From positions 1 through 64,000 of the forward strand of contig CAKVEW010000007.1 in NCBI GenBank assembly GCA_934746015.1: 64,000 nt of DNA. The letters are read 5' to 3'. Numbering within the stretch: position 1 is the first letter of the stretch; each line of letters opens with the position of its first letter. Under the pieces are notes generated by a model that saw nothing but the letters and a program-made list of their open reading frames with translations, was not told where the DNA came from and ran no database searches. Shown one piece after another: positions 1 through 64,000 of this stretch. The position numbers were made by a program, and so were the translations under genes. This DNA is from an uncultured Clostridium sp. (GTDB taxonomy: Bacteria > Bacillota > Clostridia > Clostridiales > Clostridiaceae).

Positions 1-1
1 A

Positions 2-1300
2 AAATTAGGTATTTGGCCTGAAGATACTTTAACTGCAGATGTAAAATTACATGAAGGTTATAAAGAAAAAATGGAAGGAAAGTATAATAATGTGGAAGTT
101 GTACCAGCTTATTATAAGTATAGTCCTAATACATTTGTACCTATGGCTGAAGCTGGAAACTTACCAACAATTTTTGAAACATGGTATACTGAACCTCAAA
201 AGCTTATCAAAGGAAATTATGTAGCTGACATAACTGATATTTTAAAAGAAAGAGGATGGTTAGATTCAATAAATCCACAAATTAAAACATTGTTGTCTGA
301 TGAAAATGGACGAGTTTATGGAATACCTAGAGATGGATATGCTTTAGGTATAATGGCAAATGTACAAATGTTTAAAGATGCTGGATTAGTAGATGCAGAT
401 GGACGTCCAATTATACCTAAAACATGGGAAGAACTAGCCAAAACAGCTCAGACCATTAAAGAAAAAACTGGACAAGCTGGCCTTTGTTTGTTAGCTAAAG
501 ATGAAGGAGCTGGATGGCATTTTTCTAATATAGCTTGGGCATATGGGGCTACATTAACTCTTAAGGATGATAGTGGTAAGTATACTTCAAATCTTGAAAG
601 TGCAGAAGCTATTAAAGCAATGGAATTTGTAAAAGACTTAAAGTGGAAATATGACTGCCTTACTCCTGATCCAACTAATGAAAATTGGGGAACAGGCTTT
701 GCTAACTTAGGTGCTGGAACTGCAGCTATGTATATTGCAGCTAATGATGCTGTTAATCAACCAACAGAAAATAATGGACTTCCTGTAGAAGATTTAGCAT
801 TTTTTGCTATGCCAGCAGGACCTAATGGGGATCAGTACTCATTATCTGGTGGTACACCATATATGTTCTCAAAAAATGCAACTAAGGAAGAAATAAATGC
901 TGCATTAGATTACCTTGAAATAATGGGTAAATCACCAATAGTAACAGATGATTTATTAGCAGGCATGAAATCAGATGCTCAAAATAAGGTTGATCACGGT
1001 ATACCTGTTATATCTAGATTCCCAGCTTGGATAAATCAAGATGTAATAGATGCTGAAAAGAAAATACAAAAAGAATATAGTAATGTTGATGAAAAGTTAT
1101 ATGAATCATATTTTAATACAATTGCAAAGGATGGAAATCTTCGTTTAGAAGAACCAGGATCAACACAAGATATGTATGCTGAATTAACTAAGGTTATTCA
1201 AGGAATTATTACAGATAAAAATGCAGATGTTAAAGAATTAATGAAACAAGCAAACGTGAACTACCAAAAGATTTTAGATGAAAAAGTTAATAATCAGTAA
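2..1300 (+). CDS. Sugar ABC transporter substrate-binding protein (5' end outside window)
   Basis: Extracellular solute-binding protein, family 1 (CUT1), which would capture an oligosaccharide outside the membrane and deliver it to the two permeases that follow. The frame is open from base 2 with no credible start, so the signal peptide and lipobox lie upstream; 432 residues are visible. Motifs typical of the family include YGIPRDGYALGIMAN and the WGTGFANLGAGTAAMY stretch. Transport partners start 71 bases downstream and two GH65 phosphorylases come next, so an alpha-linked glucose disaccharide is the likely ligand. This is inferred from context; the binding residues do not tell. Confidence 0.9.
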   Translation, partial: KLGIWPEDTLTADVKLHEGYKEKMEGKYNNVEVVPAYYKYSPNTFVPMAEAGNLPTIFETWYTEPQKLIKGNYVADITDILKERGWLDSINPQIKTLLSDENGRVYGIPRDGYALGIMANVQMFKDAGLVDADGRPIIPKTWEELAKTAQTIKEKTGQAGLCLLAKDEGAGWHFSNIAWAYGATLTLKDDSGKYTSNLESAEAIKAMEFVKDLKWKYDCLTPDPTNENWGTGFANLGAGTAAMYIAANDAVNQPTENNGLPVEDLAFFAMPAGPNGDQYSLSGGTPYMFSKNATKEEINAALDYLEIMGKSPIVTDDLLAGMKSDAQNKVDHGIPVISRFPAWINQDVIDAEKKIQKEYSNVDEKLYESYFNTIAKDGNLRLEEPGSTQDMYAELTKVIQGIITDKNADVKELMKQANVNYQKILDEKVNNQ

Positions 1301-1315
1301 ATAATATAAAATTGT

Positions 1316-1349
1316 TCAAGTGAGTTTTCTTTATAGATAACTCACTTGA
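1316..1349 (+). other. Intercistronic stem-loop after the binding-protein gene
   Basis: An 11-bp perfect inverted repeat, TCAAGTGAGTT with AACTCACTTGA, sits between the binding-protein and first permease genes. Only a short run of T follows (AGTTTTAAAAG), so it may be a partial terminator or an mRNA-stabilising end that keeps the binding protein more abundant than the permeases. The second sugar transporter in this window has a comparable hairpin in the same place (45426-45460). Confidence 0.65.
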
Positions 1350-1371
1350 GTTTTAAAAGTGAGGTGCAGCA

Positions 1372-2280
1372 ATGAAGAAAATAAAAGCGGGGGAGTTCAC
1401 ATACAATTATAAAAGTTTTAAAAAAAGTGATTTAATAGGTTGGTTAATAATGATTCCAACATTAATTTTATTTGCTTTTTTTATTTGGGTACCATTAATG
1501 GAAAATATAAAATTATCACTATTTGAAGCAGAAGGATTAAGATTAGTTAAATTTGTAGGTTTAAATAATTATGTTTCAGTTTTAAAACATCCAGATTTTT
1601 GGGATGCATTTAGAAATACTTTTATTTATATTTTTTGGTCGTTAGCTATTGGATTTTTTGTACCTATATTAGCAGCAATTCTAATAAGTGAGACAGTACA
1701 TTTTAAAGGATTATTTAAGATAGGAATATACTTCCCTAATATTATGCCAGGACTTGCAACTATTATAATGTGGGGATTTTTTTATAGACCTGGGGCAACA
1801 GGAACATTAAATATTATATTAAGTAAAATAGGCATTTTACCTCAAGATTGGTTAACAAATTCTAGTTGGACAATTCCACTGATAATAATAAGTATGACAT
1901 GGAAAGCAGCTGGATCAACTGCACTTATTTATTTAGCTGGAATAAGTAGTATTAACCCAGAGTTATATGAAGCTGCTACAATAGATGGGACTACTGTATT
2001 GCAGAGAATAAGATATATAACTTTACCTCATATCTTTTCACTTGGAAAGACATTACTAATACTTCAAATTATTTCTGTATTCCAAATTTTATATGAACCT
2101 ATGGTTATGACAAATGGAGGACCAAATAATTCTAGTATTTCAATTATGCAATTAGTATATAATTTTGCTTTTAGAGATTATAACTATCCTAAGGCTTCAG
2201 CATTATCAGTACTTATTTGTATAGTGCTAGTAATACTAAGTGGAGTTTACTTTAAGATAACAGCTAAAAATGAGAAATAG
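1372..2280 (+). CDS. Sugar ABC transporter permease, MalF type
   Basis: Inner-membrane subunit of a CUT1 sugar importer, 302 residues. Hydrophobic segments begin near residue 24 (LIGWLIMIPTLILFAFFIW) and repeat through the protein. The EAA loop that contacts the ATPase is visible around residues 200-217 (ELYEAATIDGTTVLQRIRY). The start follows GTGAGGTGCAGC. It lies between the binding protein and the MalG-type permease in one operon. No ATPase gene is present, so a shared MsmX-like ATPase encoded elsewhere probably energises it, as is common in Firmicutes. Confidence 0.93.
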   Translation: MKKIKAGEFTYNYKSFKKSDLIGWLIMIPTLILFAFFIWVPLMENIKLSLFEAEGLRLVKFVGLNNYVSVLKHPDFWDAFRNTFIYIFWSLAIGFFVPILAAILISETVHFKGLFKIGIYFPNIMPGLATIIMWGFFYRPGATGTLNIILSKIGILPQDWLTNSSWTIPLIIISMTWKAAGSTALIYLAGISSINPELYEAATIDGTTVLQRIRYITLPHIFSLGKTLLILQIISVFQILYEPMVMTNGGPNNSSISIMQLVYNFAFRDYNYPKASALSVLICIVLVILSGVYFKITAKNEK

Positions 2281-2292
2281 GAGGAATTGATA

Positions 2293-3171
2293 ATGTTTTT
2301 TAATAAGTATAAAGAAAAAGATGAGGGAGCAATTCGTTTTTATGATGTAAAGTCACCAAAAGTAAAAATATTATCCATTATTATACTTGCCCTTTGTATA
2401 TTAATGTTGATAATAGCATTATTTCCTCCACTTTGGATTTTTCTAGCTAGTTTTAAAGATATAAAAGAGTTTAGAAGTGCTTCAACTATTTTACCAAGTG
2501 TATTTGATTTTAAAAAATATGTGGATACTTGGGAAAAACTTAAATTTGCAAAGTATTATATTAATTCTGGAATAATTGTTCTGGGAAGTGTTATTTGCTC
2601 TGTTTTATTTAATGGATTGTTAGCATATGCTTTGGCTATTCTTAAGCCAAGGGGACATAAAATTATATTTGGATTAATAATGTGGAGCTTATTAATACCT
2701 GCAACAACAAGCATTGTAGCGCTTTTCGTAAATATTAATAAAATCGGATTAAATGGATCATACATACCGTTGTGGTTATCAGCTGGAGCAAATGCTTTCT
2801 ATGTAGTTCTATTTAAAAACTTTTTTGAAGGTTTACCAAAAGAATTAATTGAAGCTGCTAGACTTGATGGATGTAGTGATTTGAGTATTTTTTATAAGAT
2901 TATTTTACCATTATCAAAACCAATAGTAATGGTTGTTGTAATTTTTACTATTACAGCTGTATGGTCAGATTTCTTATTACCTTATTTAGTTCTTAATGGA
3001 ACTGCAAAAGAGACAGTTATGGTTAGACTTTTTGTATATCACAATTCAAATGCAAATGATGTTGATATGTTAAGAGCAGCGGCATTTGCAATAATACCAC
3101 CAATAATTTTATTTACAATTTTCCAAAAACAAATTACAGATGGTGCCACAGCTGGGGCAATAAAGGAGTAA
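2293..3171 (+). CDS. Sugar ABC transporter permease, MalG type
   Basis: Second membrane subunit of the CUT1 importer, 292 residues from this start. An upstream in-frame TTG (2287) directly abuts the AGGAGGAA ribosome site, so the ATG six bases further on is preferred. The N-terminal region is long and charged before the first membrane segment (near LSIIILALCILMLIIALF). The EAA loop reads ELIEAARLDGCSDLSIFYKI. The protein ends with the family-typical TAGAIKE tail. The stop codon is two bases from the next gene, so coupling to the phosphorylase genes is very likely. Confidence 0.93.
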   Translation: MFFNKYKEKDEGAIRFYDVKSPKVKILSIIILALCILMLIIALFPPLWIFLASFKDIKEFRSASTILPSVFDFKKYVDTWEKLKFAKYYINSGIIVLGSVICSVLFNGLLAYALAILKPRGHKIIFGLIMWSLLIPATTSIVALFVNINKIGLNGSYIPLWLSAGANAFYVVLFKNFFEGLPKELIEAARLDGCSDLSIFYKIILPLSKPIVMVVVIFTITAVWSDFLLPYLVLNGTAKETVMVRLFVYHNSNANDVDMLRAAAFAIIPPIILFTIFQKQITDGATAGAIKE

Positions 3172-3173
3172 AT

Positions 3174-5480
3174 ATGGCAAAAGTAGCGGATAAATATTAT
3201 AGTATAGATCCATGGAAGATAATTGAAGAAGGATTTAATAAAGAATATTCACAGGTATCAGAATCAATATTCTCTCTTGGAAATGAATATATGGGAGTTA
3301 GAGGATATTTTGAAGAAGGATATAGTGGAGATAGGCTTATTGGTAGTTATTTTAATGGAATATATGAAAGTAAGGAAGTACAAGAAGCTTCATATAAAGG
3401 TATTATAAAATCAACTGAATTTATGGTTAATTCTGTTGATTGGCTATATACACGTATTGAAATTGATGATGAAAAGTTAGACTTAAATAAATCAATAGTA
3501 GAAGATTTTAGAAGAGAATTAGATTTAAAAACAGGTATTTTAAAACGTTCATTTATCTGGAACACAAAGTCAGGGAAAAAAATAAAATTAATATTTGAAA
3601 GATTTTTATCCATGAAAGAAGTTAATATTGGCTGTCAAAAAATAATTATGATTCCATTAAATTTTAGTGGAAAAGCTAATATTATTTCAGGATTAGATTT
3701 CTCTAATTTACATGAAGCTGCAGGAGAAAATTATTGGACATGCGATCATAAAGAAATTAATAAAAATTCTGCAAGTATAATGGGAAGTACAATTAATACT
3801 ATGAAAAGTGTTTTTTCAATTTGTAATTTTAATTGTGACTATAATAATCAAGAGGATATTTATGATGAGAAGAAAGTTTTTAAAAACTTTGAAATAGAAT
3901 TAACAAAGGGAAAAGATTTTATTTTTTCAAAGATAATAAACAATATAACTAAAGGTATTGATTATGATTCACCTAGTGAAAAGTTTGACTTAAATATAAA
4001 AGAAGCTAAAGAAAGAATAAATTTATTAAGTTATGAAGTACTTAAAGAAGAAACTATTAAGTGGTGGGAAAATATTTGGAAAGATTCAGATATCTCAATA
4101 GATGGAGATGAATTAAATCAACAAGGAATAAGATTTTGTATTTTCCAAATGCATCAAACTTATCACGGAGCAGAGAAGGGAAGTGTAATAGGAGCTAAGG
4201 GATTAACTGGAGAAGCATATAGCGGAAATTCATTTTGGGATACAGAAGCATATTGCCTTCCATTTTATCTTTTTAATAATCTTCATGCAGCTAAACAATT
4301 ATTGGAATTTAGATATCTAACTTTAGAAGAAGCTAAAAAAAGAGCTGTAGAATTAGATTGTAAAGGAGCCTTTTATCCTATTGCAACTATTAGCGGTAAG
4401 GAATGCTGTAGCTTATGGCAACATGCTAGTTTACAATTGCAAGCATCAACTGCAGTTGCATACGGAATTTGGCATTATGAAAATGTAACAGGTGATGAAG
4501 ACTATATATTTGAAATTGGAGTGCCAGTCTTAGTGGAGATTAGTAGAATGCTTTCCACTAGAGGTGATTGGAATGCAGATAAAACTCATTATGGGTATTA
4601 TGGAGTAATGGGACCTGATGAATTTCAAATGATGGTTAATAATAATTTCTATACAAACTATATGGGAAAAGAAACTATTGAATATACTTTAGATGTATTA
4701 TCTAGATTAAAAAATAAAGATTTAAATTTATATATGAATAAAGTTAGAGAGTTAGGAATTAATGATGAAGAGATAAATGAATGGAATATTATATCTAAAA
4801 ATATATATATTCCTTTTGAAGAAAAAACTAAAATTATTGAACAACATGAAGGTTATTTTACATTACCATATGTAGATATAAGTAAAATACCAATAGAAGA
4901 TTTTCCTTTATATAATAACTGGACATACGATAGGATTTATAGAAACAGTATGATAAAGCAACCTGATGTTCTAATGGCTATGTTTTTATATAATAGTAAG
5001 TTCTCTGAAGAAGAAATAAGAAGTAACTATGAATATTATGAACCTAGATGCATTCATGAAAGTTCACTTTCACCATCTATTCATTCTATTTTGGCATCAC
5101 AACTAAAAAAGCATAAAGAAGCTTATGATTTCTTCGGCTTTGCAACTAGGATGGACTTGGATAATTATAACAGAAATACAAATGAAGGATTACACACAAC
5201 ATCTATTGCAGCAGCTTGGATGAATATAATATATGGTTTCGGTGGTATGCGTTCAGATAAGAAAATTCTTAGCTTTAATCCAACAATACCGAAGGTGTGG
5301 AATAAATATTCATTTAGAATTAATTATAAAAATGATGTAATTATAGTTGAAGTAAATAAAGATAATGTAATACTATTCACTTTAAATGGAAGAAAAATAG
5401 AAGTTGAGGTATATGGAGAGGTAAAAATACTAAGTGATGAAGAAACGATAATAGATATTCCAAGTGAATGGAGATGTTAA
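3174..5480 (+). CDS. Glycoside hydrolase family 65 disaccharide phosphorylase (first copy)
   Basis: Predicted cytoplasmic inverting phosphorylase that splits an alpha-linked glucobiose (maltose, kojibiose, nigerose or trehalose class) with phosphate, giving beta-glucose-1-phosphate. The 768-residue length matches the family: N-terminal beta-sandwich, (alpha/alpha)6 barrel, C-terminal jelly roll. In GPDEFQ the general acid is E483, close to the position of the catalytic Glu in characterised maltose phosphorylases. FWDTEAYCLPFY, KQPDVLMAM and YYEPRCIHESSLS are also family motifs. Its ribosome site (AAAGGAGT) lies in the end of the permease gene. Substrate specificity cannot be read by eye. It is divergent from its neighbour, which argues for different linkages. 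Confidence 0.9.
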   Translation: MAKVADKYYSIDPWKIIEEGFNKEYSQVSESIFSLGNEYMGVRGYFEEGYSGDRLIGSYFNGIYESKEVQEASYKGIIKSTEFMVNSVDWLYTRIEIDDEKLDLNKSIVEDFRRELDLKTGILKRSFIWNTKSGKKIKLIFERFLSMKEVNIGCQKIIMIPLNFSGKANIISGLDFSNLHEAAGENYWTCDHKEINKNSASIMGSTINTMKSVFSICNFNCDYNNQEDIYDEKKVFKNFEIELTKGKDFIFSKIINNITKGIDYDSPSEKFDLNIKEAKERINLLSYEVLKEETIKWWENIWKDSDISIDGDELNQQGIRFCIFQMHQTYHGAEKGSVIGAKGLTGEAYSGNSFWDTEAYCLPFYLFNNLHAAKQLLEFRYLTLEEAKKRAVELDCKGAFYPIATISGKECCSLWQHASLQLQASTAVAYGIWHYENVTGDEDYIFEIGVPVLVEISRMLSTRGDWNADKTHYGYYGVMGPDEFQMMVNNNFYTNYMGKETIEYTLDVLSRLKNKDLNLYMNKVRELGINDEEINEWNIISKNIYIPFEEKTKIIEQHEGYFTLPYVDISKIPIEDFPLYNNWTYDRIYRNSMIKQPDVLMAMFLYNSKFSEEEIRSNYEYYEPRCIHESSLSPSIHSILASQLKKHKEAYDFFGFATRMDLDNYNRNTNEGLHTTSIAAAWMNIIYGFGGMRSDKKILSFNPTIPKVWNKYSFRINYKNDVIIVEVNKDNVILFTLNGRKIEVEVYGEVKILSDEETIIDIPSEWRC

Positions 5481-5481
5481 A

Positions 5482-7662
5482 ATGATTAGTTGGGAGATTA
5501 AAGAAAAGGTATTTAATGAGGGAAAGATCTCTGAAAATGGTAATAAGTTTTTAATTGGTAATGGATATATGGGTATTAGAGGGACTTTGCCAGAATATGA
5601 AAAAGAGCAATTCCCTGCTATAAATTTATCAGGTATATATGATAAAGTAGGTGATTCTTGGAGAGAACCATTAAATGCTCCAAATGGATTATTTTCATAT
5701 ATTGAATTTAATAATATTAAGTATTCAGTACCTAATAGTGAAGCTTATTCCTTTGAGATATCTTTAAATTATAAGTATGGAATCTTTAGCAGTAAAACAA
5801 AGTTTAACACACCAGAAGGATTAATAGAGATAGAATCTGAGAGATTTTCTTCAATGGTTGATAAACACTCAATACTAATGAAGTATAAAGTGAAAACTGA
5901 AAAGAAAGGACATCTTTCTATATATACAGGAATTGATGGAGATGTATGGGATATTAATGGTCCTCATTACGATGATATAGAATTTACAAATCAAAATGAT
6001 AAATTAATTGCCAAGGCTTTAACACATGAAAATAAAAACGTAGTTTGTATTTGTGAAAAAATAAAATATGATTTTAAATATAATGAGGAGATTTTAAAAG
6101 AAAAAAATAAATTTTTAAGAAAGATATCTATAAATTCAGAAGAGAATTCAACATACACTATATATAAATTTATTAGTATATATACTAGCAAGGATTCTGA
6201 AAATTATTTAGAAGAAGCAAAAATGGAAGTTGATAAATCGGAAAATGCTGGATTTAATAATTGCAAAAATCAACATAAAGCTATATGGGATAAACTTTGG
6301 GAAAAATCTGAAGTTATTATAGAAGGTGATGATAAAGCCATGGAAGCACTTAATTATTCTACTTATCATCTTCATTCTATAGCACCAAGACATTCTAAAA
6401 GCTTATCAATTTCAGCAAGAGGTTTGTCAGGACAAACATATAAGGGAGCTGTTTTTTGGGATACTGAGATGTTTATGCTTGATTTCTTTTTGAACACTGA
6501 ACCAGAAGTAGCTAAAACATTGTTGAAATATAGAATTGATACATTAGATGGAGCTATGAAAAAATCTAAAGAATATGGGTATAAAGGTGCATTCTATCCT
6601 TGGGAAAGTCAAGAAGGAGGATTTGATGCTTGTTCAGATTACAATGTAATAGATGTTTTTACTGGCAGACCAATGAGAACTTATTTTAAGGATAAGCAAA
6701 TTCATATTTCTTCAGCAGTTGTATATGGAATAAATAAATATATTAAACAAACAGGAGATTATGACATTATAGCTGATGGAGGATATAAAGTAATAATAGA
6801 ATGTGCAGAGTTTTACTATGATTTATTAATATCTAAGTTAGATTCTGATATCTATGAACTTAGAGATGTAATTGGACCTGATGAGTATCATGAAAGGGTA
6901 AATAACAATGCATACACTAATAGAATGGCTAAATTCACCTTTGAAAGTGCAATAAATGTAATTGAATATTTACAGAAAGATGGATTAAAGGTTATAGAGG
7001 ACTATAAATTAGATTTACTAAAATTAAAATTCATAGATGCTGCAAAGAAGATATATATAAAAGAACCAGATGATGATACTTTAATAATTGAACAATTTGA
7101 TGGATATTACAATTTAGAAGATATTAAGATAGAAGATTTAAAGAAGAGGCTAATAAATGATAAAGAATATTGGGGAGGGGCTTATGGTATAGCAGCTGAT
7201 ACTAAAATAATTAAGCAGGCAGATGTAATAACTATGCTTAATATTTTTAATAAAGAATATACAGAAGAGGTAATGCTAAATAATTGGAGATATTATGAGC
7301 CTAGAACTGAACATGGATCATCTTTAAGTGCATGTATGTATGCCTTAGTTGCTTGTAAATGTGGATTACCAGATGAAGCGTATAAATTCTTCCTAAAATC
7401 AGCACTTTCAGATCTTCAAGGAGGTGGAAAAGAGTGGGCCGGATTAATATATATAGGGGGTACCCATCCAGCAGCATCAGGAGGAGCATATATGACAGCA
7501 ATTGAAGGCTTTGGAGGAATATATTTTGAAAATGGTGTAGTCAAGGCAAAACCTTGTTTGCCTTCTAATTGGAAAAGTTTAAATTTCAAAATAACTTATT
7601 TAAATGAATTATACAAAGTAAATATTGAAAATAATAAAGCTAATATAGAAAAAATCAAGTAG
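5482..7662 (+). CDS. Glycoside hydrolase family 65 disaccharide phosphorylase (second copy)
   Basis: Second GH65 enzyme, 726 residues, starting one base after the first one stops. An in-frame GTG at 5464 overlaps the upstream gene; the ATG at 5482 sits behind TGGAG and begins MISWEIKEKVFNEG, a normal family N-terminus. The general acid is E468 in GPDEYHERVNNN; FWDTEMFMLDFF, KQADVITMLN and YYEPRTEHGSSLSA are also present. The two copies differ at many positions, so this is not a recent tandem duplication. The usual product, beta-glucose-1-phosphate, would feed the beta-phosphoglucomutase at 8788. Kojibiose- or trehalose-phosphorylase activity is possible; the exact substrate is unresolved. Confidence 0.9.
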   Translation: MISWEIKEKVFNEGKISENGNKFLIGNGYMGIRGTLPEYEKEQFPAINLSGIYDKVGDSWREPLNAPNGLFSYIEFNNIKYSVPNSEAYSFEISLNYKYGIFSSKTKFNTPEGLIEIESERFSSMVDKHSILMKYKVKTEKKGHLSIYTGIDGDVWDINGPHYDDIEFTNQNDKLIAKALTHENKNVVCICEKIKYDFKYNEEILKEKNKFLRKISINSEENSTYTIYKFISIYTSKDSENYLEEAKMEVDKSENAGFNNCKNQHKAIWDKLWEKSEVIIEGDDKAMEALNYSTYHLHSIAPRHSKSLSISARGLSGQTYKGAVFWDTEMFMLDFFLNTEPEVAKTLLKYRIDTLDGAMKKSKEYGYKGAFYPWESQEGGFDACSDYNVIDVFTGRPMRTYFKDKQIHISSAVVYGINKYIKQTGDYDIIADGGYKVIIECAEFYYDLLISKLDSDIYELRDVIGPDEYHERVNNNAYTNRMAKFTFESAINVIEYLQKDGLKVIEDYKLDLLKLKFIDAAKKIYIKEPDDDTLIIEQFDGYYNLEDIKIEDLKKRLINDKEYWGGAYGIAADTKIIKQADVITMLNIFNKEYTEEVMLNNWRYYEPRTEHGSSLSACMYALVACKCGLPDEAYKFFLKSALSDLQGGGKEWAGLIYIGGTHPAASGGAYMTAIEGFGGIYFENGVVKAKPCLPSNWKSLNFKITYLNELYKVNIENNKANIEKIK

Positions 7663-7683
7663 TATTTATATACTACTTGATTT
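7652..7683. terminator. Bidirectional terminator shared by convergent genes
   Basis: A perfect 13-bp stem (AAATCAAGTAGTA / TACTACTTGATTT) with a TTTATA loop is flanked by A-runs and T-runs. It lies across the last codons of the second phosphorylase and of the convergent LacI gene, whose stops are only a few bases apart. Confidence 0.8.
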
Positions 7684-8691
7684 AACAGTTGCTACACTTT
7701 CACGCTCTACTATTTTTACAGGTAAAATAGTTTCTGTATTTGGAATCGATTTACCTTCTAGTTTATCTATAATATAGTTTACTGCTAGTTCACCTTTTAG
7801 TGGAGCATCTTGATGAATAGTAGTTAAGGTTGGAGATATTAAACTACAAAGATTAATATCATCAAATCCGATAATAGAAATATCTTCGGGGATGCTTTTA
7901 CCAGCTTTTTTAATTCCAGTCATAATTCCTGCTGCTAATATATCTGCAGTTGCAAAAATTGCTGTTACATCCTGTCTTTTTGCTAAAGATTCACCAAGAG
8001 AAATTGTAGTATCAATATCAAGTTCTTGTTGAAATATTAGATCATTATTTATTTCAATATTAGATTCATTTAAAGCCTTTTTATATCCTTCAAAACGTTC
8101 TGATACAACCCCAGTATATTTGATAAATGGTGAAGCAAATGCAATGTTTTTATGACCATGATCTATTAAATATTTTGTAGCTAGATAACCACCGTTAAAG
8201 TCTTCAAGTCCTATATTACAAATATTTGGGCTTGAAACATAGCTATCAATTACCACTATAGGAATATTAATTTTAGTAAGAATATCAAAAAATTCATCTT
8301 CATAAATACCATTTAGTATTAATCCATCAAGGTTCCAATTTCTAAGGAAAAAATTCAAATCATCACTAGTTTTAACAGTTCGTAACATAAGATAATAACC
8401 ATTTTCGCGTAATCGTGATTCAATGGATCCTATAAAAATAGAATGAAAGGGATCTTCCATAAAATTTTTATTTTCAGAAGTAACAACATGATTTATTACA
8501 CCTATAACCTTTGAAGAATTGGAAACAAGAGAACGGGCCGACATATTAGGTACATATCCTAAATCCTTGATAGCTTGGTTTATTTTTTTGACTGTATCTG
8601 CAGATACACGTCCTGGTTTGCCATGAATTACATTAGAGACAGTAGTACAACTTACACCAACAATTTTTGCAATATCTTTAATTGTTGCCAT
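7666..8691 (-). CDS. LacI-family transcriptional repressor
   Basis: Sugar-responsive repressor of 341 residues. The N-terminal HTH (ATIKDIAKIVGVSCTTVSNV) is followed by the hinge helix around YVPNMSARSLVSNSS and a periplasmic-binding-like effector domain (HGHKNIAFAS, IIGFDDINLCSLISPTLTTI). A GTG nine bases upstream overlaps the AAAGAGGTG ribosome site, so the ATG is chosen. It is convergent with the phosphorylase operon and divergent from the beta-phosphoglucomutase gene. It therefore probably controls both, responding to the imported disaccharide or its phosphate product. Confidence 0.93.
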   Translation of the reverse strand: MATIKDIAKIVGVSCTTVSNVIHGKPGRVSADTVKKINQAIKDLGYVPNMSARSLVSNSSKVIGVINHVVTSENKNFMEDPFHSIFIGSIESRLRENGYYLMLRTVKTSDDLNFFLRNWNLDGLILNGIYEDEFFDILTKINIPIVVIDSYVSSPNICNIGLEDFNGGYLATKYLIDHGHKNIAFASPFIKYTGVVSERFEGYKKALNESNIEINNDLIFQQELDIDTTISLGESLAKRQDVTAIFATADILAAGIMTGIKKAGKSIPEDISIIGFDDINLCSLISPTLTTIHQDAPLKGELAVNYIIDKLEGKSIPNTETILPVKIVERESVATVKSSSI

Positions 8692-8711
8692 AGGATTCAC
8701 CTCTTTCGTTA

Positions 8712-8725
8712 GTTTAATGTTAAAC
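8712..8725. promoter_or_regulatory. Candidate LacI operator
   Basis: GTTTAATGTTAAAC has perfect 6-bp arms and lies 20 bases upstream of the repressor start, inside the divergent lacI/beta-phosphoglucomutase intergenic region. It differs only at the centre from the common LacI-family form GTTTAACGTTAAAC. Autoregulation and control of the phosphoglucomutase gene are inferred. Confidence 0.55.
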
Positions 8726-8787
8726 CTATTTATTATTTTATCATCAAAAAAGTATTATGTATAGTAAAAAATTAGGAGGAGTATAGA

Positions 8788-9435
8788 TTGATTAAAGGAG
8801 TAATTTTTGATTTAGATGGAGTTTTAGTTTCAACAGATGAATTACATTATAAAGCATGGAAAATGTTAGCGGATAGATTAAGTATTAGTAAATATACTAA
8901 AGAAGATAATGAGAAGCAAAAGGGAGTAAGTAGGTTAGAATCCTTAGAAATTGTATTATCAAAAGGAAACTCTCTTTATTCTAAAGAAGGAAAAGAAATA
9001 CTAGCCGAAGAAAAAAATAAGTATTATGTTGAGTTACTGCAAGGAATAGATTCAAAAGTAATATTACCAGATGTTATACAAACATTAAATATGTTAAAAA
9101 GAAGAGGCATAAAAATAGCAGTAGGGTCAGTAAGTAAAAATGCACCATTAATTTTGGAAAGGGCTGGATTGACAAAGTATATAGATGAAGTGAGTTGTGG
9201 ACTTGATATATCTAAATCTAAGCCTGATCCAGAAGTATTTTTTATTGCAGCAAAGAAATTGAATCTTAGAAGTGAAGAATGTATAGTAGTTGAAGATTCT
9301 AGGGCTGGAATAATAGCAGCAAAGACAGGGGGAATGATTTCTTTAGCTGTGGGACCTGAAAATGAAAAATTAGAAGCTGACTATAATTCATTAACTATGA
9401 TGAGCAATGTAAATTGGAATGAAATTCTTAAATAA
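8788..9435 (+). CDS. pgmB: Beta-phosphoglucomutase
   Basis: HAD-superfamily enzyme converting beta-glucose-1-phosphate to glucose-6-phosphate, 215 residues (family about 220). The nucleophile and acid/base aspartates are in FDLDGVLVSTDELH near residues 8 and 10; KGVSRLESL is the substrate-binding cap motif; GSVSKNAP and EDSRAGIIAA are HAD motifs II and IV. The start is TTG, seven bases after a strong AGGAGGA; no ATG is nearby. It completes the GH65 pathway encoded just upstream and is divergent from its probable repressor. Confidence 0.93.
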   Translation: MIKGVIFDLDGVLVSTDELHYKAWKMLADRLSISKYTKEDNEKQKGVSRLESLEIVLSKGNSLYSKEGKEILAEEKNKYYVELLQGIDSKVILPDVIQTLNMLKRRGIKIAVGSVSKNAPLILERAGLTKYIDEVSCGLDISKSKPDPEVFFIAAKKLNLRSEECIVVEDSRAGIIAAKTGGMISLAVGPENEKLEADYNSLTMMSNVNWNEILK

Positions 9436-9480
9436 TAAATTTATAAGATTTTAAAAAGATTTATAAATTAGAAGTGTTAT

Positions 9481-9508
9481 AAAAACTCCGAAAGGAGTTT
9501 TTTTAATT
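9481..9508 (+). terminator. Rho-independent terminator after pgmB
   Basis: AAAAACTCC, a GAAA tetraloop, GGAGTTTTTTT: a 9-bp stem ending in a T-run. A nearly identical terminator follows the DegV gene at 24571. Confidence 0.9.
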
Positions 9509-9522
9509 TCTGCACCTTTCGA

Positions 9523-9538
9523 ATTGTATCGATACAAT
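9523..9538. promoter_or_regulatory. Perfect 16-bp palindrome upstream of the pyridoxal-kinase operon
   Basis: ATTGTATCGATACAAT is fully self-complementary and lies 61 bases before the kinase start. The TTGTAT...ATACAA half-sites resemble operators of GntR/HutC-type regulators, but none is encoded nearby. Its right arm contains TACAAT, which could serve as a -10 element, so a bound protein would block the promoter. Confidence 0.6.
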
Positions 9539-9599
9539 AGACAAAATGTAAATCTTGGATTATTATAAAGTAAATAACTTTTTAGAAGTAGGTGCACTT

Positions 9600-10442
9600 A
9601 TGAATGAAGTTAAAAAAGTAGCAACAATAAACGATTTATCTGGAATAGGAAGGTGCTCTCTAACAGCAGCAATACCGGTTTTATCTGCCTTGGGAGTTCA
9701 ATGTTGCCCCTTTCCAACAGCGGTATTATCTTCTCAAACAGAGTTTGAGAAATTTACTTTTCTAGATATTACTGATGAAATGATTAAATATAAAGAAACT
9801 TGGGATGAATTAGGAATTAGATTTGATTGTATTTATAGTGGATTTTTAGGATCAGAAAAACAAATAGATATAGTATTAGATTTTGTAAAAGAAAAGAAAA
9901 AAGCTTTAATAGTAGTAGATCCTGTTATGGGGGATAATGGAACTCTTTACGATACATTTACAAATAGTATGTGTAAAAAGATGAAAGAACTAGTATCTGT
10001 AGCGGATATAGTTACTCCTAATTTAACTGAGGCTTGCATTTTAACTGGCGAAATATATAAAAAATATGAAACTAGTGATGAGAAAGTAATGAAAATAGCA
10101 AAAGAAATATCTAAAATGGGGCCTGAAAAAGTAATAATAACTGGCGTTATAAGAGATAATAAAATTTATAATTTCGCTTATGACAAAATAGAAGATAAGT
10201 TTTCAAAGGTGGAATCATACTTTAATAATGAATCATACAGTGGGTCAGGAGATATATTTACATCTATAATTATAGGACTACTTTTAAATGGACATGATTT
10301 AAATTATGCTATAAAAAATGCAACAGAATTTATTTATAAATCAATTGAAGTTACATCTAAGTTTCATACTAATCCAAAAGAAGGAATTATGTTTGAGTTA
10401 TTTTTAAAGGAGTTGATTTTAATAAATGAACACAAGTATTAA
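9600..10442 (+). CDS. Pyridoxamine/pyridoxal kinase (PdxY/PdxK type)
   Basis: Ribokinase-fold kinase phosphorylating a B6 vitamer with ATP, 280 residues. An upstream TTG at 9555 would add 15 unconserved residues; the ATG here gives the usual start MNEVKKVATINDLSGIGRCS. VVDPVMGDNGTLYD and the anion-hole motif SYSGSGDIFTSIIIG (near residue 215) are visible. The gene overlaps the following ECF S component by 17 bases, which suggests translational coupling and a joint salvage pathway for vitamin B6. Kinases of this clade can also act on hydroxymethylpyrimidine, so the exact vitamer is inferred. Confidence 0.85.
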   Translation: MNEVKKVATINDLSGIGRCSLTAAIPVLSALGVQCCPFPTAVLSSQTEFEKFTFLDITDEMIKYKETWDELGIRFDCIYSGFLGSEKQIDIVLDFVKEKKKALIVVDPVMGDNGTLYDTFTNSMCKKMKELVSVADIVTPNLTEACILTGEIYKKYETSDEKVMKIAKEISKMGPEKVIITGVIRDNKIYNFAYDKIEDKFSKVESYFNNESYSGSGDIFTSIIIGLLLNGHDLNYAIKNATEFIYKSIEVTSKFHTNPKEGIMFELFLKELILINEHKY

Positions 10443-10950
10443 AACAAAAAATATAGTATTAACAGCACTTTTTGCAGCAATGATATGTATAACAATTGCA
10501 TTTTTATTTCATATCCCAACAGGATTTAATGGTGGATACATTCATTTAGGAGATACCCTTATATATTTAGCAGCCGTACTTTTACCTACACCATATGCAA
10601 TGGCTGCTGCAGCTATTGGTGGAGGTCTTGCAGATACTTTAACAGGGGGTATGCTTTGGGTTATACCAACAATAATAATTAAGCCTATAATGGTGTTGTT
10701 TTTTACATCTAAAGAAGATAATATAATTTGCAGACGAAATATTATAGCAGTATTTGTTGCAGGATTTGTTGGATGCTTTGGATATTATTTAGCAGGAGCT
10801 ATTATTTCAGGTAACTTTATTGCTCCACTTGCAACTTTATATTTAGAATTTATACAACCATTAGCAAGTGGTATAATATTCTTAGTAGCTGGATATTCTT
10901 TAGATAAGATAAAAATTAGAGAAAAAATTTCACATGCTTCTGTAAAATAG
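10426..10950 (+). CDS. ECF transporter S component, probably for a B6 vitamer
   Basis: Small membrane protein of 174 residues with about six hydrophobic segments and the motif GFNGGYIHLGDTLIYLAA typical of the DUF1393/ECF-S group. It binds a vitamin precursor and works with an ATPase/EcfT module. No such module adjoins it, so it probably uses shared (group II) energising subunits or the one encoded at 12714-15244. Overlap with the pyridoxal-type kinase gene suggests pyridoxine or pyridoxal as substrate; this rests on context alone. The ribosome site AAAGGAGT lies within the kinase gene. Confidence 0.82.
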   Translation: MNTSIKTKNIVLTALFAAMICITIAFLFHIPTGFNGGYIHLGDTLIYLAAVLLPTPYAMAAAAIGGGLADTLTGGMLWVIPTIIIKPIMVLFFTSKEDNIICRRNIIAVFVAGFVGCFGYYLAGAIISGNFIAPLATLYLEFIQPLASGIIFLVAGYSLDKIKIREKISHASVK

Positions 10951-10974
10951 TTATAAATAACAAGAGGTAATCTT

Positions 10975-11754
10975 ATGAAGGTAATGACATTTAATTTAAG
11001 GACAGATTTTCCTTTAGACATTAATAATAGGTGGAATAAAAGAAAAGAAATAGTCTATGAAATTATAAAAAATAATGATTTTGATATAATTGGAGTACAA
11101 GAGCTAAATAATAAAATGTTTAAAGATTTAACTTCTGAAATATCTAATTATAATTTTGTAGGGGATCCAAGAAGTAAAAAGTATTTTGTTGAAAGAAATG
11201 ATATTTTAGTTTCTACAAGGCATAGAATTTTAGATTATAATACTTTTTGGCTATCAGAAAAGCCTGATAAAATAGGAAGTGCTATTTGGTATTCAGTATT
11301 TCCAAGAATTTGTACTACAGCTTTAATAGAGCTAGAGGATGGGAATATTATTAGAGTGTATAATACTCATTTAGATTTTTTATTTTCTAAAGCAAGAGAA
11401 TATGGATTAAGAAAAATATGTGAGTATATGGAAAGTAAGCATGAAAAAGATGACTATCCAGCGATATTAATGGGAGATTTTAATGCTAGTCCAAATAGTA
11501 AGGCAATTAAAGAGTTTTCAGAAGGAAAATATGGTGCAAAGAAATTTATAACAGTTCAAGAAAATAAAAAGGAATTTTATTCTATGTCTACATTAAGTAA
11601 GTTTAAAGGAAAGAAAAAAGGACTTCATATTGATTATATTTTTGTTACAGAAGAATTTAATGTTAGAAATAGTGAAATAATATATTATAATAAAATGGGA
11701 AAATATCCATCTGATCATTATCCCATAAGTGCTGAATTAGAAATTATAGATTGA
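10975..11754 (+). CDS. Endonuclease/exonuclease/phosphatase (EEP) family protein
   Basis: Metal-dependent phosphodiesterase or phosphatase of the DNase I/exonuclease III fold, 259 residues, no signal peptide. Metal and catalytic motifs are in order: MTFNLR, IIGVQELNN, NTHLDFL, MGDFNASPNS, HIDYIFV and SDHYPISAE. It starts 24 bases after the S component gene with a GAGGT ribosome site and is probably in the same operon. The substrate is unknown: members act on DNA, inositol phosphates, sphingomyelin or nucleotides. A role in releasing vitamin from a phosphorylated form is a guess. Confidence 0.85.
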   Translation: MKVMTFNLRTDFPLDINNRWNKRKEIVYEIIKNNDFDIIGVQELNNKMFKDLTSEISNYNFVGDPRSKKYFVERNDILVSTRHRILDYNTFWLSEKPDKIGSAIWYSVFPRICTTALIELEDGNIIRVYNTHLDFLFSKAREYGLRKICEYMESKHEKDDYPAILMGDFNASPNSKAIKEFSEGKYGAKKFITVQENKKEFYSMSTLSKFKGKKKGLHIDYIFVTEEFNVRNSEIIYYNKMGKYPSDHYPISAELEIID

Positions 11755-11757
11755 TAA

Positions 11758-11813
11758 GGATAGTAAATTAAGCTAATTTTTATTAGAATAATTTACTATC
11801 CTTTAATTATTTT
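11758..11813 (+). terminator. Terminator after the EEP gene
   Basis: A 13-bp perfect stem, GGATAGTAAATTA with TAATTTACTATCC (11758-11770 / 11789-11801), starts just after the stop codon and is followed by a T-rich run. Confidence 0.7.
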
Positions 11814-11872
11814 TGGTCAAATTTACTAATGAAAATGAATAAAAATGGTTATAATTACGAATGAGTAATGTG

Positions 11873-11902
11873 TTGACTTTATCAATATTCGCATTATATA
11901 CT
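11873..11902 (+). promoter_or_regulatory. Promoter of the dedicated ECF transporter operon
   Basis: TTGACT (11873-11878) and TATACT (11897-11902) with an 18-base spacer match a sigma-A promoter. The leader to the first gene is about 60 bases and shows no riboswitch I recognise. Confidence 0.6.
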
Positions 11903-11969
11903 TTTATGTAGTTAAACATATGAATAAAATTTCAATATACTAACATTTTACTTTTACGGAGGAATTACA

Positions 11970-12521
11970 ATGGAAAAAAAATTATCTATTAAAACTATAG
12001 TTGCAATAGGAATAGGAGCAGCAGTATTTATGATTTTAGGACGTTTTGGTTCTATTCCATCAGGAATACCAAATACTAATATTGAGACTAGTTATGCATT
12101 TTTAGCTTTAATGGCAGTATTATATGGGCCAATAGCAGGAGTAGCAATAGGTTTTATAGGACATTTATTAAAAGATTTAGTCTTTTATGGTTCTCCTTGG
12201 TTTAGTTGGGTTATTGCCTCAGCAGTAGTAGGTTTTATATTAGGATTAGCATGGAAGAGACTAAAGGTTAATGATGGAGAATTTGAGAAAAAAGAAATTA
12301 TTGTATTTAATATTTATCAAGTAATTGCAAATGCTATATCATGGATTTTAATTGCTCCTACATTAGATATTGCTATTTATGCAGAACCAAGTAATAAAGT
12401 TTATTTGCAAGGTATAGTAGCTGCTATTTCTAATTCTATTACAGTTGGAGCATTAGGTACTTTTTTAATTTATACATACTCAAAAACTAGAGTTAAAAAA
12501 GGAAGTTTAGATAGGGAATAA
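11970..12521 (+). CDS. ECF transporter S component, UPF0397 family
   Basis: Integral membrane substrate-capture subunit, 183 residues with about five to six membrane segments, for example [19 protein letters not shown] and [20 protein letters not shown]. The sequence [25 protein letters not shown] is split here only by length limits: [15 protein letters not shown] is the recognisable UPF0397 signature. Homologues are often labelled riboflavin or HMP/thiamine transporters, but the substrate is not established. A strong GGAGG precedes the start. It is the first gene of a complete ECF module with the following ATPase and T genes (group I). Confidence 0.85.
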
Positions 12522-12534
12522 TAAATAACTAATT

Positions 12535-12571
12535 AAAATACTGGAGTCTTTAGATTTCTAGTATTTTTTAT
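12535..12571 (+). terminator. Hairpin between ECF S and ATPase genes
   Basis: AAAATACT pairs with AGTATTTT, extended inward by wobble pairs, followed by T-run TTTTTTA. It probably attenuates transcription from the S gene into the ATPase and T genes. Confidence 0.55.
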
Positions 12572-12713
12572 TTTAAATAATATAAATAAAAATATATTAA
12601 TAGATATTGAATTTAATGATTTTTTTATGTACATATTGAAAAAAATATAGTAATATTTAAAATCGGAGATGAAGTCTTCAATCTTATATTTTACGTGTAA
12701 AGGGAGATTTGCT

Positions 12714-14420
12714 ATGAAAAAACCTGTTATTGAGTTCAAAAATTTTACTTTCCAATACAGAGCTCAAGCAAAGCCAACATTGAATAATATAAACCTTACT
12801 ATATATGAAGGTGAAAAAGTTTTTATTGTTGGGCCATCTGGATCAGGAAAAAGCACAATTTCAAATTGTATTAATGGATTGATTCCATTTTCTTATAAGG
12901 GAAATATTTCAGGAAGTTTAAAAATAAATGGTAAAGAAACAAAAGATATGAGTATCTTTGAATTATCAAATTCAGTTGGGACTGTTCTTCAAGATCCCGA
13001 TAGTCAATTTATTGGATTAACTGTAGCTGAAGATATTGCTTTTAAGTTAGAAAATGATTGTGTAGACCAAGATGAAATGAAAGAAAAAGTAAAAATAACT
13101 TCTAAAATTGTTGATATAGATAGTCATTTGAATTTAGCACCCTATAGTTTATCTGGTGGGCAAAAACAACGTGTAACATTAGCAGGTGTTATGGTTGGTG
13201 ATGTAGATATATTATTATTTGATGAACCATTAGCAAGTTTAGATCCAGCTACTGGTAAAAGTGCTATTGAATTAATTGATGAAATAAAAAGTAAAACAAA
13301 TAAAACAATAGTTATTATAGAACATAGATTAGAAGATGTATTGCATTGTGATGTAGATAGAATAATTGTTGTAAATAATGGTGAGATTATGGCAGATATG
13401 ACACCAAAGGAGCTTTTATGCTCTAATATATTATCAGAAGCTGGAATACGTGAACCTCTTTATATTACAGCTTTAAAATATGCAGGGTGTGTAGTTAATT
13501 CAGATATTAATCCACAACATATAAATACATTAAATTTAGATGAATGTAAAGATAAATTAAAGTTCTGGTATGATAAAACTATAGAGGAAAGTAAAGAAAT
13601 AGATAGTAAGGTTATATTAGAATTAAAAAACATTAAGTTTGGGTATGAAAATGATAGAGAAATATTAAAAGGTATTTCTTTTAAGGTTAGAAAAGGCGAA
13701 ATGCTTAGTATAGTAGGGAAAAATGGCGCTGGGAAATCTACAATTTCAAAGCTTATTTGTGGTTTTTATAAGCCAACTAGTGGTGAAATATTATTTAATG
13801 GAGAAAATCTCATTAATGAAACCATCAAAGAGCGTGCTGAAAAAATTGGTATTGTAATGCAAAATCCAAATCAAATGATATCTAAAACTATGATATTTGA
13901 TGAAGTTGCATTAGGGCTTAGAGTAAGAGGAATAAGGGAAGAGGAAATTAAAGAAAGAGTATATAATACTTTGAAAATTTGTGGATTATATGAATTTCGT
14001 AATTGGCCAATTTCAGCCCTTAGCTTTGGACAAAAAAAGCGTGTAACAATTGCATCTATATTAGTATTAAATCCAGAAGTGATTATTTTAGATGAGCCAA
14101 CAGCAGGGCAAGATTTTAAACATTATACAGAAATTATGGAATTTTTAAAGGAATTAAATAAAAAGGGAGTTACAATTATAATGATAACTCATGATATGCA
14201 TTTAATGCTTGAATATACTAATAGAGCAATAGTATTTTCAAATGGTTTAAAATTAGCAGATGATATTGCTGCAAATGTTATAACAGATACAAATCTTATA
14301 CATGAAGCAAATTTAAAAGAAACTTCTTTATATGAATTAGCTATAAAATCTAATTTAGAAAATCCAAGAGATTTTGTTAAAAAATTTATTGACTATGATA
14401 GGAGGATTAGAGGCATATGA
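12714..14420 (+). CDS. ECF transporter double ATPase (fused EcfA domains, YkoD-like)
   Basis: Energising subunit with two fused ABC domains, 568 residues. Domain 1 has Walker A GPSGSGKST, signature LSGGQKQR and Walker B ILLFDEP; domain 2 (from about residue 300) has GKNGAGKST, the variant signature LSFGQKKR and IILDEPTAG. An ATG 45 bases upstream lacks a ribosome site, whereas AAAGGGAG precedes this start, which gives MKKPVIEFKNFTFQY, a normal ABC N-terminus. The gene overlaps ecfT by four bases. Fused ATPases are typical of dedicated ECF modules. Confidence 0.92.
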   Translation: MKKPVIEFKNFTFQYRAQAKPTLNNINLTIYEGEKVFIVGPSGSGKSTISNCINGLIPFSYKGNISGSLKINGKETKDMSIFELSNSVGTVLQDPDSQFIGLTVAEDIAFKLENDCVDQDEMKEKVKITSKIVDIDSHLNLAPYSLSGGQKQRVTLAGVMVGDVDILLFDEPLASLDPATGKSAIELIDEIKSKTNKTIVIIEHRLEDVLHCDVDRIIVVNNGEIMADMTPKELLCSNILSEAGIREPLYITALKYAGCVVNSDINPQHINTLNLDECKDKLKFWYDKTIEESKEIDSKVILELKNIKFGYENDREILKGISFKVRKGEMLSIVGKNGAGKSTISKLICGFYKPTSGEILFNGENLINETIKERAEKIGIVMQNPNQMISKTMIFDEVALGLRVRGIREEEIKERVYNTLKICGLYEFRNWPISALSFGQKKRVTIASILVLNPEVIILDEPTAGQDFKHYTEIMEFLKELNKKGVTIIMITHDMHLMLEYTNRAIVFSNGLKLADDIAANVITDTNLIHEANLKETSLYELAIKSNLENPRDFVKKFIDYDRRIRGI

Positions 14421-15244
14421 GTAAAATGTTAGAGTATTCAAATATAGATTCACCTATCCATAAGTTAACTGGTGCAGCAAAGTTAATATCATTTATAATA
14501 TGGGCAATAGCATCTATGGTTACTTATGATACAAGATTGCTTATTTTAATGTTTATTTTAAGTATAGTAGTATTTAAAATTTCAAAAGTAGAATTTAAAC
14601 AAATTTCATTTGTACTTTACTTTATATTAATATTTTTATTATTAAATAATTTAGCTATATTTATTTTTTCTCCATATGAAGGAGTTCAAATATATGGAAG
14701 CAGAACTGATTTATTTAAAATTGCTGGACCATATACATTAACATTAGAACAATTATTTTATCAATTTAATATAACAATAAAATATTTTTCTATAATACCA
14801 ATGGCTTTATTATTTATGGTGGCAACTAATCCTAGTGAATTTGCAGCATCATTAAATAGAATTGGTGTTAATTATAAAATAGCATATTCTGTTTCTATTG
14901 CTTTAAGATATATTCCAGATGTTCAACGTGATTATCAAGATATATCCTTTGCACAACAAGCAAGAGGAATAGATATGTCCAAAAAGGAAAAATTAACAAA
15001 AAGAATTAAAAATTCAGCTTCAATATTGATGCCTTTAATTTTTTCAAGCTTAGATAGAATAGAAAGTATAAGTTCAGCAATGGAACTTAGAGCTTTCGGG
15101 AAAAATAAAAAACGTACTTGGTATAACGGAAGAAAGTTTGAAAAGGGTGATTATATTACAATCACAATAGCAACAATATTGTTAGTAATGGCTATAGTAG
15201 CTATTAAAATTAATAATGGAAGGTTTTATAATCCTTTTATTTAA
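14417..15244 (+). CDS. ecfT: ECF transporter transmembrane subunit EcfT
   Basis: Membrane scaffold linking S component and ATPase, 275 residues with hydrophobic segments at both ends. The coupling helices carry the diagnostic motifs QQARGIDMS (near residue 185) and MELRAFGK (near residue 223). ATGA overlap with the ATPase gene implies coupled translation. It is the last gene of the operon and is followed by a terminator. It may also serve the lone S component at 10426; that is inference. Confidence 0.92.
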   Translation: MSKMLEYSNIDSPIHKLTGAAKLISFIIWAIASMVTYDTRLLILMFILSIVVFKISKVEFKQISFVLYFILIFLLLNNLAIFIFSPYEGVQIYGSRTDLFKIAGPYTLTLEQLFYQFNITIKYFSIIPMALLFMVATNPSEFAASLNRIGVNYKIAYSVSIALRYIPDVQRDYQDISFAQQARGIDMSKKEKLTKRIKNSASILMPLIFSSLDRIESISSAMELRAFGKNKKRTWYNGRKFEKGDYITITIATILLVMAIVAIKINNGRFYNPFI

Positions 15245-15311
15245 TAAGTATTAATAAAATACCTTATGAAATTATTTATTAATTATAATAGAAGAAGATA
15301 AATATTATATT

Positions 15312-15361
15312 ATGCTAGTGTGACTTTAATCTGTAGGGTCATAACTAGCATTATATTTTTT
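15312..15361 (+). terminator. Terminator after ecfT
   Basis: Stem TGCTAGT (15313-15319) with ACTAGCA (15344-15350), an inner TGAC/GTCA pairing, then TTATATTTTTT. Confidence 0.7.
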
Positions 15362-15393
15362 CGTTGTTTTTTATTAATATAGTAAGTTAATAT

Positions 15394-15422
15394 TTGACTT
15401 ATATTACTATAGAATATATTAT
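15394..15422 (+). promoter_or_regulatory. Promoter of the P-loop/LexA-fusion gene
   Basis: TTGACT (15394-15399), 17-base spacer, TATTAT (15417-15422). No GAAC-N4-GTTC-type SOS box is visible near it. Confidence 0.55.
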
Positions 15423-15465
15423 AAAAATACATAAATAATTGGACATGGAGTAAGGCGGTGAAAAG

Positions 15466-16890
15466 ATGGAATTAACAAAAGCTCAAGATAAGTTTATAAG
15501 ACATAAGACATCTGGCTATCAAGTTTTAAAAGGTAAAGAAGGAACAGGAAAAAGTACAGCTTCAATTTACAAAGCATTAAACTTGGAAAATAACTATTGT
15601 CTTTATGAAGATGATAAAATACTATTTGTTACATCTAATTATATTAAAAATACTGAAGCTAATAATCTTTATAATAAAGAAAATAATCAAGAATACTTTT
15701 ATTCATTATTTTCATTAGAAACAAATAGAGTAAATATAGTTACTTTTGAGGAATTAATTAATACATATTATAATGCTTATATTAGAGAAAAAGGACAAGT
15801 ATTTAAAATAATAGATAAAAAAGAAGCTTTAAAGGTATTAGAAACTTTAAAAAATGAAATAGTAACTTTTTATAAAAAGTCTAAGTTTATTGAAAAAGCT
15901 ACATTAGATTTTTTATTAGATGAGATATCATGGATTAAAGCAAGTAATTTAACATTAGAAGAATATTTAAATGTAGATAGAAAGGGCAGAAAGAATAGAA
16001 TTAAGAAAAATTCATATACTAGAGAATCTATTTATATTATTAAGGAAATGTATAATAATAAATTAAACAGTAATTTATTTATTGATGAATATGATCATGT
16101 ATTATTTGCCCTTGAATATATAAAAAGATATCAAGGAATCTATAGCCACATATTTTTAGATGATATTGAAAAAATGACTAAAGCTGAGATAGATTTTATA
16201 AAAGCTATCTATAAAGAAAAATCCTATTCATCTTTTATTTTTATATTAAATAGTGAATTGAATAATAAAGAAAATTCATGGATGATAAAGGGAAGAAAGT
16301 TTAATACATTAGGTGTGGATGTAAAGGGAAAAAGCTTTAGCTTTAAATTAAGATTTGAAAAGAAAAAGAAAGCAATCAATACAATAGAAAAATTCGAATA
16401 TATTAATCTGAAAAATAAAGATGTAGTAGAGTTTAATATAGATACTGCTTCTAATGTTAAAGAGATATTTGATAATGATAATACTATATATAATGAAGAT
16501 GATTTAATAGATTTACCTATGTATAATAACATAGCAGCAGGTAATCCTATTGAAATGAATGATAATATAGAAGGAACTTTTTATTTACCTAAGTATTGGC
16601 TTGAAAGAGGAAAAGATACTTTTATTTTAAGGGTAAAAGGTGATTCTATGGTTGATAAAAATATCTGTGATGGAGATTTAGTTGTTATTAAGAAACAAGC
16701 CAATGCAAATCATAATGATATAGTGGCAGCCAACTTAGATGGTGAAGCAACTTTAAAAACATTAAATTTAAATGCAGATACTCCTAAATTAATGCCAGCA
16801 AACTCATTATATTCACCAATAGAATTAGCTAATAAAGATGTAAGTATATTAGGTATAGCAATAGGTGTAATTAAGCAAGAGGTAAGCTAA
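15466..16890 (+). CDS. SF1-helicase-like P-loop domain fused to a LexA-type S24 autoprotease
   Basis: A 474-residue protein in two parts. Residues 1-300 resemble only the first half of a UvrD/Rep-type helicase: a Q-motif-like LTKAQDKFI, Walker A GKEGTGKST (K29), ILFVTSNY, VNIVTFEEL and an acidic IFLDDIEKM (D232-D233) where UvrD has DE. No later helicase motifs follow. Residues 350-474 are a LexA/UmuD-like protease: the presumed cleavage bond is A358-G359 in NIAAGNPIE, the nucleophile S394 is in RVKGDSMVD, and the general base is K431, 37 residues later as in LexA. There is no LexA-type winged HTH. Function unknown; a DNA-damage-triggered self-cleaving regulator or ATPase is a reasonable hypothesis. 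Confidence 0.85.
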   Translation: MELTKAQDKFIRHKTSGYQVLKGKEGTGKSTASIYKALNLENNYCLYEDDKILFVTSNYIKNTEANNLYNKENNQEYFYSLFSLETNRVNIVTFEELINTYYNAYIREKGQVFKIIDKKEALKVLETLKNEIVTFYKKSKFIEKATLDFLLDEISWIKASNLTLEEYLNVDRKGRKNRIKKNSYTRESIYIIKEMYNNKLNSNLFIDEYDHVLFALEYIKRYQGIYSHIFLDDIEKMTKAEIDFIKAIYKEKSYSSFIFILNSELNNKENSWMIKGRKFNTLGVDVKGKSFSFKLRFEKKKKAINTIEKFEYINLKNKDVVEFNIDTASNVKEIFDNDNTIYNEDDLIDLPMYNNIAAGNPIEMNDNIEGTFYLPKYWLERGKDTFILRVKGDSMVDKNICDGDLVVIKKQANANHNDIVAANLDGEATLKTLNLNADTPKLMPANSLYSPIELANKDVSILGIAIGVIKQEVS

Positions 16891-16908
16891 GCTTATCTCT
16901 TATTTTTT
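16877..16908 (+). terminator. Terminator overlapping the stop of the LexA-fusion gene
   Basis: AAGAGGTAAGC pairs with GCTTATCTCTT (one wobble), with the TAA stop in the loop, followed by ATTTTTTAT. Confidence 0.8.
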
Positions 16909-16994
16909 ATGATTATATGTAAATATTTCCCAGAAAATAATTAACATAATATTATTTGTATAAGAATAGGATAAAGTATAGAGGGGGAATATTT

Positions 16995-17201
16995 ATGTCT
17001 GATAATTTAATAGTAAATCAAAAAAGAAAAATTATGGATAATATTAACTATGCAAAGGAGTTAAATCTAAATAAGATTTCTGCACTTCTTCTTAGTGATG
17101 ATGAAGAACTACAAAAAGAACTTCTCACTTGGTTGATTTTTCATGGATATAAGGTATCTTTAACTAAGGATGAGGTTAATATACTAATAATAGAGTGGTA
17201 G
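16995..17201 (+). CDS. Small protein of unknown function
   Basis: 68 residues, unrecognised. An earlier in-frame ATG (16956) lacks a ribosome site, while AGAGGGGG precedes this one. The protein is acidic-to-neutral with predicted helices (NQKRKIMDNINYAKEL, DDEELQKELLTWLIF) and no membrane segment, signal peptide or cysteine. It stands alone between the LexA-fusion terminator and the next promoter. It could be a small regulator or adaptor, but nothing in the sequence decides this. Confidence 0.6.
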   Translation: MSDNLIVNQKRKIMDNINYAKELNLNKISALLLSDDEELQKELLTWLIFHGYKVSLTKDEVNILIIEW

Positions 17202-17220
17202 GGAATATATCATTAAGATA

Positions 17221-17248
17221 TTGACATTATTACGAAAAGTGATATAAT
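17221..17248 (+). promoter_or_regulatory. Consensus sigma-A promoter
   Basis: TTGACA (17221-17226), 16-base spacer, TATAAT (17243-17248), about 45 bases before the next gene. Confidence 0.75.
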
Positions 17249-17294
17249 TAACCTTATAAGAAGTAAGTTAAAACTTTTAAGAGGATGATTAAAA

Positions 17295-18002
17295 TTGATA
17301 GCAATGATTACTTTCTTCATAATAAGTTTGCTATTTATACTAATTGGAATAGCAATAAGCAAATACAAATGTTATTGGTTAATTTCAGGTTATAATACCT
17401 CATCAAAAGATGAAAAACGTAATGTTGATATTGAAGAGGTAGCAAAGCATATTGCTAGAATGTGCTATTTAATTGCCTTAATTATTTTTTTAGGATCAAT
17501 CATTACAACTTATTTTGAAATTTCTTTTTTTCCATTTGCTTTTTTGCTTGTAGCTATCATTTTTGGATATATATTTTACATTCAAAAATTTGATCACAAT
17601 AAAAAAAGCAAAGCAGAAATTATTTTTATTGTAGTTATTGCCTTTATAACATTTACAATAATGCTAATAACTTTTTCTTCAGGAAAGGAACCAAATAAAA
17701 TAAAAGTTACAGATACCTCTATTATAATTGAGGGTAATTTTGGAACAAGTATTAAGAAAGAGGACATTAAGGAAGTTGTATTAGTAGATACCCTTCCAGA
17801 AATAGCTTTAAGAGTTAATGGATATAGTGATGGTAGTGCAATTAGAAAAGGTGATTTCAAATTAGAAAATGGAGATATTGTAAAGTTATATATTGAAAGT
17901 AAGAGTGGACCATATATAAAAATTTCCACAACAAACAATGAAATATATATAAATTATAAAGATAATAATAAAACCACAGAGTCATTTAATAATTTAAAAT
18001 AG
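17295..18002 (+). CDS. DUF3784-family membrane protein
   Basis: 235 residues. The first 70 match the DUF3784 pattern: one N-terminal membrane helix, then WLISGYNTSSKDEKRNVDIE and a second helix; two more hydrophobic segments follow to about residue 130. The rest (residues 135-225) is a soluble beta-rich region resembling a bacterial PH-like domain (IKVTDTSIIIEG). The start is TTG behind AAGAGGA; the next ATG is too far from that site. A strong promoter lies upstream and a shared terminator downstream. Function unknown. Confidence 0.75.
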   Translation: MIAMITFFIISLLFILIGIAISKYKCYWLISGYNTSSKDEKRNVDIEEVAKHIARMCYLIALIIFLGSIITTYFEISFFPFAFLLVAIIFGYIFYIQKFDHNKKSKAEIIFIVVIAFITFTIMLITFSSGKEPNKIKVTDTSIIIEGNFGTSIKKEDIKEVVLVDTLPEIALRVNGYSDGSAIRKGDFKLENGDIVKLYIESKSGPYIKISTTNNEIYINYKDNNKTTESFNNLK

Positions 18003-18050
18003 CAAAGGTAAAGGAGCTTAATTAGCTCCTTTATCTTTGCTATTTTTTTC
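18002..18050. terminator. Bidirectional terminator between convergent genes
   Basis: GCAAAGGTAAAGGAGCT pairs with AGCTCCTTTATCTTTGC (one wobble), flanked by A-rich and T-rich (TATTTTTTTC) sides. It overlaps the 3' ends of both convergent genes. Confidence 0.85.
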
Positions 18051-18374
18051 AGCTTTGTTTTTTTCTGATCTCATTTCCCAATGTATGATTAAAGTTAAAA
18101 ATCCTCTTAGGAGTGTTATTGAAGCTAAAATTATTAGTTCATTCATATTTCTAATAATAACTGTCTTGAGGATTTCTGCAGCAAGTTTAAATTCAAGAGC
18201 AGTTGCCATTGAATTTGCGTATTCCCATTTTAAAGGATAATCACTTCCTTTAATTAAAGAGTAGAGATAATGATAAAAGGCCTTAATAGAACCTACACAT
18301 ATAACGAATATACCAACTAATTCTAGTATATTTATTAATGGAGGGAGTATAGTCTTTATAAAGTTTTCTAACAT
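18018..18374 (-). CDS. DUF1622-family membrane protein
   Basis: 118 residues with three hydrophobic segments (ILPPLINILELVGIFVICVG, an internal AAEILKTVIIRNM region, and ITLLRGFLTLIIHWE). LEFKLAAEILKTVI and LLRGFLTLIIHWE are the conserved DUF1622 signature. The charged C-terminal tail is cytoplasmic or extracytoplasmic, not determinable. An in-frame GTG upstream overlaps the AAGGTGG ribosome site, so this ATG is used. Function unknown; it stands alone. Confidence 0.78.
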   Translation of the reverse strand: MLENFIKTILPPLINILELVGIFVICVGSIKAFYHYLYSLIKGSDYPLKWEYANSMATALEFKLAAEILKTVIIRNMNELIILASITLLRGFLTLIIHWEMRSEKNKAEKNSKDKGAN

Positions 18375-18564
18375 ATTTAGTTCCACCTTATTTTTATTAT
18401 TCAGGAATTTATAAAAAATTACTTTATGAATAATTTTTTATATTATTTAGTATTTCAATAAAAGATAAAATAATGAGTAAATTTAAAGAATTAAGGAATA
18501 AATAATAAAAAGAGTTTCAAAATAATATATAATAAAAATATAAATTGATTTTTGGAGATTAAAT

Positions 18565-19176
18565 ATGGTAATTAATAAAGAGTTTTATCAAAAAGGAGCA
18601 ATAGATGTTGCAAAAGATATTTTGGGGGATTTTCTTATAAGAGAAGTTGATGGAAAAAAGATTAAATCAATGATTGTTGAAACTGAAAGTTATATTGGAG
18701 CTACAGACAAGGCTTGTCATGCTTATAATTATAAAAAGACTGAAAGAACAAAGCCTCTTTTCGAAGAAGGAGGTATAGCATATGTATATTTTATATATGG
18801 ATTGTATCACTGTCTTAATATTGTTACTAATATAAAGGATGAACCTGAAGCTGTTTTAATAAGAGCAGTAGAACCATTAGATAATTTTGATTATATATCT
18901 AATATAAGATTTAAGAAAAACTATGAAGAATTAAGTAATACTCAAAAAAAGAATTTAACTAATGGTCCTTCAAAGTTATGCAGTGCATTAAATATAACTA
19001 AAAGTGATAATTATAAAAAATTGTACTTAGAAGGGGATTTGTATCTAGAATATAATCCAAATAAAAATTTTCAGATAGTTGAGACAAAAAGAATAGGGAT
19101 TGATTATGCTGAAGAAGCTAAGGATTTCCTTTGGAGATTTTATATCAAAGACAATAGTTATGTTTCGAAAAAATGA
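18565..19176 (+). CDS. DNA-3-methyladenine glycosylase (AAG/MPG family)
   Basis: Base-excision repair enzyme removing alkylated purines, 203 residues (family about 190-210). The catalytic glutamate is in [19 protein letters not shown] near residue 42; [18 protein letters not shown] forms the DNA-intercalating and active-site core; [13 protein letters not shown] is also conserved. The start follows TTTTGGAGATTAAAT. Not in an obvious operon, although a secreted protein gene follows within 60 bases. Confidence 0.92.
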
Positions 19177-19232
19177 ATATTTATAATTATTTGTATAAAA
19201 CTAATAATGATTTACATCAAGGAGGTTTAAAT

Positions 19233-19616
19233 ATGAAATTAAAAAAATCATTATCAGTAATTTGTTTATTATTAATATTATCTTTTATAGTGATTGGAGC
19301 AGTAGAACCAGAAAAAGCAATGAATGCTAAAAGTCCAATTGTTATTGGTGAAATATTAGATGTAGAAAAAAGTGAAGATAATAAATCTATCAGAATAACC
19401 GTTGAGGGTTATATCAAAGATAAAGAAGTAAATAAAATAAAGGTAGTAGGAATAATTGATGATACAACTAAAGTTATGAATTCTTCTAACGATAAAAAAG
19501 AAAATATAGAATTGCAAAAGGGTGATTTGGTTTATATGAGAGTAAGTGAAGCTATGACTAAATCTATTCCACCGCAAACTACAATAAAAAGATTATTTAT
19601 TACAAAGAATAAATAG
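19233..19616 (+). CDS. Small secreted or membrane-anchored protein, unknown function
   Basis: 127 residues. The earlier in-frame ATG at 19173 overlaps the glycosylase gene, whereas a strong AAGGAGG precedes this start. The N-terminus is a signal peptide or anchor (KKSLSVICLLLILSFIVIGA), with no lipobox cysteine. The remainder looks like a small beta-barrel (SPIVIGEILDVEKS, SIRITVEGYI, GDLVYMRVSE), reminiscent of short exported OB-like or DUF3221-like proteins. No function can be assigned. Confidence 0.7.
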   Translation: MKLKKSLSVICLLLILSFIVIGAVEPEKAMNAKSPIVIGEILDVEKSEDNKSIRITVEGYIKDKEVNKIKVVGIIDDTTKVMNSSNDKKENIELQKGDLVYMRVSEAMTKSIPPQTTIKRLFITKNK

Positions 19617-19664
19617 AAAAATTTAATATATATAAGTATAATATAAATAAATGGAGGATGGAAA

Positions 19665-20108
19665 ATGAATAAGTATAGTAAAGATGAATTAAAAAATAGA
19701 TTATCAGAAATACAATATAAGGTTACTCAAGAAAGTGCTACTGAAGCACCATACTCAAATGAGTATTGTGATAATTTTCAGGAAGGGATATATGTAGATA
19801 TAGTTTCTTTAGAACCTTTATTTATATCAGATTCAAAGTTCGATTCAGGATGTGGATGGCCAGCTTTTTCAAAGCCTATTGATAGAAAGTTAATAAATGA
19901 AAAAGTAGATAGAAGTCATGGGATGGTAAGAACTGAGATTAGAAGTAAATCTTCAGATTCCCATTTAGGACATGTTTTTTGTGATGGACCAGAAGAATTA
20001 GGAGGCCTTAGATATTGTATAAATTCAGCAGCACTAAAATTTATACCTAAAGAAAAGATGAAAGAAGAAGGGTATGAAGAATATTTAAGTCTATTTGATA
20101 ATAAGTAA
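19665..20108 (+). CDS. msrB: Peptide-methionine (R)-S-oxide reductase MsrB
   Basis: Repairs the R-epimer of methionine sulfoxide in proteins, 147 residues. [24 protein letters not shown] and the catalytic Cys in [13 protein letters not shown] are present. The paired CxxC zinc motifs of other MsrB proteins are missing (EYCDNF only), so this is the zinc-free type. It has its own GGAGG ribosome site and a terminator at the stop. An msrA gene is not adjacent. Confidence 0.95.
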
Positions 20109-20133
20109 AGGTGGTTTTCACTTTTACTTTTTT
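20103..20133 (+). terminator. Terminator at the end of msrB
   Basis: AAGTAAAGGTG pairs with CACTTTTACTT (one wobble), loop GTTTT, then TTTTTT. The stop codon lies in the left arm. Confidence 0.75.
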
Positions 20134-20155
20134 AAATTTAAAGAGCATGTAGTAA

Positions 20156-20185
20156 TTTACATAATTATTTAATGTTTGTTATAAT
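20156..20185 (+). promoter_or_regulatory. Promoter of the PBP/ftsW-like operon
   Basis: TTTACA (20156-20161), 18-base spacer, TATAAT (20180-20185). This is sigma-A-like rather than a sporulation promoter. Confidence 0.55.
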
Positions 20186-20233
20186 AAAATAATAAAACCT
20201 ATGAAAATACAATTACAACCATGGGGGTTTGGA

Positions 20234-22426
20234 ATGAGTAAAAGTATTAAACGTAATAAAAGAAAAAATAATAATAGAGAAAGAGCTTTATATGTAACTG
20301 TAAGTGTTTGCTTAGTATTTATGTTTTTAATTGGTAAACTAACATATATAATGATTTATAAGAGTAAAGACTATAGGCATATGGCTCAAGGCCAATGGAA
20401 TTCTCAAGTTACAGTAAAAGCAAATAGAGGAGATATAGTTGATAGAAATGGATCTATTCTTGCAACATCTATAGATGTTTATAGTGTTGATTTAGACTTA
20501 GAAGCTATAGACACACATATCCAAGAAGAAAAAACAACGAAAGAGGAAGTAGCTAAAGAATTAGCAGAAGCATCTGGACTTAGTATTGAAGAGGTAAATG
20601 AAAAATTAAATCCTACTAGTAAAGATGGAGTTAAAGTTACTACTAGTACTCTTGTTAAAGGAATAGATAAAGAAACTTCTGATAGAATTAAAGCATTAAA
20701 TATATATGGAGTAATAACATCTATTAGTCAAAAAAGATATTATCCTAATAATAATTTCTTAGCACATGTACTTGGAAGTGTAAACTCTGATAATATAGGA
20801 TTAAATGGAATTGAATTAGAATATGATTATGAACTCACTGGTATATCTGGATATAAGATATCTGAAATAGATGGAAGCTTAAAAGAGCTACCTTATCAAA
20901 CAGTTAAATATTCAAGTCCAGTAGATGGAAAAACTGGTGAGTTAACTATAGATGAAAATATACAGTTAATGGCTGAAAAAGTAGCAGAAAAAGGATATAC
21001 AGATAATAAGGCTAAAGAAGTAACAATAATTGTTATGAATCCCAATACTGGAGAAATATTGGCTATGGTAAATAAACCAGATTTTAATCCAAACACTCCA
21101 TATGAAGACTATGAAAATTTTGATGGAGAAGATGATTTTGATAAGCTTCAAAATATGTTTAGAAACAGTGCGATTAGTGATACCTTTGAACCAGGATCAA
21201 CCTTTAAAAATATTACTATGGCAGCAGTGTTAGAAGAGGGATTAGCAAGTGAAAATGATACATTTTATTGTGATGGCGGAGTGAAATTTGGCTCTACAAC
21301 TATAAAATGTTGGAATACATCAGGTCATGGAACTCAAACTCTTCCTCAAATATTACAGAACTCTTGTAATGTAGGATTTATGGAATTGGGAGCAAGGCTT
21401 GGTAGTGAAAAATTAAAAGAATATATTGATAAATTTGGTTTTGGTAAAGCAACTAATATAGATTTGCCAGGAGAATCTGAAGGTATTGTTAAATCTGTTA
21501 GTGATATGAGTGAAATGGACTTAGCAACTATTGCATTTGGACAAACCAATACAGTAAATAGCGTTCAATTGTTAACAGCTTTTAATGCTATTGCTAATGG
21601 AGGAGATTTAATTCAACCTCATATAATGAAAAAAATAAGTTATGAAGCTAGTAATGGAACAAAAGTAATTGATAATATATTTGAACCTACTATTAAAAAA
21701 GGAATTGTTTCTGAAACTACTACTGCTACTTTAAGGGATTACTTAGAAAGAACTATTAATCAAGGACAACCTATTGGAAGCTTTATGGGTGAAGATAGAA
21801 GAGTAGGAGCAAAAACAGGGACTGCTCAAACTATAGACTCTATAAATGGAGGCTATTCATCAGATAAATATATAGCATCTGTTTTAGCTTTATATCCTGT
21901 AGAAGATCCTCAGATTACTATTTATATAAAAGTAAATCAGCCAAGTGCAGGACAATATTATGGCGGACCAGTTACTACTCCATTATTAAAATCATTGCTT
22001 ACTGAATTATTTAATTATATGGATTCTCAAGTATATAAAGAAAAATATACAGAAAAAACACTAGTAGTAGTACCTGAAATTAGAGGGAAAAGTCTTTCAG
22101 AGGCTAAAAAGATATTAGAAGAATATAATTTATCCATTGATATAGAAAATTCTTCTTCAAAGGTTACTAACATGGAACCTTATCCAGGGTCATTGGTAGA
22201 ATCAGGATCAACAATTAGTGTAAATTTATCAAATGATAAGATAGATTCAAATAAGATAATAATGCCTAACTTAAAAGGAAAGACTTTAGAGGAGGCTAGT
22301 AATATATTAAATAGCTTGAATTTGAAATTTACAACTAATGGTATGGGTGTTGTAGATGGACAAAATGTTATAGAAGGAAAGCTTATTGAGAAAGGAACGA
22401 AGATTTCTTTAGATTTAAAAGAATAA
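20234..22426 (+). CDS. Class B penicillin-binding protein with two PASTA domains (SpoVD/PBP2-like)
   Basis: Peptidoglycan transpeptidase, 730 residues. One N-terminal membrane anchor (ALYVTVSVCLVFMFLIGKLT) is followed by a dimerisation domain (RGDIVDRNGSILATS) and the transpeptidase domain with PGSTFK (nucleophile S322), NSCN and AKTGTAQT (K527). Two PASTA repeats end the protein (VVPEIRGKSLSEAKKIL and IMPNLKGKTLEEASNIL). SpoVD commonly has one PASTA, so the split between sporulation-specific SpoVD and a vegetative PBP is open; a vegetative-type promoter is upstream. The start at 20234 sits behind GGGGG; the ATG 33 bases upstream has no ribosome site. The partner FtsW/SpoVE gene follows. Confidence 0.9.
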   Translation: MSKSIKRNKRKNNNRERALYVTVSVCLVFMFLIGKLTYIMIYKSKDYRHMAQGQWNSQVTVKANRGDIVDRNGSILATSIDVYSVDLDLEAIDTHIQEEKTTKEEVAKELAEASGLSIEEVNEKLNPTSKDGVKVTTSTLVKGIDKETSDRIKALNIYGVITSISQKRYYPNNNFLAHVLGSVNSDNIGLNGIELEYDYELTGISGYKISEIDGSLKELPYQTVKYSSPVDGKTGELTIDENIQLMAEKVAEKGYTDNKAKEVTIIVMNPNTGEILAMVNKPDFNPNTPYEDYENFDGEDDFDKLQNMFRNSAISDTFEPGSTFKNITMAAVLEEGLASENDTFYCDGGVKFGSTTIKCWNTSGHGTQTLPQILQNSCNVGFMELGARLGSEKLKEYIDKFGFGKATNIDLPGESEGIVKSVSDMSEMDLATIAFGQTNTVNSVQLLTAFNAIANGGDLIQPHIMKKISYEASNGTKVIDNIFEPTIKKGIVSETTTATLRDYLERTINQGQPIGSFMGEDRRVGAKTGTAQTIDSINGGYSSDKYIASVLALYPVEDPQITIYIKVNQPSAGQYYGGPVTTPLLKSLLTELFNYMDSQVYKEKYTEKTLVVVPEIRGKSLSEAKKILEEYNLSIDIENSSSKVTNMEPYPGSLVESGSTISVNLSNDKIDSNKIIMPNLKGKTLEEASNILNSLNLKFTTNGMGVVDGQNVIEGKLIEKGTKISLDLKE

Positions 22427-22441
22427 GCAATAGGAGATAAG

Positions 22442-23605
22442 ATGAATAGAATTAATAATATAGATTCAAAGGGCAGAACCAAAAGAAAAAAAGTTAAAAA
22501 AATAAATATGAAAAGCATAGATTATGCATTATTATGTGCTTTATTATTATTACTTTTTATTGGGGTAGTAATGGTATATTCATCAAGCTCATATTATGCG
22601 TTATATCAAAAGGATGTTTATAATACAGATTATTACTTTTTAAAAGAAATAATATGGACAATAGTAGGTGTAATAGGGATGATTGTAACTATGTCCATAG
22701 ATTATCATTTTTATAAAAAGATAACTCCTTGGTTAGTTTTAGGTACCATAGCTCTTTTGGTTTTGGTTTTATTTATAGGTGCTGATATAAATGGAGCTGT
22801 TAGATGGATAAGATTAGGACCCTTATCATTTCAACCATCTGAGCTTGCAAAATATGTATTAGTTCTTTATTTAGCATTACTTATTGATAAAAGGAAAAAT
22901 AAAATTAAGAAATTTGGAGAAGGTACAATATTTTATTTATGTATAGCGGCTATATTTGCAGTTCTTATATTACTTGAAAAGAATCTAAGTATTACAGCAA
23001 TAATTATGATGGTTGCCTTTATAATGATTTTAGTTGGAGGAGCAAAAATTAGCCACTTGTTTTCATTGATACCAGTGGGAGTGGCTGCAGGACTTGCCTT
23101 AATATATAGCCAAAGTTATAGACTAGATAGACTTACAAGTTTTTTAAATCCTTGGGCTGATCCATCAGGAGATAGTTATCAATTAATTCAATCGCTTTAT
23201 GCATTAGGATCAGGTGGAATATTTGGAGTTGGACTTGGAAATTCAAGACAAAAGGCTTTATTTATGCCAGAACCCCATAATGACTTTATATTTTCAATTA
23301 TAGGTGAGGAGCTTGGATTAATTGGATGTATTTTTATTATATCAATCTTTATGTTTATAGTAATAAGAGGAACTACAATAGCTGTGAAAGCAAGAGATAA
23401 TTATGGTTTTTTATTAGCTATAGGGATAATTTCAGTTATTGCAATACAAGCTATAATTAATATAGCTGTAGTAAGTGGTTCAATGCCTGTAACAGGGGTT
23501 CCAATGCCTTTTATAAGTTATGGAGGAACATCATTAGTATTTAATTTAGGGGCAATGGGCATATTACTTAATATATCTAGACAGAGTAAAGATGAAGAAA
23601 TATAA
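22442..23605 (+). CDS. FtsW/RodA/SpoVE-family glycosyltransferase
   Basis: SEDS peptidoglycan polymerase, 387 residues, about ten membrane segments. GAVRWIRLGPLSFQPSELAK, the catalytic-loop region FLNPWADPSGDSYQLIQS and the C-terminal signature GVPMPFISYGGTSLVFNL are clear. It follows the class B PBP by 15 bases with AGGAG as ribosome site; SEDS-bPBP pairs act together in septal or cortex wall synthesis. Pairing with a SpoVD-like PBP favours SpoVE, but FtsW cannot be excluded. Confidence 0.9.
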   Translation: MNRINNIDSKGRTKRKKVKKINMKSIDYALLCALLLLLFIGVVMVYSSSSYYALYQKDVYNTDYYFLKEIIWTIVGVIGMIVTMSIDYHFYKKITPWLVLGTIALLVLVLFIGADINGAVRWIRLGPLSFQPSELAKYVLVLYLALLIDKRKNKIKKFGEGTIFYLCIAAIFAVLILLEKNLSITAIIMMVAFIMILVGGAKISHLFSLIPVGVAAGLALIYSQSYRLDRLTSFLNPWADPSGDSYQLIQSLYALGSGGIFGVGLGNSRQKALFMPEPHNDFIFSIIGEELGLIGCIFIISIFMFIVIRGTTIAVKARDNYGFLLAIGIISVIAIQAIINIAVVSGSMPVTGVPMPFISYGGTSLVFNLGAMGILLNISRQSKDEEI

Positions 23606-23679
23606 TAAAAAAGGACTAAAATTCTATAGAAAAAATATTATTATAATGAAGTTATATTTGGCAATTTAGGAGGACTGTA

Positions 23680-24546
23680 ATGAAGACTATACTTTTCACT
23701 GATTCTTGTTGTGATTTACCCATAAGCTTTGTTAAGGAAAATAATATTCAGGTTATGTCAATACAAGTGAATATTAATGGTAAAGATATTCCTGATGATT
23801 TAGGCGAAAGTATATCATATAAGGATTTTTATGAACTTATAAGAAATGGTAAGTTACCAACAACATCACAAGTAAATGTAGATACTTTTGAAAGGAACTT
23901 TAGAAAATATGTTAGTGAAGGATATTCAATAATTTATATTGGATTTTCATCAGCCTTAAGCGGATGTGTTAATAGTGCGAGATTAGCAAAAGAACTTATA
24001 GATGAAGAAGTAAAAGATGCTGATATCACTGTAATAGATACGAAAAGTGCATCAATGGGATTAGGACTTATTGTGTACTATGCAGCTAATATGATTAAAG
24101 AAGGAAAAGATAAATCAGATATAATTAATTGGATTGAAGATAATAAGCTTAAAGTAAATCATTGGTTTACAGTAGATGACTTAAATCATTTAAAAAGAGG
24201 TGGTAGAGTTTCTAGCACAGCTGCAATAGTTGGAACAATGCTAAGTATAAAACCGATTTTGCATGTTGATGATGAGGGAAGATTAATTCCTATTTCTAAG
24301 GTTAAGGGTAGAAAAAAATCTATTAAAGCATTATATGATAAGCTTAAAGAAAAAATCGTAGATTCTGAAAATCAGACTGTTTTTATAAGTCATGGAGATT
24401 GCATAGAAGATGCAGAAAGTTTAAAAGAATTAATATTAAGCGAAATAAAGGTAAAAGAAATTATAATAAATAATATAGGACCTGCAGTGGGTAGCCATTC
24501 AGGACCAGGTACATTGGCATTATTTTTTATTGGAAATAGTAGATAA
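23680..24546 (+). CDS. DegV-family fatty-acid-binding protein
   Basis: 288 residues, cytoplasmic. DegV proteins bind a fatty acid and act as FakB partners of the FakA kinase in incorporating exogenous fatty acids. TDSCCDLP at the N-terminus, LPTTSQVNVDTFE, SSALSGCVNSAR, DTKSASMGLGLIV, the lid-region LNHLKRGGRVS and the C-terminal GPAVGSHSGPGTLALFF are all family signatures. It has its own AGGAGG site and terminator. No fakA is nearby. Confidence 0.92.
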   Translation: MKTILFTDSCCDLPISFVKENNIQVMSIQVNINGKDIPDDLGESISYKDFYELIRNGKLPTTSQVNVDTFERNFRKYVSEGYSIIYIGFSSALSGCVNSARLAKELIDEEVKDADITVIDTKSASMGLGLIVYYAANMIKEGKDKSDIINWIEDNKLKVNHWFTVDDLNHLKRGGRVSSTAAIVGTMLSIKPILHVDDEGRLIPISKVKGRKKSIKALYDKLKEKIVDSENQTVFISHGDCIEDAESLKELILSEIKVKEIIINNIGPAVGSHSGPGTLALFFIGNSR

Positions 24547-24570
24547 TATGTAATTTAGAGTAAATCTGTT

Positions 24571-24596
24571 AAAAAACTCCGAAAGGAGTTTTTTTG
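24571..24596 (+). terminator. Rho-independent terminator after the DegV gene
   Basis: AAAAAACTCC, GAAA loop, GGAGTTTTTTT: the same stem and tetraloop as at 9481. Confidence 0.9.
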
Positions 24597-24765
24597 TTTA
24601 ATTTCATATAGTAAATTGTTGTAATAAGCTATGAATACTATCCATTAGAATTATATATCATCTAGGTTTTACCTTGAATTATTTTAGCTATAATGATAAA
24701 GTATAGTGTAGATTAAAATTTGAACTGAAATTATTTTTATTTTGGCATAAAGGAAGGGTAGTTGT

Positions 24766-25371
24766 ATGTACGAATATATAATAGGTAGATATAAAGGAAT
24801 AAATAAAGATTATATAATTGTTGAAAATAATGGAATAGGATATAAAGTTTTTACTTCAGGAGCAACTATGTCATCTATGCCTAAAATAGATGAAGAAGTA
24901 ATGCTTTATCTTGAACAAATAGTTAGAGAAGATTTCATAGGATTATATGGATTTGACACAAAAGAAGAACTTGAGATGTTTAAACTTTTAATTTCTATAA
25001 ATGGAGTTGGATCAAAAGCTGCATTATCATTGCTTTCGATAAGTAGAATTAATAATCTTAGATATGCAATTATGATGGGGGATGACAAGCATTTATGTAA
25101 AGCACCTGGAATAGGTAAAAAAACTGCAGGTAGAATTATATTAGAGTTAAAAGATAAAATTAAAAAAGAAGATTTGGCCGAAGGTATTGAAAATATCGGA
25201 GATTTTGAAGATATAGTACCTGAAAATGCTAATAATATAGCTGAAGCATTAGGAGCACTTTTAGCATTAGGATATTCTGAAAAAGAAGCAGAATTAGCTA
25301 TAAAGAAAGTAGATAAAAGTGATACTATAGAAAATATTATAAAGAATTGTTTAAAGGTTCTTATGGGTTAG
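24766..25371 (+). CDS. ruvA: Holliday junction branch migration protein RuvA
   Basis: 201 residues. The N-terminal OB fold ([20 protein letters not shown]) is followed by two helix-hairpin-helix motifs ([18 protein letters not shown] and [19 protein letters not shown]) and a C-terminal RuvB-contacting domain ([20 protein letters not shown]). RuvA binds the four-way junction and positions RuvB. It begins the ruvA-ruvB-queA-tgt run. I looked for a Clostridium-type SOS box upstream and saw none. Confidence 0.97.
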
Positions 25372-25381
25372 GGGTGAATTG

Positions 25382-26407
25382 ATGGAAAGAATAATAACTC
25401 CACAAGAAATTTTTGAAGATGGAAGCACTTTAAGCTTAAGACCTCAAAGTTTAGAAGAATATATTGGGCAAGATAAGGTAAAAGAGAGGTTAAGTGTATT
25501 TATAAAAGCTGCACAAAACAGGAATGAATCTTTAGACCATGTACTTTTATATGGACCACCTGGACTAGGTAAAACTACATTAGCCAATATAATAGCTAAG
25601 GAAATGAAGGGGGAACTTAAGATTACATCAGGCCCTGCTATAGAACGAGCTGGAGATTTAGCAGCAATTTTAACAAATTTAAAAGACAATGATGTTCTTT
25701 TTATAGATGAAATCCATAGACTTAATAGAAATGTTGAAGAAATATTATATCCTGCAATGGAGGATTATGTTTTAGATATAGTTATTGGAAAGGGAGCTGC
25801 TGCAAAGTCAATAAGACTTGATTTGCCTAAGTTTACTTTAATAGGTGCCACAACAAGAATTGGAATGCTTACTTCTCCACTTAGAGATAGATTTGGAGTC
25901 CTTTGTGATATGCAGTATTATACTGAAGAGCAACTAAAAGAAATAGTTATAAGATCTGCATTTGTTTTAAACTGTAATATAACAGAAGAAGGGGCTTATG
26001 AGCTTGCAAGGCGTTCAAGAGGAACTCCTAGAATAGCTAATAGATTATTAAAGAGAGTTAGAGATTATGCTGAAGTATATTCAAATTCTGTAATAAGCTT
26101 TAAGGAAGCAAGAGCAGCTTTAGAACTATTAGAAGTGGATAGTAAAGGCTTTGATAGAGTTGATAATAAGATTCTTGAGGCTATAATTGATAATTTTAAT
26201 GGTGGTCCTGTTGGAATAGAAACCCTTTCATATTTTATTGGGGAGGAACTTGGCACCATAGAAGATGTATATGAACCATATTTATTACAAACTGGGTTTA
26301 TAGTTAGAACATCTAGGGGAAGAGTTGCCACAGATAAGGCTTATGAACATTTAGGAAGAAGTAAGAATAATAGAAAAACAACAGGGGAGCAACAAAAATT
26401 ATTTTAA
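25382..26407 (+). CDS. ruvB: Holliday junction branch migration helicase RuvB
   Basis: 341-residue AAA+ motor. Walker [12 protein letters not shown], Walker [10 protein letters not shown], sensor [20 protein letters not shown] with arginine finger, sensor [20 protein letters not shown] and the C-terminal winged helix ([15 protein letters not shown]) are in order. The in-frame TTG three bases upstream is less likely than this ATG, which stands behind GGGGTG. It starts 10 bases after ruvA stops. Confidence 0.97.
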
Positions 26408-26440
26408 TTAATATACAATAAAAGATAAGGAGATAATAAA

Positions 26441-27469
26441 ATGAAGGTTAGTGATTTTGATTTTGATTTACCAGAAGAATTGATAGCACAACATCCCTTA
26501 GAAAAAAGAGATGCTTCAAGATTGATGGTTTTAGATAAAAATACAGGAAGTATAGAACATAGATCCTTTCATGATGTAGCAGAATATTTAAATGAAGGGG
26601 ATACTTTAGTATTAAATAATACTAGAGTAATGCCAGCTAGATTAATAGGAGAAAAAGAAGAAACTGGTGGGAAAATTGAATTTTTACTTCTAAAAAGAGT
26701 AGAAGGAGATAAATGGGAATGTCTTGCTAAGCCTGGTAAGAGAGCAAAGATAGGTCAAACTTTTGTTTTTGGTGAAGGAAAATTAAAATGTAAAGTTGTT
26801 GATATTATAGAAGAAGGCAATAGGATAATTGAGTTTTCATATGATGGTATATTTGAACAAGTATTAGATGAACTTGGAGAAATGCCTCTTCCACCATATA
26901 TAACAGAAAAGCTTGATGATAAAGAAAGATATCAAACAGTTTATTCAAAGGAAAAGGGATCAGCAGCAGCTCCAACAGCTGGTTTACATTTTACTAAGGA
27001 ACTATTAGAAGAAATTAAAGCTAAGGGAGTTAATATTGCTTATTTAACTCTTCATGTAGGACTTGGTACTTTTAGACCAGTTAAAGTTGAAGATATAAAT
27101 GAACATATAATGCATTCAGAATTTTATCATTTAGATAAAGAAAATGCAGACTTAATTAATGAAACTAAAAAAAGAGGAAATAAGGTTATAGCTGTAGGAA
27201 CTACATCTACAAGAACTTTAGAAACAATAGGGGATGAAAATGGTTTTGTAAGAGAACAAAGTGGATGGACTGATATATTTCTTTATCCAGGATATAAATA
27301 TAAGGTTATAGATGAACTTATTACAAATTTCCATTTACCTGAATCAACATTAATTATGTTAGTATCTGCTTTAGCAGGTAAGGAAAATGTAATGAATGCA
27401 TATAATACAGCTGTTAATGAAAAATATAGATTTTTCTCCTTTGGAGATTCAATGCTTATTAAAGAATAA
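26441..27469 (+). CDS. queA: S-adenosylmethionine:tRNA ribosyltransferase-isomerase QueA
   Basis: Transfers the ribosyl group of SAM to preQ1 in tRNA, forming epoxyqueuosine, 342 residues. [52 protein letters not shown] and [16 protein letters not shown] are diagnostic. Good AAGGAG ribosome site. With the next gene, tgt, it performs two consecutive steps of queuosine synthesis; no preQ1 biosynthesis genes are in the window. Confidence 0.97.
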
Positions 27470-27490
27470 CATAAAAGAGGAAGTGAAAAA

Positions 27491-28633
27491 TTGAGTAAAA
27501 AAAGATATACTTTATTAAAAAAAGATGGAAAGGCTAGAAGAGGAAGATTTGAAACTGTCCATGGTACAATTGAAACACCAGTATTTATGAATGTTGGAAC
27601 ACTAGCAGCAATTAAAGGTGCTGTGTCATCTATGGATTTAAAAGAAATAGGTTGTCAAGTTGAATTATCTAATACTTACCATCTTCATTTAAGACCATCT
27701 GATAAAGTTGTAGCTAATCTTGGTGGCTTACATGATTTTATGAATTGGGATAGACCTATATTAACTGATTCAGGTGGATTCCAAGTATTTTCCTTATCAG
27801 GAATGAGAAAAATAAAGGAAGAAGGAGTATATTTTTCATCTCATATAGACGGTAGAAAAATCTTTATGGGACCTGAGGAATCAATGCAAATACAAAGTAA
27901 TCTTGCATCTACTATTGCTATGGCTTTTGATGAATGTATTCCTAATCCATCAACTAGAGAGTATGTTGAAAAGTCAGTAGCAAGAACTACTAGATGGCTT
28001 GAAAGATGCAAAGTTGAGATAGATAGATTAAATTCATTACCAGAAACTATAAATAAGGAACAAATGCTGTTTGGTATTAATCAAGGTGGGTGCTATGAAG
28101 ATATAAGAATAGAACATGCTAAGACTATTACTAAAATGGATTTAGATGGATATGCTATAGGTGGATTAGCTGTAGGTGAAACTCATGAAGAAATGTATAG
28201 AATTATAGATGCAGTTGTACCTTACTTACCAGAAGATAAGCCAATTTATTTAATGGGCGTTGGTATTCCTAGTAATATCTTAGAAGCAGTTGATAGAGGT
28301 GTTGATTTCTTTGATTGTGTGCTTCCGGCAAGAAATGGAAGACATGGGCATGTATTTACTAAAGAAGGAAAAATAAATTTAATGAATGCTAAGTTTGAGC
28401 TAGATACTAGACCAATTGATGAAGGATGTCAGTGTCCAGCATGTAAAAGCTATACTAGAGCCTATATAAGACACCTGTTTAAAGCTAAAGAAATGTTAGC
28501 TATGAGACTATGTGTGCTACATAATCTTTACTTTTATAATAAGCTTATGGAGGATATAAGGGCTGCTATAGATGGAGGATACTTTAAGGAATTTAAAGAG
28601 CAAAAACTTAAAGAGTGGGATGGAAGAGCTTAA
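27491..28633 (+). CDS. tgt: tRNA-guanine transglycosylase
   Basis: Exchanges guanine 34 for preQ1 in GUN-anticodon tRNAs, 380 residues. The start is TTG behind AGAGGAAG; no ATG is available nearby. ILTDSGGFQVFSL includes the catalytic region, DEC at AMAFDECIPNPS, FGINQGG and FDCVLPARNGRHG (nucleophile Asp) are present, and the zinc site is formed by CQCPACKSYTRAYIRHLF plus a later His. It follows queA by 21 bases. Confidence 0.97.
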   Translation: MSKKRYTLLKKDGKARRGRFETVHGTIETPVFMNVGTLAAIKGAVSSMDLKEIGCQVELSNTYHLHLRPSDKVVANLGGLHDFMNWDRPILTDSGGFQVFSLSGMRKIKEEGVYFSSHIDGRKIFMGPEESMQIQSNLASTIAMAFDECIPNPSTREYVEKSVARTTRWLERCKVEIDRLNSLPETINKEQMLFGINQGGCYEDIRIEHAKTITKMDLDGYAIGGLAVGETHEEMYRIIDAVVPYLPEDKPIYLMGVGIPSNILEAVDRGVDFFDCVLPARNGRHGHVFTKEGKINLMNAKFELDTRPIDEGCQCPACKSYTRAYIRHLFKAKEMLAMRLCVLHNLYFYNKLMEDIRAAIDGGYFKEFKEQKLKEWDGRA

Positions 28634-28657
28634 AGTATTAATTATCTGTTAATAAGA

Positions 28658-28686
28658 TTGACAGTACTACATAAATGTTATATATT
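28658..28686 (+). promoter_or_regulatory. Promoter before yajC
   Basis: TTGACA (28658-28663), 17-base spacer, TATATT (28681-28686). Confidence 0.65.
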
Positions 28687-28732
28687 CTTTATTATGAAAT
28701 AGTAAAAAGTTTATATGGAAGGAATGAATTGG

Positions 28733-29008
28733 ATGGAAGCTATATTATCACTAGTAGTACCTTTTGCTTTAATGTTTGCTTTAATGTACTTCTTATTAAT
28801 ATTACCAGAGAAAAAAAGAACAAAGAAATATAATGAAATGGTATCAGCTTTAGAAAAAAATGATGAAATAGTTACAAGAGGCGGAATTATGGGTAAAATC
28901 ATAATAGTTGAAGATGACTATGTAATAATAGAAACTAGTGCTGAAAGAACTAAATTAAAAATCACTAAAAGTGGAATTGCAAGCAAAATAAATAAAACAG
29001 AAGAATAA
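28733..29008 (+). CDS. yajC: Preprotein translocase accessory subunit YajC
   Basis: Single-pass membrane protein of the SecDF-YajC complex, about 91 residues. The N-terminal helix (LVVPFALMFALMYFLLI) leads into LPEKKRTKKYNEMVSAL and the conserved NDEIVTRGGIMGKI. Two earlier in-frame ATGs (28715, 28724) exist; GGAAGGA at 28717-28723 is correctly spaced for the ATG at 28733, so that start is preferred, but 28715 cannot be excluded. secDF follows after one small gene. Confidence 0.88.
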   Translation: MEAILSLVVPFALMFALMYFLLILPEKKRTKKYNEMVSALEKNDEIVTRGGIMGKIIIVEDDYVIIETSAERTKLKITKSGIASKINKTEE

Positions 29009-29016
29009 GAATAATG

Positions 29017-29050
29017 CCCCCTAGTAAATCATAAAATATTTATTAGGGGG
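29017..29050 (+). promoter_or_regulatory. Hairpin that ends yajC and covers the next ribosome site
   Basis: CCCCCTAGTAAAT pairs with ATTTATTAGGGGG (one wobble). The right arm supplies the GGGGG ribosome site for the gene starting at 29060, so the structure could hide it. The short T-run after it (TGTATTTTTA) also allows terminator function. Confidence 0.65.
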
Positions 29051-29059
29051 TGTATTTTT

Positions 29060-29428
29060 ATGGAATGGATAAATTATTTTAAAAGCGTATTAAGAGGTCT
29101 TCTTTGGTCACTTGTAATCACTATAATTATATCTATAATCTTTTCTTTTATAATGAATAAAGTACCTATAGGGGAGAAGGTTTTTAATATTATTTATGTG
29201 GTAATTTCATGCTTGGCTTTAGTAGCAGGATCTATAATTGCTGTAAAATCATATGGAAGTAAAGGGTGGATTGTTGGATTAGCAGTTGGCTGTATATTTT
29301 ACATAGTACTATATTTAATTGGAATACTATTTGGTGCAGAAGCTACTTTAACAATATATGATTTTATAAAATTTGTATTATGTCTGTTTATAGGACTTTT
29401 TTCGGGAATGCTTGGAATTAATCTATAG
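29060..29428 (+). CDS. TIGR04086-family membrane protein
   Basis: 122 residues with four membrane segments (LLWSLVITIIISIIFSFIM, VFNIIYVVISCLALVAGSII, WIVGLAVGCIFYIVLYLIGI, FIKFVLCLFIGLFSGMLGIN). KSYGSKGWIVGLAVG matches the TIGR04086/YrzE group found next to yajC in clostridia. Function unknown; the position suggests a link to the membrane or secretion machinery. Its GGGGGTG ribosome site lies in a strong hairpin, as described separately. Confidence 0.8.
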   Translation: MEWINYFKSVLRGLLWSLVITIIISIIFSFIMNKVPIGEKVFNIIYVVISCLALVAGSIIAVKSYGSKGWIVGLAVGCIFYIVLYLIGILFGAEATLTIYDFIKFVLCLFIGLFSGMLGINL

Positions 29429-29439
29429 TATTTTAGTTG

Positions 29440-29472
29440 AAAAGTAAGAAGATTTTCTTCTTGCTTTTTATT
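29440..29472 (+). terminator. Terminator before secDF
   Basis: AAAAGTAAGAAGA pairs with TCTTCTTGCTTTT (one wobble), loop TTT, then TTATTTC. Confidence 0.75.
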
Positions 29473-29529
29473 TCTATATGAATTAAAAAGTATTATATGG
29501 TAAAATAATACAAAATAAAGAAAAAGTAG

Positions 29530-29558
29530 TTGATATTACTTAACATAAGTAATATAAT
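29530..29558 (+). promoter_or_regulatory. secDF promoter with a dyad in its spacer
   Basis: TTGATA (29530-29535), 17-base spacer, TATAAT (29553-29558). The spacer is filled by a dyad, ATATTACTTA / TAAGTAATAT around ACA (29533-29555), which overlaps both boxes and looks like an operator. Confidence 0.65.
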
Positions 29559-29589
29559 TTATATGAAAATGCACTAGAGGGGGAAGAAC

Positions 29590-31719
29590 ATGAAAGGGAA
29601 AAGCAAAAGTAAGAGCAAAAGTTCAATATTATTTGTACTTTCTGTAGTTGTAATTATGTTACTAGCTCTTGTTGGTTTCAAAGGATTTGAAATAGCAGGT
29701 TGGGAAGTAAAATCATTTAATAATGCAATTACAAAGGGCCTTGATCTTCAAGGTGGAGTTTCCGTTTTAATGGAGATACAAGAAGATGATGTTTCATCTG
29801 ACGTACGTCAAAGAACTAAACAGTTATTAGAACTTAGAGTTAATAAGATAGGAGTAGCTGAAACAGTAGTTACTGAAGAGGGAGAAAAGAGAATAAGAAT
29901 TGATGTCCCTGGAGCTTATGACTCTAATAAAATAGTGGATGGATTAAGTAAAACTGGTAACTTAGAGTTTAAAGACTCAGATGGAAATGTAGTCTTAACA
30001 GGAAAAGACGTAAAAGAAGCAACAGCAATTTTAGATGATACATCAAGACCAGTAGTATCATTAGAATTAAATAGTGATGGCCAAGAAAAATTTGCAGAAG
30101 TTACAGCAAATAACATTGGTAAATCTATTAGCATATATATGGATGATGAGGTAGTTTCATCTCCTGTAGTTCAAAGCACAATTACTAATGGTAAAGCAGT
30201 AATTAATGGTATGTCATCAATGGAAGAAGCAACAAAACTAGCGGGAATTATAAGTTCAGGTGCACTTCCAGTTACAGTTAAGGCTGTTTCAATTACAAAT
30301 GTTGGAGCACAATTAGGTTCAGAGGCCTTACCAAATGCAATGAAGGCTGGTGCCATTGGTGTAGGAATAATATTTTTATTTATGATAATTTACTATAGAG
30401 TACCAGGAACCTTTGCAAGTATTGCATTAACTTTATATATTACTTTAGTTCTGTTAGTATTTACAGAAATGAAAGTTGCACTAACATTACCAGGAATAGC
30501 AGCATTACTATTAACTATTGGTATGGCAGTAGATGCAAATGTATTGATATTTGAAAGAATCAAAGAAGAATTAGAGAATGGGATATCAGTTAAAAGTGCA
30601 GTTAAGGCTGGATTTGAAAATGCTATGTCATCAATTGTTGACTCAAACTCAACAACTTTTATAGCTGCTTTAATATTATATTTCATAGGCTCTGGATCTG
30701 TTAAAGGATTTGCAGTTACTTTAATGATAGGTATTATTTTAAGTTTATTTACAGCTTTAATAGTTACAAAATCTTTGATGAATCTATCTATTGATATGGG
30801 ACTATTAAAGAAAAGATGGCAGTTTGGTAAAAAAATAAATTTAAAAACATTTAAAATAGTTCAAAAAACTAAAATTTGGTTTGTTTTATCATCAATAATT
30901 ATATTAATCGGATTAGGATTTACAGTTTCTAAAGGATTAAATTTCGGTATAGATTTCCAAGGTGGTACTAAAATGGTAGTAGATCTTGGAGCAGATTTTA
31001 ATAAACCAGAAGCTGATGAAATTGTAAAAGCATTAGTTCCTGATGCTGTTACCAATGAAGCAGCAGACACTCAATATGAAATAAAAGCAAGAGATTTAGA
31101 TAGCTCTAAGGTATCTGAAGTATTTAAGGCTTTACAAGATAAATATAATTTGGAAGATGAAGCTTTATTATCTCAAGATGAAATAGGAGCTTCAGTAGGT
31201 AAGGAGCTTACTAGAAATTCTGTAATTGCTTTAGTTGTAGCTTGTTTAGCAATGCTAGCTTATATTGCTATAAGATTTAAGATGGACTATGGTATAGCAG
31301 CTATAGTAGCTCTTGTACACGATTTATTAATTACAATTAGTGTATTTGCTATTTTTAATATACCTGTAAATACACCATTTATTGCAGCTATATTAACTAT
31401 AGTTGGATATTCAATTAATGATACAATAGTAATATTTGATAGAATAAGAGAAAATTCAAAGAATATGAGAAGAGCTTCTGCTACAGAGATAGCTAATAAG
31501 AGCTTAACTCAAACTATCTCAAGATCTATAAATACAACATTAACAACATTAATTACAATTACTGCTGTTAATATATTTGTACCAACAGTTAGAGAATTTT
31601 CATTCCCATTAATTATAGGAATTGCTGCTGGAGCATACTCTTCAATATTTATTGCAGCACCTACATGGGTTTTATTAAGAAATAGGAAAGATAAAAAATC
31701 CAATAAGAAATTAGTTTAA
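29590..31719 (+). CDS. secDF: Fused protein-export membrane protein SecDF
   Basis: 709-residue fusion using the proton gradient to pull secreted proteins through SecYEG. The SecD half has TKGLDLQGGVSVLMEI near residue 50, the large P1 domain and FLFMIIYYRVPGTFASIAL; GMAVDANVLIFERIKEEL is the conserved TM4 motif. The SecF half begins near residue 425 with KGLNFGIDFQGGTKMVV and ends with GYSINDTIVIFDRIREN. Each half has six membrane segments. Bacillus has the same fusion; many bacteria encode the halves separately. AGGGGGA ribosome site and own promoter. Confidence 0.96.
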   Translation: MKGKSKSKSKSSILFVLSVVVIMLLALVGFKGFEIAGWEVKSFNNAITKGLDLQGGVSVLMEIQEDDVSSDVRQRTKQLLELRVNKIGVAETVVTEEGEKRIRIDVPGAYDSNKIVDGLSKTGNLEFKDSDGNVVLTGKDVKEATAILDDTSRPVVSLELNSDGQEKFAEVTANNIGKSISIYMDDEVVSSPVVQSTITNGKAVINGMSSMEEATKLAGIISSGALPVTVKAVSITNVGAQLGSEALPNAMKAGAIGVGIIFLFMIIYYRVPGTFASIALTLYITLVLLVFTEMKVALTLPGIAALLLTIGMAVDANVLIFERIKEELENGISVKSAVKAGFENAMSSIVDSNSTTFIAALILYFIGSGSVKGFAVTLMIGIILSLFTALIVTKSLMNLSIDMGLLKKRWQFGKKINLKTFKIVQKTKIWFVLSSIIILIGLGFTVSKGLNFGIDFQGGTKMVVDLGADFNKPEADEIVKALVPDAVTNEAADTQYEIKARDLDSSKVSEVFKALQDKYNLEDEALLSQDEIGASVGKELTRNSVIALVVACLAMLAYIAIRFKMDYGIAAIVALVHDLLITISVFAIFNIPVNTPFIAAILTIVGYSINDTIVIFDRIRENSKNMRRASATEIANKSLTQTISRSINTTLTTLITITAVNIFVPTVREFSFPLIIGIAAGAYSSIFIAAPTWVLLRNRKDKKSNKKLV

Positions 31720-31740
31720 TTCCGAAAATATAAAAAAATA

Positions 31741-31774
31741 AACCTCCTATATAAATTGGAGGTTCATTTTTTTT
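31741..31774 (+). terminator. Terminator after secDF
   Basis: AACCTCC (31741-31747) pairs with GGAGGTT (31758-31764), followed by CATTTTTTTT. Confidence 0.85.
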
Positions 31775-31850
31775 CAAGAAAACATTTGTAATATTTATGA
31801 ATATACATTATAATATATGTGTTTTCTTAAGTTTTATGGAGGAGTTTATA

Positions 31851-32702
31851 ATGCGTAAGTTTTGGGAGAGTATTTATAGTCCAAATTATATTACTGGATA
31901 TAATCCCTTTATACTTAAAAATATGAGCAAAGCTATTGAACATATGGTAGAAGCTATAAATAATAGAAAAAAGATAGTTATATATGGCGTTCCTAATGTT
32001 GATGGACTATGTGCTATATCTTCTTTACATTTAGTTTTAAAGTATTTGAATGCAGATATAGAATACGTAATCTGTGATGAAGATTCTAATTCTTTAATTA
32101 CTTCTGAAGAAATAATAAATAATGTTAGTTTTTTAGGAGGACAACTTTTAATAACTCTAGGGTTAGATTTAAAGTCAGATGAAGAGGAAAAGCTTTGTGG
32201 GGATCTTGGGATAGATTTGATAGTATTGGAAAATAAAGAAGTTAATAATGGAAGAAATTATATATACATAAATCCAAATCAAAAAGGATGTAATTACAGA
32301 TATAAGAATTTATCTATTAGTGGAATTACTTTTAAATTAATGCAAGCAATTGCAATATATTATAATATAAAAAGTATAAATAAATATCTAGATTTAATTC
32401 TTATTGGAGAACAGTGGGCAGAAGTTCCTTTAAAGGGCGAAAATGGTGTTATTTTAAAGGAAGGAAGAAAGTTCTTAATTAATACAAATAACTATGGTTT
32501 AAGGGCGATAATGAATTACTATGATATGGTTCAAATGGATGATGAATGCATATTAAAGATTATTAATCTTATCACACCAACTATAAATGCTGTAACTATG
32601 ATGGATAACGCACGCATTATTATAGAGTTATTAACAACAAATAAAAAGGATAGAGCAGAACAAATAACAAAATATTTAAATAAATCCAAAATGACTATAT
32701 AA
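31851..32702 (+). CDS. Degenerate RecJ-like (DHH phosphoesterase) protein
   Basis: 283 residues aligning with only the N-terminal DHH domain of RecJ, in the secDF-apt interval where clostridia often carry recJ. RecJ's GDYDxDG is YGVPNVDG here (residues 45-52), leaving one of three Asp; the ITVDNG aspartate is replaced (LLITLGLD); the DHH triad reads ENK in LIVLENKEVNN. Later landmarks persist: INPNQKGCNYRYKNLSISG, LILIGEQWAEVPLKGENGV. The DHHA1 and OB domains are absent. Exonuclease activity is therefore unlikely; a binding or regulatory role is possible. The start follows GGAGGAG; an upstream ATG (31797) lacks a ribosome site. Confidence 0.8.
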   Translation: MRKFWESIYSPNYITGYNPFILKNMSKAIEHMVEAINNRKKIVIYGVPNVDGLCAISSLHLVLKYLNADIEYVICDEDSNSLITSEEIINNVSFLGGQLLITLGLDLKSDEEEKLCGDLGIDLIVLENKEVNNGRNYIYINPNQKGCNYRYKNLSISGITFKLMQAIAIYYNIKSINKYLDLILIGEQWAEVPLKGENGVILKEGRKFLINTNNYGLRAIMNYYDMVQMDDECILKIINLITPTINAVTMMDNARIIIELLTTNKKDRAEQITKYLNKSKMTI

Positions 32703-32805
32703 TTATTTCTTAATTGCTTTAAAATAAGATTGGTTATAGTATTATTTTTATAAAGTGCTTATAATAATTATATAGTTTATAATTATTAGTGATGGAGGAG
32801 TTATC

Positions 32806-33324
32806 ATGGATCTAAAGGAAAAAATAAGAGTAATTGAAAATTTTCCAAAGGAAGGAATTAGTTTTAAAGACATTACAACAGTTATTGGTGATGGAGAGGC
32901 TCTAAAGTATTCAATAGACAAAATAGTAGAACACTTAAAAGATAAAAAAATAGATTTAATAGTTGGACCAGAGGCTAGAGGATTTATTTATGGAGTTCCA
33001 GTTGCATATGCTATGGGAATAGGATTCGTTCCTGTAAGAAAGCCAGGAAAATTACCAGGGGAAACAATATCAATAACTTATGATTTAGAATATGGTAGCG
33101 ATACATTACAAATTCATAAAGATGCTATTAAAAAGGGACAGAGAGTAGCTATTGTTGATGATTTATTGGCAACTGGTGGAACAATAGATGCTGTAGCAAA
33201 ACTTGTAGAATTAGCAGGCGGAGAAGTGGTTTGTTTAGATTTTGCTATTGAACTTACAGGACTTAATGGAAGAGATAAACTTAAGAAATATGAAGTTATG
33301 TCTTTAGTTGATTATGAGTTCTAA
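32806..33324 (+). CDS. apt: Adenine phosphoribosyltransferase
   Basis: Salvages adenine to AMP using PRPP, 172 residues, the usual length. The PRPP loop is [17 protein letters not shown] near residues 118-134; [12 protein letters not shown] and [14 protein letters not shown] are substrate-binding signatures. Strong GGAGGAG ribosome site. It sits before relA as in many Firmicutes; both touch purine nucleotide balance. Confidence 0.97.
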
Positions 33325-33329
33325 TTTTG

Positions 33330-33390
33330 TTGAAATAAATAGACAAATATTATATAATAAAAGAAAATGGCTGGTTGTTAAAACCAGCCA
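33330..33390 (+). promoter_or_regulatory. relA promoter with an immediate 5' stem-loop
   Basis: TTGAAA (33330-33335), 17-base spacer, TATAAT (33353-33358). The expected start is near 33365, and a 9-bp stem TGGCTGGTT / AACCAGCCA (33368-33376 / 33382-33390) begins there, followed by ATTATTTT. The same hairpin can end apt transcription and cap the 5' end of relA mRNA. Confidence 0.65.
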
Positions 33391-33424
33391 ATTATTTTAG
33401 ACTAAATCAAAGGAGATTACCCAT

Positions 33425-35614
33425 ATGTATGAAAGCCTATTGCAGAAAATTAAAGAAAATTGTAATAATGTTGATATAAATATAGTTAAAAAAGCATATG
33501 ATTTAGCTTGTGATGCTCATAAGACTCAAAAAAGGGAATCAGGTGAACCTTATATAACTCACCCTGTTGATGTGGCTATAATTTTAGCAGAAATGGGCAT
33601 GGATACAAGTACTATTGTTGCTGGCCTTCTACATGATGTAATAGAAGATACAGAGTATACTTATGAAGATATAAAAAATATATTTAATGAAGAAATTGCA
33701 GATTTAGTTCAAGGAGTAACTAAACTTGGTAAAATAGAGTATAAAACAAAAGAAGAGCAGCAAGCAGATAATGTTAGAAAAATGCTTTTAGCAATGGCAA
33801 AAGACATTAGAGTGATAATTATAAAGCTTGCAGATAGACTTCATAATTTAAGAACATTAAAATTTATGCCAAAAGAAAAGCAAAAACAGAAAGCTAAAGA
33901 AACCTTAGATATTTATGCACCTTTAGCTCATAGATTAGGTATTTCTAAAATAAAATGGGAGCTTGAAGATCTATCTTTTAGATATTTACATGAAGAAGAA
34001 TATTATGATTTAGTTAAAGAAATAGCTGAAAAGAGAGTTGAAAGAGAAACATATATATCAGAAATAAAAGAAGATTTATATAAAAAACTTGAAGATTCTG
34101 AAATAGATTGTGATATAGATGGTAGACCAAAGCATTTTTATAGTATTTATAAAAAAATGGTTAATAAAAATAAAAGTATTGAACAAATTTTTGATTTAAC
34201 TGCAATTAGAATACTAGTTAATACAGTAAAAGATTGCTATGGTGTATTAGGAATAGTCCATACAATATATAAGCCTATTCCAGGTAGATTTAAGGACTAT
34301 ATAGCTATGCCTAAGCCTAATATGTATCAATCTCTTCATACTACTGTTATAGGGCCTCAAGGTAAAACTTTTGAAATTCAAATTAGAACCTTTGAGATGC
34401 ATAGAACTGCTGAATATGGTATAGCTGCCCATTGGAAGTATAAAGAGGGTGATACTCAAGAAGAGAGAGAAAATACTTTCGAAAATAAGTTAGCATGGCT
34501 AAGAGATATGCTAGAATGGCAAAAGGAAACTTCTGATGCTGAAGAGTTTATAGAAGGTTTTAAAATAGATTTATTTACAGATGAAATATTTGTATTTACT
34601 CCAAAAGGGGTAGTTATAAATTTGCCAAGTGCTGCAACGCCAATAGATTTTGCGTATAGAATTCATACTGATGTAGGAAATAGATGTGTTGGGGCAAAAG
34701 TAAATGGCAAGATAGTGCCTCTTGATTATAATTTAAAAACTGGAGAAATAGTAGAAGTATTAACATCTAAAAATGCAAAGGGACCTAATATAGATTGGTT
34801 AAACATTGCCAAGAGTAATCAAGCTAAGAGTAAAATAAGGCAATGGTTTAAGAAAATTAAAAAAGAAGAAAATATAGATAAGGGTAAGGAAGCTTTTGAA
34901 AAAGAACTCAAGAAACAAGGTGTTATTTATTCAGAAATAGCAAAAGGTGAGACTTATGAAAAAGCAATTAAGCGATATAATATACACAATATGGAAGATT
35001 TGTATGCTGCTATAGGTATAGGACAAATATCAGCTTCATCATATATTTCAAAACTTAAAGAAGAAAATATTGTTGAAAAGCATACTACAGAAAATATAAA
35101 TAAAGCTATTGATGATCATATAAATAAAACAGATAAAAATAATACTAATCCTACAGCCTCCAATTCTTATGGGGTAACTGTTAAAGGTGTTAGTAATTTA
35201 ATGGTTAGATTTGCTAGATGCTGTAACCCAGTACCAGGAGATGATATACAAGGATATATCACAAAAGGAAGGGGAGTATCTATTCATAGAAGTGATTGTA
35301 GTAATTTAAAGTCTTTAATTAACTTTGATCCAGGAAAAGTAGTTGAAGTTTCTTGGGGAGTATCTAAAGGAGCTGCTTATGTTGCTGAAATACAAGTAAG
35401 AGCTGAAGATAGAATTGGAATATTATCAGATATTATGACAATAATAACTGAATCTAAACTACCACTAAATGCTTTAAATGCTAAGTCATCTAAGGGGAAT
35501 ATAGCAATGATAAATATAAAAGTTAAAATAGATTCCATTGAACAACTAAAAGAACTTATGAGAAAAATAAGAAGACTTAAAGGAGTAATGGATGTATATA
35601 GAATGAATAATTAG
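33425..35614 (+). CDS. relA: Bifunctional (p)ppGpp synthetase/hydrolase (RelA/SpoT, Rsh)
   Basis: 729-residue long Rsh controlling the stringent response. HD hydrolase motifs are intact (THPVDVAI, GLLHDVIEDTEYT, RLHNLRTLKFM), so both activities are expected. The synthetase has GRPKHFYSIYKKM and PNMYQSLHTTVIGPQG, followed by IQIRTFEMHRTAEYGIAAHW. A TGS domain (IFVFTPKGVVINLPS, near residue 395), a zinc-finger/CC region (RFARCCNPVPGDDI) and a C-terminal ACT domain sense stalled ribosomes. dtd follows 12 bases later. Confidence 0.96.
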   Translation: MYESLLQKIKENCNNVDINIVKKAYDLACDAHKTQKRESGEPYITHPVDVAIILAEMGMDTSTIVAGLLHDVIEDTEYTYEDIKNIFNEEIADLVQGVTKLGKIEYKTKEEQQADNVRKMLLAMAKDIRVIIIKLADRLHNLRTLKFMPKEKQKQKAKETLDIYAPLAHRLGISKIKWELEDLSFRYLHEEEYYDLVKEIAEKRVERETYISEIKEDLYKKLEDSEIDCDIDGRPKHFYSIYKKMVNKNKSIEQIFDLTAIRILVNTVKDCYGVLGIVHTIYKPIPGRFKDYIAMPKPNMYQSLHTTVIGPQGKTFEIQIRTFEMHRTAEYGIAAHWKYKEGDTQEERENTFENKLAWLRDMLEWQKETSDAEEFIEGFKIDLFTDEIFVFTPKGVVINLPSAATPIDFAYRIHTDVGNRCVGAKVNGKIVPLDYNLKTGEIVEVLTSKNAKGPNIDWLNIAKSNQAKSKIRQWFKKIKKEENIDKGKEAFEKELKKQGVIYSEIAKGETYEKAIKRYNIHNMEDLYAAIGIGQISASSYISKLKEENIVEKHTTENINKAIDDHINKTDKNNTNPTASNSYGVTVKGVSNLMVRFARCCNPVPGDDIQGYITKGRGVSIHRSDCSNLKSLINFDPGKVVEVSWGVSKGAAYVAEIQVRAEDRIGILSDIMTIITESKLPLNALNAKSSKGNIAMINIKVKIDSIEQLKELMRKIRRLKGVMDVYRMNN

Positions 35615-35626
35615 TGAGGATTAATA

Positions 35627-36076
35627 ATGCGTGTTGTGGTTCAAAGAGTAACTTCATCAAAAGTCATTGTAAATGATATTGTTGTTGGTTCAATTAATAA
35701 AGGTCTTAATTTATTAATTGGATTTTCAAAAGAAGATACAGAAGAAGATTTGTTATATTTAAAAGATAAAATAGTTAATTTAAGAATATTTGAAGATGAA
35801 AATGATAAAATGAATCTTTCACTTTTGGATGTTAAAGGTGATATTTTGGCTATATCTCAATTTACTTTATACGGGGATTGCAGAAAAGGAAGAAGACCTA
35901 ATTTTATGGAAGCAGAAGGTGGAGATAGAGCCAATGCATTATATGAGAGATTTATTGAATTATTAAGAGAAACTAACTTAAAGATTGAAACTGGAGAATT
36001 TGGAGCTCACATGAAGGTAGATATTCAAAATGATGGACCAGTGACAATAATTTTAGATAGTAAAAAGAATTTTTAG
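35627..36076 (+). CDS. dtd: D-aminoacyl-tRNA deacylase
   Basis: Hydrolyses D-aminoacyl-tRNAs, keeping D-amino acids out of proteins, 149 residues. Characteristic motifs are [31 protein letters not shown] (the SQFTL catalytic Thr region) and the cross-subunit [11 protein letters not shown]. The adjacent relA-dtd arrangement is common in Firmicutes. Start after GAGGA. Confidence 0.96.
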
Positions 36077-36092
36077 TTTAGGAGGAAAGTTT

Positions 36093-36695
36093 ATGATAGT
36101 AAAGACATATCCTCTTGGATCTCTTCAAACTAATTGCTATATAGCAATAGATGAAGAAACTAATAAAGCTGCTATTATAGATCCAGGAGCAAATGCAAAT
36201 TATCTTATTAAAGAAATTGATGCTTTAGGAATTGATATAGATGTAATACTTTTAACTCATTGTCATTTTGATCATAATGGAGCAGTTGCAGAGTTAAAAG
36301 ATAAATATAAAGTAGACGTATATTTAAATGAAGCAGAAGAAGAATATATGGATATAGATACCACTGGTATCTTTGGTAAATTACCAAAGTTCTATAAATA
36401 TTTTAAAGAAGGTCAAGAGATAAAAGTTGGTAATTTAACTTTTAAAACTATTTTTACGCCAGGGCATACAAAGGGTGGAACATGTTTTTTAGTAGAAAAC
36501 AACCTGTTCACAGGAGATACTTTGTTCAATACTTCCATAGGTAGAACAGACTTTTTAGGTGGAAGTTATAATGAACTTATTAATAGTATAGAAACTAAGC
36601 TTATGGTATTAGATGATAATGTTAATGTATATCCAGGGCATGGACCAAAGTCTACTATTATGCACGAAAGGATGAAAAATCCATTCTTAGTGTAA
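36093..36695 (+). CDS. MBL-fold metal hydrolase (glyoxalase II-like, YqgX type)
   Basis: 200-residue metallo-beta-lactamase-fold hydrolase. The metal motif THCHFDHNG is near residue 52, with later ligands in TPGHTKGGTCF, FTGDTLFNTSIGRTD and YPGHGPKST. The length and motifs match YqgX-like thioester hydrolases in the relA-dtd cluster. Whether it hydrolyses S-lactoylglutathione analogues is unknown because clostridia generally lack glutathione. AGGAGGAAAG ribosome site. Confidence 0.9.
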   Translation: MIVKTYPLGSLQTNCYIAIDEETNKAAIIDPGANANYLIKEIDALGIDIDVILLTHCHFDHNGAVAELKDKYKVDVYLNEAEEEYMDIDTTGIFGKLPKFYKYFKEGQEIKVGNLTFKTIFTPGHTKGGTCFLVENNLFTGDTLFNTSIGRTDFLGGSYNELINSIETKLMVLDDNVNVYPGHGPKSTIMHERMKNPFLV

Positions 36696-36706
36696 AAGGA
36701 GAATAA

Positions 36707-38131
36707 ATGGAAGTAATAATTAAATTAAACAACTTAAAATACAGATATGATGTATATCAAATGTTTAATATATATTATCCTTTAGACGAAATTAAGTTTG
36801 AAAATAAGGGGAATTATATTGTAAGTATAGAAGAAAGTAAAATTTCATTTTCATATAAAGATTTTTATAAGGAAGCTTTTTCAGAAGAAAATATTAAGGA
36901 AGATATAAAGAAGTTAATATTTTCTTCTCTTAGAGAAATAACTGGAGATTATTATCCATGGGGAATATTAGTTGGAATTAGGCCTTCAAAAATTGCTCTT
37001 AAGTATTTAGAAGAAGGTAAAAGTGAAAGAGAAATAGTAGAATTATTTAGTAATAAGTACTTGGCTTCAGAAGAGAAGGCTAGACTTTGTATTGAAGTAG
37101 CAAAAAAAGAAAAAGAATCAGTAAATAAAGATGAAAAAAATATTGCTATTTATATAGGAATGGCATTTTGTCCAACTAGATGTTTTTATTGTTCTTTTAC
37201 TGCAAATCCTATAGGTGCCAATAAAAAATTAGTAAATCCTTATTTAGAAGCATTAACATATGAAATTAGAGAAATGAAGGAGTATGTTGATGAAAGAGGG
37301 TTAAGAATAGAAAGCGTGTACTTTGGCGGCGGAACTCCAACTGCAGTTAATAATGATGAATTTGAACAAATAATGAAAGAAATATATAAAGCTTTTGTTG
37401 AAAATAGAGATTTACTTGAGTTTACTGTTGAATGTGGTAGACCAGATAGTATAACATTAGAAAAGTTAGAAACTATGAAAAAATATAAAACTAGCAGAAT
37501 AAGTATAAATCCTCAAACTATGAATGATAATACACTAAAGATGATAGGAAGAGGACATTCTTCTAAAGATGTAATAGAAAAGTTCAATTTAGCAAGAAAA
37601 CTAGGTTTTAATGATATAAATATGGATATGATAATAGGACTTCCTGGTGAAGGTATAAAGGAAGCTAGGCATACAGCTGAAGAAATACTAAAGCTAAGAC
37701 CAGATAGCTTAACAGTTCATGGATTATCATTGAAAAGAGCTTCTATACTTTATGAAAATTTTATTCTAAAAAAAGGAATACAAATTAAAAAGCAAGAAGA
37801 GCTTTCTTCAATGTATGAAATAAGCAGAGAATTAGCAAAGGATTTAGATATAAAACCATATTATATGTATAGACAAAAAAATATGGTTGGAAATATGGAG
37901 AATTTGGGATATTCTAAAGAAGGCAAAGAATGCTTATATAATATTGAAATGATAGAAGATAAACAAACTATAATTGCATTAGGAGCTGATGCAGTTTCAA
38001 AGGTAGTATTTTTAGAAGAAAATAGAATAGAGAGATTTGGAAATGTAAAAGACATCAGAGAATATGCAAATAGAATTAAGGAAATGGTAGAGGAAAAAAG
38101 AAAACTTTTAGATACACTTTACCTTAAATAG
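36707..38131 (+). CDS. hemZ: Radical SAM coproporphyrinogen III oxidase-like protein (HemZ)
   Basis: 474 residues. The 4Fe-4S/SAM cluster is bound by CPTRCFYC in [15 protein letters not shown] near residue 165; [18 protein letters not shown] and [11 protein letters not shown] follow, as in HemN/HemZ proteins. An N-terminal 150-residue extension is typical of HemZ. Oxygen-independent oxidation of coproporphyrinogen III is the named activity, but heme genes are absent here, so another substrate is possible. It begins 11 bases after the hydrolase gene and ends 11 bases before hisS. Confidence 0.88.
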
Positions 38132-38142
38132 GAGGAGATAAT

Positions 38143-39405
38143 ATGGAAATCCAAGCACCTAAGGGTACTAAGGATATGTTACCTCAAGATGCTTATAAAT
38201 GGCATTATGTTGAGGAGGTATTAAGAGAAGTTTCGAAGTCATTCGGGGTAAGAGAAATAAGGACACCTATATTTGAACATACAGAGCTGTTTTTAAGGGG
38301 AGTTGGAGAAACTACTGATATAGTTCAAAAGGAAATGTACACTTTCAATGATAAAGGTGATAGAAGTATTACATTAAAACCAGAAGGAACAGCACCTACT
38401 GTTAGAGCTTTTATAGAAAATAGATTATTTAATGAAGCTCAACCTACAAAATTATATTATATTATTCCATGTTTTAGATATGAGAATGTTCAAAAAGGAA
38501 GACTTAGACAATTCCATCAATATGGGGTAGAGGTTTTTGGATCTAAAGAACCATCTATGGATGCTGAAGTTATTTCTTTAGCAATGGAAGCTTTAAAGAA
38601 CTTAGGATTAAAAAGTTTAAGTTTAAATATAAATAATTTAGGTTGCCCAAAGTGTAGACCTAAGTATAACGAAGCTTTAAAGAAGTATCTAGAAGATAAT
38701 TATGATAATCTTTGCAATGTATGTAAAACTAGATTTGAAAAGAATCCAATGAGAATTTTAGATTGTAAAGAAAAAACTTGTAAGGAAATTACAAAAAATG
38801 CTCCAATTATTTTAGATTATATATGTGAAGAATGTGATTCACATTTTACTGAAGTAAAGAGATATTTAGATGCTTTAAATATTAAATATAATATTGATCC
38901 AGGTATAGTTAGAGGTTTAGACTACTACACTAAGACTATTTTTGAAATCTTAAATGATGATTTTACAGTTTGTGGTGGCGGTAGATATGATAAACTAATA
39001 GAAGAGATTGGTGGACCAGAGATGTCAGCAGTTGGCTTTGGATTGGGTCTAGAAAGGCTTATAATGACATTAGAGAAAGAAGGAATAGAAATTCCAAGAG
39101 AAGATGTGATAGAGCTTTATATTGGCGCAAGAGGCGAAGAAGCTAAGACAGAAGCTTTTGTTTTAGCTAATAAGCTAAGGTCAAATGGAATAAAAACAGA
39201 AGTAAATCATATGGGTAGAAGCATAAAAGCTGAAATGAAATATGCTAACAAAATAGGTTCACTATTTACAACTATTATAGGTGATGACGAACTTCAAAAT
39301 AAAACTCTAAAGTTAAAAAGAATGAGTGATGGAGAACAATTTGAAGTTAGTTTAGACAATATAGATGATATAGCAAAAGTTATAAAAATAGTTAGGAGGA
39401 AGTAA
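38143..39405 (+). CDS. hisS: Histidyl-tRNA synthetase
   Basis: Class II synthetase charging tRNA-His, 420 residues. Motif 1 region ([20 protein letters not shown] is exactly the start of the catalytic core), motif 2 [21 protein letters not shown] in part, histidine loops [13 protein letters not shown] and motif 3 [11 protein letters not shown] are present, followed by the anticodon-binding domain. The insertion contains paired cysteines (CPKC, CNVC, CEEC), probably a zinc knuckle. GGAGGAGA ribosome site. No T-box precedes it; it is within the relA-hemZ-aspS operon. Confidence 0.97.
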
Positions 39406-39408
39406 AAA

Positions 39409-41196
39409 ATGGGTGAAGCTTTAAGTGGATTAAAGAGAAGCCTAATGTGTGGAGAAGTTAGAGAAAACAATGTTTCTCAAAAGATCACATTAATGGGATG
39501 GGTACAAAGAAACAGAAAATTAGGAGGTCTACAATTTATAGACCTAAGAGATAGAACAGGTATTATGCAAATAGTATTTGGGGAAGAAATTAGTGCAGAA
39601 GCTTTTGAAAAAGCTAAAGATGTAAGACCTGAATATTGTATTGCTGTAACAGGAGAAGTTGTATTAAGAGAAGCTCCAAATCATAATATGCCAACTGGAT
39701 TAGTTGAGCTAAAGTGTGAAAGCTTAAAAGTTCTATCAGAATCAGAAACTCCTCCAATTTATATAAAAGAAGGATTAGATGCAGCAGAAAATATAAGATT
39801 AAAATATAGATATTTAGATCTTAGAAGACCAGATATGCAAAAAATATTTATGGTTAGGAGCAAAGTATCTAAGTCAGTACGTGATTATTTAGATGCAAAT
39901 AACTTCTTAGAAGTAGAAACTCCTATATTAACTAAGAGTACGCCAGAAGGAGCTAGAGATTATCTTGTACCTTCAAGAAATTATCCAGGAATGTTTTATG
40001 CACTTCCACAATCACCACAAATATTTAAGCAATTATTAATGGTTTCAGGATTTGATAGATATTATCAAATTGCTAAATGCTTTAGAGATGAAGATTTAAG
40101 AGCAAATAGACAACCAGAATTTACTCAAATAGACTTAGAAATGAGTTTTGTTGAAGAAGAAGACGTAATAAAGATGAATGAAGGTTTAATAGCTCACGTA
40201 TTTAAAGAAGTTGCTGGTGTTGATGTTAAGCTTCCTATAAAGAGAATGACATTTAAGGATGCAATGGAAAAGTACGGTTCAGATAAGCCAGATTTAAGAT
40301 TTGGAATGGAAATCACTAATATTACAGGAGACGTAAAGGATATGGATTTTGTAGTATTTAAATCAGCAATAGAAGCTGGTGGATCTGTAAGAGCTCTTTG
40401 CCTAAAAGGTGGAGCTGACCTTGGAAGAAAGCCAATAGATAAATTAGGTGAATTTGTTAAAACATATAAGGCTAAAGGTCTTGCATGGATTCAAATAAAA
40501 GAAGATGGAATTAAGTCTTCAATTTCTAAATTCTTAACAGATGATGTTACAAATTCAATAATTAAAACTATGAATGCAGAAGTTGGAGATGCTATATTTA
40601 TAGTTGCTGATAAAAATTCAGTAGTATTCCAAAGCTTAGGTGCATTAAGATTAGAATTAGCTAAGCAATTTGATTTAATTAAGGATAAAAATGAATTTAA
40701 CTTTACTTGGATAACTGAATTCCCTCTATTTGAATACAACGAAGAAGAAGGAAGATATCATGCAGCTCACCATCCATTTACATCACCAATGGATGAAGAT
40801 TTAGATATGATAGAAACTAATCCAGGAGAAGTTAGATCAAAGGCTTATGATTTAGTATTAAACGGAGAAGAATTAGGCGGAGGATCAATAAGAATTCATA
40901 ATTCTAAGCTACAACAAAGAATGTTTAAGGCTTTAGGCTTTACTGAAGAATCAGCTCAAGAAAGATTTGGATTCTTAATTGATGCCTTTAAATTTGGACC
41001 ACCACCACATGGAGGCTTAGCTTTTGGTTTAGATAGAATGGTAATGTTCTTAGCAGGTACTGAAAATATTAAGGATGTTATAGCATTCCCTAAGAACCAA
41101 AATGCATACTGCTATTTAAGTGAAGCACCTAATATAGTAGATGAAAAGCAACTTGATGATTTAGGAATATCAATAAATAAAAAAGAAGAGCAATAG
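39409..41196 (+). CDS. aspS: Aspartyl-tRNA synthetase
   Basis: 595-residue bacterial-type enzyme starting three bases after hisS stops. It has the N-terminal OB anticodon domain (ITLMGWVQRNRKLGGLQFI), catalytic motifs (TPEGARDYLVPSR, CFRDEDLRANRQPEFTQID), the bacterial GAD insertion (residues about 285-410) and motif 3 (PPHGGLAFGLDRMVM). Whether it also charges tRNA-Asn cannot be settled without looking for gatCAB; asnA with an Asn T-box at 53.6 kb shows that free asparagine is made. Confidence 0.97.
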   Translation: MGEALSGLKRSLMCGEVRENNVSQKITLMGWVQRNRKLGGLQFIDLRDRTGIMQIVFGEEISAEAFEKAKDVRPEYCIAVTGEVVLREAPNHNMPTGLVELKCESLKVLSESETPPIYIKEGLDAAENIRLKYRYLDLRRPDMQKIFMVRSKVSKSVRDYLDANNFLEVETPILTKSTPEGARDYLVPSRNYPGMFYALPQSPQIFKQLLMVSGFDRYYQIAKCFRDEDLRANRQPEFTQIDLEMSFVEEEDVIKMNEGLIAHVFKEVAGVDVKLPIKRMTFKDAMEKYGSDKPDLRFGMEITNITGDVKDMDFVVFKSAIEAGGSVRALCLKGGADLGRKPIDKLGEFVKTYKAKGLAWIQIKEDGIKSSISKFLTDDVTNSIIKTMNAEVGDAIFIVADKNSVVFQSLGALRLELAKQFDLIKDKNEFNFTWITEFPLFEYNEEEGRYHAAHHPFTSPMDEDLDMIETNPGEVRSKAYDLVLNGEELGGGSIRIHNSKLQQRMFKALGFTEESAQERFGFLIDAFKFGPPPHGGLAFGLDRMVMFLAGTENIKDVIAFPKNQNAYCYLSEAPNIVDEKQLDDLGISINKKEEQ

Positions 41197-41259
41197 TGAA
41201 AAGTTAATAAGTAAAAGTGAATAGTTTAGGAAGTAATTTGTTTCAAATTACAAATAAAA

Positions 41260-41298
41260 AGAGGTAGTTTTAATAATTAAAACTACTTCTTTTTTTAT
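41260..41298 (+). terminator. Terminator after aspS
   Basis: AGAGGTAGTTTT pairs with AAAACTACTTCT (one wobble), then TTTTTTTAT. It closes the relA-to-aspS operon. Confidence 0.85.
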
Positions 41299-41318
41299 AG
41301 AATAATTTACCTAAATTA

Positions 41319-41370
41319 TTGACAATAGTGTATATAAGTATTACTATATGTATATAGATAATATATACAC
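41319..41370 (+). promoter_or_regulatory. Promoter and repeat arms before the GntR/ABC operon
   Basis: TTGACA (41319-41324), 17-base spacer, TACTAT (41342-41347). GTGTATAT (41328-41335, in the spacer) and ATATACAC (41363-41370) form inverted arms flanking the -10, a plausible autoregulatory site for the YtrA-type repressor. Confidence 0.55.
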
Positions 41371-41395
41371 TTAATACACACTTGGAGGTGATAAG

Positions 41396-41770
41396 TTGAA
41401 TATAATAATTAGTAATTCTTCACAAGTGCCATTATATGAGCAAATAGAAAGCCAAATAAAAAATCAAATAGTAAATATGATTTTAAAGCCAGGAGAACCT
41501 TTACCATCTATAAGGACTTTGGCAAAGGAATTAAAGGTTAGTATTATTACTACAAAGAGAGCTTATGAAGAGCTTGAAAAAGAAGGATTTATAAAAACTG
41601 TAGTAGGTAAAGGAACATTTGTAGCTGAAGCTAATAATGAGAGGCTAAGAGAAGTTGCGATGTATGAAATAGAAAATAAACTAGAGGAAGCAATAATTTC
41701 AGCTAAAGCAATAGGCTTAACTTTAGAAGAAACTTTAAATATAATAAAAAGTTTGTATGAGGAGGTATAA
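41396..41770 (+). CDS. GntR-family regulator, YtrA subfamily
   Basis: 124 residues, the short YtrA type with a winged HTH and only a brief C-terminal dimerisation tail. VPLYEQIESQIKNQIV, PGEPLPSIRTLAKELKVS and TTKRAYEELEKEGFIKTV are diagnostic. The start is TTG behind GGAGGTG. It begins an operon with an ABC ATPase (three bases downstream) and permease; YtrA-type repressors typically respond to cell-envelope antibiotics and control such exporters. Confidence 0.92.
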   Translation: MNIIISNSSQVPLYEQIESQIKNQIVNMILKPGEPLPSIRTLAKELKVSIITTKRAYEELEKEGFIKTVVGKGTFVAEANNERLREVAMYEIENKLEEAIISAKAIGLTLEETLNIIKSLYEEV

Positions 41771-41772
41771 CT

Positions 41773-42624
41773 ATGGAAGCAATTGAGATAAGAGGATTAG
41801 AAAAAGAATATAATAGCTTTAAGCTAGATTTAAAAGAATTAGTTGTAAAAAGAGGATATATAACTGGATTTATAGGACCAAATGGATCAGGGAAAACAAC
41901 TACAATTAAATCTATTATGAATATGGTAAAAGCCGATTCTGGAGAAATTCTAGTCCTTGGAGAGGATATTACTAATAATGTTAAGAGTAAAGAGGAAGTA
42001 TCCTTTGTTGGAGATACCTGTGGATTTTTAGAAGAGGCAAAGGTTAAAAGCATAAAAAAATCTATTTCTAGATTTTATGAAAATTGGGATAATGATTTGT
42101 ATAATAAACTAATTAATAAATTTAATATTGATGAATCTGCAATTTATGGTAAGTTGTCTAAGGGGAAAAAGAGACAATTTGAATTAGCAATAGCTTTGGC
42201 TAGAAAGCCAAAAGTGTTAATTATGGATGAGCCTACAGCAAATCTAGACCCTATAGTTAGAAATGAATTTTTAGAGGTTTTACAAGAACAAATGGAAAAT
42301 GAAGATAATACAATTTTTTATTCAACACATATAACAAGTGATTTAGAAAAATGTGCTGATTATATTATTTTCATTTATAAAGGTAAAATTATTTTAGAGG
42401 GAGAGAAGGATTTAATATTAGAAAACCACTCTATTATAAAAGGTAAAAGAGAATTATTAGATATAGATACAGAAAAAACTTTAATATCAATAAAGGCAAG
42501 TGGATATAATTTTGAGGGGCTTACTGATAATAAAACAAAGGCCTTTGAAACCTTTGGAAATGAAGTAATATATGAAAAACCTACATTAGAAGATATAATG
42601 CTTTATTATACAGGGAGGGAATAA
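41773..42624 (+). CDS. ABC transporter ATP-binding protein (YtrB-like)
   Basis: 283 residues. Walker A GPNGSGKTT near residue 38, degenerate signature LSKGKKRQ (instead of LSGGQ), Walker B VLIMDEPTANLD and switch His in YSTHITSD. The C-terminal ~60 residues are typical of exporter ATPases partnered with an ABC-2 permease. Overlap/near-contact with the regulator and permease genes shows one operon. Substrate unknown; peptide antibiotic resistance or membrane-lipid related export is plausible. Confidence 0.92.
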   Translation: MEAIEIRGLEKEYNSFKLDLKELVVKRGYITGFIGPNGSGKTTTIKSIMNMVKADSGEILVLGEDITNNVKSKEEVSFVGDTCGFLEEAKVKSIKKSISRFYENWDNDLYNKLINKFNIDESAIYGKLSKGKKRQFELAIALARKPKVLIMDEPTANLDPIVRNEFLEVLQEQMENEDNTIFYSTHITSDLEKCADYIIFIYKGKIILEGEKDLILENHSIIKGKRELLDIDTEKTLISIKASGYNFEGLTDNKTKAFETFGNEVIYEKPTLEDIMLYYTGRE

Positions 42625-42625
42625 T

Positions 42626-43252
42626 ATGAGAAGAATTAAAAATTTAATATTATTACAGTATGAAACTGTATTTGCATTAAAAAAGTATATGCTATTAATA
42701 ACTGCTGTGGCAATTTTTATGGCAATTATACAGCCTGATATGCTTCCTTTTGCAGGAGCACTATTTATTATGGCAACATGTTATAATACTGCATTTTATG
42801 AAGAAAAAAGTAAAATAAATTACTTAATATATTCATTACCAATAAAGGAGAAGGAATATATTTTATCTAAATATATATTTGTTGCAATAAATACTTTTAT
42901 TTCAATGGGGATCTCAGCAGTTATATATATGGGGATGATGTATTTTAATTTAATAGATAAAGAAACTATGGTGCCACTATGGGCATTTATGCTTATGCTA
43001 TTAGGAATTGGAATATTCATGATGAGTATATTAACTCCATTGGAAATATTACTTGGTTTTGAAAAAGCAAGAATAGCTTTAGTATTTTTAACTGTTTTAC
43101 CAGTTGTATTTTCAACTAATATAGTAAGCCTTTTACCTAAAATTAATATAAGTAATAGTATATTTAAAGTTCTAATAGCACTTTGTGTAATAACCTTAAT
43201 TTTAGCATCATATTTTATTACTTCAAATATATATTTAAAAAAAGATATATAA
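42626..43252 (+). CDS. ABC-2 type transporter permease
   Basis: 208 residues with six hydrophobic segments, for example YMLLITAVAIFMAI, ISMGISAVIYMGMMYF and LIALCVITLILASYFIT. NTAFYEEKSKINYLIYSLPI is similar to the conserved first loop of YtrC/DUF-type ABC-2 permeases. It begins one base after the ATPase gene and ends the operon. No catalytic motif; it forms the membrane half of the exporter. Confidence 0.87.
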   Translation: MRRIKNLILLQYETVFALKKYMLLITAVAIFMAIIQPDMLPFAGALFIMATCYNTAFYEEKSKINYLIYSLPIKEKEYILSKYIFVAINTFISMGISAVIYMGMMYFNLIDKETMVPLWAFMLMLLGIGIFMMSILTPLEILLGFEKARIALVFLTVLPVVFSTNIVSLLPKINISNSIFKVLIALCVITLILASYFITSNIYLKKDI

Positions 43253-43254
43253 TA

Positions 43255-43300
43255 AAAAGGAATCAAGAAGCTATATTTTATAGCCATTGATTCCTTTTAA
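43255..43300. terminator. Terminator between convergent genes
   Basis: AAAAGGAATCA pairs with TGATTCCTTTT, with an inner stem GCTATA/TATAGC; T-runs on both strands allow use in both directions. Confidence 0.8.
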
Positions 43301-43332
43301 TTTATATCTTAGTTACATTAATTTATTCTTCA

Positions 43333-43596
43333 CTATATACTTAAATAATATATAAGTAGAATTTGAAGTATTAAAATAAATGGAATTCCTAAGGTGAACT
43401 TTATGTGTTTAGTTTTATGGCGAAAAGTATACATACCTACAAGAGTACCTAGACTTCCTCCTATAATAGATATTAAAAATAAAGTGGATTCCTTTATCCT
43501 CCATTTATGTTTTATAGCCTTTTGTTTATCTATATAAATAATAATAAAAGCAATAATGTTAATTAAAATTAAATAATATAATAATATCTTTTCCAT
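43333..43596 (-). CDS. DUF1294-family membrane protein
   Basis: 87 residues, three hydrophobic segments. MYTFRHKTKHIKFTLGIPF near residue 57 and FIIIYIDKQKAIKHKWRI are the conserved DUF1294 pattern (D-K-x-A...R..E..L, then H-K-T-x-K). Stands alone in reverse orientation with an AAGGAGA ribosome site. Function unknown; some homologues are fused to cold-shock domains. Confidence 0.85.
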   Translation of the reverse strand: MEKILLYYLILINIIAFIIIYIDKQKAIKHKWRIKESTLFLISIIGGSLGTLVGMYTFRHKTKHIKFTLGIPFILILQILLIYYLSI

Positions 43597-43663
43597 AATA
43601 ATCTCCTTAAAAAGTTTTTATAAATTAATTATATAACGGAATTATTATCATAGAAATATAAAA

Positions 43664-44536
43664 TTATTTTATTGAGCCCTGTACAATTCCTTTAATAATA
43701 TATTTTTGAACAAAGAAGTAGAATATAACTAATGGAATGATAGCTAAAACTAATGCTGCCATAGCAAGTTCCCATTGCTTTGAAAATGCTCCAAAGAAAT
43801 TATTCATGGCTAATGGGATAGTATTAACCTTACCATTGATAGTTAAAAATGGAAGGAGAAAGTCATTCCATATCCATATTCCATTTAAAACCATAACAGT
43901 AACAGTTATGGGCTTTAAAAGGGGGAAAACAATCTTTGAATATATTTGCCATTTATTACAACCATCTATTAGAGCAGCTTCTTCTACTTCTAAAGGAATA
44001 TTATTTATAAAGCCATGATATAAAAATATACTCATACTTGATCCAAATCCAATATACATAAATATAAGTCCGTAATGAGTTCCAAGCATACTAAAATTTA
44101 TAGAGTCTATTCTCATTAATCCCATCCATTTAACTAGGGGAAGCATTACAGATTGGAAAGGGACAATCATAGCACTTACGAATAAATAGAATATAGCTTT
44201 GCTAGTTTTTGATTTATTCCTTGCTAATGACCAAGCAGCCATAGATGAGAATAGAACTATTAGTGCTATGCTGAAGGAAGTAATTATTAAAGAATTAATA
44301 AAAGCAGTTCCCATATTCATTCTTTCCATAGCAGTGAAATAATTTGAAAAGCTCCATTCTGAAGGAAATCCTATAGTATCAGCAAAAATCTCTCTTCTAG
44401 TTTTAAATGAGTTTATGAACATAAGATAGAAGGGAACCATATATATAAGTAGTAATAGCCAACCTAGAATTTCTAATATTCCAAGCTTATAATTATAGCT
44501 ATTTAAAGTTTTTAGTTTATTTTGTTTTCTTCTCAT
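43664..44536 (-). CDS. Sugar ABC transporter permease, MalG type (second transporter)
   Basis: 290 residues, CUT1 membrane subunit. N-terminal segment GILEILGWLLLLIYMVPFYL, EAA loop EVEEAALIDGCNKWQIYSKI near residue 195 and a C-terminal GIVQGSIK ending. It is the last gene of a three-gene operon (binding protein, MalF, MalG) and overlaps the MalF gene by one base. No ATPase is encoded, so it should share an MsmX-type ATPase with the transporter at 1-3.2 kb. Confidence 0.92.
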   Translation of the reverse strand: MRRKQNKLKTLNSYNYKLGILEILGWLLLLIYMVPFYLMFINSFKTRREIFADTIGFPSEWSFSNYFTAMERMNMGTAFINSLIITSFSIALIVLFSSMAAWSLARNKSKTSKAIFYLFVSAMIVPFQSVMLPLVKWMGLMRIDSINFSMLGTHYGLIFMYIGFGSSMSIFLYHGFINNIPLEVEEAALIDGCNKWQIYSKIVFPLLKPITVTVMVLNGIWIWNDFLLPFLTINGKVNTIPLAMNNFFGAFSKQWELAMAALVLAIIPLVIFYFFVQKYIIKGIVQGSIK

Positions 44537-45402
44537 TACATTTCAACCTCCCTTTTCTTAGTAAAATAAACTTGAATTAAAGATATAGCTGTTACGAAAA
44601 TAAAGAAAATTATAGCTTTTGCTTGTCCTACTCCCATATTGTTAGAAACAAATGCTTCTTTATAAATATTTAAGGATAACATTTCTGTTGGTTTTAAAGG
44701 AGTTAAAGAAAAATTTAGGTCAAATAGTTTAAATGAGTTTGCTAAAGTTAAGAATAGGCAAATTGTTATTGATGGTGCTACCATAGGTAAAGTTATATGT
44801 TTAAAGCTTTGAATACCATTGGCTCCATCAATTTTACTAGCTTCGATTAAATCAGTCGGAACATTTTCTAAAGATGCAACATAAATAACCATAATATAAC
44901 CAGCATATTGCCATGAGGAAACTATAAGCATAGCAATTATTGCTGTTGTTCTCTCTTGTAATAGAGAAGTAGAAAGTAGAGTAGAGCCTAATTTACCACC
45001 TACAGATGTAAAAACTGAGTTAAATAAAAATTGCCATATAAAACCTAAGATAAGTCCACCAATTAGATTTGGCATAAAGAATCCAGTTCTAAGAAAATTC
45101 TTTGTTTTTAAATTCCTTGTAACAAAATAAGCTAATCCAAAGCCTAATAGATTTATAGTAATAACACTAGCAATGGTATATATTATAGTTATCTTAAAGG
45201 AATAAATGAACTGTACATCATTAATAAGGTTAGTATAATTAGAAATTCCTACAAAATTGTAATTTGGATTAGCACCATTCCAATTTGTAAATGTATAATA
45301 TATTCCTATGATAAATGGTATTAAAACTACTGTGATTAAAGCAAATAAAGAGGGTGCTATAAACAGCCAAAACCCCTTATTTATTTTATTTTTTTTATTC
45401 AT
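44536..45402 (-). CDS. Sugar ABC transporter permease, MalF type (second transporter)
   Basis: 288 residues, six membrane segments starting with GFWLFIAPSLFALITVVLIP. The EAA loop is DLIEASKIDGANGIQSFKHI near residue 190. Preceded by AAAAGGGGATG ribosome site. A strong stem-loop separates it from the binding-protein gene. The substrate is a sugar or oligosaccharide of unknown type; no glycosidase adjoins it to narrow the choice. Confidence 0.92.
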   Translation of the reverse strand: MNKKNKINKGFWLFIAPSLFALITVVLIPFIIGIYYTFTNWNGANPNYNFVGISNYTNLINDVQFIYSFKITIIYTIASVITINLLGFGLAYFVTRNLKTKNFLRTGFFMPNLIGGLILGFIWQFLFNSVFTSVGGKLGSTLLSTSLLQERTTAIIAMLIVSSWQYAGYIMVIYVASLENVPTDLIEASKIDGANGIQSFKHITLPMVAPSITICLFLTLANSFKLFDLNFSLTPLKPTEMLSLNIYKEAFVSNNMGVGQAKAIIFFIFVTAISLIQVYFTKKREVEM

Positions 45403-45425
45403 TTAATCATCCCCTTTTACCTATG

Positions 45426-45460
45426 TAAATATCCACAGGATATACGCCTGTGGATATTTA
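45426..45460 (-). other. Perfect intercistronic stem-loop after the binding-protein gene
   Basis: TAAATATCCACAGG pairs perfectly over 14 bp with CCTGTGGATATTTA around a 7-base loop. On the transcribed strand no T-run follows, so it is more likely a 3'-end stabiliser than a full terminator. It matches the position of the hairpin at 1316-1349 in the other sugar transporter. Confidence 0.75.
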
Positions 45461-45471
45461 ATTAACTTAGA

Positions 45472-46755
45472 TTATTTTTTTGTTAATGCTTGTATTTCTT
45501 CAAGCATTTGGGTTTTATCTATTTCACCTTTAGCATACTTAGAGAAGATAGGTCCTATTTTTTCCATAGAGAATCCGTCAGGTAAGTTAGTAAATGCCCA
45601 AGGAATTGTTTTTCCTGCATCACTAAATTCCATAATAGATTTTGCAAGCTTATCGTTAGTTTGAATCTTAAAGTTATTATATGCTGGAATCATTTTCATA
45701 TCATCTATTAATGCCTTTTGTCCAGTTTCACTTGATACCATCCAATCAAGGAAGGCTTTAGCTTCAGCATTAACTGCTGAATCCTTATTTACTGTCCAAT
45801 ACATAGGAACTCCTACTGGAATGCTTCCACTTACCTTAGTATCATTATTAATAGCAAGAGGAACAAAGCCCATATCGAAATTTGCACCTAAACCATCTAA
45901 ATCTCCAGCTACCCAGTTACCTTGATGAAGAAATGCAGTTTTACCTAATGCAAAGTTTCCAACTTGTGTACTATAGTCAATAGTATCTAAAGTTGCACCA
46001 CCGCCATATTTAGTTAATAAATCTACAAGATTCATCCAATCTTTAAAATTTTGATTATTAACTATGTCTGCAGTACCATCAATATAGTTTTTAGTGAATT
46101 CATCAGGTTTTTCTTGAGTAGCCAATCCTATATTAAAAGTATGATTTCCTGTTACCCAAGTTTCTTTAGTAGTATAGGATATAACATTTTCCAATCCTAA
46201 ATCAGCCTTCATTGAATCAAGTTTTTCTACAGCTTCTTTTAATTTATCAAAGGTATCAATAGATTTTGGATCAATTGATGCCTTATCTAATATGTCCTTA
46301 TTATATGCTAGGCCATATCCTTCTATAGCTACAGGCATACCATATACTTTTCCATCTTTTTTTACAGTGTCTAAAGTACCTTCAAAGGCATTTGAAACCC
46401 ATTTTTCTGATGTAAGGTCATCTAGTTTATGTTCCCATACTCCTAAATCACCAGCTCCTTGAATCATAAATATGTCTGGTTCTGTTCCTTTTTGGAATTC
46501 AGCTTTTAGAGCTGCACCATAGTCGGCACCACCACCAACGGAAGTTACTTCGACTTTAACTCCAGTTTCATTTTCATAATCCTTTGCAAGTTTTTGAAGA
46601 GCGTCATTTATTTCAACTTTAAGTTGAAATACTTTCACAACTTTCTTTTCATTATTTTTAGTATCGTTTTCGGTTTTTCCAGAATTAGAAGAACATCCAA
46701 CAAACACACTAGCTAATAAAGAAGCAGTTAATACAGTTGCTAAAACTTTTTTCAT
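45472..46755 (-). CDS. Sugar ABC transporter substrate-binding lipoprotein
   Basis: 427 residues, family 1 (CUT1). The signal peptide ends in a lipobox-like VFVGCSSNSG (C21 lipidated after cleavage). Family features include GGGADYGAALKAEFQKGTEP, GKVYGMPVAIEGYGLAYN and GKTAFLHQGNWVAGDL. GGGAGGGAT precedes the start. It differs strongly from the binding protein at the window start, so the two transporters take different sugars. First gene of a three-gene operon. Confidence 0.94.
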   Translation of the reverse strand: MKKVLATVLTASLLASVFVGCSSNSGKTENDTKNNEKKVVKVFQLKVEINDALQKLAKDYENETGVKVEVTSVGGGADYGAALKAEFQKGTEPDIFMIQGAGDLGVWEHKLDDLTSEKWVSNAFEGTLDTVKKDGKVYGMPVAIEGYGLAYNKDILDKASIDPKSIDTFDKLKEAVEKLDSMKADLGLENVISYTTKETWVTGNHTFNIGLATQEKPDEFTKNYIDGTADIVNNQNFKDWMNLVDLLTKYGGGATLDTIDYSTQVGNFALGKTAFLHQGNWVAGDLDGLGANFDMGFVPLAINNDTKVSGSIPVGVPMYWTVNKDSAVNAEAKAFLDWMVSSETGQKALIDDMKMIPAYNNFKIQTNDKLAKSIMEFSDAGKTIPWAFTNLPDGFSMEKIGPIFSKYAKGEIDKTQMLEEIQALTKK

Positions 46756-46803
46756 TATAAATCCCTCCCAAAATAAAATTACTTAATAAAGGTCAATGGA
46801 AAT

Positions 46804-46832
46804 ATATTACATGTATTGCAAAATAATATCAA
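46804..46832 (-). promoter_or_regulatory. Possible promoter of the second sugar transporter
   Basis: On the minus strand TTGATA (46832-46827), 17-base spacer, TAATAT (46809-46804). The -10 match is moderate. The rest of the 46756-47003 divergent region is AT-rich without clear operator arms. Confidence 0.4.
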
Positions 46833-47003
46833 TACTTTATATCATATGTAGATGATTAGCACAAAAATTTTGTATTTTTATACTAATTTGAAAATTGAAT
46901 AAGTATAAAAAAAGATTAAATTTTGTTCTTATTTTTTTATTTATATGGTATAGTGAACATAGAAAATTTATGTTAAATGTAACGTTAAGGATGAGGTGGA
47001 GTA

Positions 47004-48329
47004 ATGAAAAAAAATGAATATGGTTTATTTACTGCCATTGGGATGATTGTTGGAATCGTTATTGGATCAGGTATATTTTTTAAAAGTGATAATATACTTG
47101 TAGCTACAAATGGTAGTATTAGTTTAGGTGTTATAGTTTTCTGTATAGCTGCTTTCGGTATTATTTTTGGTAGTTTGACTATCTCAGAACTTGCATCAAG
47201 AGAAACTAGGGCTGGTGGAATAATATCTTATGCTGAATATTCTTATAATAAATCTGTGGCATGTGCTTTTGGATGGTTTCATACATTTCTATACTATCCT
47301 ACATTAATTGCCGTTGTTTCATGGGTATCTGGAATATATATTTGCATGTTATTTGGAATTGAAGCTGGACTAGCTCTTCATACTATTATTGGTTTTGTAG
47401 TGATAGTAGTATTTTATACATTAAATTTATTATCAGCTAGATTAGGCGGATATTTTCAAAATGCATCAACTGTTATTAAAGTAATTCCATTAATATTAAT
47501 TGCTATTGCAGGAGTATTTTTTGGTAATCCTAGTGCAATTAATGGAGGAGACATTGTACATATGAAGTCATATTCTTGGATTGCAGCTATTGCACCAATT
47601 GCTTTTTCTTTTGATGGATGGATAATAGCAACTTCTATAGGACATGAAATAAAAGATTCAAAAAAGAATTTACCAAAAGCCTTAGTTATGGCACCACTAT
47701 TTATACTGTTAATATATGTCCTTTATTTTGTTGGCATAAGTATATATGTAGGGCCAGAAAGAATAATGGCTTTAGGAGATGAACATGTTAATTTAGCAGC
47801 CAATATGATATTTGGAGCATGGGGTGCTAAAATTATCTTAACATTTGTTGTTATATCAATTTTAGGTACAGTAAATGGTTTAATAATGGGACATATAAGA
47901 ATACCATATGCTCTAGCAATAAGAGATATGTTCCCAAATTCAAAAAACATAAAAAAAGTAAATAAATATTTAGAAATGTCAATAAATTCAGCTTTAGTTG
48001 CTTTTATAATTTCTTTAGTTTGTTTATTAGTACATTATATAACTCAAAAGTGTAATTTATTACCAAATGGAGATATTTCAGAGATATCAATAACTGTTAA
48101 TTATCTTTTATATATATTATTATATTTTAAAGTATTTAAAATGGGCATAAGTGGAGAAGTTAAAGGCTTGTGGAGAGGTAAAATCAATCCTATTTTAGCA
48201 ACAGTAGGTTCACTTATAATTTTATTTGGTAGTTTTTCAAATCCATTATTCTTAATTTATTTATTAATTTGTGGAAGCTTATTATTAGCAGCTATATTAT
48301 TTTGGAAACTTAGAAATAAATCGAATTAA
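47004..48329 (+). CDS. APC-family amino acid permease
   Basis: 441 residues, about twelve membrane segments. GMIVGIVIGSGIFFKSDN at the N-terminus is the substrate-binding unwound helix of APC transporters; ELASRETRAGGIISYAEYSY and PIAFSFDGWIIATSIGHEIK are LAT/SteT-like motifs. The start follows GAGGTGG. It stands alone, divergent from the sugar transporter. The amino acid carried is not determinable; exchangers of the SteT type are the nearest pattern. Confidence 0.88.
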   Translation: MKKNEYGLFTAIGMIVGIVIGSGIFFKSDNILVATNGSISLGVIVFCIAAFGIIFGSLTISELASRETRAGGIISYAEYSYNKSVACAFGWFHTFLYYPTLIAVVSWVSGIYICMLFGIEAGLALHTIIGFVVIVVFYTLNLLSARLGGYFQNASTVIKVIPLILIAIAGVFFGNPSAINGGDIVHMKSYSWIAAIAPIAFSFDGWIIATSIGHEIKDSKKNLPKALVMAPLFILLIYVLYFVGISIYVGPERIMALGDEHVNLAANMIFGAWGAKIILTFVVISILGTVNGLIMGHIRIPYALAIRDMFPNSKNIKKVNKYLEMSINSALVAFIISLVCLLVHYITQKCNLLPNGDISEISITVNYLLYILLYFKVFKMGISGEVKGLWRGKINPILATVGSLIILFGSFSNPLFLIYLLICGSLLLAAILFWKLRNKSN

Positions 48330-48404
48330 TAATATAAATAAGAGCATAATAATAAATTTGGAGAATTTTAAAAAAATAACTAAAAAAAAAGTGCAAGAAA
48401 ATTA

Positions 48405-48433
48405 TTTCCATAATATTCCATATGATTTATAAT
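48405..48433 (+). promoter_or_regulatory. Promoter of the EFR1 gene
   Basis: TTTCCA (48405-48410), 17-base spacer, TATAAT (48428-48433). Confidence 0.5.
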
Positions 48434-48500
48434 GTTATTTAAAGCAGAATAAATGACTAATAACATATGAATGTGAATATTTAATTAGGAGGATTTTGTC

Positions 48501-49280
48501 TTGAAGGGAATAATTTTATATTTTAGTGGTACTGGGAATACTAAATTTATTGCGAATAGAATTTCAGAAGAATTTATAAAAAATGGCTGTGAAGTGGAGA
48601 TATATTCTATTGAGGAAAAAAAAGATTTGAAAAACTTTTCTTATGATTATTTAATTTTAGGTTTTCCGAAATACTTTGAATATATTCCTAAAAATTTTAT
48701 TGAGTACTTGGAAGATAATTTGTATGATTCCTCAAAAGAAATTAAGACTATGATTTTTTCAACGGGTAAAGATAAATCAAAGACCTATTTTAATGAATTA
48801 GAAAAGAAATTATTGATAAAAAATTACAAGGTAATAGTAACTAAAAATTTTCAAATGCCAGACAGTTATACTTTAGGCAAAGGATATAAGAAAATAACAA
48901 GACAAGATTTGAGAGAAATATTTGATAGCTCTTTATTAGAAATTAGAGATACTGTAGTAAATTTTTTAACAGATAATTATATGAAGGAAGATATAAATCA
49001 ACTTACAGCTTCAATTTATAAAACTATAAATAAATTTAAGACTAAGGATTTATATAAAAATTCTTTGAATTTTTCAGTAAATTCTAATTGTGATAAATGT
49101 AATTTATGTGTTAATATTTGTCCAACAAAGAATATTGAAAATATTGGAGGATATATTAAATTTAGAGATAATTGTGTAATGTGTTGTAGATGTGTAAATG
49201 CATGTCCTAAAAATGCTATAATGTATAAGGAAAAAGAGCACTTGCAATATAAAGAAAATATAGATTTAGTAGTTAGTTAA
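48501..49280 (+). CDS. EFR1-family ferredoxin with flavodoxin domain
   Basis: 259-residue electron carrier. Residues 1-150 are a flavodoxin-like FMN domain (IILYFSGTGNTKFIANRI is the phosphate loop); residues 195-250 carry two 4Fe-4S sets, CDKCNLCVNICP and CVMCCRCVNACP. The start is TTG behind AGGAGGA. The partner oxidoreductase is unknown. The arrangement is typical of anaerobes and may serve radical or redox enzymes. Confidence 0.92.
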   Translation: MKGIILYFSGTGNTKFIANRISEEFIKNGCEVEIYSIEEKKDLKNFSYDYLILGFPKYFEYIPKNFIEYLEDNLYDSSKEIKTMIFSTGKDKSKTYFNELEKKLLIKNYKVIVTKNFQMPDSYTLGKGYKKITRQDLREIFDSSLLEIRDTVVNFLTDNYMKEDINQLTASIYKTINKFKTKDLYKNSLNFSVNSNCDKCNLCVNICPTKNIENIGGYIKFRDNCVMCCRCVNACPKNAIMYKEKEHLQYKENIDLVVS

Positions 49281-49321
49281 TATATTTAAGCCAATATATA
49301 AAGTAACTGTATAACCTAAAT

Positions 49322-49400
49322 AAAGAAGGTGAAAGTTATGAAGAGTAATTTTATTAGAGGTTTTTATAAAATTACTCTTCATAATGAAAGCCTTCTTTTT
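49322..49400 (+). ncRNA. Large composite hairpin with symmetric TGAAAG internal loop
   Basis: Outer stem AAAGAAGG (49322-49329) with CCTTCTTT (49391-49398), internal loop TGAAAG opposite TGAAAG (49330-49335 / 49385-49390), then a perfect 19-bp inner stem TTATGAAGAGTAATTTTAT (49336-49354) with its complement (49366-49384) around an 11-base loop. A T-run follows. It can terminate the EFR1 transcript, but its size and the identical purine-rich internal-loop strands are more than a terminator needs. Confidence 0.6.
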
Positions 49401-49412
49401 ATATTTATGTAA
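49338..49412 (+). CDS. Possible 24-residue ORF inside the hairpin
   Basis: ATG behind AAGGTG opens 24 codons to TAA, giving a short basic-then-hydrophobic peptide beginning MKSNFIRGFYKITLHNE. The start codon lies in the stem, so translation would compete with folding. It may be a chance consequence of the inverted repeat; only conservation of the frame in relatives would support it. Confidence 0.25.
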   Translation: MKSNFIRGFYKITLHNESLLFIFM

Positions 49413-49466
49413 TTAATTTTATGTTATTATTAATAATGTAAAAATTAAATGAGGGGAAGAGGAAAG

Positions 49467-50135
49467 ATGAGGTGTATTTTTAGTAATATAATTAAAGTTA
49501 TTTATGGAATACTTATAGCTTTCTTTACAATAGGAATATCTACAATTATAGTTTTAAACTCTCAATTTATTTATCATTATTCAATAGATAAATATGGGTT
49601 GGATAAAGTTGGAAATATATCTAAAGAAATGCTAATAAATGATTTCAATACTTTAATAAAATATTTACAAAATCCATTCATAGAAAAATTAAAGTTTAAT
49701 AATTTTTCTATGAGCATAAATGGAGAATTTCATTTTTATGAAGTAAAGAAAATATTTTTATATATCTATGGTATTACAATTTTAATAGCTTTGTTTTTTA
49801 TTGTATTACTTATAATTAAAAAAATTATGGGTAAAAAAATAGAGCTTTATAAGATGTTAAATTATGGATCAAATACCCTAATATTTATAATAATTTCTTT
49901 GTTATCTGTTATGTTCATTGATTTTTCTAAGGCATTTATTATATTTCATAAAATTTTCTTTAATAATGATTATTGGATTTTTGATGAAAAGACTGATCCT
50001 ATAATTAAGGTTTTACCTGAAGAAGTGTTTATGTTGTATGCTTTAGCTATTATAGCATTAGTTATAGCTGTAATAGTATTATACAAAGTATATTATTATA
50101 AAAATAAAATTAAGAATCAGAGTACTATAGTCTAA
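49467..50135 (+). CDS. TIGR01906/DUF1461 membrane protein, Lit-like
   Basis: 222 residues, four membrane segments (GILIAFFTIGISTIIVLN, ITILIALFFIVLLIIKK, STLIF-type helix near 150, LYALAIIALVIAVIVLY). The loop FHKIFFNNDYWIFDEKTD followed by LPEEVF is the conserved TIGR01906 signature. To my knowledge this family includes Lit, the lipoprotein intramolecular transacylase that forms lyso-form lipoproteins; assignment here is by motif only. GAGGAAAG favours this ATG over the one at 49449. Confidence 0.78.
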   Translation: MRCIFSNIIKVIYGILIAFFTIGISTIIVLNSQFIYHYSIDKYGLDKVGNISKEMLINDFNTLIKYLQNPFIEKLKFNNFSMSINGEFHFYEVKKIFLYIYGITILIALFFIVLLIIKKIMGKKIELYKMLNYGSNTLIFIIISLLSVMFIDFSKAFIIFHKIFFNNDYWIFDEKTDPIIKVLPEEVFMLYALAIIALVIAVIVLYKVYYYKNKIKNQSTIV

Positions 50136-50138
50136 CAG

Positions 50139-50176
50139 AAAAAGTATGTTATTCATTGCAAATAACATACTTTTTT
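50139..50176. terminator. Bidirectional terminator between convergent genes
   Basis: AAAAAGTATGTTATT pairs perfectly with AATAACATACTTTTT over a 7-base loop. Confidence 0.85.
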
Positions 50177-50196
50177 AAAAAATTAATTTAATAATA

Positions 50197-51363
50197 TTAT
50201 AGAGCTAATTTAAGAATTTCAAAGGCTTCTTTAGATCTTATTTCAACAAAGTTACCTACATGGTCACAGTGAGCAACAAGTTTTTTAGACATTTCTTCTA
50301 TGTGCTCATCATTAATATTAACATGACTTAATCTTGTAGGTAATTCAATTTTAGTAAAGAAATTTTCTAGAGCTTCAATTCCTTTTAGGGTAGTTTCTTC
50401 AAGATTATTAAAATTAATATCTATATTGAAAACTCTATTAGCAAATTGGGCAAATCTATTTAAGTCGTGCTTATAAACATATTTCATCCAAGCTGGGAAT
50501 ATTATTGAAAGTCCAGCTCCATGAGCTATATCATAAATACCACTTAATTCATGTTCTATATCATGAGTAGCCCAATCACCAACTCTTCCCATACTTAGGG
50601 AATCATTATGTGCTACCATTCCAGATAACATTATTTCAGCTCTAGCATTATAGTCATCAGGATTTACATTTAATCTTAAGGCATTTTCCATAATGGTTTT
50701 TAAAGCTGCTTCACATAATCTATCAGTTAAATCAACATTCTTTTCATTAGTAAAGTATCTTTCAAGTATATGAGCTATCATATCTGCTATTCCACATGAT
50801 GTTTGGTATTTTGGTAGAGTAAAGGTAAGCTCTGGGTTTAAAATTGAAAATACAGGTCTTAAAGTTGGATGTCCACAGCTTCTTTTGTACCATCCATCTT
50901 CATTTGTTATAACACAACCAGAACTTGTCTCACTTCCAGCAGCAGGAATTGTTAATATAGTTGCAAGTTTTAAACAAGTATGTTTAATTGGAGTACCTAT
51001 AAATAAGTCCCATACATCTCCATCATAGTTTACTCCAGCTGCTATAGCTTTAGATGAGTCTATAACGCTACCACCACCAACTGCAAGTATGAAATCAATA
51101 TTATGTTTTCTACAAAGTTCAATACCTTCTCTAACTAAAGATACTCTTGGATTTGGTTTAACTCCTGAAAGCTCAATAATTTCAATATTTGCTTCTTTTA
51201 GTGAAGATACAACTTTATCATATAAACCACTTGCTTTTATACTACCTCCACCATAATGAAGTAAAACCTTATTAGTATACTTTTTTATTTCACTTCCAAC
51301 CTTTTCTTCAGTATTTTTACCAAAAATAATTTCAGTTCCATTTTTATAATTAAAATTTCTCAT
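50197..51363 (-). CDS. Iron-containing alcohol dehydrogenase (butanol dehydrogenase-like)
   Basis: 388-residue group III dehydrogenase reducing aldehydes to alcohols with NAD(P)H. The nucleotide motif is AVGGGSVIDSSKAIA near residue 95; metal ligands lie in CGIADMIAHILERYF and in the GIYDIAHGAGLSIIFPAWM region. Length and motifs fit YqdH/BdhA-type enzymes. It lies 79 bases downstream of an aldehyde dehydrogenase gene on the same strand, so together they could interconvert an alcohol, aldehyde and acid. AGGAGG ribosome site. Confidence 0.93.
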   Translation of the reverse strand: MRNFNYKNGTEIIFGKNTEEKVGSEIKKYTNKVLLHYGGGSIKASGLYDKVVSSLKEANIEIIELSGVKPNPRVSLVREGIELCRKHNIDFILAVGGGSVIDSSKAIAAGVNYDGDVWDLFIGTPIKHTCLKLATILTIPAAGSETSSGCVITNEDGWYKRSCGHPTLRPVFSILNPELTFTLPKYQTSCGIADMIAHILERYFTNEKNVDLTDRLCEAALKTIMENALRLNVNPDDYNARAEIMLSGMVAHNDSLSMGRVGDWATHDIEHELSGIYDIAHGAGLSIIFPAWMKYVYKHDLNRFAQFANRVFNIDINFNNLEETTLKGIEALENFFTKIELPTRLSHVNINDEHIEEMSKKLVAHCDHVGNFVEIRSKEAFEILKLAL

Positions 51364-51441
51364 AGATCCTCCTTAAATATAAATATATATATTTTAATAA
51401 TACTCTAAATATTGGAATCATTCAAATTATAATAAAATTAA

Positions 51442-52818
51442 TTATTTCATAAGCTTCTTTAAAAGAGATAACTTGTTTTTATATGGTGCAAATCTGAAGG
51501 GAAGTTCTAAAAAGGTTCCTCTTTTAATAACAGATTTACTATGAGAAAAAGTATCAAAACTTGCTTTACCATGATATTCTCCAACACCACTTAAGCCAAC
51601 GCCACCAAAAGGAAGATTTGATGAAGCAACGTGGATTATAGTGTCATTAATTGTAGCACCTCCAGAAGAGACATTAGATAACACTTTATTTATTGAATTA
51701 TTATTTTCTGAAAAATAATATAATGCTAAAGGTTTTTCCTTAGATTTAATATAATTAATAGCATCATCAATACTTGAATATTCAATAATAGGTAAAATAG
51801 GTCCAAAAATTTCATCTTCCATAATATTAGAATTATTTTTTATATTAGTTAAAATAGTTGGCTCCATATATAAATCATCATCATCAAAGCTACCACCATA
51901 ATATATTTCACCATCATTTAAATAGCCTTTAAGTCTATCTAGAGAATTTTTATTTATTAACCTAGGAAAATCAGGACTAGATTTAATATTACTTCCAAAT
52001 TGATTAATAATTTCGGATTTTAGTGCCATTAAAAAGTAATCTTTAATACTTTTTTCCATTAATATATAATCTGGAGCAACACAGGTTTGACCTGCATTTA
52101 AAAATTTTCCCCAAACAATACGTTTTGCAGCTAAATCTAGATTGGCAGTTTCATCAACGATACATGGACTTTTTCCTCCTAGCTCTAAAGTTACAGGAAT
52201 AAGATTTTTTGATGCTTTTTCAGCTATTATTTTTCCAACTCTTATGCTACCAGTAAAAAATATATAATCAAACTTTAAATCTAATAAATAAGATACAGTT
52301 TCCTTTCCACCTAGTGGATTAACTACTTTTATATATTTCTCATCAAAGTTTTCATTAATTAATTTTTCTAAAAGTAATGCAGTGTTAACACTATTTTCAG
52401 ATGGCTTAATTATTGCACAGTTACCTGCTGAAATAGCTCCGATTAATGGTGAAATTATTAATTGAAAAGGATAATTAAATGGACCAATTATTAATGTAAC
52501 ACCATAAGGTTCTTTATATATATAACTTTTAGCAGGAAAATGAACTATAGGAGTTCTTCTTTTTTCTTTCTTAGACCAACTTTTTAATTTTCTTATATGA
52601 AGATTTAGTTCATCGTAAAGTATTCCTATTTCAGTTGCAAAAGCTTCGAATCCTGATTTTTTTAGGTCCTTATATAAAGCTTCCATAATAAGCTCTTCAT
52701 TTTCTTTAATTATAATTTTAAGCTTTTTTAATGTATTAATTCTAAAATCAATATTATTAGTTTCGTTAGAGTTAAAAAATTCTTTTTGTTTATTAAATAT
52801 ATTTAAGATTTCTTCCAT
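51442..52818 (-). CDS. NAD(P)-dependent aldehyde dehydrogenase (class 3-like)
   Basis: 458 residues, oxidising an aldehyde to its acid. The general base is in VTLELGGKSPCIVDE and the nucleophile Cys in KFLNAGQTCVAPDYIL (near residue 245); FNYPFQLIISPLIGAISAGN is the cofactor region. The C-terminal GLSGVGEYHGKASFDTFSH matches short class 3 or long-chain aldehyde dehydrogenases. Two upstream in-frame starts lack a ribosome site, whereas GGAGG is five bases before this ATG. Divergent from a CsoR/FrmR-type repressor gene. Confidence 0.92.
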   Translation of the reverse strand: MEEILNIFNKQKEFFNSNETNNIDFRINTLKKLKIIIKENEELIMEALYKDLKKSGFEAFATEIGILYDELNLHIRKLKSWSKKEKRRTPIVHFPAKSYIYKEPYGVTLIIGPFNYPFQLIISPLIGAISAGNCAIIKPSENSVNTALLLEKLINENFDEKYIKVVNPLGGKETVSYLLDLKFDYIFFTGSIRVGKIIAEKASKNLIPVTLELGGKSPCIVDETANLDLAAKRIVWGKFLNAGQTCVAPDYILMEKSIKDYFLMALKSEIINQFGSNIKSSPDFPRLINKNSLDRLKGYLNDGEIYYGGSFDDDDLYMEPTILTNIKNNSNIMEDEIFGPILPIIEYSSIDDAINYIKSKEKPLALYYFSENNNSINKVLSNVSSGGATINDTIIHVASSNLPFGGVGLSGVGEYHGKASFDTFSHSKSVIKRGTFLELPFRFAPYKNKLSLLKKLMK

Positions 52819-52913
52819 AATATCCTCCATAATCACATAAAGTATAAATCCAAATAATAAATATATTATATCATTTTTATTCCATAAAATATAAATATTA
52901 ATACTTTAATTAA

Positions 52914-52963
52914 TTGAAAGATACATAGATAAGTGATAAAATATAGATACCCTATATAGGTAT
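52914..52963 (+). promoter_or_regulatory. Promoter and CsoR-type operator
   Basis: TTGAAA (52914-52919), 17-base spacer, TAAAAT (52937-52942). Immediately downstream, ATACC (52947-52951) and GGTAT (52959-52963) flank CTATATA, giving a 17-bp dyad like the TACCC...GGGTA operators of CsoR repressors. It covers the expected transcription start, consistent with autorepression. Confidence 0.65.
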
Positions 52964-52983
52964 ATTAGTATGGAGGAATAAAG

Positions 52984-53256
52984 ATGGACGTAGAGAATGA
53001 AAAGCTGAGAAAAGATATAGTTAATAGACTAAGAAGAATTGAAGGCCAAGTTAAAGGAATTCAAGGCATGATGGAAAAAAACGTTTGCTGCTCAGATGTG
53101 CTAGTACAAATATCTGCTATTAGATCAGCAATAAATAGAGTTGGCGGTTTAACAATTGAATATTATGCCAATAACTGTTTAAATATAGAAGAAGGTTCAA
53201 TGGAACAAGAAAGCCTAAAACAACTTATAAAAACAATTAATACCTTTGTAAAATAA
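52984..53256 (+). CDS. CsoR/FrmR-family metal- or thiol-sensing repressor
   Basis: 90-residue all-helical DUF156 repressor. IVNRLRRIEGQVKGIQGMM is the DNA-contacting N-terminal region. CsoR from M. tuberculosis binds Cu(I) through C36, H61 and C65; here the same positions are C36 (with C35 beside it), Y61 and C65. Loss of the His argues against copper sensing and recalls CstR (persulfide) or FrmR (formaldehyde). It is divergent from aldehyde and alcohol dehydrogenase genes, not from copper transport genes. GGAGG ribosome site. Confidence 0.92.
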   Translation: MDVENEKLRKDIVNRLRRIEGQVKGIQGMMEKNVCCSDVLVQISAIRSAINRVGGLTIEYYANNCLNIEEGSMEQESLKQLIKTINTFVK

Positions 53257-53306
53257 CAATATTTTTAAATTAATTTTATGGGTTTAATAAAATATTCTGA
53301 AAAGTA

Positions 53307-53335
53307 TTTACAATTTTATAATTAGGTGATATATT
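53307..53335 (+). promoter_or_regulatory. Promoter of the T-box/asnA transcript
   Basis: TTTACA (53307-53312), 17-base spacer, TATATT (53330-53335), placing the transcript start about 25 bases before T-box stem I. Confidence 0.55.
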
Positions 53336-53362
53336 AATTTCAATAAATTAAAATTAATAAAA

Positions 53363-53634
53363 GCAATGAAGAGAATAAGTAAAGTTAATGTATCTTTAAA
53401 GAGAGTTCTACCTTGGCTGAAAGTAGAGTAAGAAAGTTAATTTGAATAACATCTCTGAGCTATACTCCGAAAGATAACAACTAGTAGGCAGTAATCAGGT
53501 TCACCTGTTATAGTGATAGAGTATATAAGTTTTACTTATGTACTTGATAAGGTTATTAATGAAAATTAATAATGAATTAAGGTGGCACCATGGAATATTA
53601 CTTTCATCCTTTTATAGGATGGAAGTTTTTTTTA
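53363..53634 (+). ncRNA. T-box leader, asparagine-specific
   Basis: tRNA-sensing transcription antiterminator. Stem I base pairs AGAGA (53370-53374) with TCTCT (53452-53456). The specifier loop has the AGTA (53378-53381) and GAA (53444-53446) loop-E strands and the codon AAC followed by A (53448-53451), which reads asparagine. The conserved T-box AAGGTGGCACCA is at 53579-53590. The terminator ACTTTCATCC / GGATGGAAGT with eight T follows at 53600-53633. Uncharged tRNA-Asn would stabilise the antiterminator and switch on asnA. Confidence 0.93.
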
Positions 53635-53657
53635 TAAAAAAATTAGGGGGATTTGTT

Positions 53658-54671
53658 ATGCAAATTGAAGGAATAATAGTACCAAAGGATTATAAAAGTA
53701 AAACAACACTAATCGAAACAGAAATTAATATCAAAAAGATTAAAGATTATTTTGAAAGAGGATTAGCTGAAGAACTTAATTTAACTAGGGTATCAGCACC
53801 ATTATTTGTTGATACTAATAGTGGCTTAAATGACAATTTAAATGGGGTAGAAAGACCAGTGAAATTTGATTTATTAGCTACTGGAGAAAATGTTGAGATA
53901 GTTCATTCATTAGCTAAATGGAAAAGATTAAGTTTATATAAGTATGGATTTAAGGTAGGAGAAGGTTTATATACTGATATGAATGCAATTAGAAGAGATG
54001 AAGAACTTGATAATTTACATTCAATTTATGTAGACCAATGGGATTGGGAAAAAATAATTAACAAAGAAGATAGAAATGAAGATAAATTAAAAGAGGTAGT
54101 AAGAAGTATATATAAGGTATTTAAAAATACAGAAAAGTTTGTACATAAGGAGTTAATAGATGGAGAAAATATATTGCCAGAAGATATTTTCTTTATAACT
54201 ACACAAGAACTAGAAGACATGTATCCTAATTACTCATCAAAAGAAAGAGAAGATGCCATATGTAAGGAATATAAAGCGGTTTTTATAATGAAGATTGGAG
54301 ATTTACTTAAATCTGGAGAAAAGCATGATGGAAGAAGCCCTGATTATGATGATTGGAAGCTAAATGGTGATATATTATTCTGGTATCCATTACTAGAAAG
54401 AGCTGTAGAGTTATCTTCAATGGGAATAAGAGTAGATAAGGAAGCATTAGATTATCAGCTAAAAGTATCAGGTAATGACGAGAGAAGAGAACTAGATTTT
54501 CATAAGATGCTTTTAAAAGATGAACTTCCATTTACTATTGGTGGAGGAATTGGACAATCTAGAATTTGTATGTTCTTTTTAAACAAAGCACATATAGGAG
54601 AAGTACAAGCAACTGTTTGGGATGAAAAAAATATTAAGATATGTAGAGAAAATGATATAAAACTATTATAA
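53658..54671 (+). CDS. asnA: Aspartate-ammonia ligase (asparagine synthetase A)
   Basis: Makes asparagine from aspartate, ammonia and ATP, 337 residues (E. coli about 330). Class II synthetase-like fold: [18 protein letters not shown], the DMNAIRRDE...[11 protein letters not shown] core and [16 protein letters not shown] are diagnostic. The frame stays open 120 bases upstream, but that part is the T-box terminator region; the ATG after AGGGGGA is the real start. Regulation by the Asn T-box fits the product. Confidence 0.97.
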
Positions 54672-54726
54672 GCAATTTAATTTGATAAAATTAATATTAA
54701 TGAAGGTTTTTAGACTTTGAGAAATG

Positions 54727-54754
54727 TTGACATTATTTAATGATTATTTATAAT
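54727..54754 (+). promoter_or_regulatory. Consensus promoter of the ferredoxin gene
   Basis: TTGACA (54727-54732), 16-base spacer, TATAAT (54749-54754): a full-consensus promoter, as expected for an abundant ferredoxin. Confidence 0.8.
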
Positions 54755-54833
54755 GGATATATAAACATTATTAAATATGCAAATAACATTTATTAAATTA
54801 AGTTTAGTGCAATAAATATAAGGAGGCGGGTTT

Positions 54834-55022
54834 ATGAAAGCATTTGTTGATGAAAATACATGCATTTCATGTGGTTTATGTGAAGGAATTTGTCCAGAAG
54901 TCTTCACTTTAGAAACTGGAGTTTCAACTGCAAAAGAAGGAGAAGTTCCAGAAGAATACTTAGATGCAACAAGAGAGGCATGCGATAGCTGTCCAGTAAC
55001 TGCAATATCAATTGAAGAATAA
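54834..55022 (+). CDS. 4Fe-4S ferredoxin
   Basis: 62-residue soluble electron carrier. CISCGLCEGICP (C10, C13, C16, C20) binds most of a cluster and CDSCP (C50, C53) continues the pattern; the spacing resembles single-cluster ferredoxins of the Fer4_13 type, with C53 possibly a disulfide or spare ligand. Very acidic, as usual. AAGGAGG ribosome site, strong promoter and own terminator indicate a monocistronic, highly expressed gene. Confidence 0.93.
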   Translation: MKAFVDENTCISCGLCEGICPEVFTLETGVSTAKEGEVPEEYLDATREACDSCPVTAISIEE

Positions 55023-55029
55023 ATAATAG

Positions 55030-55063
55030 TAAAGCCATATAATGAAAATTATATGGCTTTTTT
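55030..55063. terminator. Terminator after ferredoxin, also facing the convergent gene
   Basis: AAAGCCATATAAT pairs perfectly with ATTATATGGCTTT around GAAA, then TTTTTTT. Confidence 0.9.
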
Positions 55064-55572
55064 TATTTATTCTTATATAAATTTTTTTTAGATATTTTTT
55101 TAGATATTTTTTCTAATTCTCTAAATTCTCTTCTTCTTTTTGCTCGCAGAAATAGTCGCGTTAAGGTGGAAATGAAAATTATACCTAAGGCTAATGAGCC
55201 TGCACTTGCCATAGTATCTATACCTAGTTCAATGGCTTTCATAATATTACCATTAATAGCTTCATACATTGTATAATACATACCACCACCAGGCACTAAT
55301 GGTATTAAAGCACAAATTATTAATGTAGTTACAGGGGTTTTTAAAACCCTAGCCATAATTTCAGAATAAATGCTAAATATTATTGATGCAATAAAGAAGG
55401 AAGAAGTAGTATTAAGGCCTAGACTTTCACAATATATACTAATAAACCAACCTAATCCACCACCAATGCCAGCATAAAATAATTTATTCCCTTTTATATT
55501 AAATAAAATTCCAAAACCAAGGGAAACAAAAAAAGCAAAAAGAGACTGTATAAACATAGTTGATATATTCAT
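55063..55572 (-). CDS. Threonine/serine exporter subunit, ThrE C-terminal type (DUF3815)
   Basis: 169 residues, five hydrophobic segments. GIGGGLGWFISIYCESLG and LIPLVPGGGMYYTMYEAI are the conserved signatures of the short half of split ThrE exporters. The ATG overlaps the TAA of the upstream long half (TAATG), so the two are translationally coupled; the in-frame start 27 bases upstream has no ribosome site. Basic C-terminal tail. Confidence 0.88.
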   Translation of the reverse strand: MNISTMFIQSLFAFFVSLGFGILFNIKGNKLFYAGIGGGLGWFISIYCESLGLNTTSSFFIASIIFSIYSEIMARVLKTPVTTLIICALIPLVPGGGMYYTMYEAINGNIMKAIELGIDTMASAGSLALGIIFISTLTRLFLRAKRRREFRELEKISKKISKKNLYKNK

Positions 55573-56336
55573 TATAAACCTCCAAAGGTAGAAATCCAAA
55601 AGCTAAGCACAGCACCTGTGCCTATTGCAATTGATATTGCTACTAAAAATGCTTCTACAGCTCTAGTAGAGCCAGCTAGCAAGTCACCAGATATAGTATC
55701 TCTTATTGCATTAGTTATAGCAAGACCTGGAACTAAAAGCATAATAGATCCAATAATAGTTTTATCCATATCATTTATTAACCCTATTTTCAAGAAAATA
55801 ATAGCCATTATAGCAGCTATACCTGCACAAATACTATTTATAAAAAACTGATTTATCTCAAGATTAGAGAATTTTATTGATAGGGATTTTATTATTAGTC
55901 CTATGAAAAATGCAGCTATTGCTTCAGGTAATTTTCCACCAAATAGAAAAACAAAACAGAAAGCACCTAAAGCAGAGATTATTATTGAAGTTTTATTATC
56001 ATATCTTTCTCCATTATTAATAATTTGAAGTTGTTCTTTTAGTTGTGATATAGTTAAGCCTCTATTAATAATATTTCTAGATAAGTCATTAACTTTATCA
56101 ACTTTATCTAAATCTATAGTTCTTGCAGAAACTCTTCTTATTAATGAATAGGTCTTTCCATTATGACAGATAGAAACCATAATTCCTGTTGTAGTTACAA
56201 AGCTTTCAGCTTCTTCAATCCCATAGATCTTACATATTCTCCATATTATTTCTTCAGCCCTATAGGTTTCACCACCAGATTCTAACATGATTTTCCCTGC
56301 AAAAGTTGCTACGTGAAGTATTTCATTCAAATCCAT
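55572..56336 (-). CDS. Threonine/serine exporter subunit, ThrE N-terminal type (DUF1212)
   Basis: 254 residues. A cytoplasmic N-terminal domain (LESGGETYRAEEIIWRIC, ESFVTTTGIMVS) is followed by five membrane segments and the signature PGLAITNAIRDTISGDLLAGSTRA near residue 205. With the next gene it reconstitutes a whole ThrE, a secondary exporter of threonine and serine. Encoded divergently from glyA, whose enzyme interconverts serine and glycine; a shared role in serine homeostasis is an inference. Confidence 0.9.
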   Translation of the reverse strand: MDLNEILHVATFAGKIMLESGGETYRAEEIIWRICKIYGIEEAESFVTTTGIMVSICHNGKTYSLIRRVSARTIDLDKVDKVNDLSRNIINRGLTISQLKEQLQIINNGERYDNKTSIIISALGAFCFVFLFGGKLPEAIAAFFIGLIIKSLSIKFSNLEINQFFINSICAGIAAIMAIIFLKIGLINDMDKTIIGSIMLLVPGLAITNAIRDTISGDLLAGSTRAVEAFLVAISIAIGTGAVLSFWISTFGGL

Positions 56337-56474
56337 AATAATATGCCCCTTACAAACTTAAAATTTCTGAAGGTATTATAACATACCATAATCATATAGT
56401 ATATATTATTGAAAATAAATAATGATATAATGTTAATAATTTATATTTGAATATAAAATTATTACATATTTTCA

Positions 56475-56503
56475 TTGATTATTATTGAGATTATATTTAT
56501 AAT
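56475..56503 (+). promoter_or_regulatory. glyA promoter
   Basis: TTGATT (56475-56480), 17-base spacer, TATAAT (56498-56503). The rest of the 56337-56546 divergent region is very AT-rich; no riboswitch is recognised. Confidence 0.55.
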
Positions 56504-56546
56504 TTATTAAAAAGTATAAAATATAATGAAATTTTGGGGTGATAGA

Positions 56547-57782
56547 ATGAATTTTGAAAATCTTTCAAAGGAAGATAAAGTTATTGAAGAATTAATTAAT
56601 AAAGAGTTAAAAAGACAGCAAGATGGAATAGAATTAATTGCTTCTGAAAATTTTACATCTAAAGCAGTAATGGAAGCAATGGGATCATATCTTACCAATA
56701 AATATGCAGAAGGTTATCCAAATAAAAGATATTACGGTGGATGTCACGTTGTAGATGAAGTTGAAGAAATAGCAAGAGAAAGAGCTAAAGAACTATTTGG
56801 AGCAGAACATGCAAATGTTCAGCCACATTCAGGTTCACAAGCAAATATGGCAGTTTATCTTTCTATCCTAGAATATGGCGATACAGTATTAGGTATGGAT
56901 TTAAGCCATGGAGGTCATTTAACTCATGGATCACCAGTTAATTTTTCAGGAAAACTATATAATTTTGTTTCTTATGGAGTTAATAAAGAAACTGAAAAAA
57001 TCGATTATGATGAAGTTAGAGAACTAGCTTTAAAGCATAAACCTAAATTAATAGTTGCAGGAGCAAGTGCATATTCAAGAATTATAGATTTTAAAGCCTT
57101 CAAAGATATTTGTGATGAAGTAGGAGCTTACTTTATGGTAGATATGGCACATATTGCAGGATTAGTAGCTGTTGGAGCTCATCCATCACCAGTTCCATAT
57201 GCAGACTTTGTAACATCTACTACTCACAAAACATTAAGAGGACCTAGAGGTGGATTAATTCTTTGTAAGGAAAAGTATGCAAAACAATTAGATAAAACTA
57301 TCTTCCCAGGAATACAAGGTGGACCATTAATACATACTATTGCTGCTAAAGCTGTATGTTTTAAAGAAGCCTTAGAGCCGTCATATAAAGAATATATAAA
57401 TAATGTTGTAAATAACTGTAATATATTATCAGAAGAATTAATAAAACATGGATTTAAAATAGTTTCAGGTGGAACTGATAACCACTTAATTCTTGTAGAT
57501 TTAAATAATAAAAATATTACTGGAAAAGATGCTGAAAATCTTTTAGATTCAATAGGAATAACTGTAAACAAGAATACAGTACCTAATGAAACTAAAAGCC
57601 CATTTATAACTTCTGGAATTAGAGTTGGTACAGCTGCAGTTACAACTAGAGGATTTAATGCAGAAGATATGAAGGAAATTGCATCAATAATAAATGATAC
57701 TCTTTCTCTAGAAAATCCAGATATAGATAATTTAAAGGTAAGAGTAAAAGCTTTATGTGAAAAACATCCTTTATATAACTAA
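56547..57782 (+). CDS. glyA: Serine hydroxymethyltransferase
   Basis: PLP enzyme interconverting serine and glycine with tetrahydrofolate, 411 residues. [48 protein letters not shown] and the PLP-lysine motif [14 protein letters not shown] (near residue 225) are intact. GGGGTG favours this ATG over the one 21 bases upstream. Supplies one-carbon units for purine and thymidylate synthesis. Confidence 0.97.
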
Positions 57783-57857
57783 AATATAATAATTATTATG
57801 TTTTAATAAAAATAATTGTTATAATAGAATTATAATATAAATATAAAGGAGACATAT

Positions 57858-58613
57858 ATGAAATTAATATCATGGAACGTTAATGGAATAAGAGCTTGTG
57901 TTACTAAGGGCTTTTTAGATTTCTTTAATGAAGTTGATGCAGATATTTTTTGCATTCAAGAAAGTAAGCTTCAAGCAGGACAAATAGATTTAGAATTACC
58001 TGGTTACTATCAATATTGGAATTATGCTGAGAAAAAAGGATATTCAGGTACTGCAATATTTACTAAAAAGGAGCCTTTAAATGTTTTTTATGGACTTGGT
58101 ATAGAAGAACATGATAAAGAAGGTAGAGTAATAACATTAGAATTTGATAATTTTTATATGATAACAGTATATACACCAAATTCTAAAAATGAACTAGCTA
58201 GATTAGATTATAGAATGGTTTGGGAAGATGCTTTCAAAGAGTATTTAATAGAATTAAATAAAAAGAAACCTGTAATAGTATGTGGAGATCTTAATGTTGC
58301 ACATAAAGAAATTGATTTAAAAAATCCAAAGACTAATTTAAGAAATGCAGGATTTACTGAAGAAGAAAGAGGTAAATTTACAAACTTGCTAACTGCTGGA
58401 TTCACTGATACCTTTAGATATTTTTATCCAGATGTAACAGGAATTTATTCTTGGTGGTCATATAGATTTAAAGCAAGAGAAAAGAATGCAGGATGGAGAA
58501 TTGATTATTTCTTAACATCAAATTCATTACAAGATAAATTGGAAGATGCTAAAATACATACAGAAGTATTTGGATCAGATCACTGCCCAGTTGAATTAAA
58601 AATTAATATTTAG
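57858..58613 (+). CDS. Exodeoxyribonuclease III / AP endonuclease
   Basis: 251-residue EEP-fold DNA repair nuclease (ExoA/XthA type). KLISWNVNGIRACVTKGF, FCIQESKLQ, YTPNSKNELARLDYR, VCGDLNVAHKEIDL, TGIYSWWSYRF, WRIDYFL and GSDHCPVEL give every catalytic block in order. AAAGGAGA ribosome site, own terminator. Works on abasic sites such as those left by the glycosylase at 18565, though not in one operon. Confidence 0.96.
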   Translation: MKLISWNVNGIRACVTKGFLDFFNEVDADIFCIQESKLQAGQIDLELPGYYQYWNYAEKKGYSGTAIFTKKEPLNVFYGLGIEEHDKEGRVITLEFDNFYMITVYTPNSKNELARLDYRMVWEDAFKEYLIELNKKKPVIVCGDLNVAHKEIDLKNPKTNLRNAGFTEEERGKFTNLLTAGFTDTFRYFYPDVTGIYSWWSYRFKAREKNAGWRIDYFLTSNSLQDKLEDAKIHTEVFGSDHCPVELKINI

Positions 58614-58620
58614 TTTTATA

Positions 58621-58658
58621 AAAGTTACTTTGTCATTATTTTGATAAAGTAACTTTTT
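58621..58658 (+). terminator. Terminator after the exonuclease gene
   Basis: AAAGTTACTTTGTCA pairs with TGATAAAGTAACTTT (one wobble), then TTATATT. Confidence 0.75.
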
Positions 58659-58705
58659 ATATTATTGGAAAATATAGTATAATAGTAATAAGTGGGGGTG
58701 ATGTA

Positions 58706-59659
58706 ATGTCAATTAAAGAAGTTAAAAAATATTTACCAAAGGAACTTATTGAAATATTAGAAAAAATATATTCAACTAAACAATTAGATACAATTTATAG
58801 AAGCTTTTATAGTGGAAGAAATACAAGCTTTAGAGTTAATAACTTAAAAGGTAATCAAAGCGAGGTTATGGAAGAATTGATTAATAACAAAATAAAGGCA
58901 GTAAATCATCCAATCTTAAAAAATGCCTTTATTGTTAAGGATAAAAAGGAAAATGCTTTAAGGAAATTAGAAGTATATAAGTATGGAAAGATATATATTC
59001 AAAATATATCATCAATGCTACCACCTTTATTTTTAAATTTAGAAGAAGATAATGTAATATTAGATATGTGTGCTGCACCAGGAGGAAAAAGCTTATATAT
59101 GGCTGATTTAACTAATAATAAAGCTATTATTCTTGCAAATGATGTTAATGAAGTTAGGAGAGAGAGATTAAATTATAATATAGAAAAACAAGGAGCTTCT
59201 TCAGTTATTGCCTTTGGTTCAGATGGTTGCACCATTGGTAAACGTTTAAATATGTATTTTGATAGAATACTATTAGATGCTCCATGCTCAGGTGAAGGTA
59301 CATTAAAAATTAATTCCAGCAAATACTTAAGTAGTTGGAGTAAAAGAAAGGTAAATCTTGCAGCAAAGCTACAGAAAAAACTAGTAGATAGTGCTTATAA
59401 TGCTTTAAAACCTGGTGGAATTATGGTTTATTCTACTTGTACATTAAATCCCTTTGAAAATGAAGAAGTAATAAATTATGCTCTAGAAAAATATAGGGAT
59501 TTAAGGTTAGAAAAAATAGATATTAATTTACCTAATATAATAAGAGGAATAACAAGTTATGAAGATAAAACTTATAGTAAGGAATTAAAAAAAGCAATAA
59601 GAATTATACCCAATGATTATATGGAAGGGTTTTTTATAGCTAAATTGTTAAAAGAGTAA
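58706..59659 (+). CDS. NOL1/NOP2/Sun-type rRNA m5C methyltransferase
   Basis: 317 residues, RsmB/RsmF-like catalytic core. SAM site VILDMCAAPGGKSLYMAD (near residue 118), DRILLDAPCSGEG with the first catalytic Cys region and MVYSTCTLNPFENEEV with the nucleophile Cys. The N-terminal NusB-like domain of RsmB and the C-terminal PUA-like domain of RsmF are absent or reduced, so the exact target in 16S or 23S rRNA is unsure. Starts after GGGGGTG. Confidence 0.9.
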   Translation: MSIKEVKKYLPKELIEILEKIYSTKQLDTIYRSFYSGRNTSFRVNNLKGNQSEVMEELINNKIKAVNHPILKNAFIVKDKKENALRKLEVYKYGKIYIQNISSMLPPLFLNLEEDNVILDMCAAPGGKSLYMADLTNNKAIILANDVNEVRRERLNYNIEKQGASSVIAFGSDGCTIGKRLNMYFDRILLDAPCSGEGTLKINSSKYLSSWSKRKVNLAAKLQKKLVDSAYNALKPGGIMVYSTCTLNPFENEEVINYALEKYRDLRLEKIDINLPNIIRGITSYEDKTYSKELKKAIRIIPNDYMEGFFIAKLLKE

Positions 59660-59722
59660 GAATAATTAATTTAATCAAAGGAAACTATAATATAAGAATT
59701 TATTATAGTTTTGGAGGTTAAA

Positions 59723-60457
59723 ATGAAGAAGTTTATAGCAATAAATATGCTTGTAGTATTATTAATTAGTAGTGGTAATAAACTTATAATGGCAGAAAGC
59801 AAAGAAGAAAAAGAATTATTTACTATTTGTATTGATCCTGGACATCAAAAAAAGGGTGATGGTAAATTAGAACCTGTTTCTCCTAATTCTAGTAATAAAA
59901 AGCCAAGGGTTTCTCAAGGTACAGAAGGCATTGGAAGTAAAAAGGCTGAGTATGTTGTTAATTTAGAAGCATCACTTTTATTAAAGGATATTTTAATAGG
60001 AAAAGGATACAAGGTAATTATGACTAGAGAAAGTCATGAAGTTAATATTAGCAATGCAGAAAGAGCAGAGGTGGCTAATAAAGTCAAAGCTGATATGACT
60101 ATTAGAATTCATTGTGATAGTTTAAAAGATACAAGCAAGACAGGTGCTAGTATTTTAATTCCAACAAGTAAGTCTAATAATACAAAGTCTATATATGAAG
60201 AGAGTAATAAATTTGCTAATATATTAAAAGATAATCTAAAAGAGAAGGGCATAAAGGTTAATGGAATATTTGAAAGGGATGATATTACAGGATTTAATTG
60301 GTCCACTGTGCCAGTAGTAATTCTAGAAATGGGATTTATGAGCAATTATAATGAAGATAAGATGTTATGTGATACAAACTACCAAAAGAAGCTTATGGAT
60401 ATAGTAGCTGATTCATTAGAAAAGTATAGGAATCATAGCACAATGAAAAATGAATAA
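59723..60457 (+). CDS. Secreted N-acetylmuramoyl-L-alanine amidase (Amidase_3)
   Basis: 244 residues. Signal peptide KKFIAINMLVVLLISSGNK ending near NKLIMAES. Zinc ligands: His in CIDPGHQKKG, Glu in a LEASLLLKDIL helix, His in MTIRIHCDS; the catalytic Glu in VVILEMGFMSNYNED. It cleaves the stem peptide from muramic acid, in wall remodelling, sporulation or germination. No SH3, SPOR or LysM wall-binding domain is present. GGAGG decides the ATG over an upstream TTG. Confidence 0.93.
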   Translation: MKKFIAINMLVVLLISSGNKLIMAESKEEKELFTICIDPGHQKKGDGKLEPVSPNSSNKKPRVSQGTEGIGSKKAEYVVNLEASLLLKDILIGKGYKVIMTRESHEVNISNAERAEVANKVKADMTIRIHCDSLKDTSKTGASILIPTSKSNNTKSIYEESNKFANILKDNLKEKGIKVNGIFERDDITGFNWSTVPVVILEMGFMSNYNEDKMLCDTNYQKKLMDIVADSLEKYRNHSTMKNE

Positions 60458-60479
60458 TGTAAAATATAAAATTGATGTA

Positions 60480-60543
60480 AAAACTTCTTAAGGAGTTTTA
60501 AAATTGAATATTTTTAGTGATTTGGAGCTGCTTTGTCAGCTCC
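60480..60543. terminator. Two weak hairpins between convergent genes
   Basis: AAAACTTC / GGAGTTTT (60480-60499) and GGAGCTG / CAGCTCC (60524-60543). Neither has a long T-run; they probably end the amidase and the convergent regulator transcripts. Confidence 0.45.
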
Positions 60544-60547
60544 ATTA

Positions 60548-61069
60548 TTACTTGTAGACTTTTACGCTCATAGTTTTAAATATAGCAAAAAGTTCATCAC
60601 CTTTTTGAATTGATAAGTCTAATAAGGATTTTTTAGTTATTAAAGCTACTAGAGGAATTCCTATATCTAAAACAACCTTTGCACTATTATTATTAATAAT
60701 TATATCAGAAACAATACCTTTATGAACATTTCTTGCACTGCTTATAAATGAACCCTTACTTAAGATAATATCTTCAGGTCTAATAGAAATTTTAACATTA
60801 CCTGTAAGATCAGTGCTAACTTGAATTTTTACTAATGAAGCCTCTGCAAATATTTCATCATCTTCTTTAATTATATTTGCTTCATAGGTATTTTCATAAC
60901 CTTTAGCTTTTAGAAGATATATTTCATATTGTGAGTTAGATATACGAAGATGCTTTCCCATACGATGTGCATCTAAATCACCACGTTTAATCATTTCATA
61001 CACTGTACTTTTAGTTATTTTTAATTTTTGAGCAATTTCTTCTGGAGTATATAAGATATCATCATTCAT
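60548..61069 (-). CDS. Molybdate-responsive regulator: excisionase-type HTH plus Mop domain
   Basis: 173 residues. The N-terminal HTH_17 (YTPEEIAQKLKITKSTVYEM, HRMGKHLRISNSQYEIYLL) resembles phage excisionase and MerR wings. After a linker, residues 100-173 form a Mop/TOBE oxyanion-binding domain (SARNVHKGIVSDIIINN, GIPLVALITKKSLLDL). It is divergent from modABC, so it should sense molybdate or tungstate and control that operon. A GTG upstream overlaps the AAAGGTG ribosome site; this ATG is used. Functionally ModE-like but with a different DNA-binding domain. Confidence 0.88.
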   Translation of the reverse strand: MNDDILYTPEEIAQKLKITKSTVYEMIKRGDLDAHRMGKHLRISNSQYEIYLLKAKGYENTYEANIIKEDDEIFAEASLVKIQVSTDLTGNVKISIRPEDIILSKGSFISSARNVHKGIVSDIIINNNSAKVVLDIGIPLVALITKKSLLDLSIQKGDELFAIFKTMSVKVYK

Positions 61070-61213
61070 TTTCTTCACCTTTTCATTTATTATTATAAAA
61101 ATAATTTAACATAATATTTATATAATAACAAATAGGATATACATAATATTTTAAAGACTTATTATTATGCATAAATTTTAAATTATAGAGAAGTTTATAT
61201 AAATAATATGCAA

Positions 61214-61242
61214 TTGACAGGTACATATATTCACATTATAAT
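61214..61242 (+). promoter_or_regulatory. modABC promoter, full consensus
   Basis: TTGACA (61214-61219), exactly 17 bases, TATAAT (61237-61242). Such a strong core promoter implies control by repression. Confidence 0.85.
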
Positions 61243-61244
61243 AG

Positions 61245-61294
61245 GTATTGTTTGGTTTAGTTCTGTTTTGTTCTGTTTTATTAGGTTTTGACAC
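61245..61294 (+). repeat. Five helically phased 10-bp repeats downstream of the mod promoter
   Basis: Units starting at 61245, 61255, 61265, 61275 and 61285: GTATTGTTTG, GTTTAGTTCT, GTTTTGTTCT, GTTTTATTAG, GTTTTGACAC. Each begins GT-TT-like and repeats every 10 bases, about one helical turn, across the expected transcription start (about 61249). They probably bind several copies of the divergent Mop-domain regulator side by side. Confidence 0.6.
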
Positions 61295-61320
61295 AAAAAT
61301 ATATGCGAGGAGATTATAAA

Positions 61321-62109
61321 ATGAAAAAGAAATCAGTTTTAATTTTAACTTTAACTTTAGTAGCAACTTTATTTAGTGGATGCACTTCTAATAAAGCTAC
61401 AAAAGATTCAAATGAAGAAACTACTATTACTATTGCAGCAGCAGCAAGCTTAAAAAACTGTATGGATGATAAATTAATTCCTATGTTTTATGAAAAGTAT
61501 CCTAATATTAAAGTTCAAGCAACTTATGATAGTTCAGGAAAATTACAAGCTCAAGTAGAAGAAGGTGCTGAAATTGATGTATTTATGTCAGCAGCTACAA
61601 AACAAATGAATGAATTAAATAAAGAAGGATTAATAGAAGATAACTCTATAGTAGAGTTATTAGAAAATAAAGTTGTACTTATCGTACCAAAAGGAAATAC
61701 TAAGGAAATAAAGTCTTTTGATGATATATTAAAATCTGATAAAATAGCAATAGGAGATCCAGCAAGTGTACCAGCTGGTCAATATGCAAAGGAATTATTT
61801 GAAAATCTTAAAATTTGGGATGATGTTTCTAAAAAGACAAGTTTAGGAACTAATGTAACAGAAGTTCTAAATTGGGTAGCTGAAGGTAGTGCTGATTCAG
61901 GAGTAGTTTATTCAACTGATGCAGCTTCAAATGATAAAGTAGAAATAGTTTTAGATGCTCCAGAAGGAAGTGTTTCTAAAGTTATCTATCCAGTAGGAAT
62001 AATTAAAGCATCTAAGAATAAAACTGAATCAAAAAAATTCATTGACTTCTTACAATCAGATGAAGCAATGAAGGTTTTTGAGAGCTATGGATTTTCATCT
62101 AATAAATAG
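61321..62109 (+). CDS. modA: Molybdate ABC transporter substrate-binding protein
   Basis: 262-residue lipoprotein binding molybdate or tungstate outside the cell. Lipobox TLFSGCTSNK. ITIAAAASLKNCMDDKLIP, VQATYDSSGKLQAQVEEGAEIDVFMSAA is recognisable in pieces (YDSSGKLQAQ; DVFMSAATKQM), and AIGDPASVPAGQYAKE and DSGVVYSTDA are the other anion-binding loops. GAGGAG decides this ATG over one 33 bases upstream. First gene of modABC. Confidence 0.95.
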   Translation: MKKKSVLILTLTLVATLFSGCTSNKATKDSNEETTITIAAAASLKNCMDDKLIPMFYEKYPNIKVQATYDSSGKLQAQVEEGAEIDVFMSAATKQMNELNKEGLIEDNSIVELLENKVVLIVPKGNTKEIKSFDDILKSDKIAIGDPASVPAGQYAKELFENLKIWDDVSKKTSLGTNVTEVLNWVAEGSADSGVVYSTDAASNDKVEIVLDAPEGSVSKVIYPVGIIKASKNKTESKKFIDFLQSDEAMKVFESYGFSSNK

Positions 62110-62118
62110 GAGAATATA

Positions 62119-62790
62119 ATGGATATATCACCAATAATAATATCTTTAAAAACAGCAATATTTTCAATGATTTTTACATTTTTATTAGGACTTTTTATTG
62201 CAAAGTTTGTAGTGAATTTGAAGTTGGAAAAAGCAAAGATGATTTTAGATGGATTTTTAACACTTCCATTAGTTTTACCTCCAACAGTAATTGGATTTTT
62301 CCTTTTAATGATTTTTGGAGTTAATAGACCAGTAGGGAAGTTCTTATTAGAATTTATGGGAGTTAAGATAGTCTTTTCATGGTGGGCTACTGTAGTAGCT
62401 TCTGTAGTAATATCATTTCCACTTATGTACCGCTCTGCTAGAGGGGCATTTGAACAAATAGATGAAAATTTGATTTTAGCTGGAAGAACTCTTGGAATGT
62501 CAGAAAGAAAAATATTTTGGCGTATTATTATGCCAAATGCCATGCCTGGAGTTGCTTCAGGTGGAATATTAGCCTTTGCAAGAGGGTTAGGGGAGTTTGG
62601 TGCTACAGCAATGATAGCTGGTAATATAGCAAATAAAACAAGGACACTTCCATTAGCTATATATTCAGAAGTATCAGCAGGAAATATGGAATCAGCTCTA
62701 GGCTATGTATTAATAGTAACTATAATTTCCTTTATAATTATTATTTTAACTAATTATTTCACTATAAGAGAAAGAAAATTTTTAAAGTAG
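62119..62790 (+). CDS. modB: Molybdate ABC transporter permease
   Basis: 223 residues, five to six membrane segments. TLPLVLPPTVIGFFLLMIFG is the conserved ModB motif; the EAA loop is ENLILAGRTLGMSERKIFWR near residue 115, and GEFGATAMIAGNI follows. Starts nine bases after modA with AGGAG and ends 11 bases before modC. Confidence 0.95.
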   Translation: MDISPIIISLKTAIFSMIFTFLLGLFIAKFVVNLKLEKAKMILDGFLTLPLVLPPTVIGFFLLMIFGVNRPVGKFLLEFMGVKIVFSWWATVVASVVISFPLMYRSARGAFEQIDENLILAGRTLGMSERKIFWRIIMPNAMPGVASGGILAFARGLGEFGATAMIAGNIANKTRTLPLAIYSEVSAGNMESALGYVLIVTIISFIIIILTNYFTIRERKFLK

Positions 62791-62801
62791 GTAAGAAGAA
62801 A

Positions 62802-63869
62802 ATGAGTTTATTTGTGGATATTAAAAAAGAATTAAAAGGATTTTCTTTAGATGTTTCTTTTGAAACAAATGGTGATTATCTTGGAATTTTAGGGGCATCA
62901 GGTAGTGGGAAAAGTATGACACTTAAGTGTATAGCAGGAATTGAAACACCTGATGAAGGGCGTATTGTTTTAAATGGAAAAGTCTTATTTGATTCAAAGA
63001 AAAATATTAATTTAAAGCCTCAGGAAAGAAAAATAGGATATTTATTTCAAAATTATGCCTTGTTTCCTAATATGACTGTTGAAGAAAACATAGGAATAGG
63101 ATTGAAAGATTCTAAGGTAGAAAAAGCTAGAAAGGTAAATGAAATTATAAAAAGCTTTCATTTACAGGGCCTTGAGAAAAAGTATCCAAGACAACTTTCA
63201 GGTGGGCAGCAGCAAAGGGTAGCTATAGCTAGATGTATTATATATAAACCTGATATTTTAATGTTAGATGAGCCATTTTCAGCTTTAGATTCCTATTTAA
63301 AAGAAAAGCTTCAGAGAGAAGTATTAGAACTTTTAAAGTATTATCACGGAGAAGTGCTTATGGTTACACATAGCAGAGATGAAGCTTATAAGTTTTGTAA
63401 AAATATTTCTATAATAGAAAAGGGAAAGTCAATTTTACTAGGTGAAACAAAGGATGTATTTAAAAATCCAAAAGTAAAAGAAGCTGCAATTCTTACAGGA
63501 TGTAAAAATATTTCACCATGCAAGGTTTTATCAAAAAATAAGATACATGCCTTAGATTGGGATATTATATTGGAGGCAGAAACATTAAATAATAAAAATA
63601 TTAATTATATAGGAATTAGAGCTCATAATTTTGTGATTGTAGATAAAATTCAAAAGGATTATTTGGAAAATACTATAGAGTGCAAAATAGATAAAGTAGA
63701 AGAAGAGGTATTTGAATATAATATACTATTTGAAAACGAAAGTTCTAAGACAAGTATAAGAGATAACAAAATTTTATTTAAGGTTAAAAAGGAAGAATGG
63801 GATAATAGAAAAAATAAAGATAAACTATTTTTAAAAATTCCTAAAGAAAGTATTTTACTTTTAGAGTAA
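62802..63869 (+). CDS. modC: Molybdate ABC transporter ATP-binding protein
   Basis: 355 residues. Walker A GASGSGKSM (unusual M for T at the end), Q-loop YLFQNYALFPNM, signature LSGGQQQR, Walker B ILMLDEPFSALD and switch MVTHSRDE. The C-terminal 130 residues are a regulatory region in the TOBE/Mop position, of weaker similarity. Completes the transporter; the operon has no obvious terminator hairpin directly after the stop. Confidence 0.93.
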   Translation: MSLFVDIKKELKGFSLDVSFETNGDYLGILGASGSGKSMTLKCIAGIETPDEGRIVLNGKVLFDSKKNINLKPQERKIGYLFQNYALFPNMTVEENIGIGLKDSKVEKARKVNEIIKSFHLQGLEKKYPRQLSGGQQQRVAIARCIIYKPDILMLDEPFSALDSYLKEKLQREVLELLKYYHGEVLMVTHSRDEAYKFCKNISIIEKGKSILLGETKDVFKNPKVKEAAILTGCKNISPCKVLSKNKIHALDWDIILEAETLNNKNINYIGIRAHNFVIVDKIQKDYLENTIECKIDKVEEEVFEYNILFENESSKTSIRDNKILFKVKKEEWDNRKNKDKLFLKIPKESILLLE

Positions 63870-63971
63870 GTCTCTTACTTTTTAATAAAAAATATGAAAT
63901 AGTTTTTATAATTTCAAATAAAATGAGGAATTATTACCTTCAGTATAGAAAGAGATAAATATCATATAAGG

Positions 63972-63995
63972 GCCACTTGGAGTTTACGAAGTGGC
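63972..63995 (+). other. Hairpin at the window edge
   Basis: GCCACTT pairs with AAGTGGC around a 10-base loop. The 63870-64000 region is otherwise AT-rich without a gene. It could be the first stem of a structured leader for the next gene, but the window ends five bases later. Confidence 0.35.
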
Positions 63996-64000
63996 AACAA

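Follow-up and report, generated by a model that had tools for sequence, protein, structure and literature searches.

A LexA-type self-cleaving domain on a helicase-derived clostridial protein: a candidate RecA-responsive pseudohelicase switch

The window, a 64,000-nucleotide stretch of DNA from an uncultured Clostridium sp., carries a gene (15466..16890, + strand) for a 474-aa protein composed of a 1A/1B pseudohelicase, a linker and an S24 autoprotease. The UvrD/PcrA-like 1A+1B core (residues 1-300; 15466..16365, +, part of ORF 15466-16890) includes a Walker A motif, GKEGTGKS (residues 23-30, with K29; 15532..15555, +), identified in aligned rows, and a degenerate motif II, HIFLDDIE (residues 228-235; 16147..16170, +), placed by alignment. 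Secondary structure and alignments delimit a linker beta-hairpin common to the long relatives described below (residues 305-336; 16378..16473, +), which is followed by a LexA-type S24 domain recognised by its fold and by Peptidase_S24 (residues 347-471; 16504..16878, +). This domain contains the predicted self-cleavage bond A358-G359 (16537..16542, +), which aligns with that of LexA and is invariant across 102 rows, and the catalytic Ser394 (16645..16647, +) and Lys431 (16756..16758, +), both invariant in the alignments. A sigmaA-like promoter, TTGACT - 17 bp - TATTAT, was read from the sequence at 15394..15422 (+). Upstream, positions 10426-15244 hold a transporter cluster resembling an ECF system, with a CbiQ-like protein (CbiQ E 1e-28) and, judged by eye, two small membrane ORFs and a double ABC ATPase. 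Just downstream lies an 81-aa ORF (16956-17201) with no Pfam or NCBIfam match at E<=1; a homologue sits beside the gene in six further loci of the same clade. Two syntenic chromosomal blocks hold the loci, with no neighbour common to both and none naming a pathway.

In the predicted structure of the 474-aa protein, residues 1-299 adopt a helicase 1A+1B fold and the C-domain adopts the fold of the LexA C-domain; the pTM was 0.62 and the arrangement of the two domains is not fixed by the model. The first-pass annotation of this DNA had made its reading depend on an SF1-like 1A fold in residues 1-300, and the model recovered that fold together with 1B. Its Walker A assignment also held, with K29 present in all 102 aligned rows, as did its observation that the helicase motifs after motif II were missing: motif III and the 2A domain with motifs IV-VI are absent, and only ~67 residues separate the core from the S24 domain. 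Across the same 102 rows H228 is invariant and D232 is retained in at least 90%, and the position of the motif II catalytic Glu is occupied by Asp233 in the window protein. The protein and its short relatives share the 1A+1B fold, the Q motif residue, Walker A and the motif II Asp with the SF1A helicases UvrD, PcrA and Rep, but lack 2A, the motif III Gln, motifs IV-VI and, usually, the catalytic Glu. The RNA polymerase-recycling ATPase HelD, which has two core domains plus RNA-polymerase arms, gave a weaker match than UvrD.

The C-terminal domain resembles that of LexA. The LexA-like module predicted earlier, with A358-G359, S394 and K431, was borne out by the S24 fold, the invariance of these residues and a Ser-Lys dyad at LexA spacing; the Pfam search proposed at that stage matched Peptidase_S24 to residues 351-466 (7.3e-32), and the closest solved structure by sequence was a LexA (3k2z). 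Against the NCBIfam lexA model TIGR00498 the window protein scored 122.9 bits (cut-off 110.95), although this match enters the model (203 positions) at position 48. By itself, the S24 part scored 119.8 bits. Public records of relatives carry the name repressor LexA because the S24 part alone passes this cut-off. LexA has a winged HTH where the window protein has its 300-residue helicase core, and no HTH family matched at E<=1, as had been suggested. The score rose to 125.9 bits with the linker included, yet HMM-HMM comparison left the idea that the hairpin is a remnant of the LexA wing too weak to claim. True clostridial LexA forms an outgroup clade in the S24 tree, and its HTH (PF01726) was found above cut-off in 21/21 family-carrying genomes searched. 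UmuD is the other point of comparison, as a self-cleaving S24 domain in the service of a DNA-repair enzyme, not of a promoter, and preceded by a short arm. The window protein has a comparable S24 domain, predicted to cleave itself, and scored 83.1 bits against the UmuD-type model NF007621, below the cut-off of 110.

A set of longer relatives, ~815 aa in length, combines an entire UvrD-like helicase with a PD-(D/E)xK nuclease-like domain and also has the linker and S24 domain of the window protein. In these long forms (P0126, P0160, L021 and ILYOP_RS14345) the homologous 1A/1B, linker and S24 parts stand in the same order as in the window protein, while 2A and the nuclease-like domain are kept as well (D568, E586-x-K588, Q600-x3-Y604). 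The short form corresponds to the long protein minus an internal block of ~320 residues: the interval at L021 positions 300-691 has a median length of 67.5 residues in short forms (56-128) versus 388 in long forms, and the A4 profile matches in two stretches, 1-305 (200 bits) and 647-815 (171 bits). On these sequence comparisons, the window protein descends from a complete helicase-nuclease-S24 protein that lost the internal block, which replaces the original idea that half a helicase had been newly fused to LexA. Two lines of evidence carry the nuclease-like assignment: the conserved residues, and matches of this part to Pfam HSDR_N_2 in four proteins (2.0e-26 to 6.5e-11). When the long model was compared by Foldseek and VIA, helicases filled the lists, so these comparisons do not probe the nuclease part. 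Several long forms are disrupted, including one split between a 493-aa and a 263-aa frame (L031), one with a single in-frame TAA (L146, in genome G107), one with two stops (G428) and a fragment with one stop (G088:C13). Six helicase relatives (L099-L102, L167, L169) lack the S24 domain altogether. Their helicase residues are mostly intact (E430 in 4/6), and the loss of S24 is paired in 6/6 with replacement (three) or absence (three) of the nuclease residues.

To quantify what each form has kept, we compared residues in 33 long forms, 54 short forms and the 6 S24-less helicases using L021 numbering. This census left out 12 partial proteins (both parts of L031 and of L146, L009, L022, L024, L027, L168, L170, L177 and L180) and the duplicate loci L103-L118 and L135. 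All tested helicase residues defining motifs I-VI, from K29 to R473, were present in 33/33 long forms, and conservation was nearly as complete for the nuclease-like domain (D568, K588 and Q600 in 33, E586 and Y604 in 32) and the S24 domain (A700 in 31, G701 in 32, S736 and K773 in 33). Short forms have no nuclease or 2A domain. Their S24 Ala, Gly, Ser and Lys were each found in 54/54, and the same was true of K29, H238 and R174; T/S30 and R195 were found in 53, D242 in 51 and W283 in 44. The motif II Glu (E243) survives in 10 short forms and the motif III Gln (Q276) in 2. Retention of that Glu in 10/54 suggests that some short forms may hydrolyse ATP. Two even smaller proteins of ~351 aa, in and near Clostridium cadaveris (L024 and L027, among the partial proteins left out above), have lost Walker A and kept S24, which suggests that some lineages can do without ATP binding.

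The trees support repeated origin of the short form. In the 1A/1B tree (93 rows) short forms occupy three places: a group of 43 rows including the window protein, a group of 10 rows, and L020 of Cellulosilyticum. Three changes to the short form are needed on this tree, forced by the starred branches, and the S24-plus-linker tree gives the three groups again. K29 is present throughout, and the motif II Glu occurs in 9/43, 1/10 and 0/1 members of the respective groups. A single clade of all short forms was rejected by AU tests with either domain (1A/1B, p 0.018; S24 plus linker, p 0.0008), whilst holding the two large groups together was rejected by neither single-domain test (1A/1B, p 0.059; the other, p 0.0735) and was rejected on the joined columns (p 0.0036); all these p values are weakened by long branches and by the use of groups named after seeing a tree. 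Based on these phylogenies, we regard two independent origins as firm and three as likely.

We further investigated the occurrence of the protein in the family of the genome holding C. sartagoforme L002 (206 genomes; match cut-off E<=1e-38). Matches were found in 131/206 genomes. By hand classification of the printed rows, the short-type protein occurs in 122 of these, the long form in 28 (among them G107, whose copy has the in-frame stop) and both in 21, whilst the S24-less helicase occurs in 6 genomes, 4 with and 2 without the short form. Both parts matched at E<=1e-24 in 112/122 short-type genomes; the other 10 (G019, G020, G048, G049, G057, G107, G108, G173, G174, G181) were assigned by the S24 part alone, and the copies in G048, G058, G181 and G191 are truncated or split. 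Forty relatives were chosen by the author, not at random, from the matches listed in the family sample. When the class was sampled evenly, 14/391 genomes matched, of which 11 were already in the family sample; the remaining three comprised two matching in the helicase part only (G319, G575) and the twice-interrupted long form of G428. None of the 55 matching records in the phage collection covered 80% of the window protein. In the plasmid collection 868 records matched the long form and one covered at least 80%, the megaplasmid pILYOP01 of the fusobacterium Ilyobacter polytropus (L187, NC_014633.1), whose long form (41.4% identity over 99%) is annotated as an S24 family peptidase. Transfer outside the Bacillota is a likely explanation for this copy.

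LexA boxes are not enriched in the promoters of the short forms. TTGAC and ATATAT blocks are conserved across 9 aligned upstream sequences from the window clade. Up to 300 bp from the window gene, no sequence comes closer to a LexA box than 3 mismatches. With at most one mismatch allowed in 200 bp, LexA-box-like sites preceded 3/54 short forms (1.5 expected) and 1/33 long forms (1.0 expected), with nothing above chance for the short forms, whereas such a site was recovered at 18/21 testable true lexA genes used as a control. Three close relatives (L148, L149, L151) have a site at -54 that is one mismatch from the LexA box (GAATTTATGTTC or GAATTCATGTTC), and that subclade alone may be LexA-controlled. 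Among the true lexA genes, six (L063, L064, L066, L067, L069, L075) have a perfect GAACATATGTTC 638-668 bp upstream of the start, besides an imperfect box near -55.

Calculated Ka/Ks ratios place both domains under purifying selection. Values for 1A/1B and S24, respectively, were 0.111 and 0.062 (window versus L001), 0.153 and 0.107 (L003 versus L004) and 0.184 and 0.082 (window versus L003, with Ks near saturation). Across the three pairs the domains span 0.06-0.18; over the whole gene Ka/Ks was 0.09-0.16.

LexA-type self-cleavage triggered by RecA is known from repressors and UmuD, and in LexA it is set off by RecA filaments. The initial proposal saw in the window protein not a classic repressor but a sensor that binds ATP or DNA and that RecA-stimulated cleavage releases or inactivates. 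This remains plausible and fits the strict retention of the Walker Lys and S24 residues alongside the loss of hydrolysis and coupling residues. More specifically, we propose, at roughly even chances of being right, a constitutively made, ATP-binding pseudohelicase switch in which RecA filaments prompt the S24 domain to cleave itself. The 1A/1B core is predicted still to bind ATP, and probably also ssDNA or a repair partner. Translocation would be beyond it, for it lacks 2A and motif III and, in most cases, the catalytic Glu. The LexA-type C-domain would pair two copies of the protein and, on meeting RecA on ssDNA, cleave itself at A358-G359. In this way the protein may keep its grip on DNA or a repair partner up to the moment when RecA filaments trigger the cut, which would separate the core from the C-domain and either terminate or unleash what the core does at damaged DNA. 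The promoter does not resemble that of lexA, so regulation would fall on the finished protein; constitutive synthesis with later control would amount to a non-transcriptional arm of the SOS response. In the ancestral helicase-nuclease-S24 protein, this cleavage would regulate a working enzyme.

Other readings of these data were weighed. The name in the databases implies a LexA paralogue acting as a sequence-specific transcription repressor, as the TIGR00498 score would suggest; given that the S24 part alone passes that model, that the match omits its first 47 positions, that no HTH is present at E<=1 and that a separate true LexA accompanies the protein in every genome searched, we think this very improbable. 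A functionless relic of a decaying helicase gene is the least credible reading, for although motif III, the motif II Glu and 2A were lost stepwise, and Walker A too in L024 and L027, the low Ka/Ks over the gene, the invariant active-site residues and the repeated arrival at the reduced form all speak for function. An unlikely but more serious competitor is an SOS buffer, in which the S24 domain occupies RecA filaments, competes with LexA for the co-protease site and sets the threshold of SOS induction, with the 1A/1B core serving only to target it to ssDNA; this leaves unexplained both the purifying selection on 1A/1B and the retention of K29 in 54/54 short forms while hydrolysis residues vanish.

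The protein could also be a regulatory subunit whose S24 domain binds the long form, or whose 1A/1B core binds a different helicase (PcrA, AddAB), and which acts as a dominant-negative brake until cleavage lifts it. The hand-classified co-occurrence of long and short forms (21/131 positive genomes), and of the short form with an S24-less relative in four, would suit such a role; in 97/122 short-type genomes neither was seen, indicating that a partner from the helicase-nuclease-S24 family is unneeded, and we rate it as rather unlikely. Antiphage defence, with S24 sensing phage-induced RecA filaments or ssDNA and freeing or stopping an effector (helicase-nuclease or pseudohelicase), draws on PADLOC scores of the long forms, which reach 125.9 bits against Gabija helicases (with GajB) and 136 bits against a NERD+UvrD system. 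These scores reflect the common UvrD fold; the window protein itself had no PADLOC match at E<=0.01, GajB included, the loci lie in ordinary syntenic blocks and the phage records offered no near-complete copy, so defence seems distinctly unlikely. The switch is favoured because a nucleotide-gated binder with a self-destruct domain would be expected to show just this pattern, repeated loss of hydrolysis, coupling and 2A with the Walker Lys and S24 kept.

No helicase-LexA fusion was described in the open full-text literature searched, a body that largely excludes subscription papers and preprints; a passage search of PMC3765255 gave no mention of UvrD, and one of PMC12984324 gave none of the terms looked for. 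The protein is real, conserved, misnamed and without description in the open papers searched. The misnaming has a practical effect, as studies of the SOS response in Clostridium that choose 'LexA' by annotation may take a pseudohelicase for the repressor; if our reading is true, it is also why the switch was overlooked, the LexA profile naming the protein a repressor. What is new here is a LexA-type switch on a helicase-derived protein. More broadly, and with somewhat less than even confidence, clostridia may possess a non-transcriptional branch of the SOS response in which a LexA-type self-cleaving domain directly switches a helicase-nuclease, and from which an ATP-binding pseudohelicase switch was carved at least twice, probably three times, by the same internal-block loss. 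If true, RecA filaments would control DNA-processing machines directly in many clostridia, and whether the cleavage fragment is an activator, an inhibitor or waste would become a testable question.
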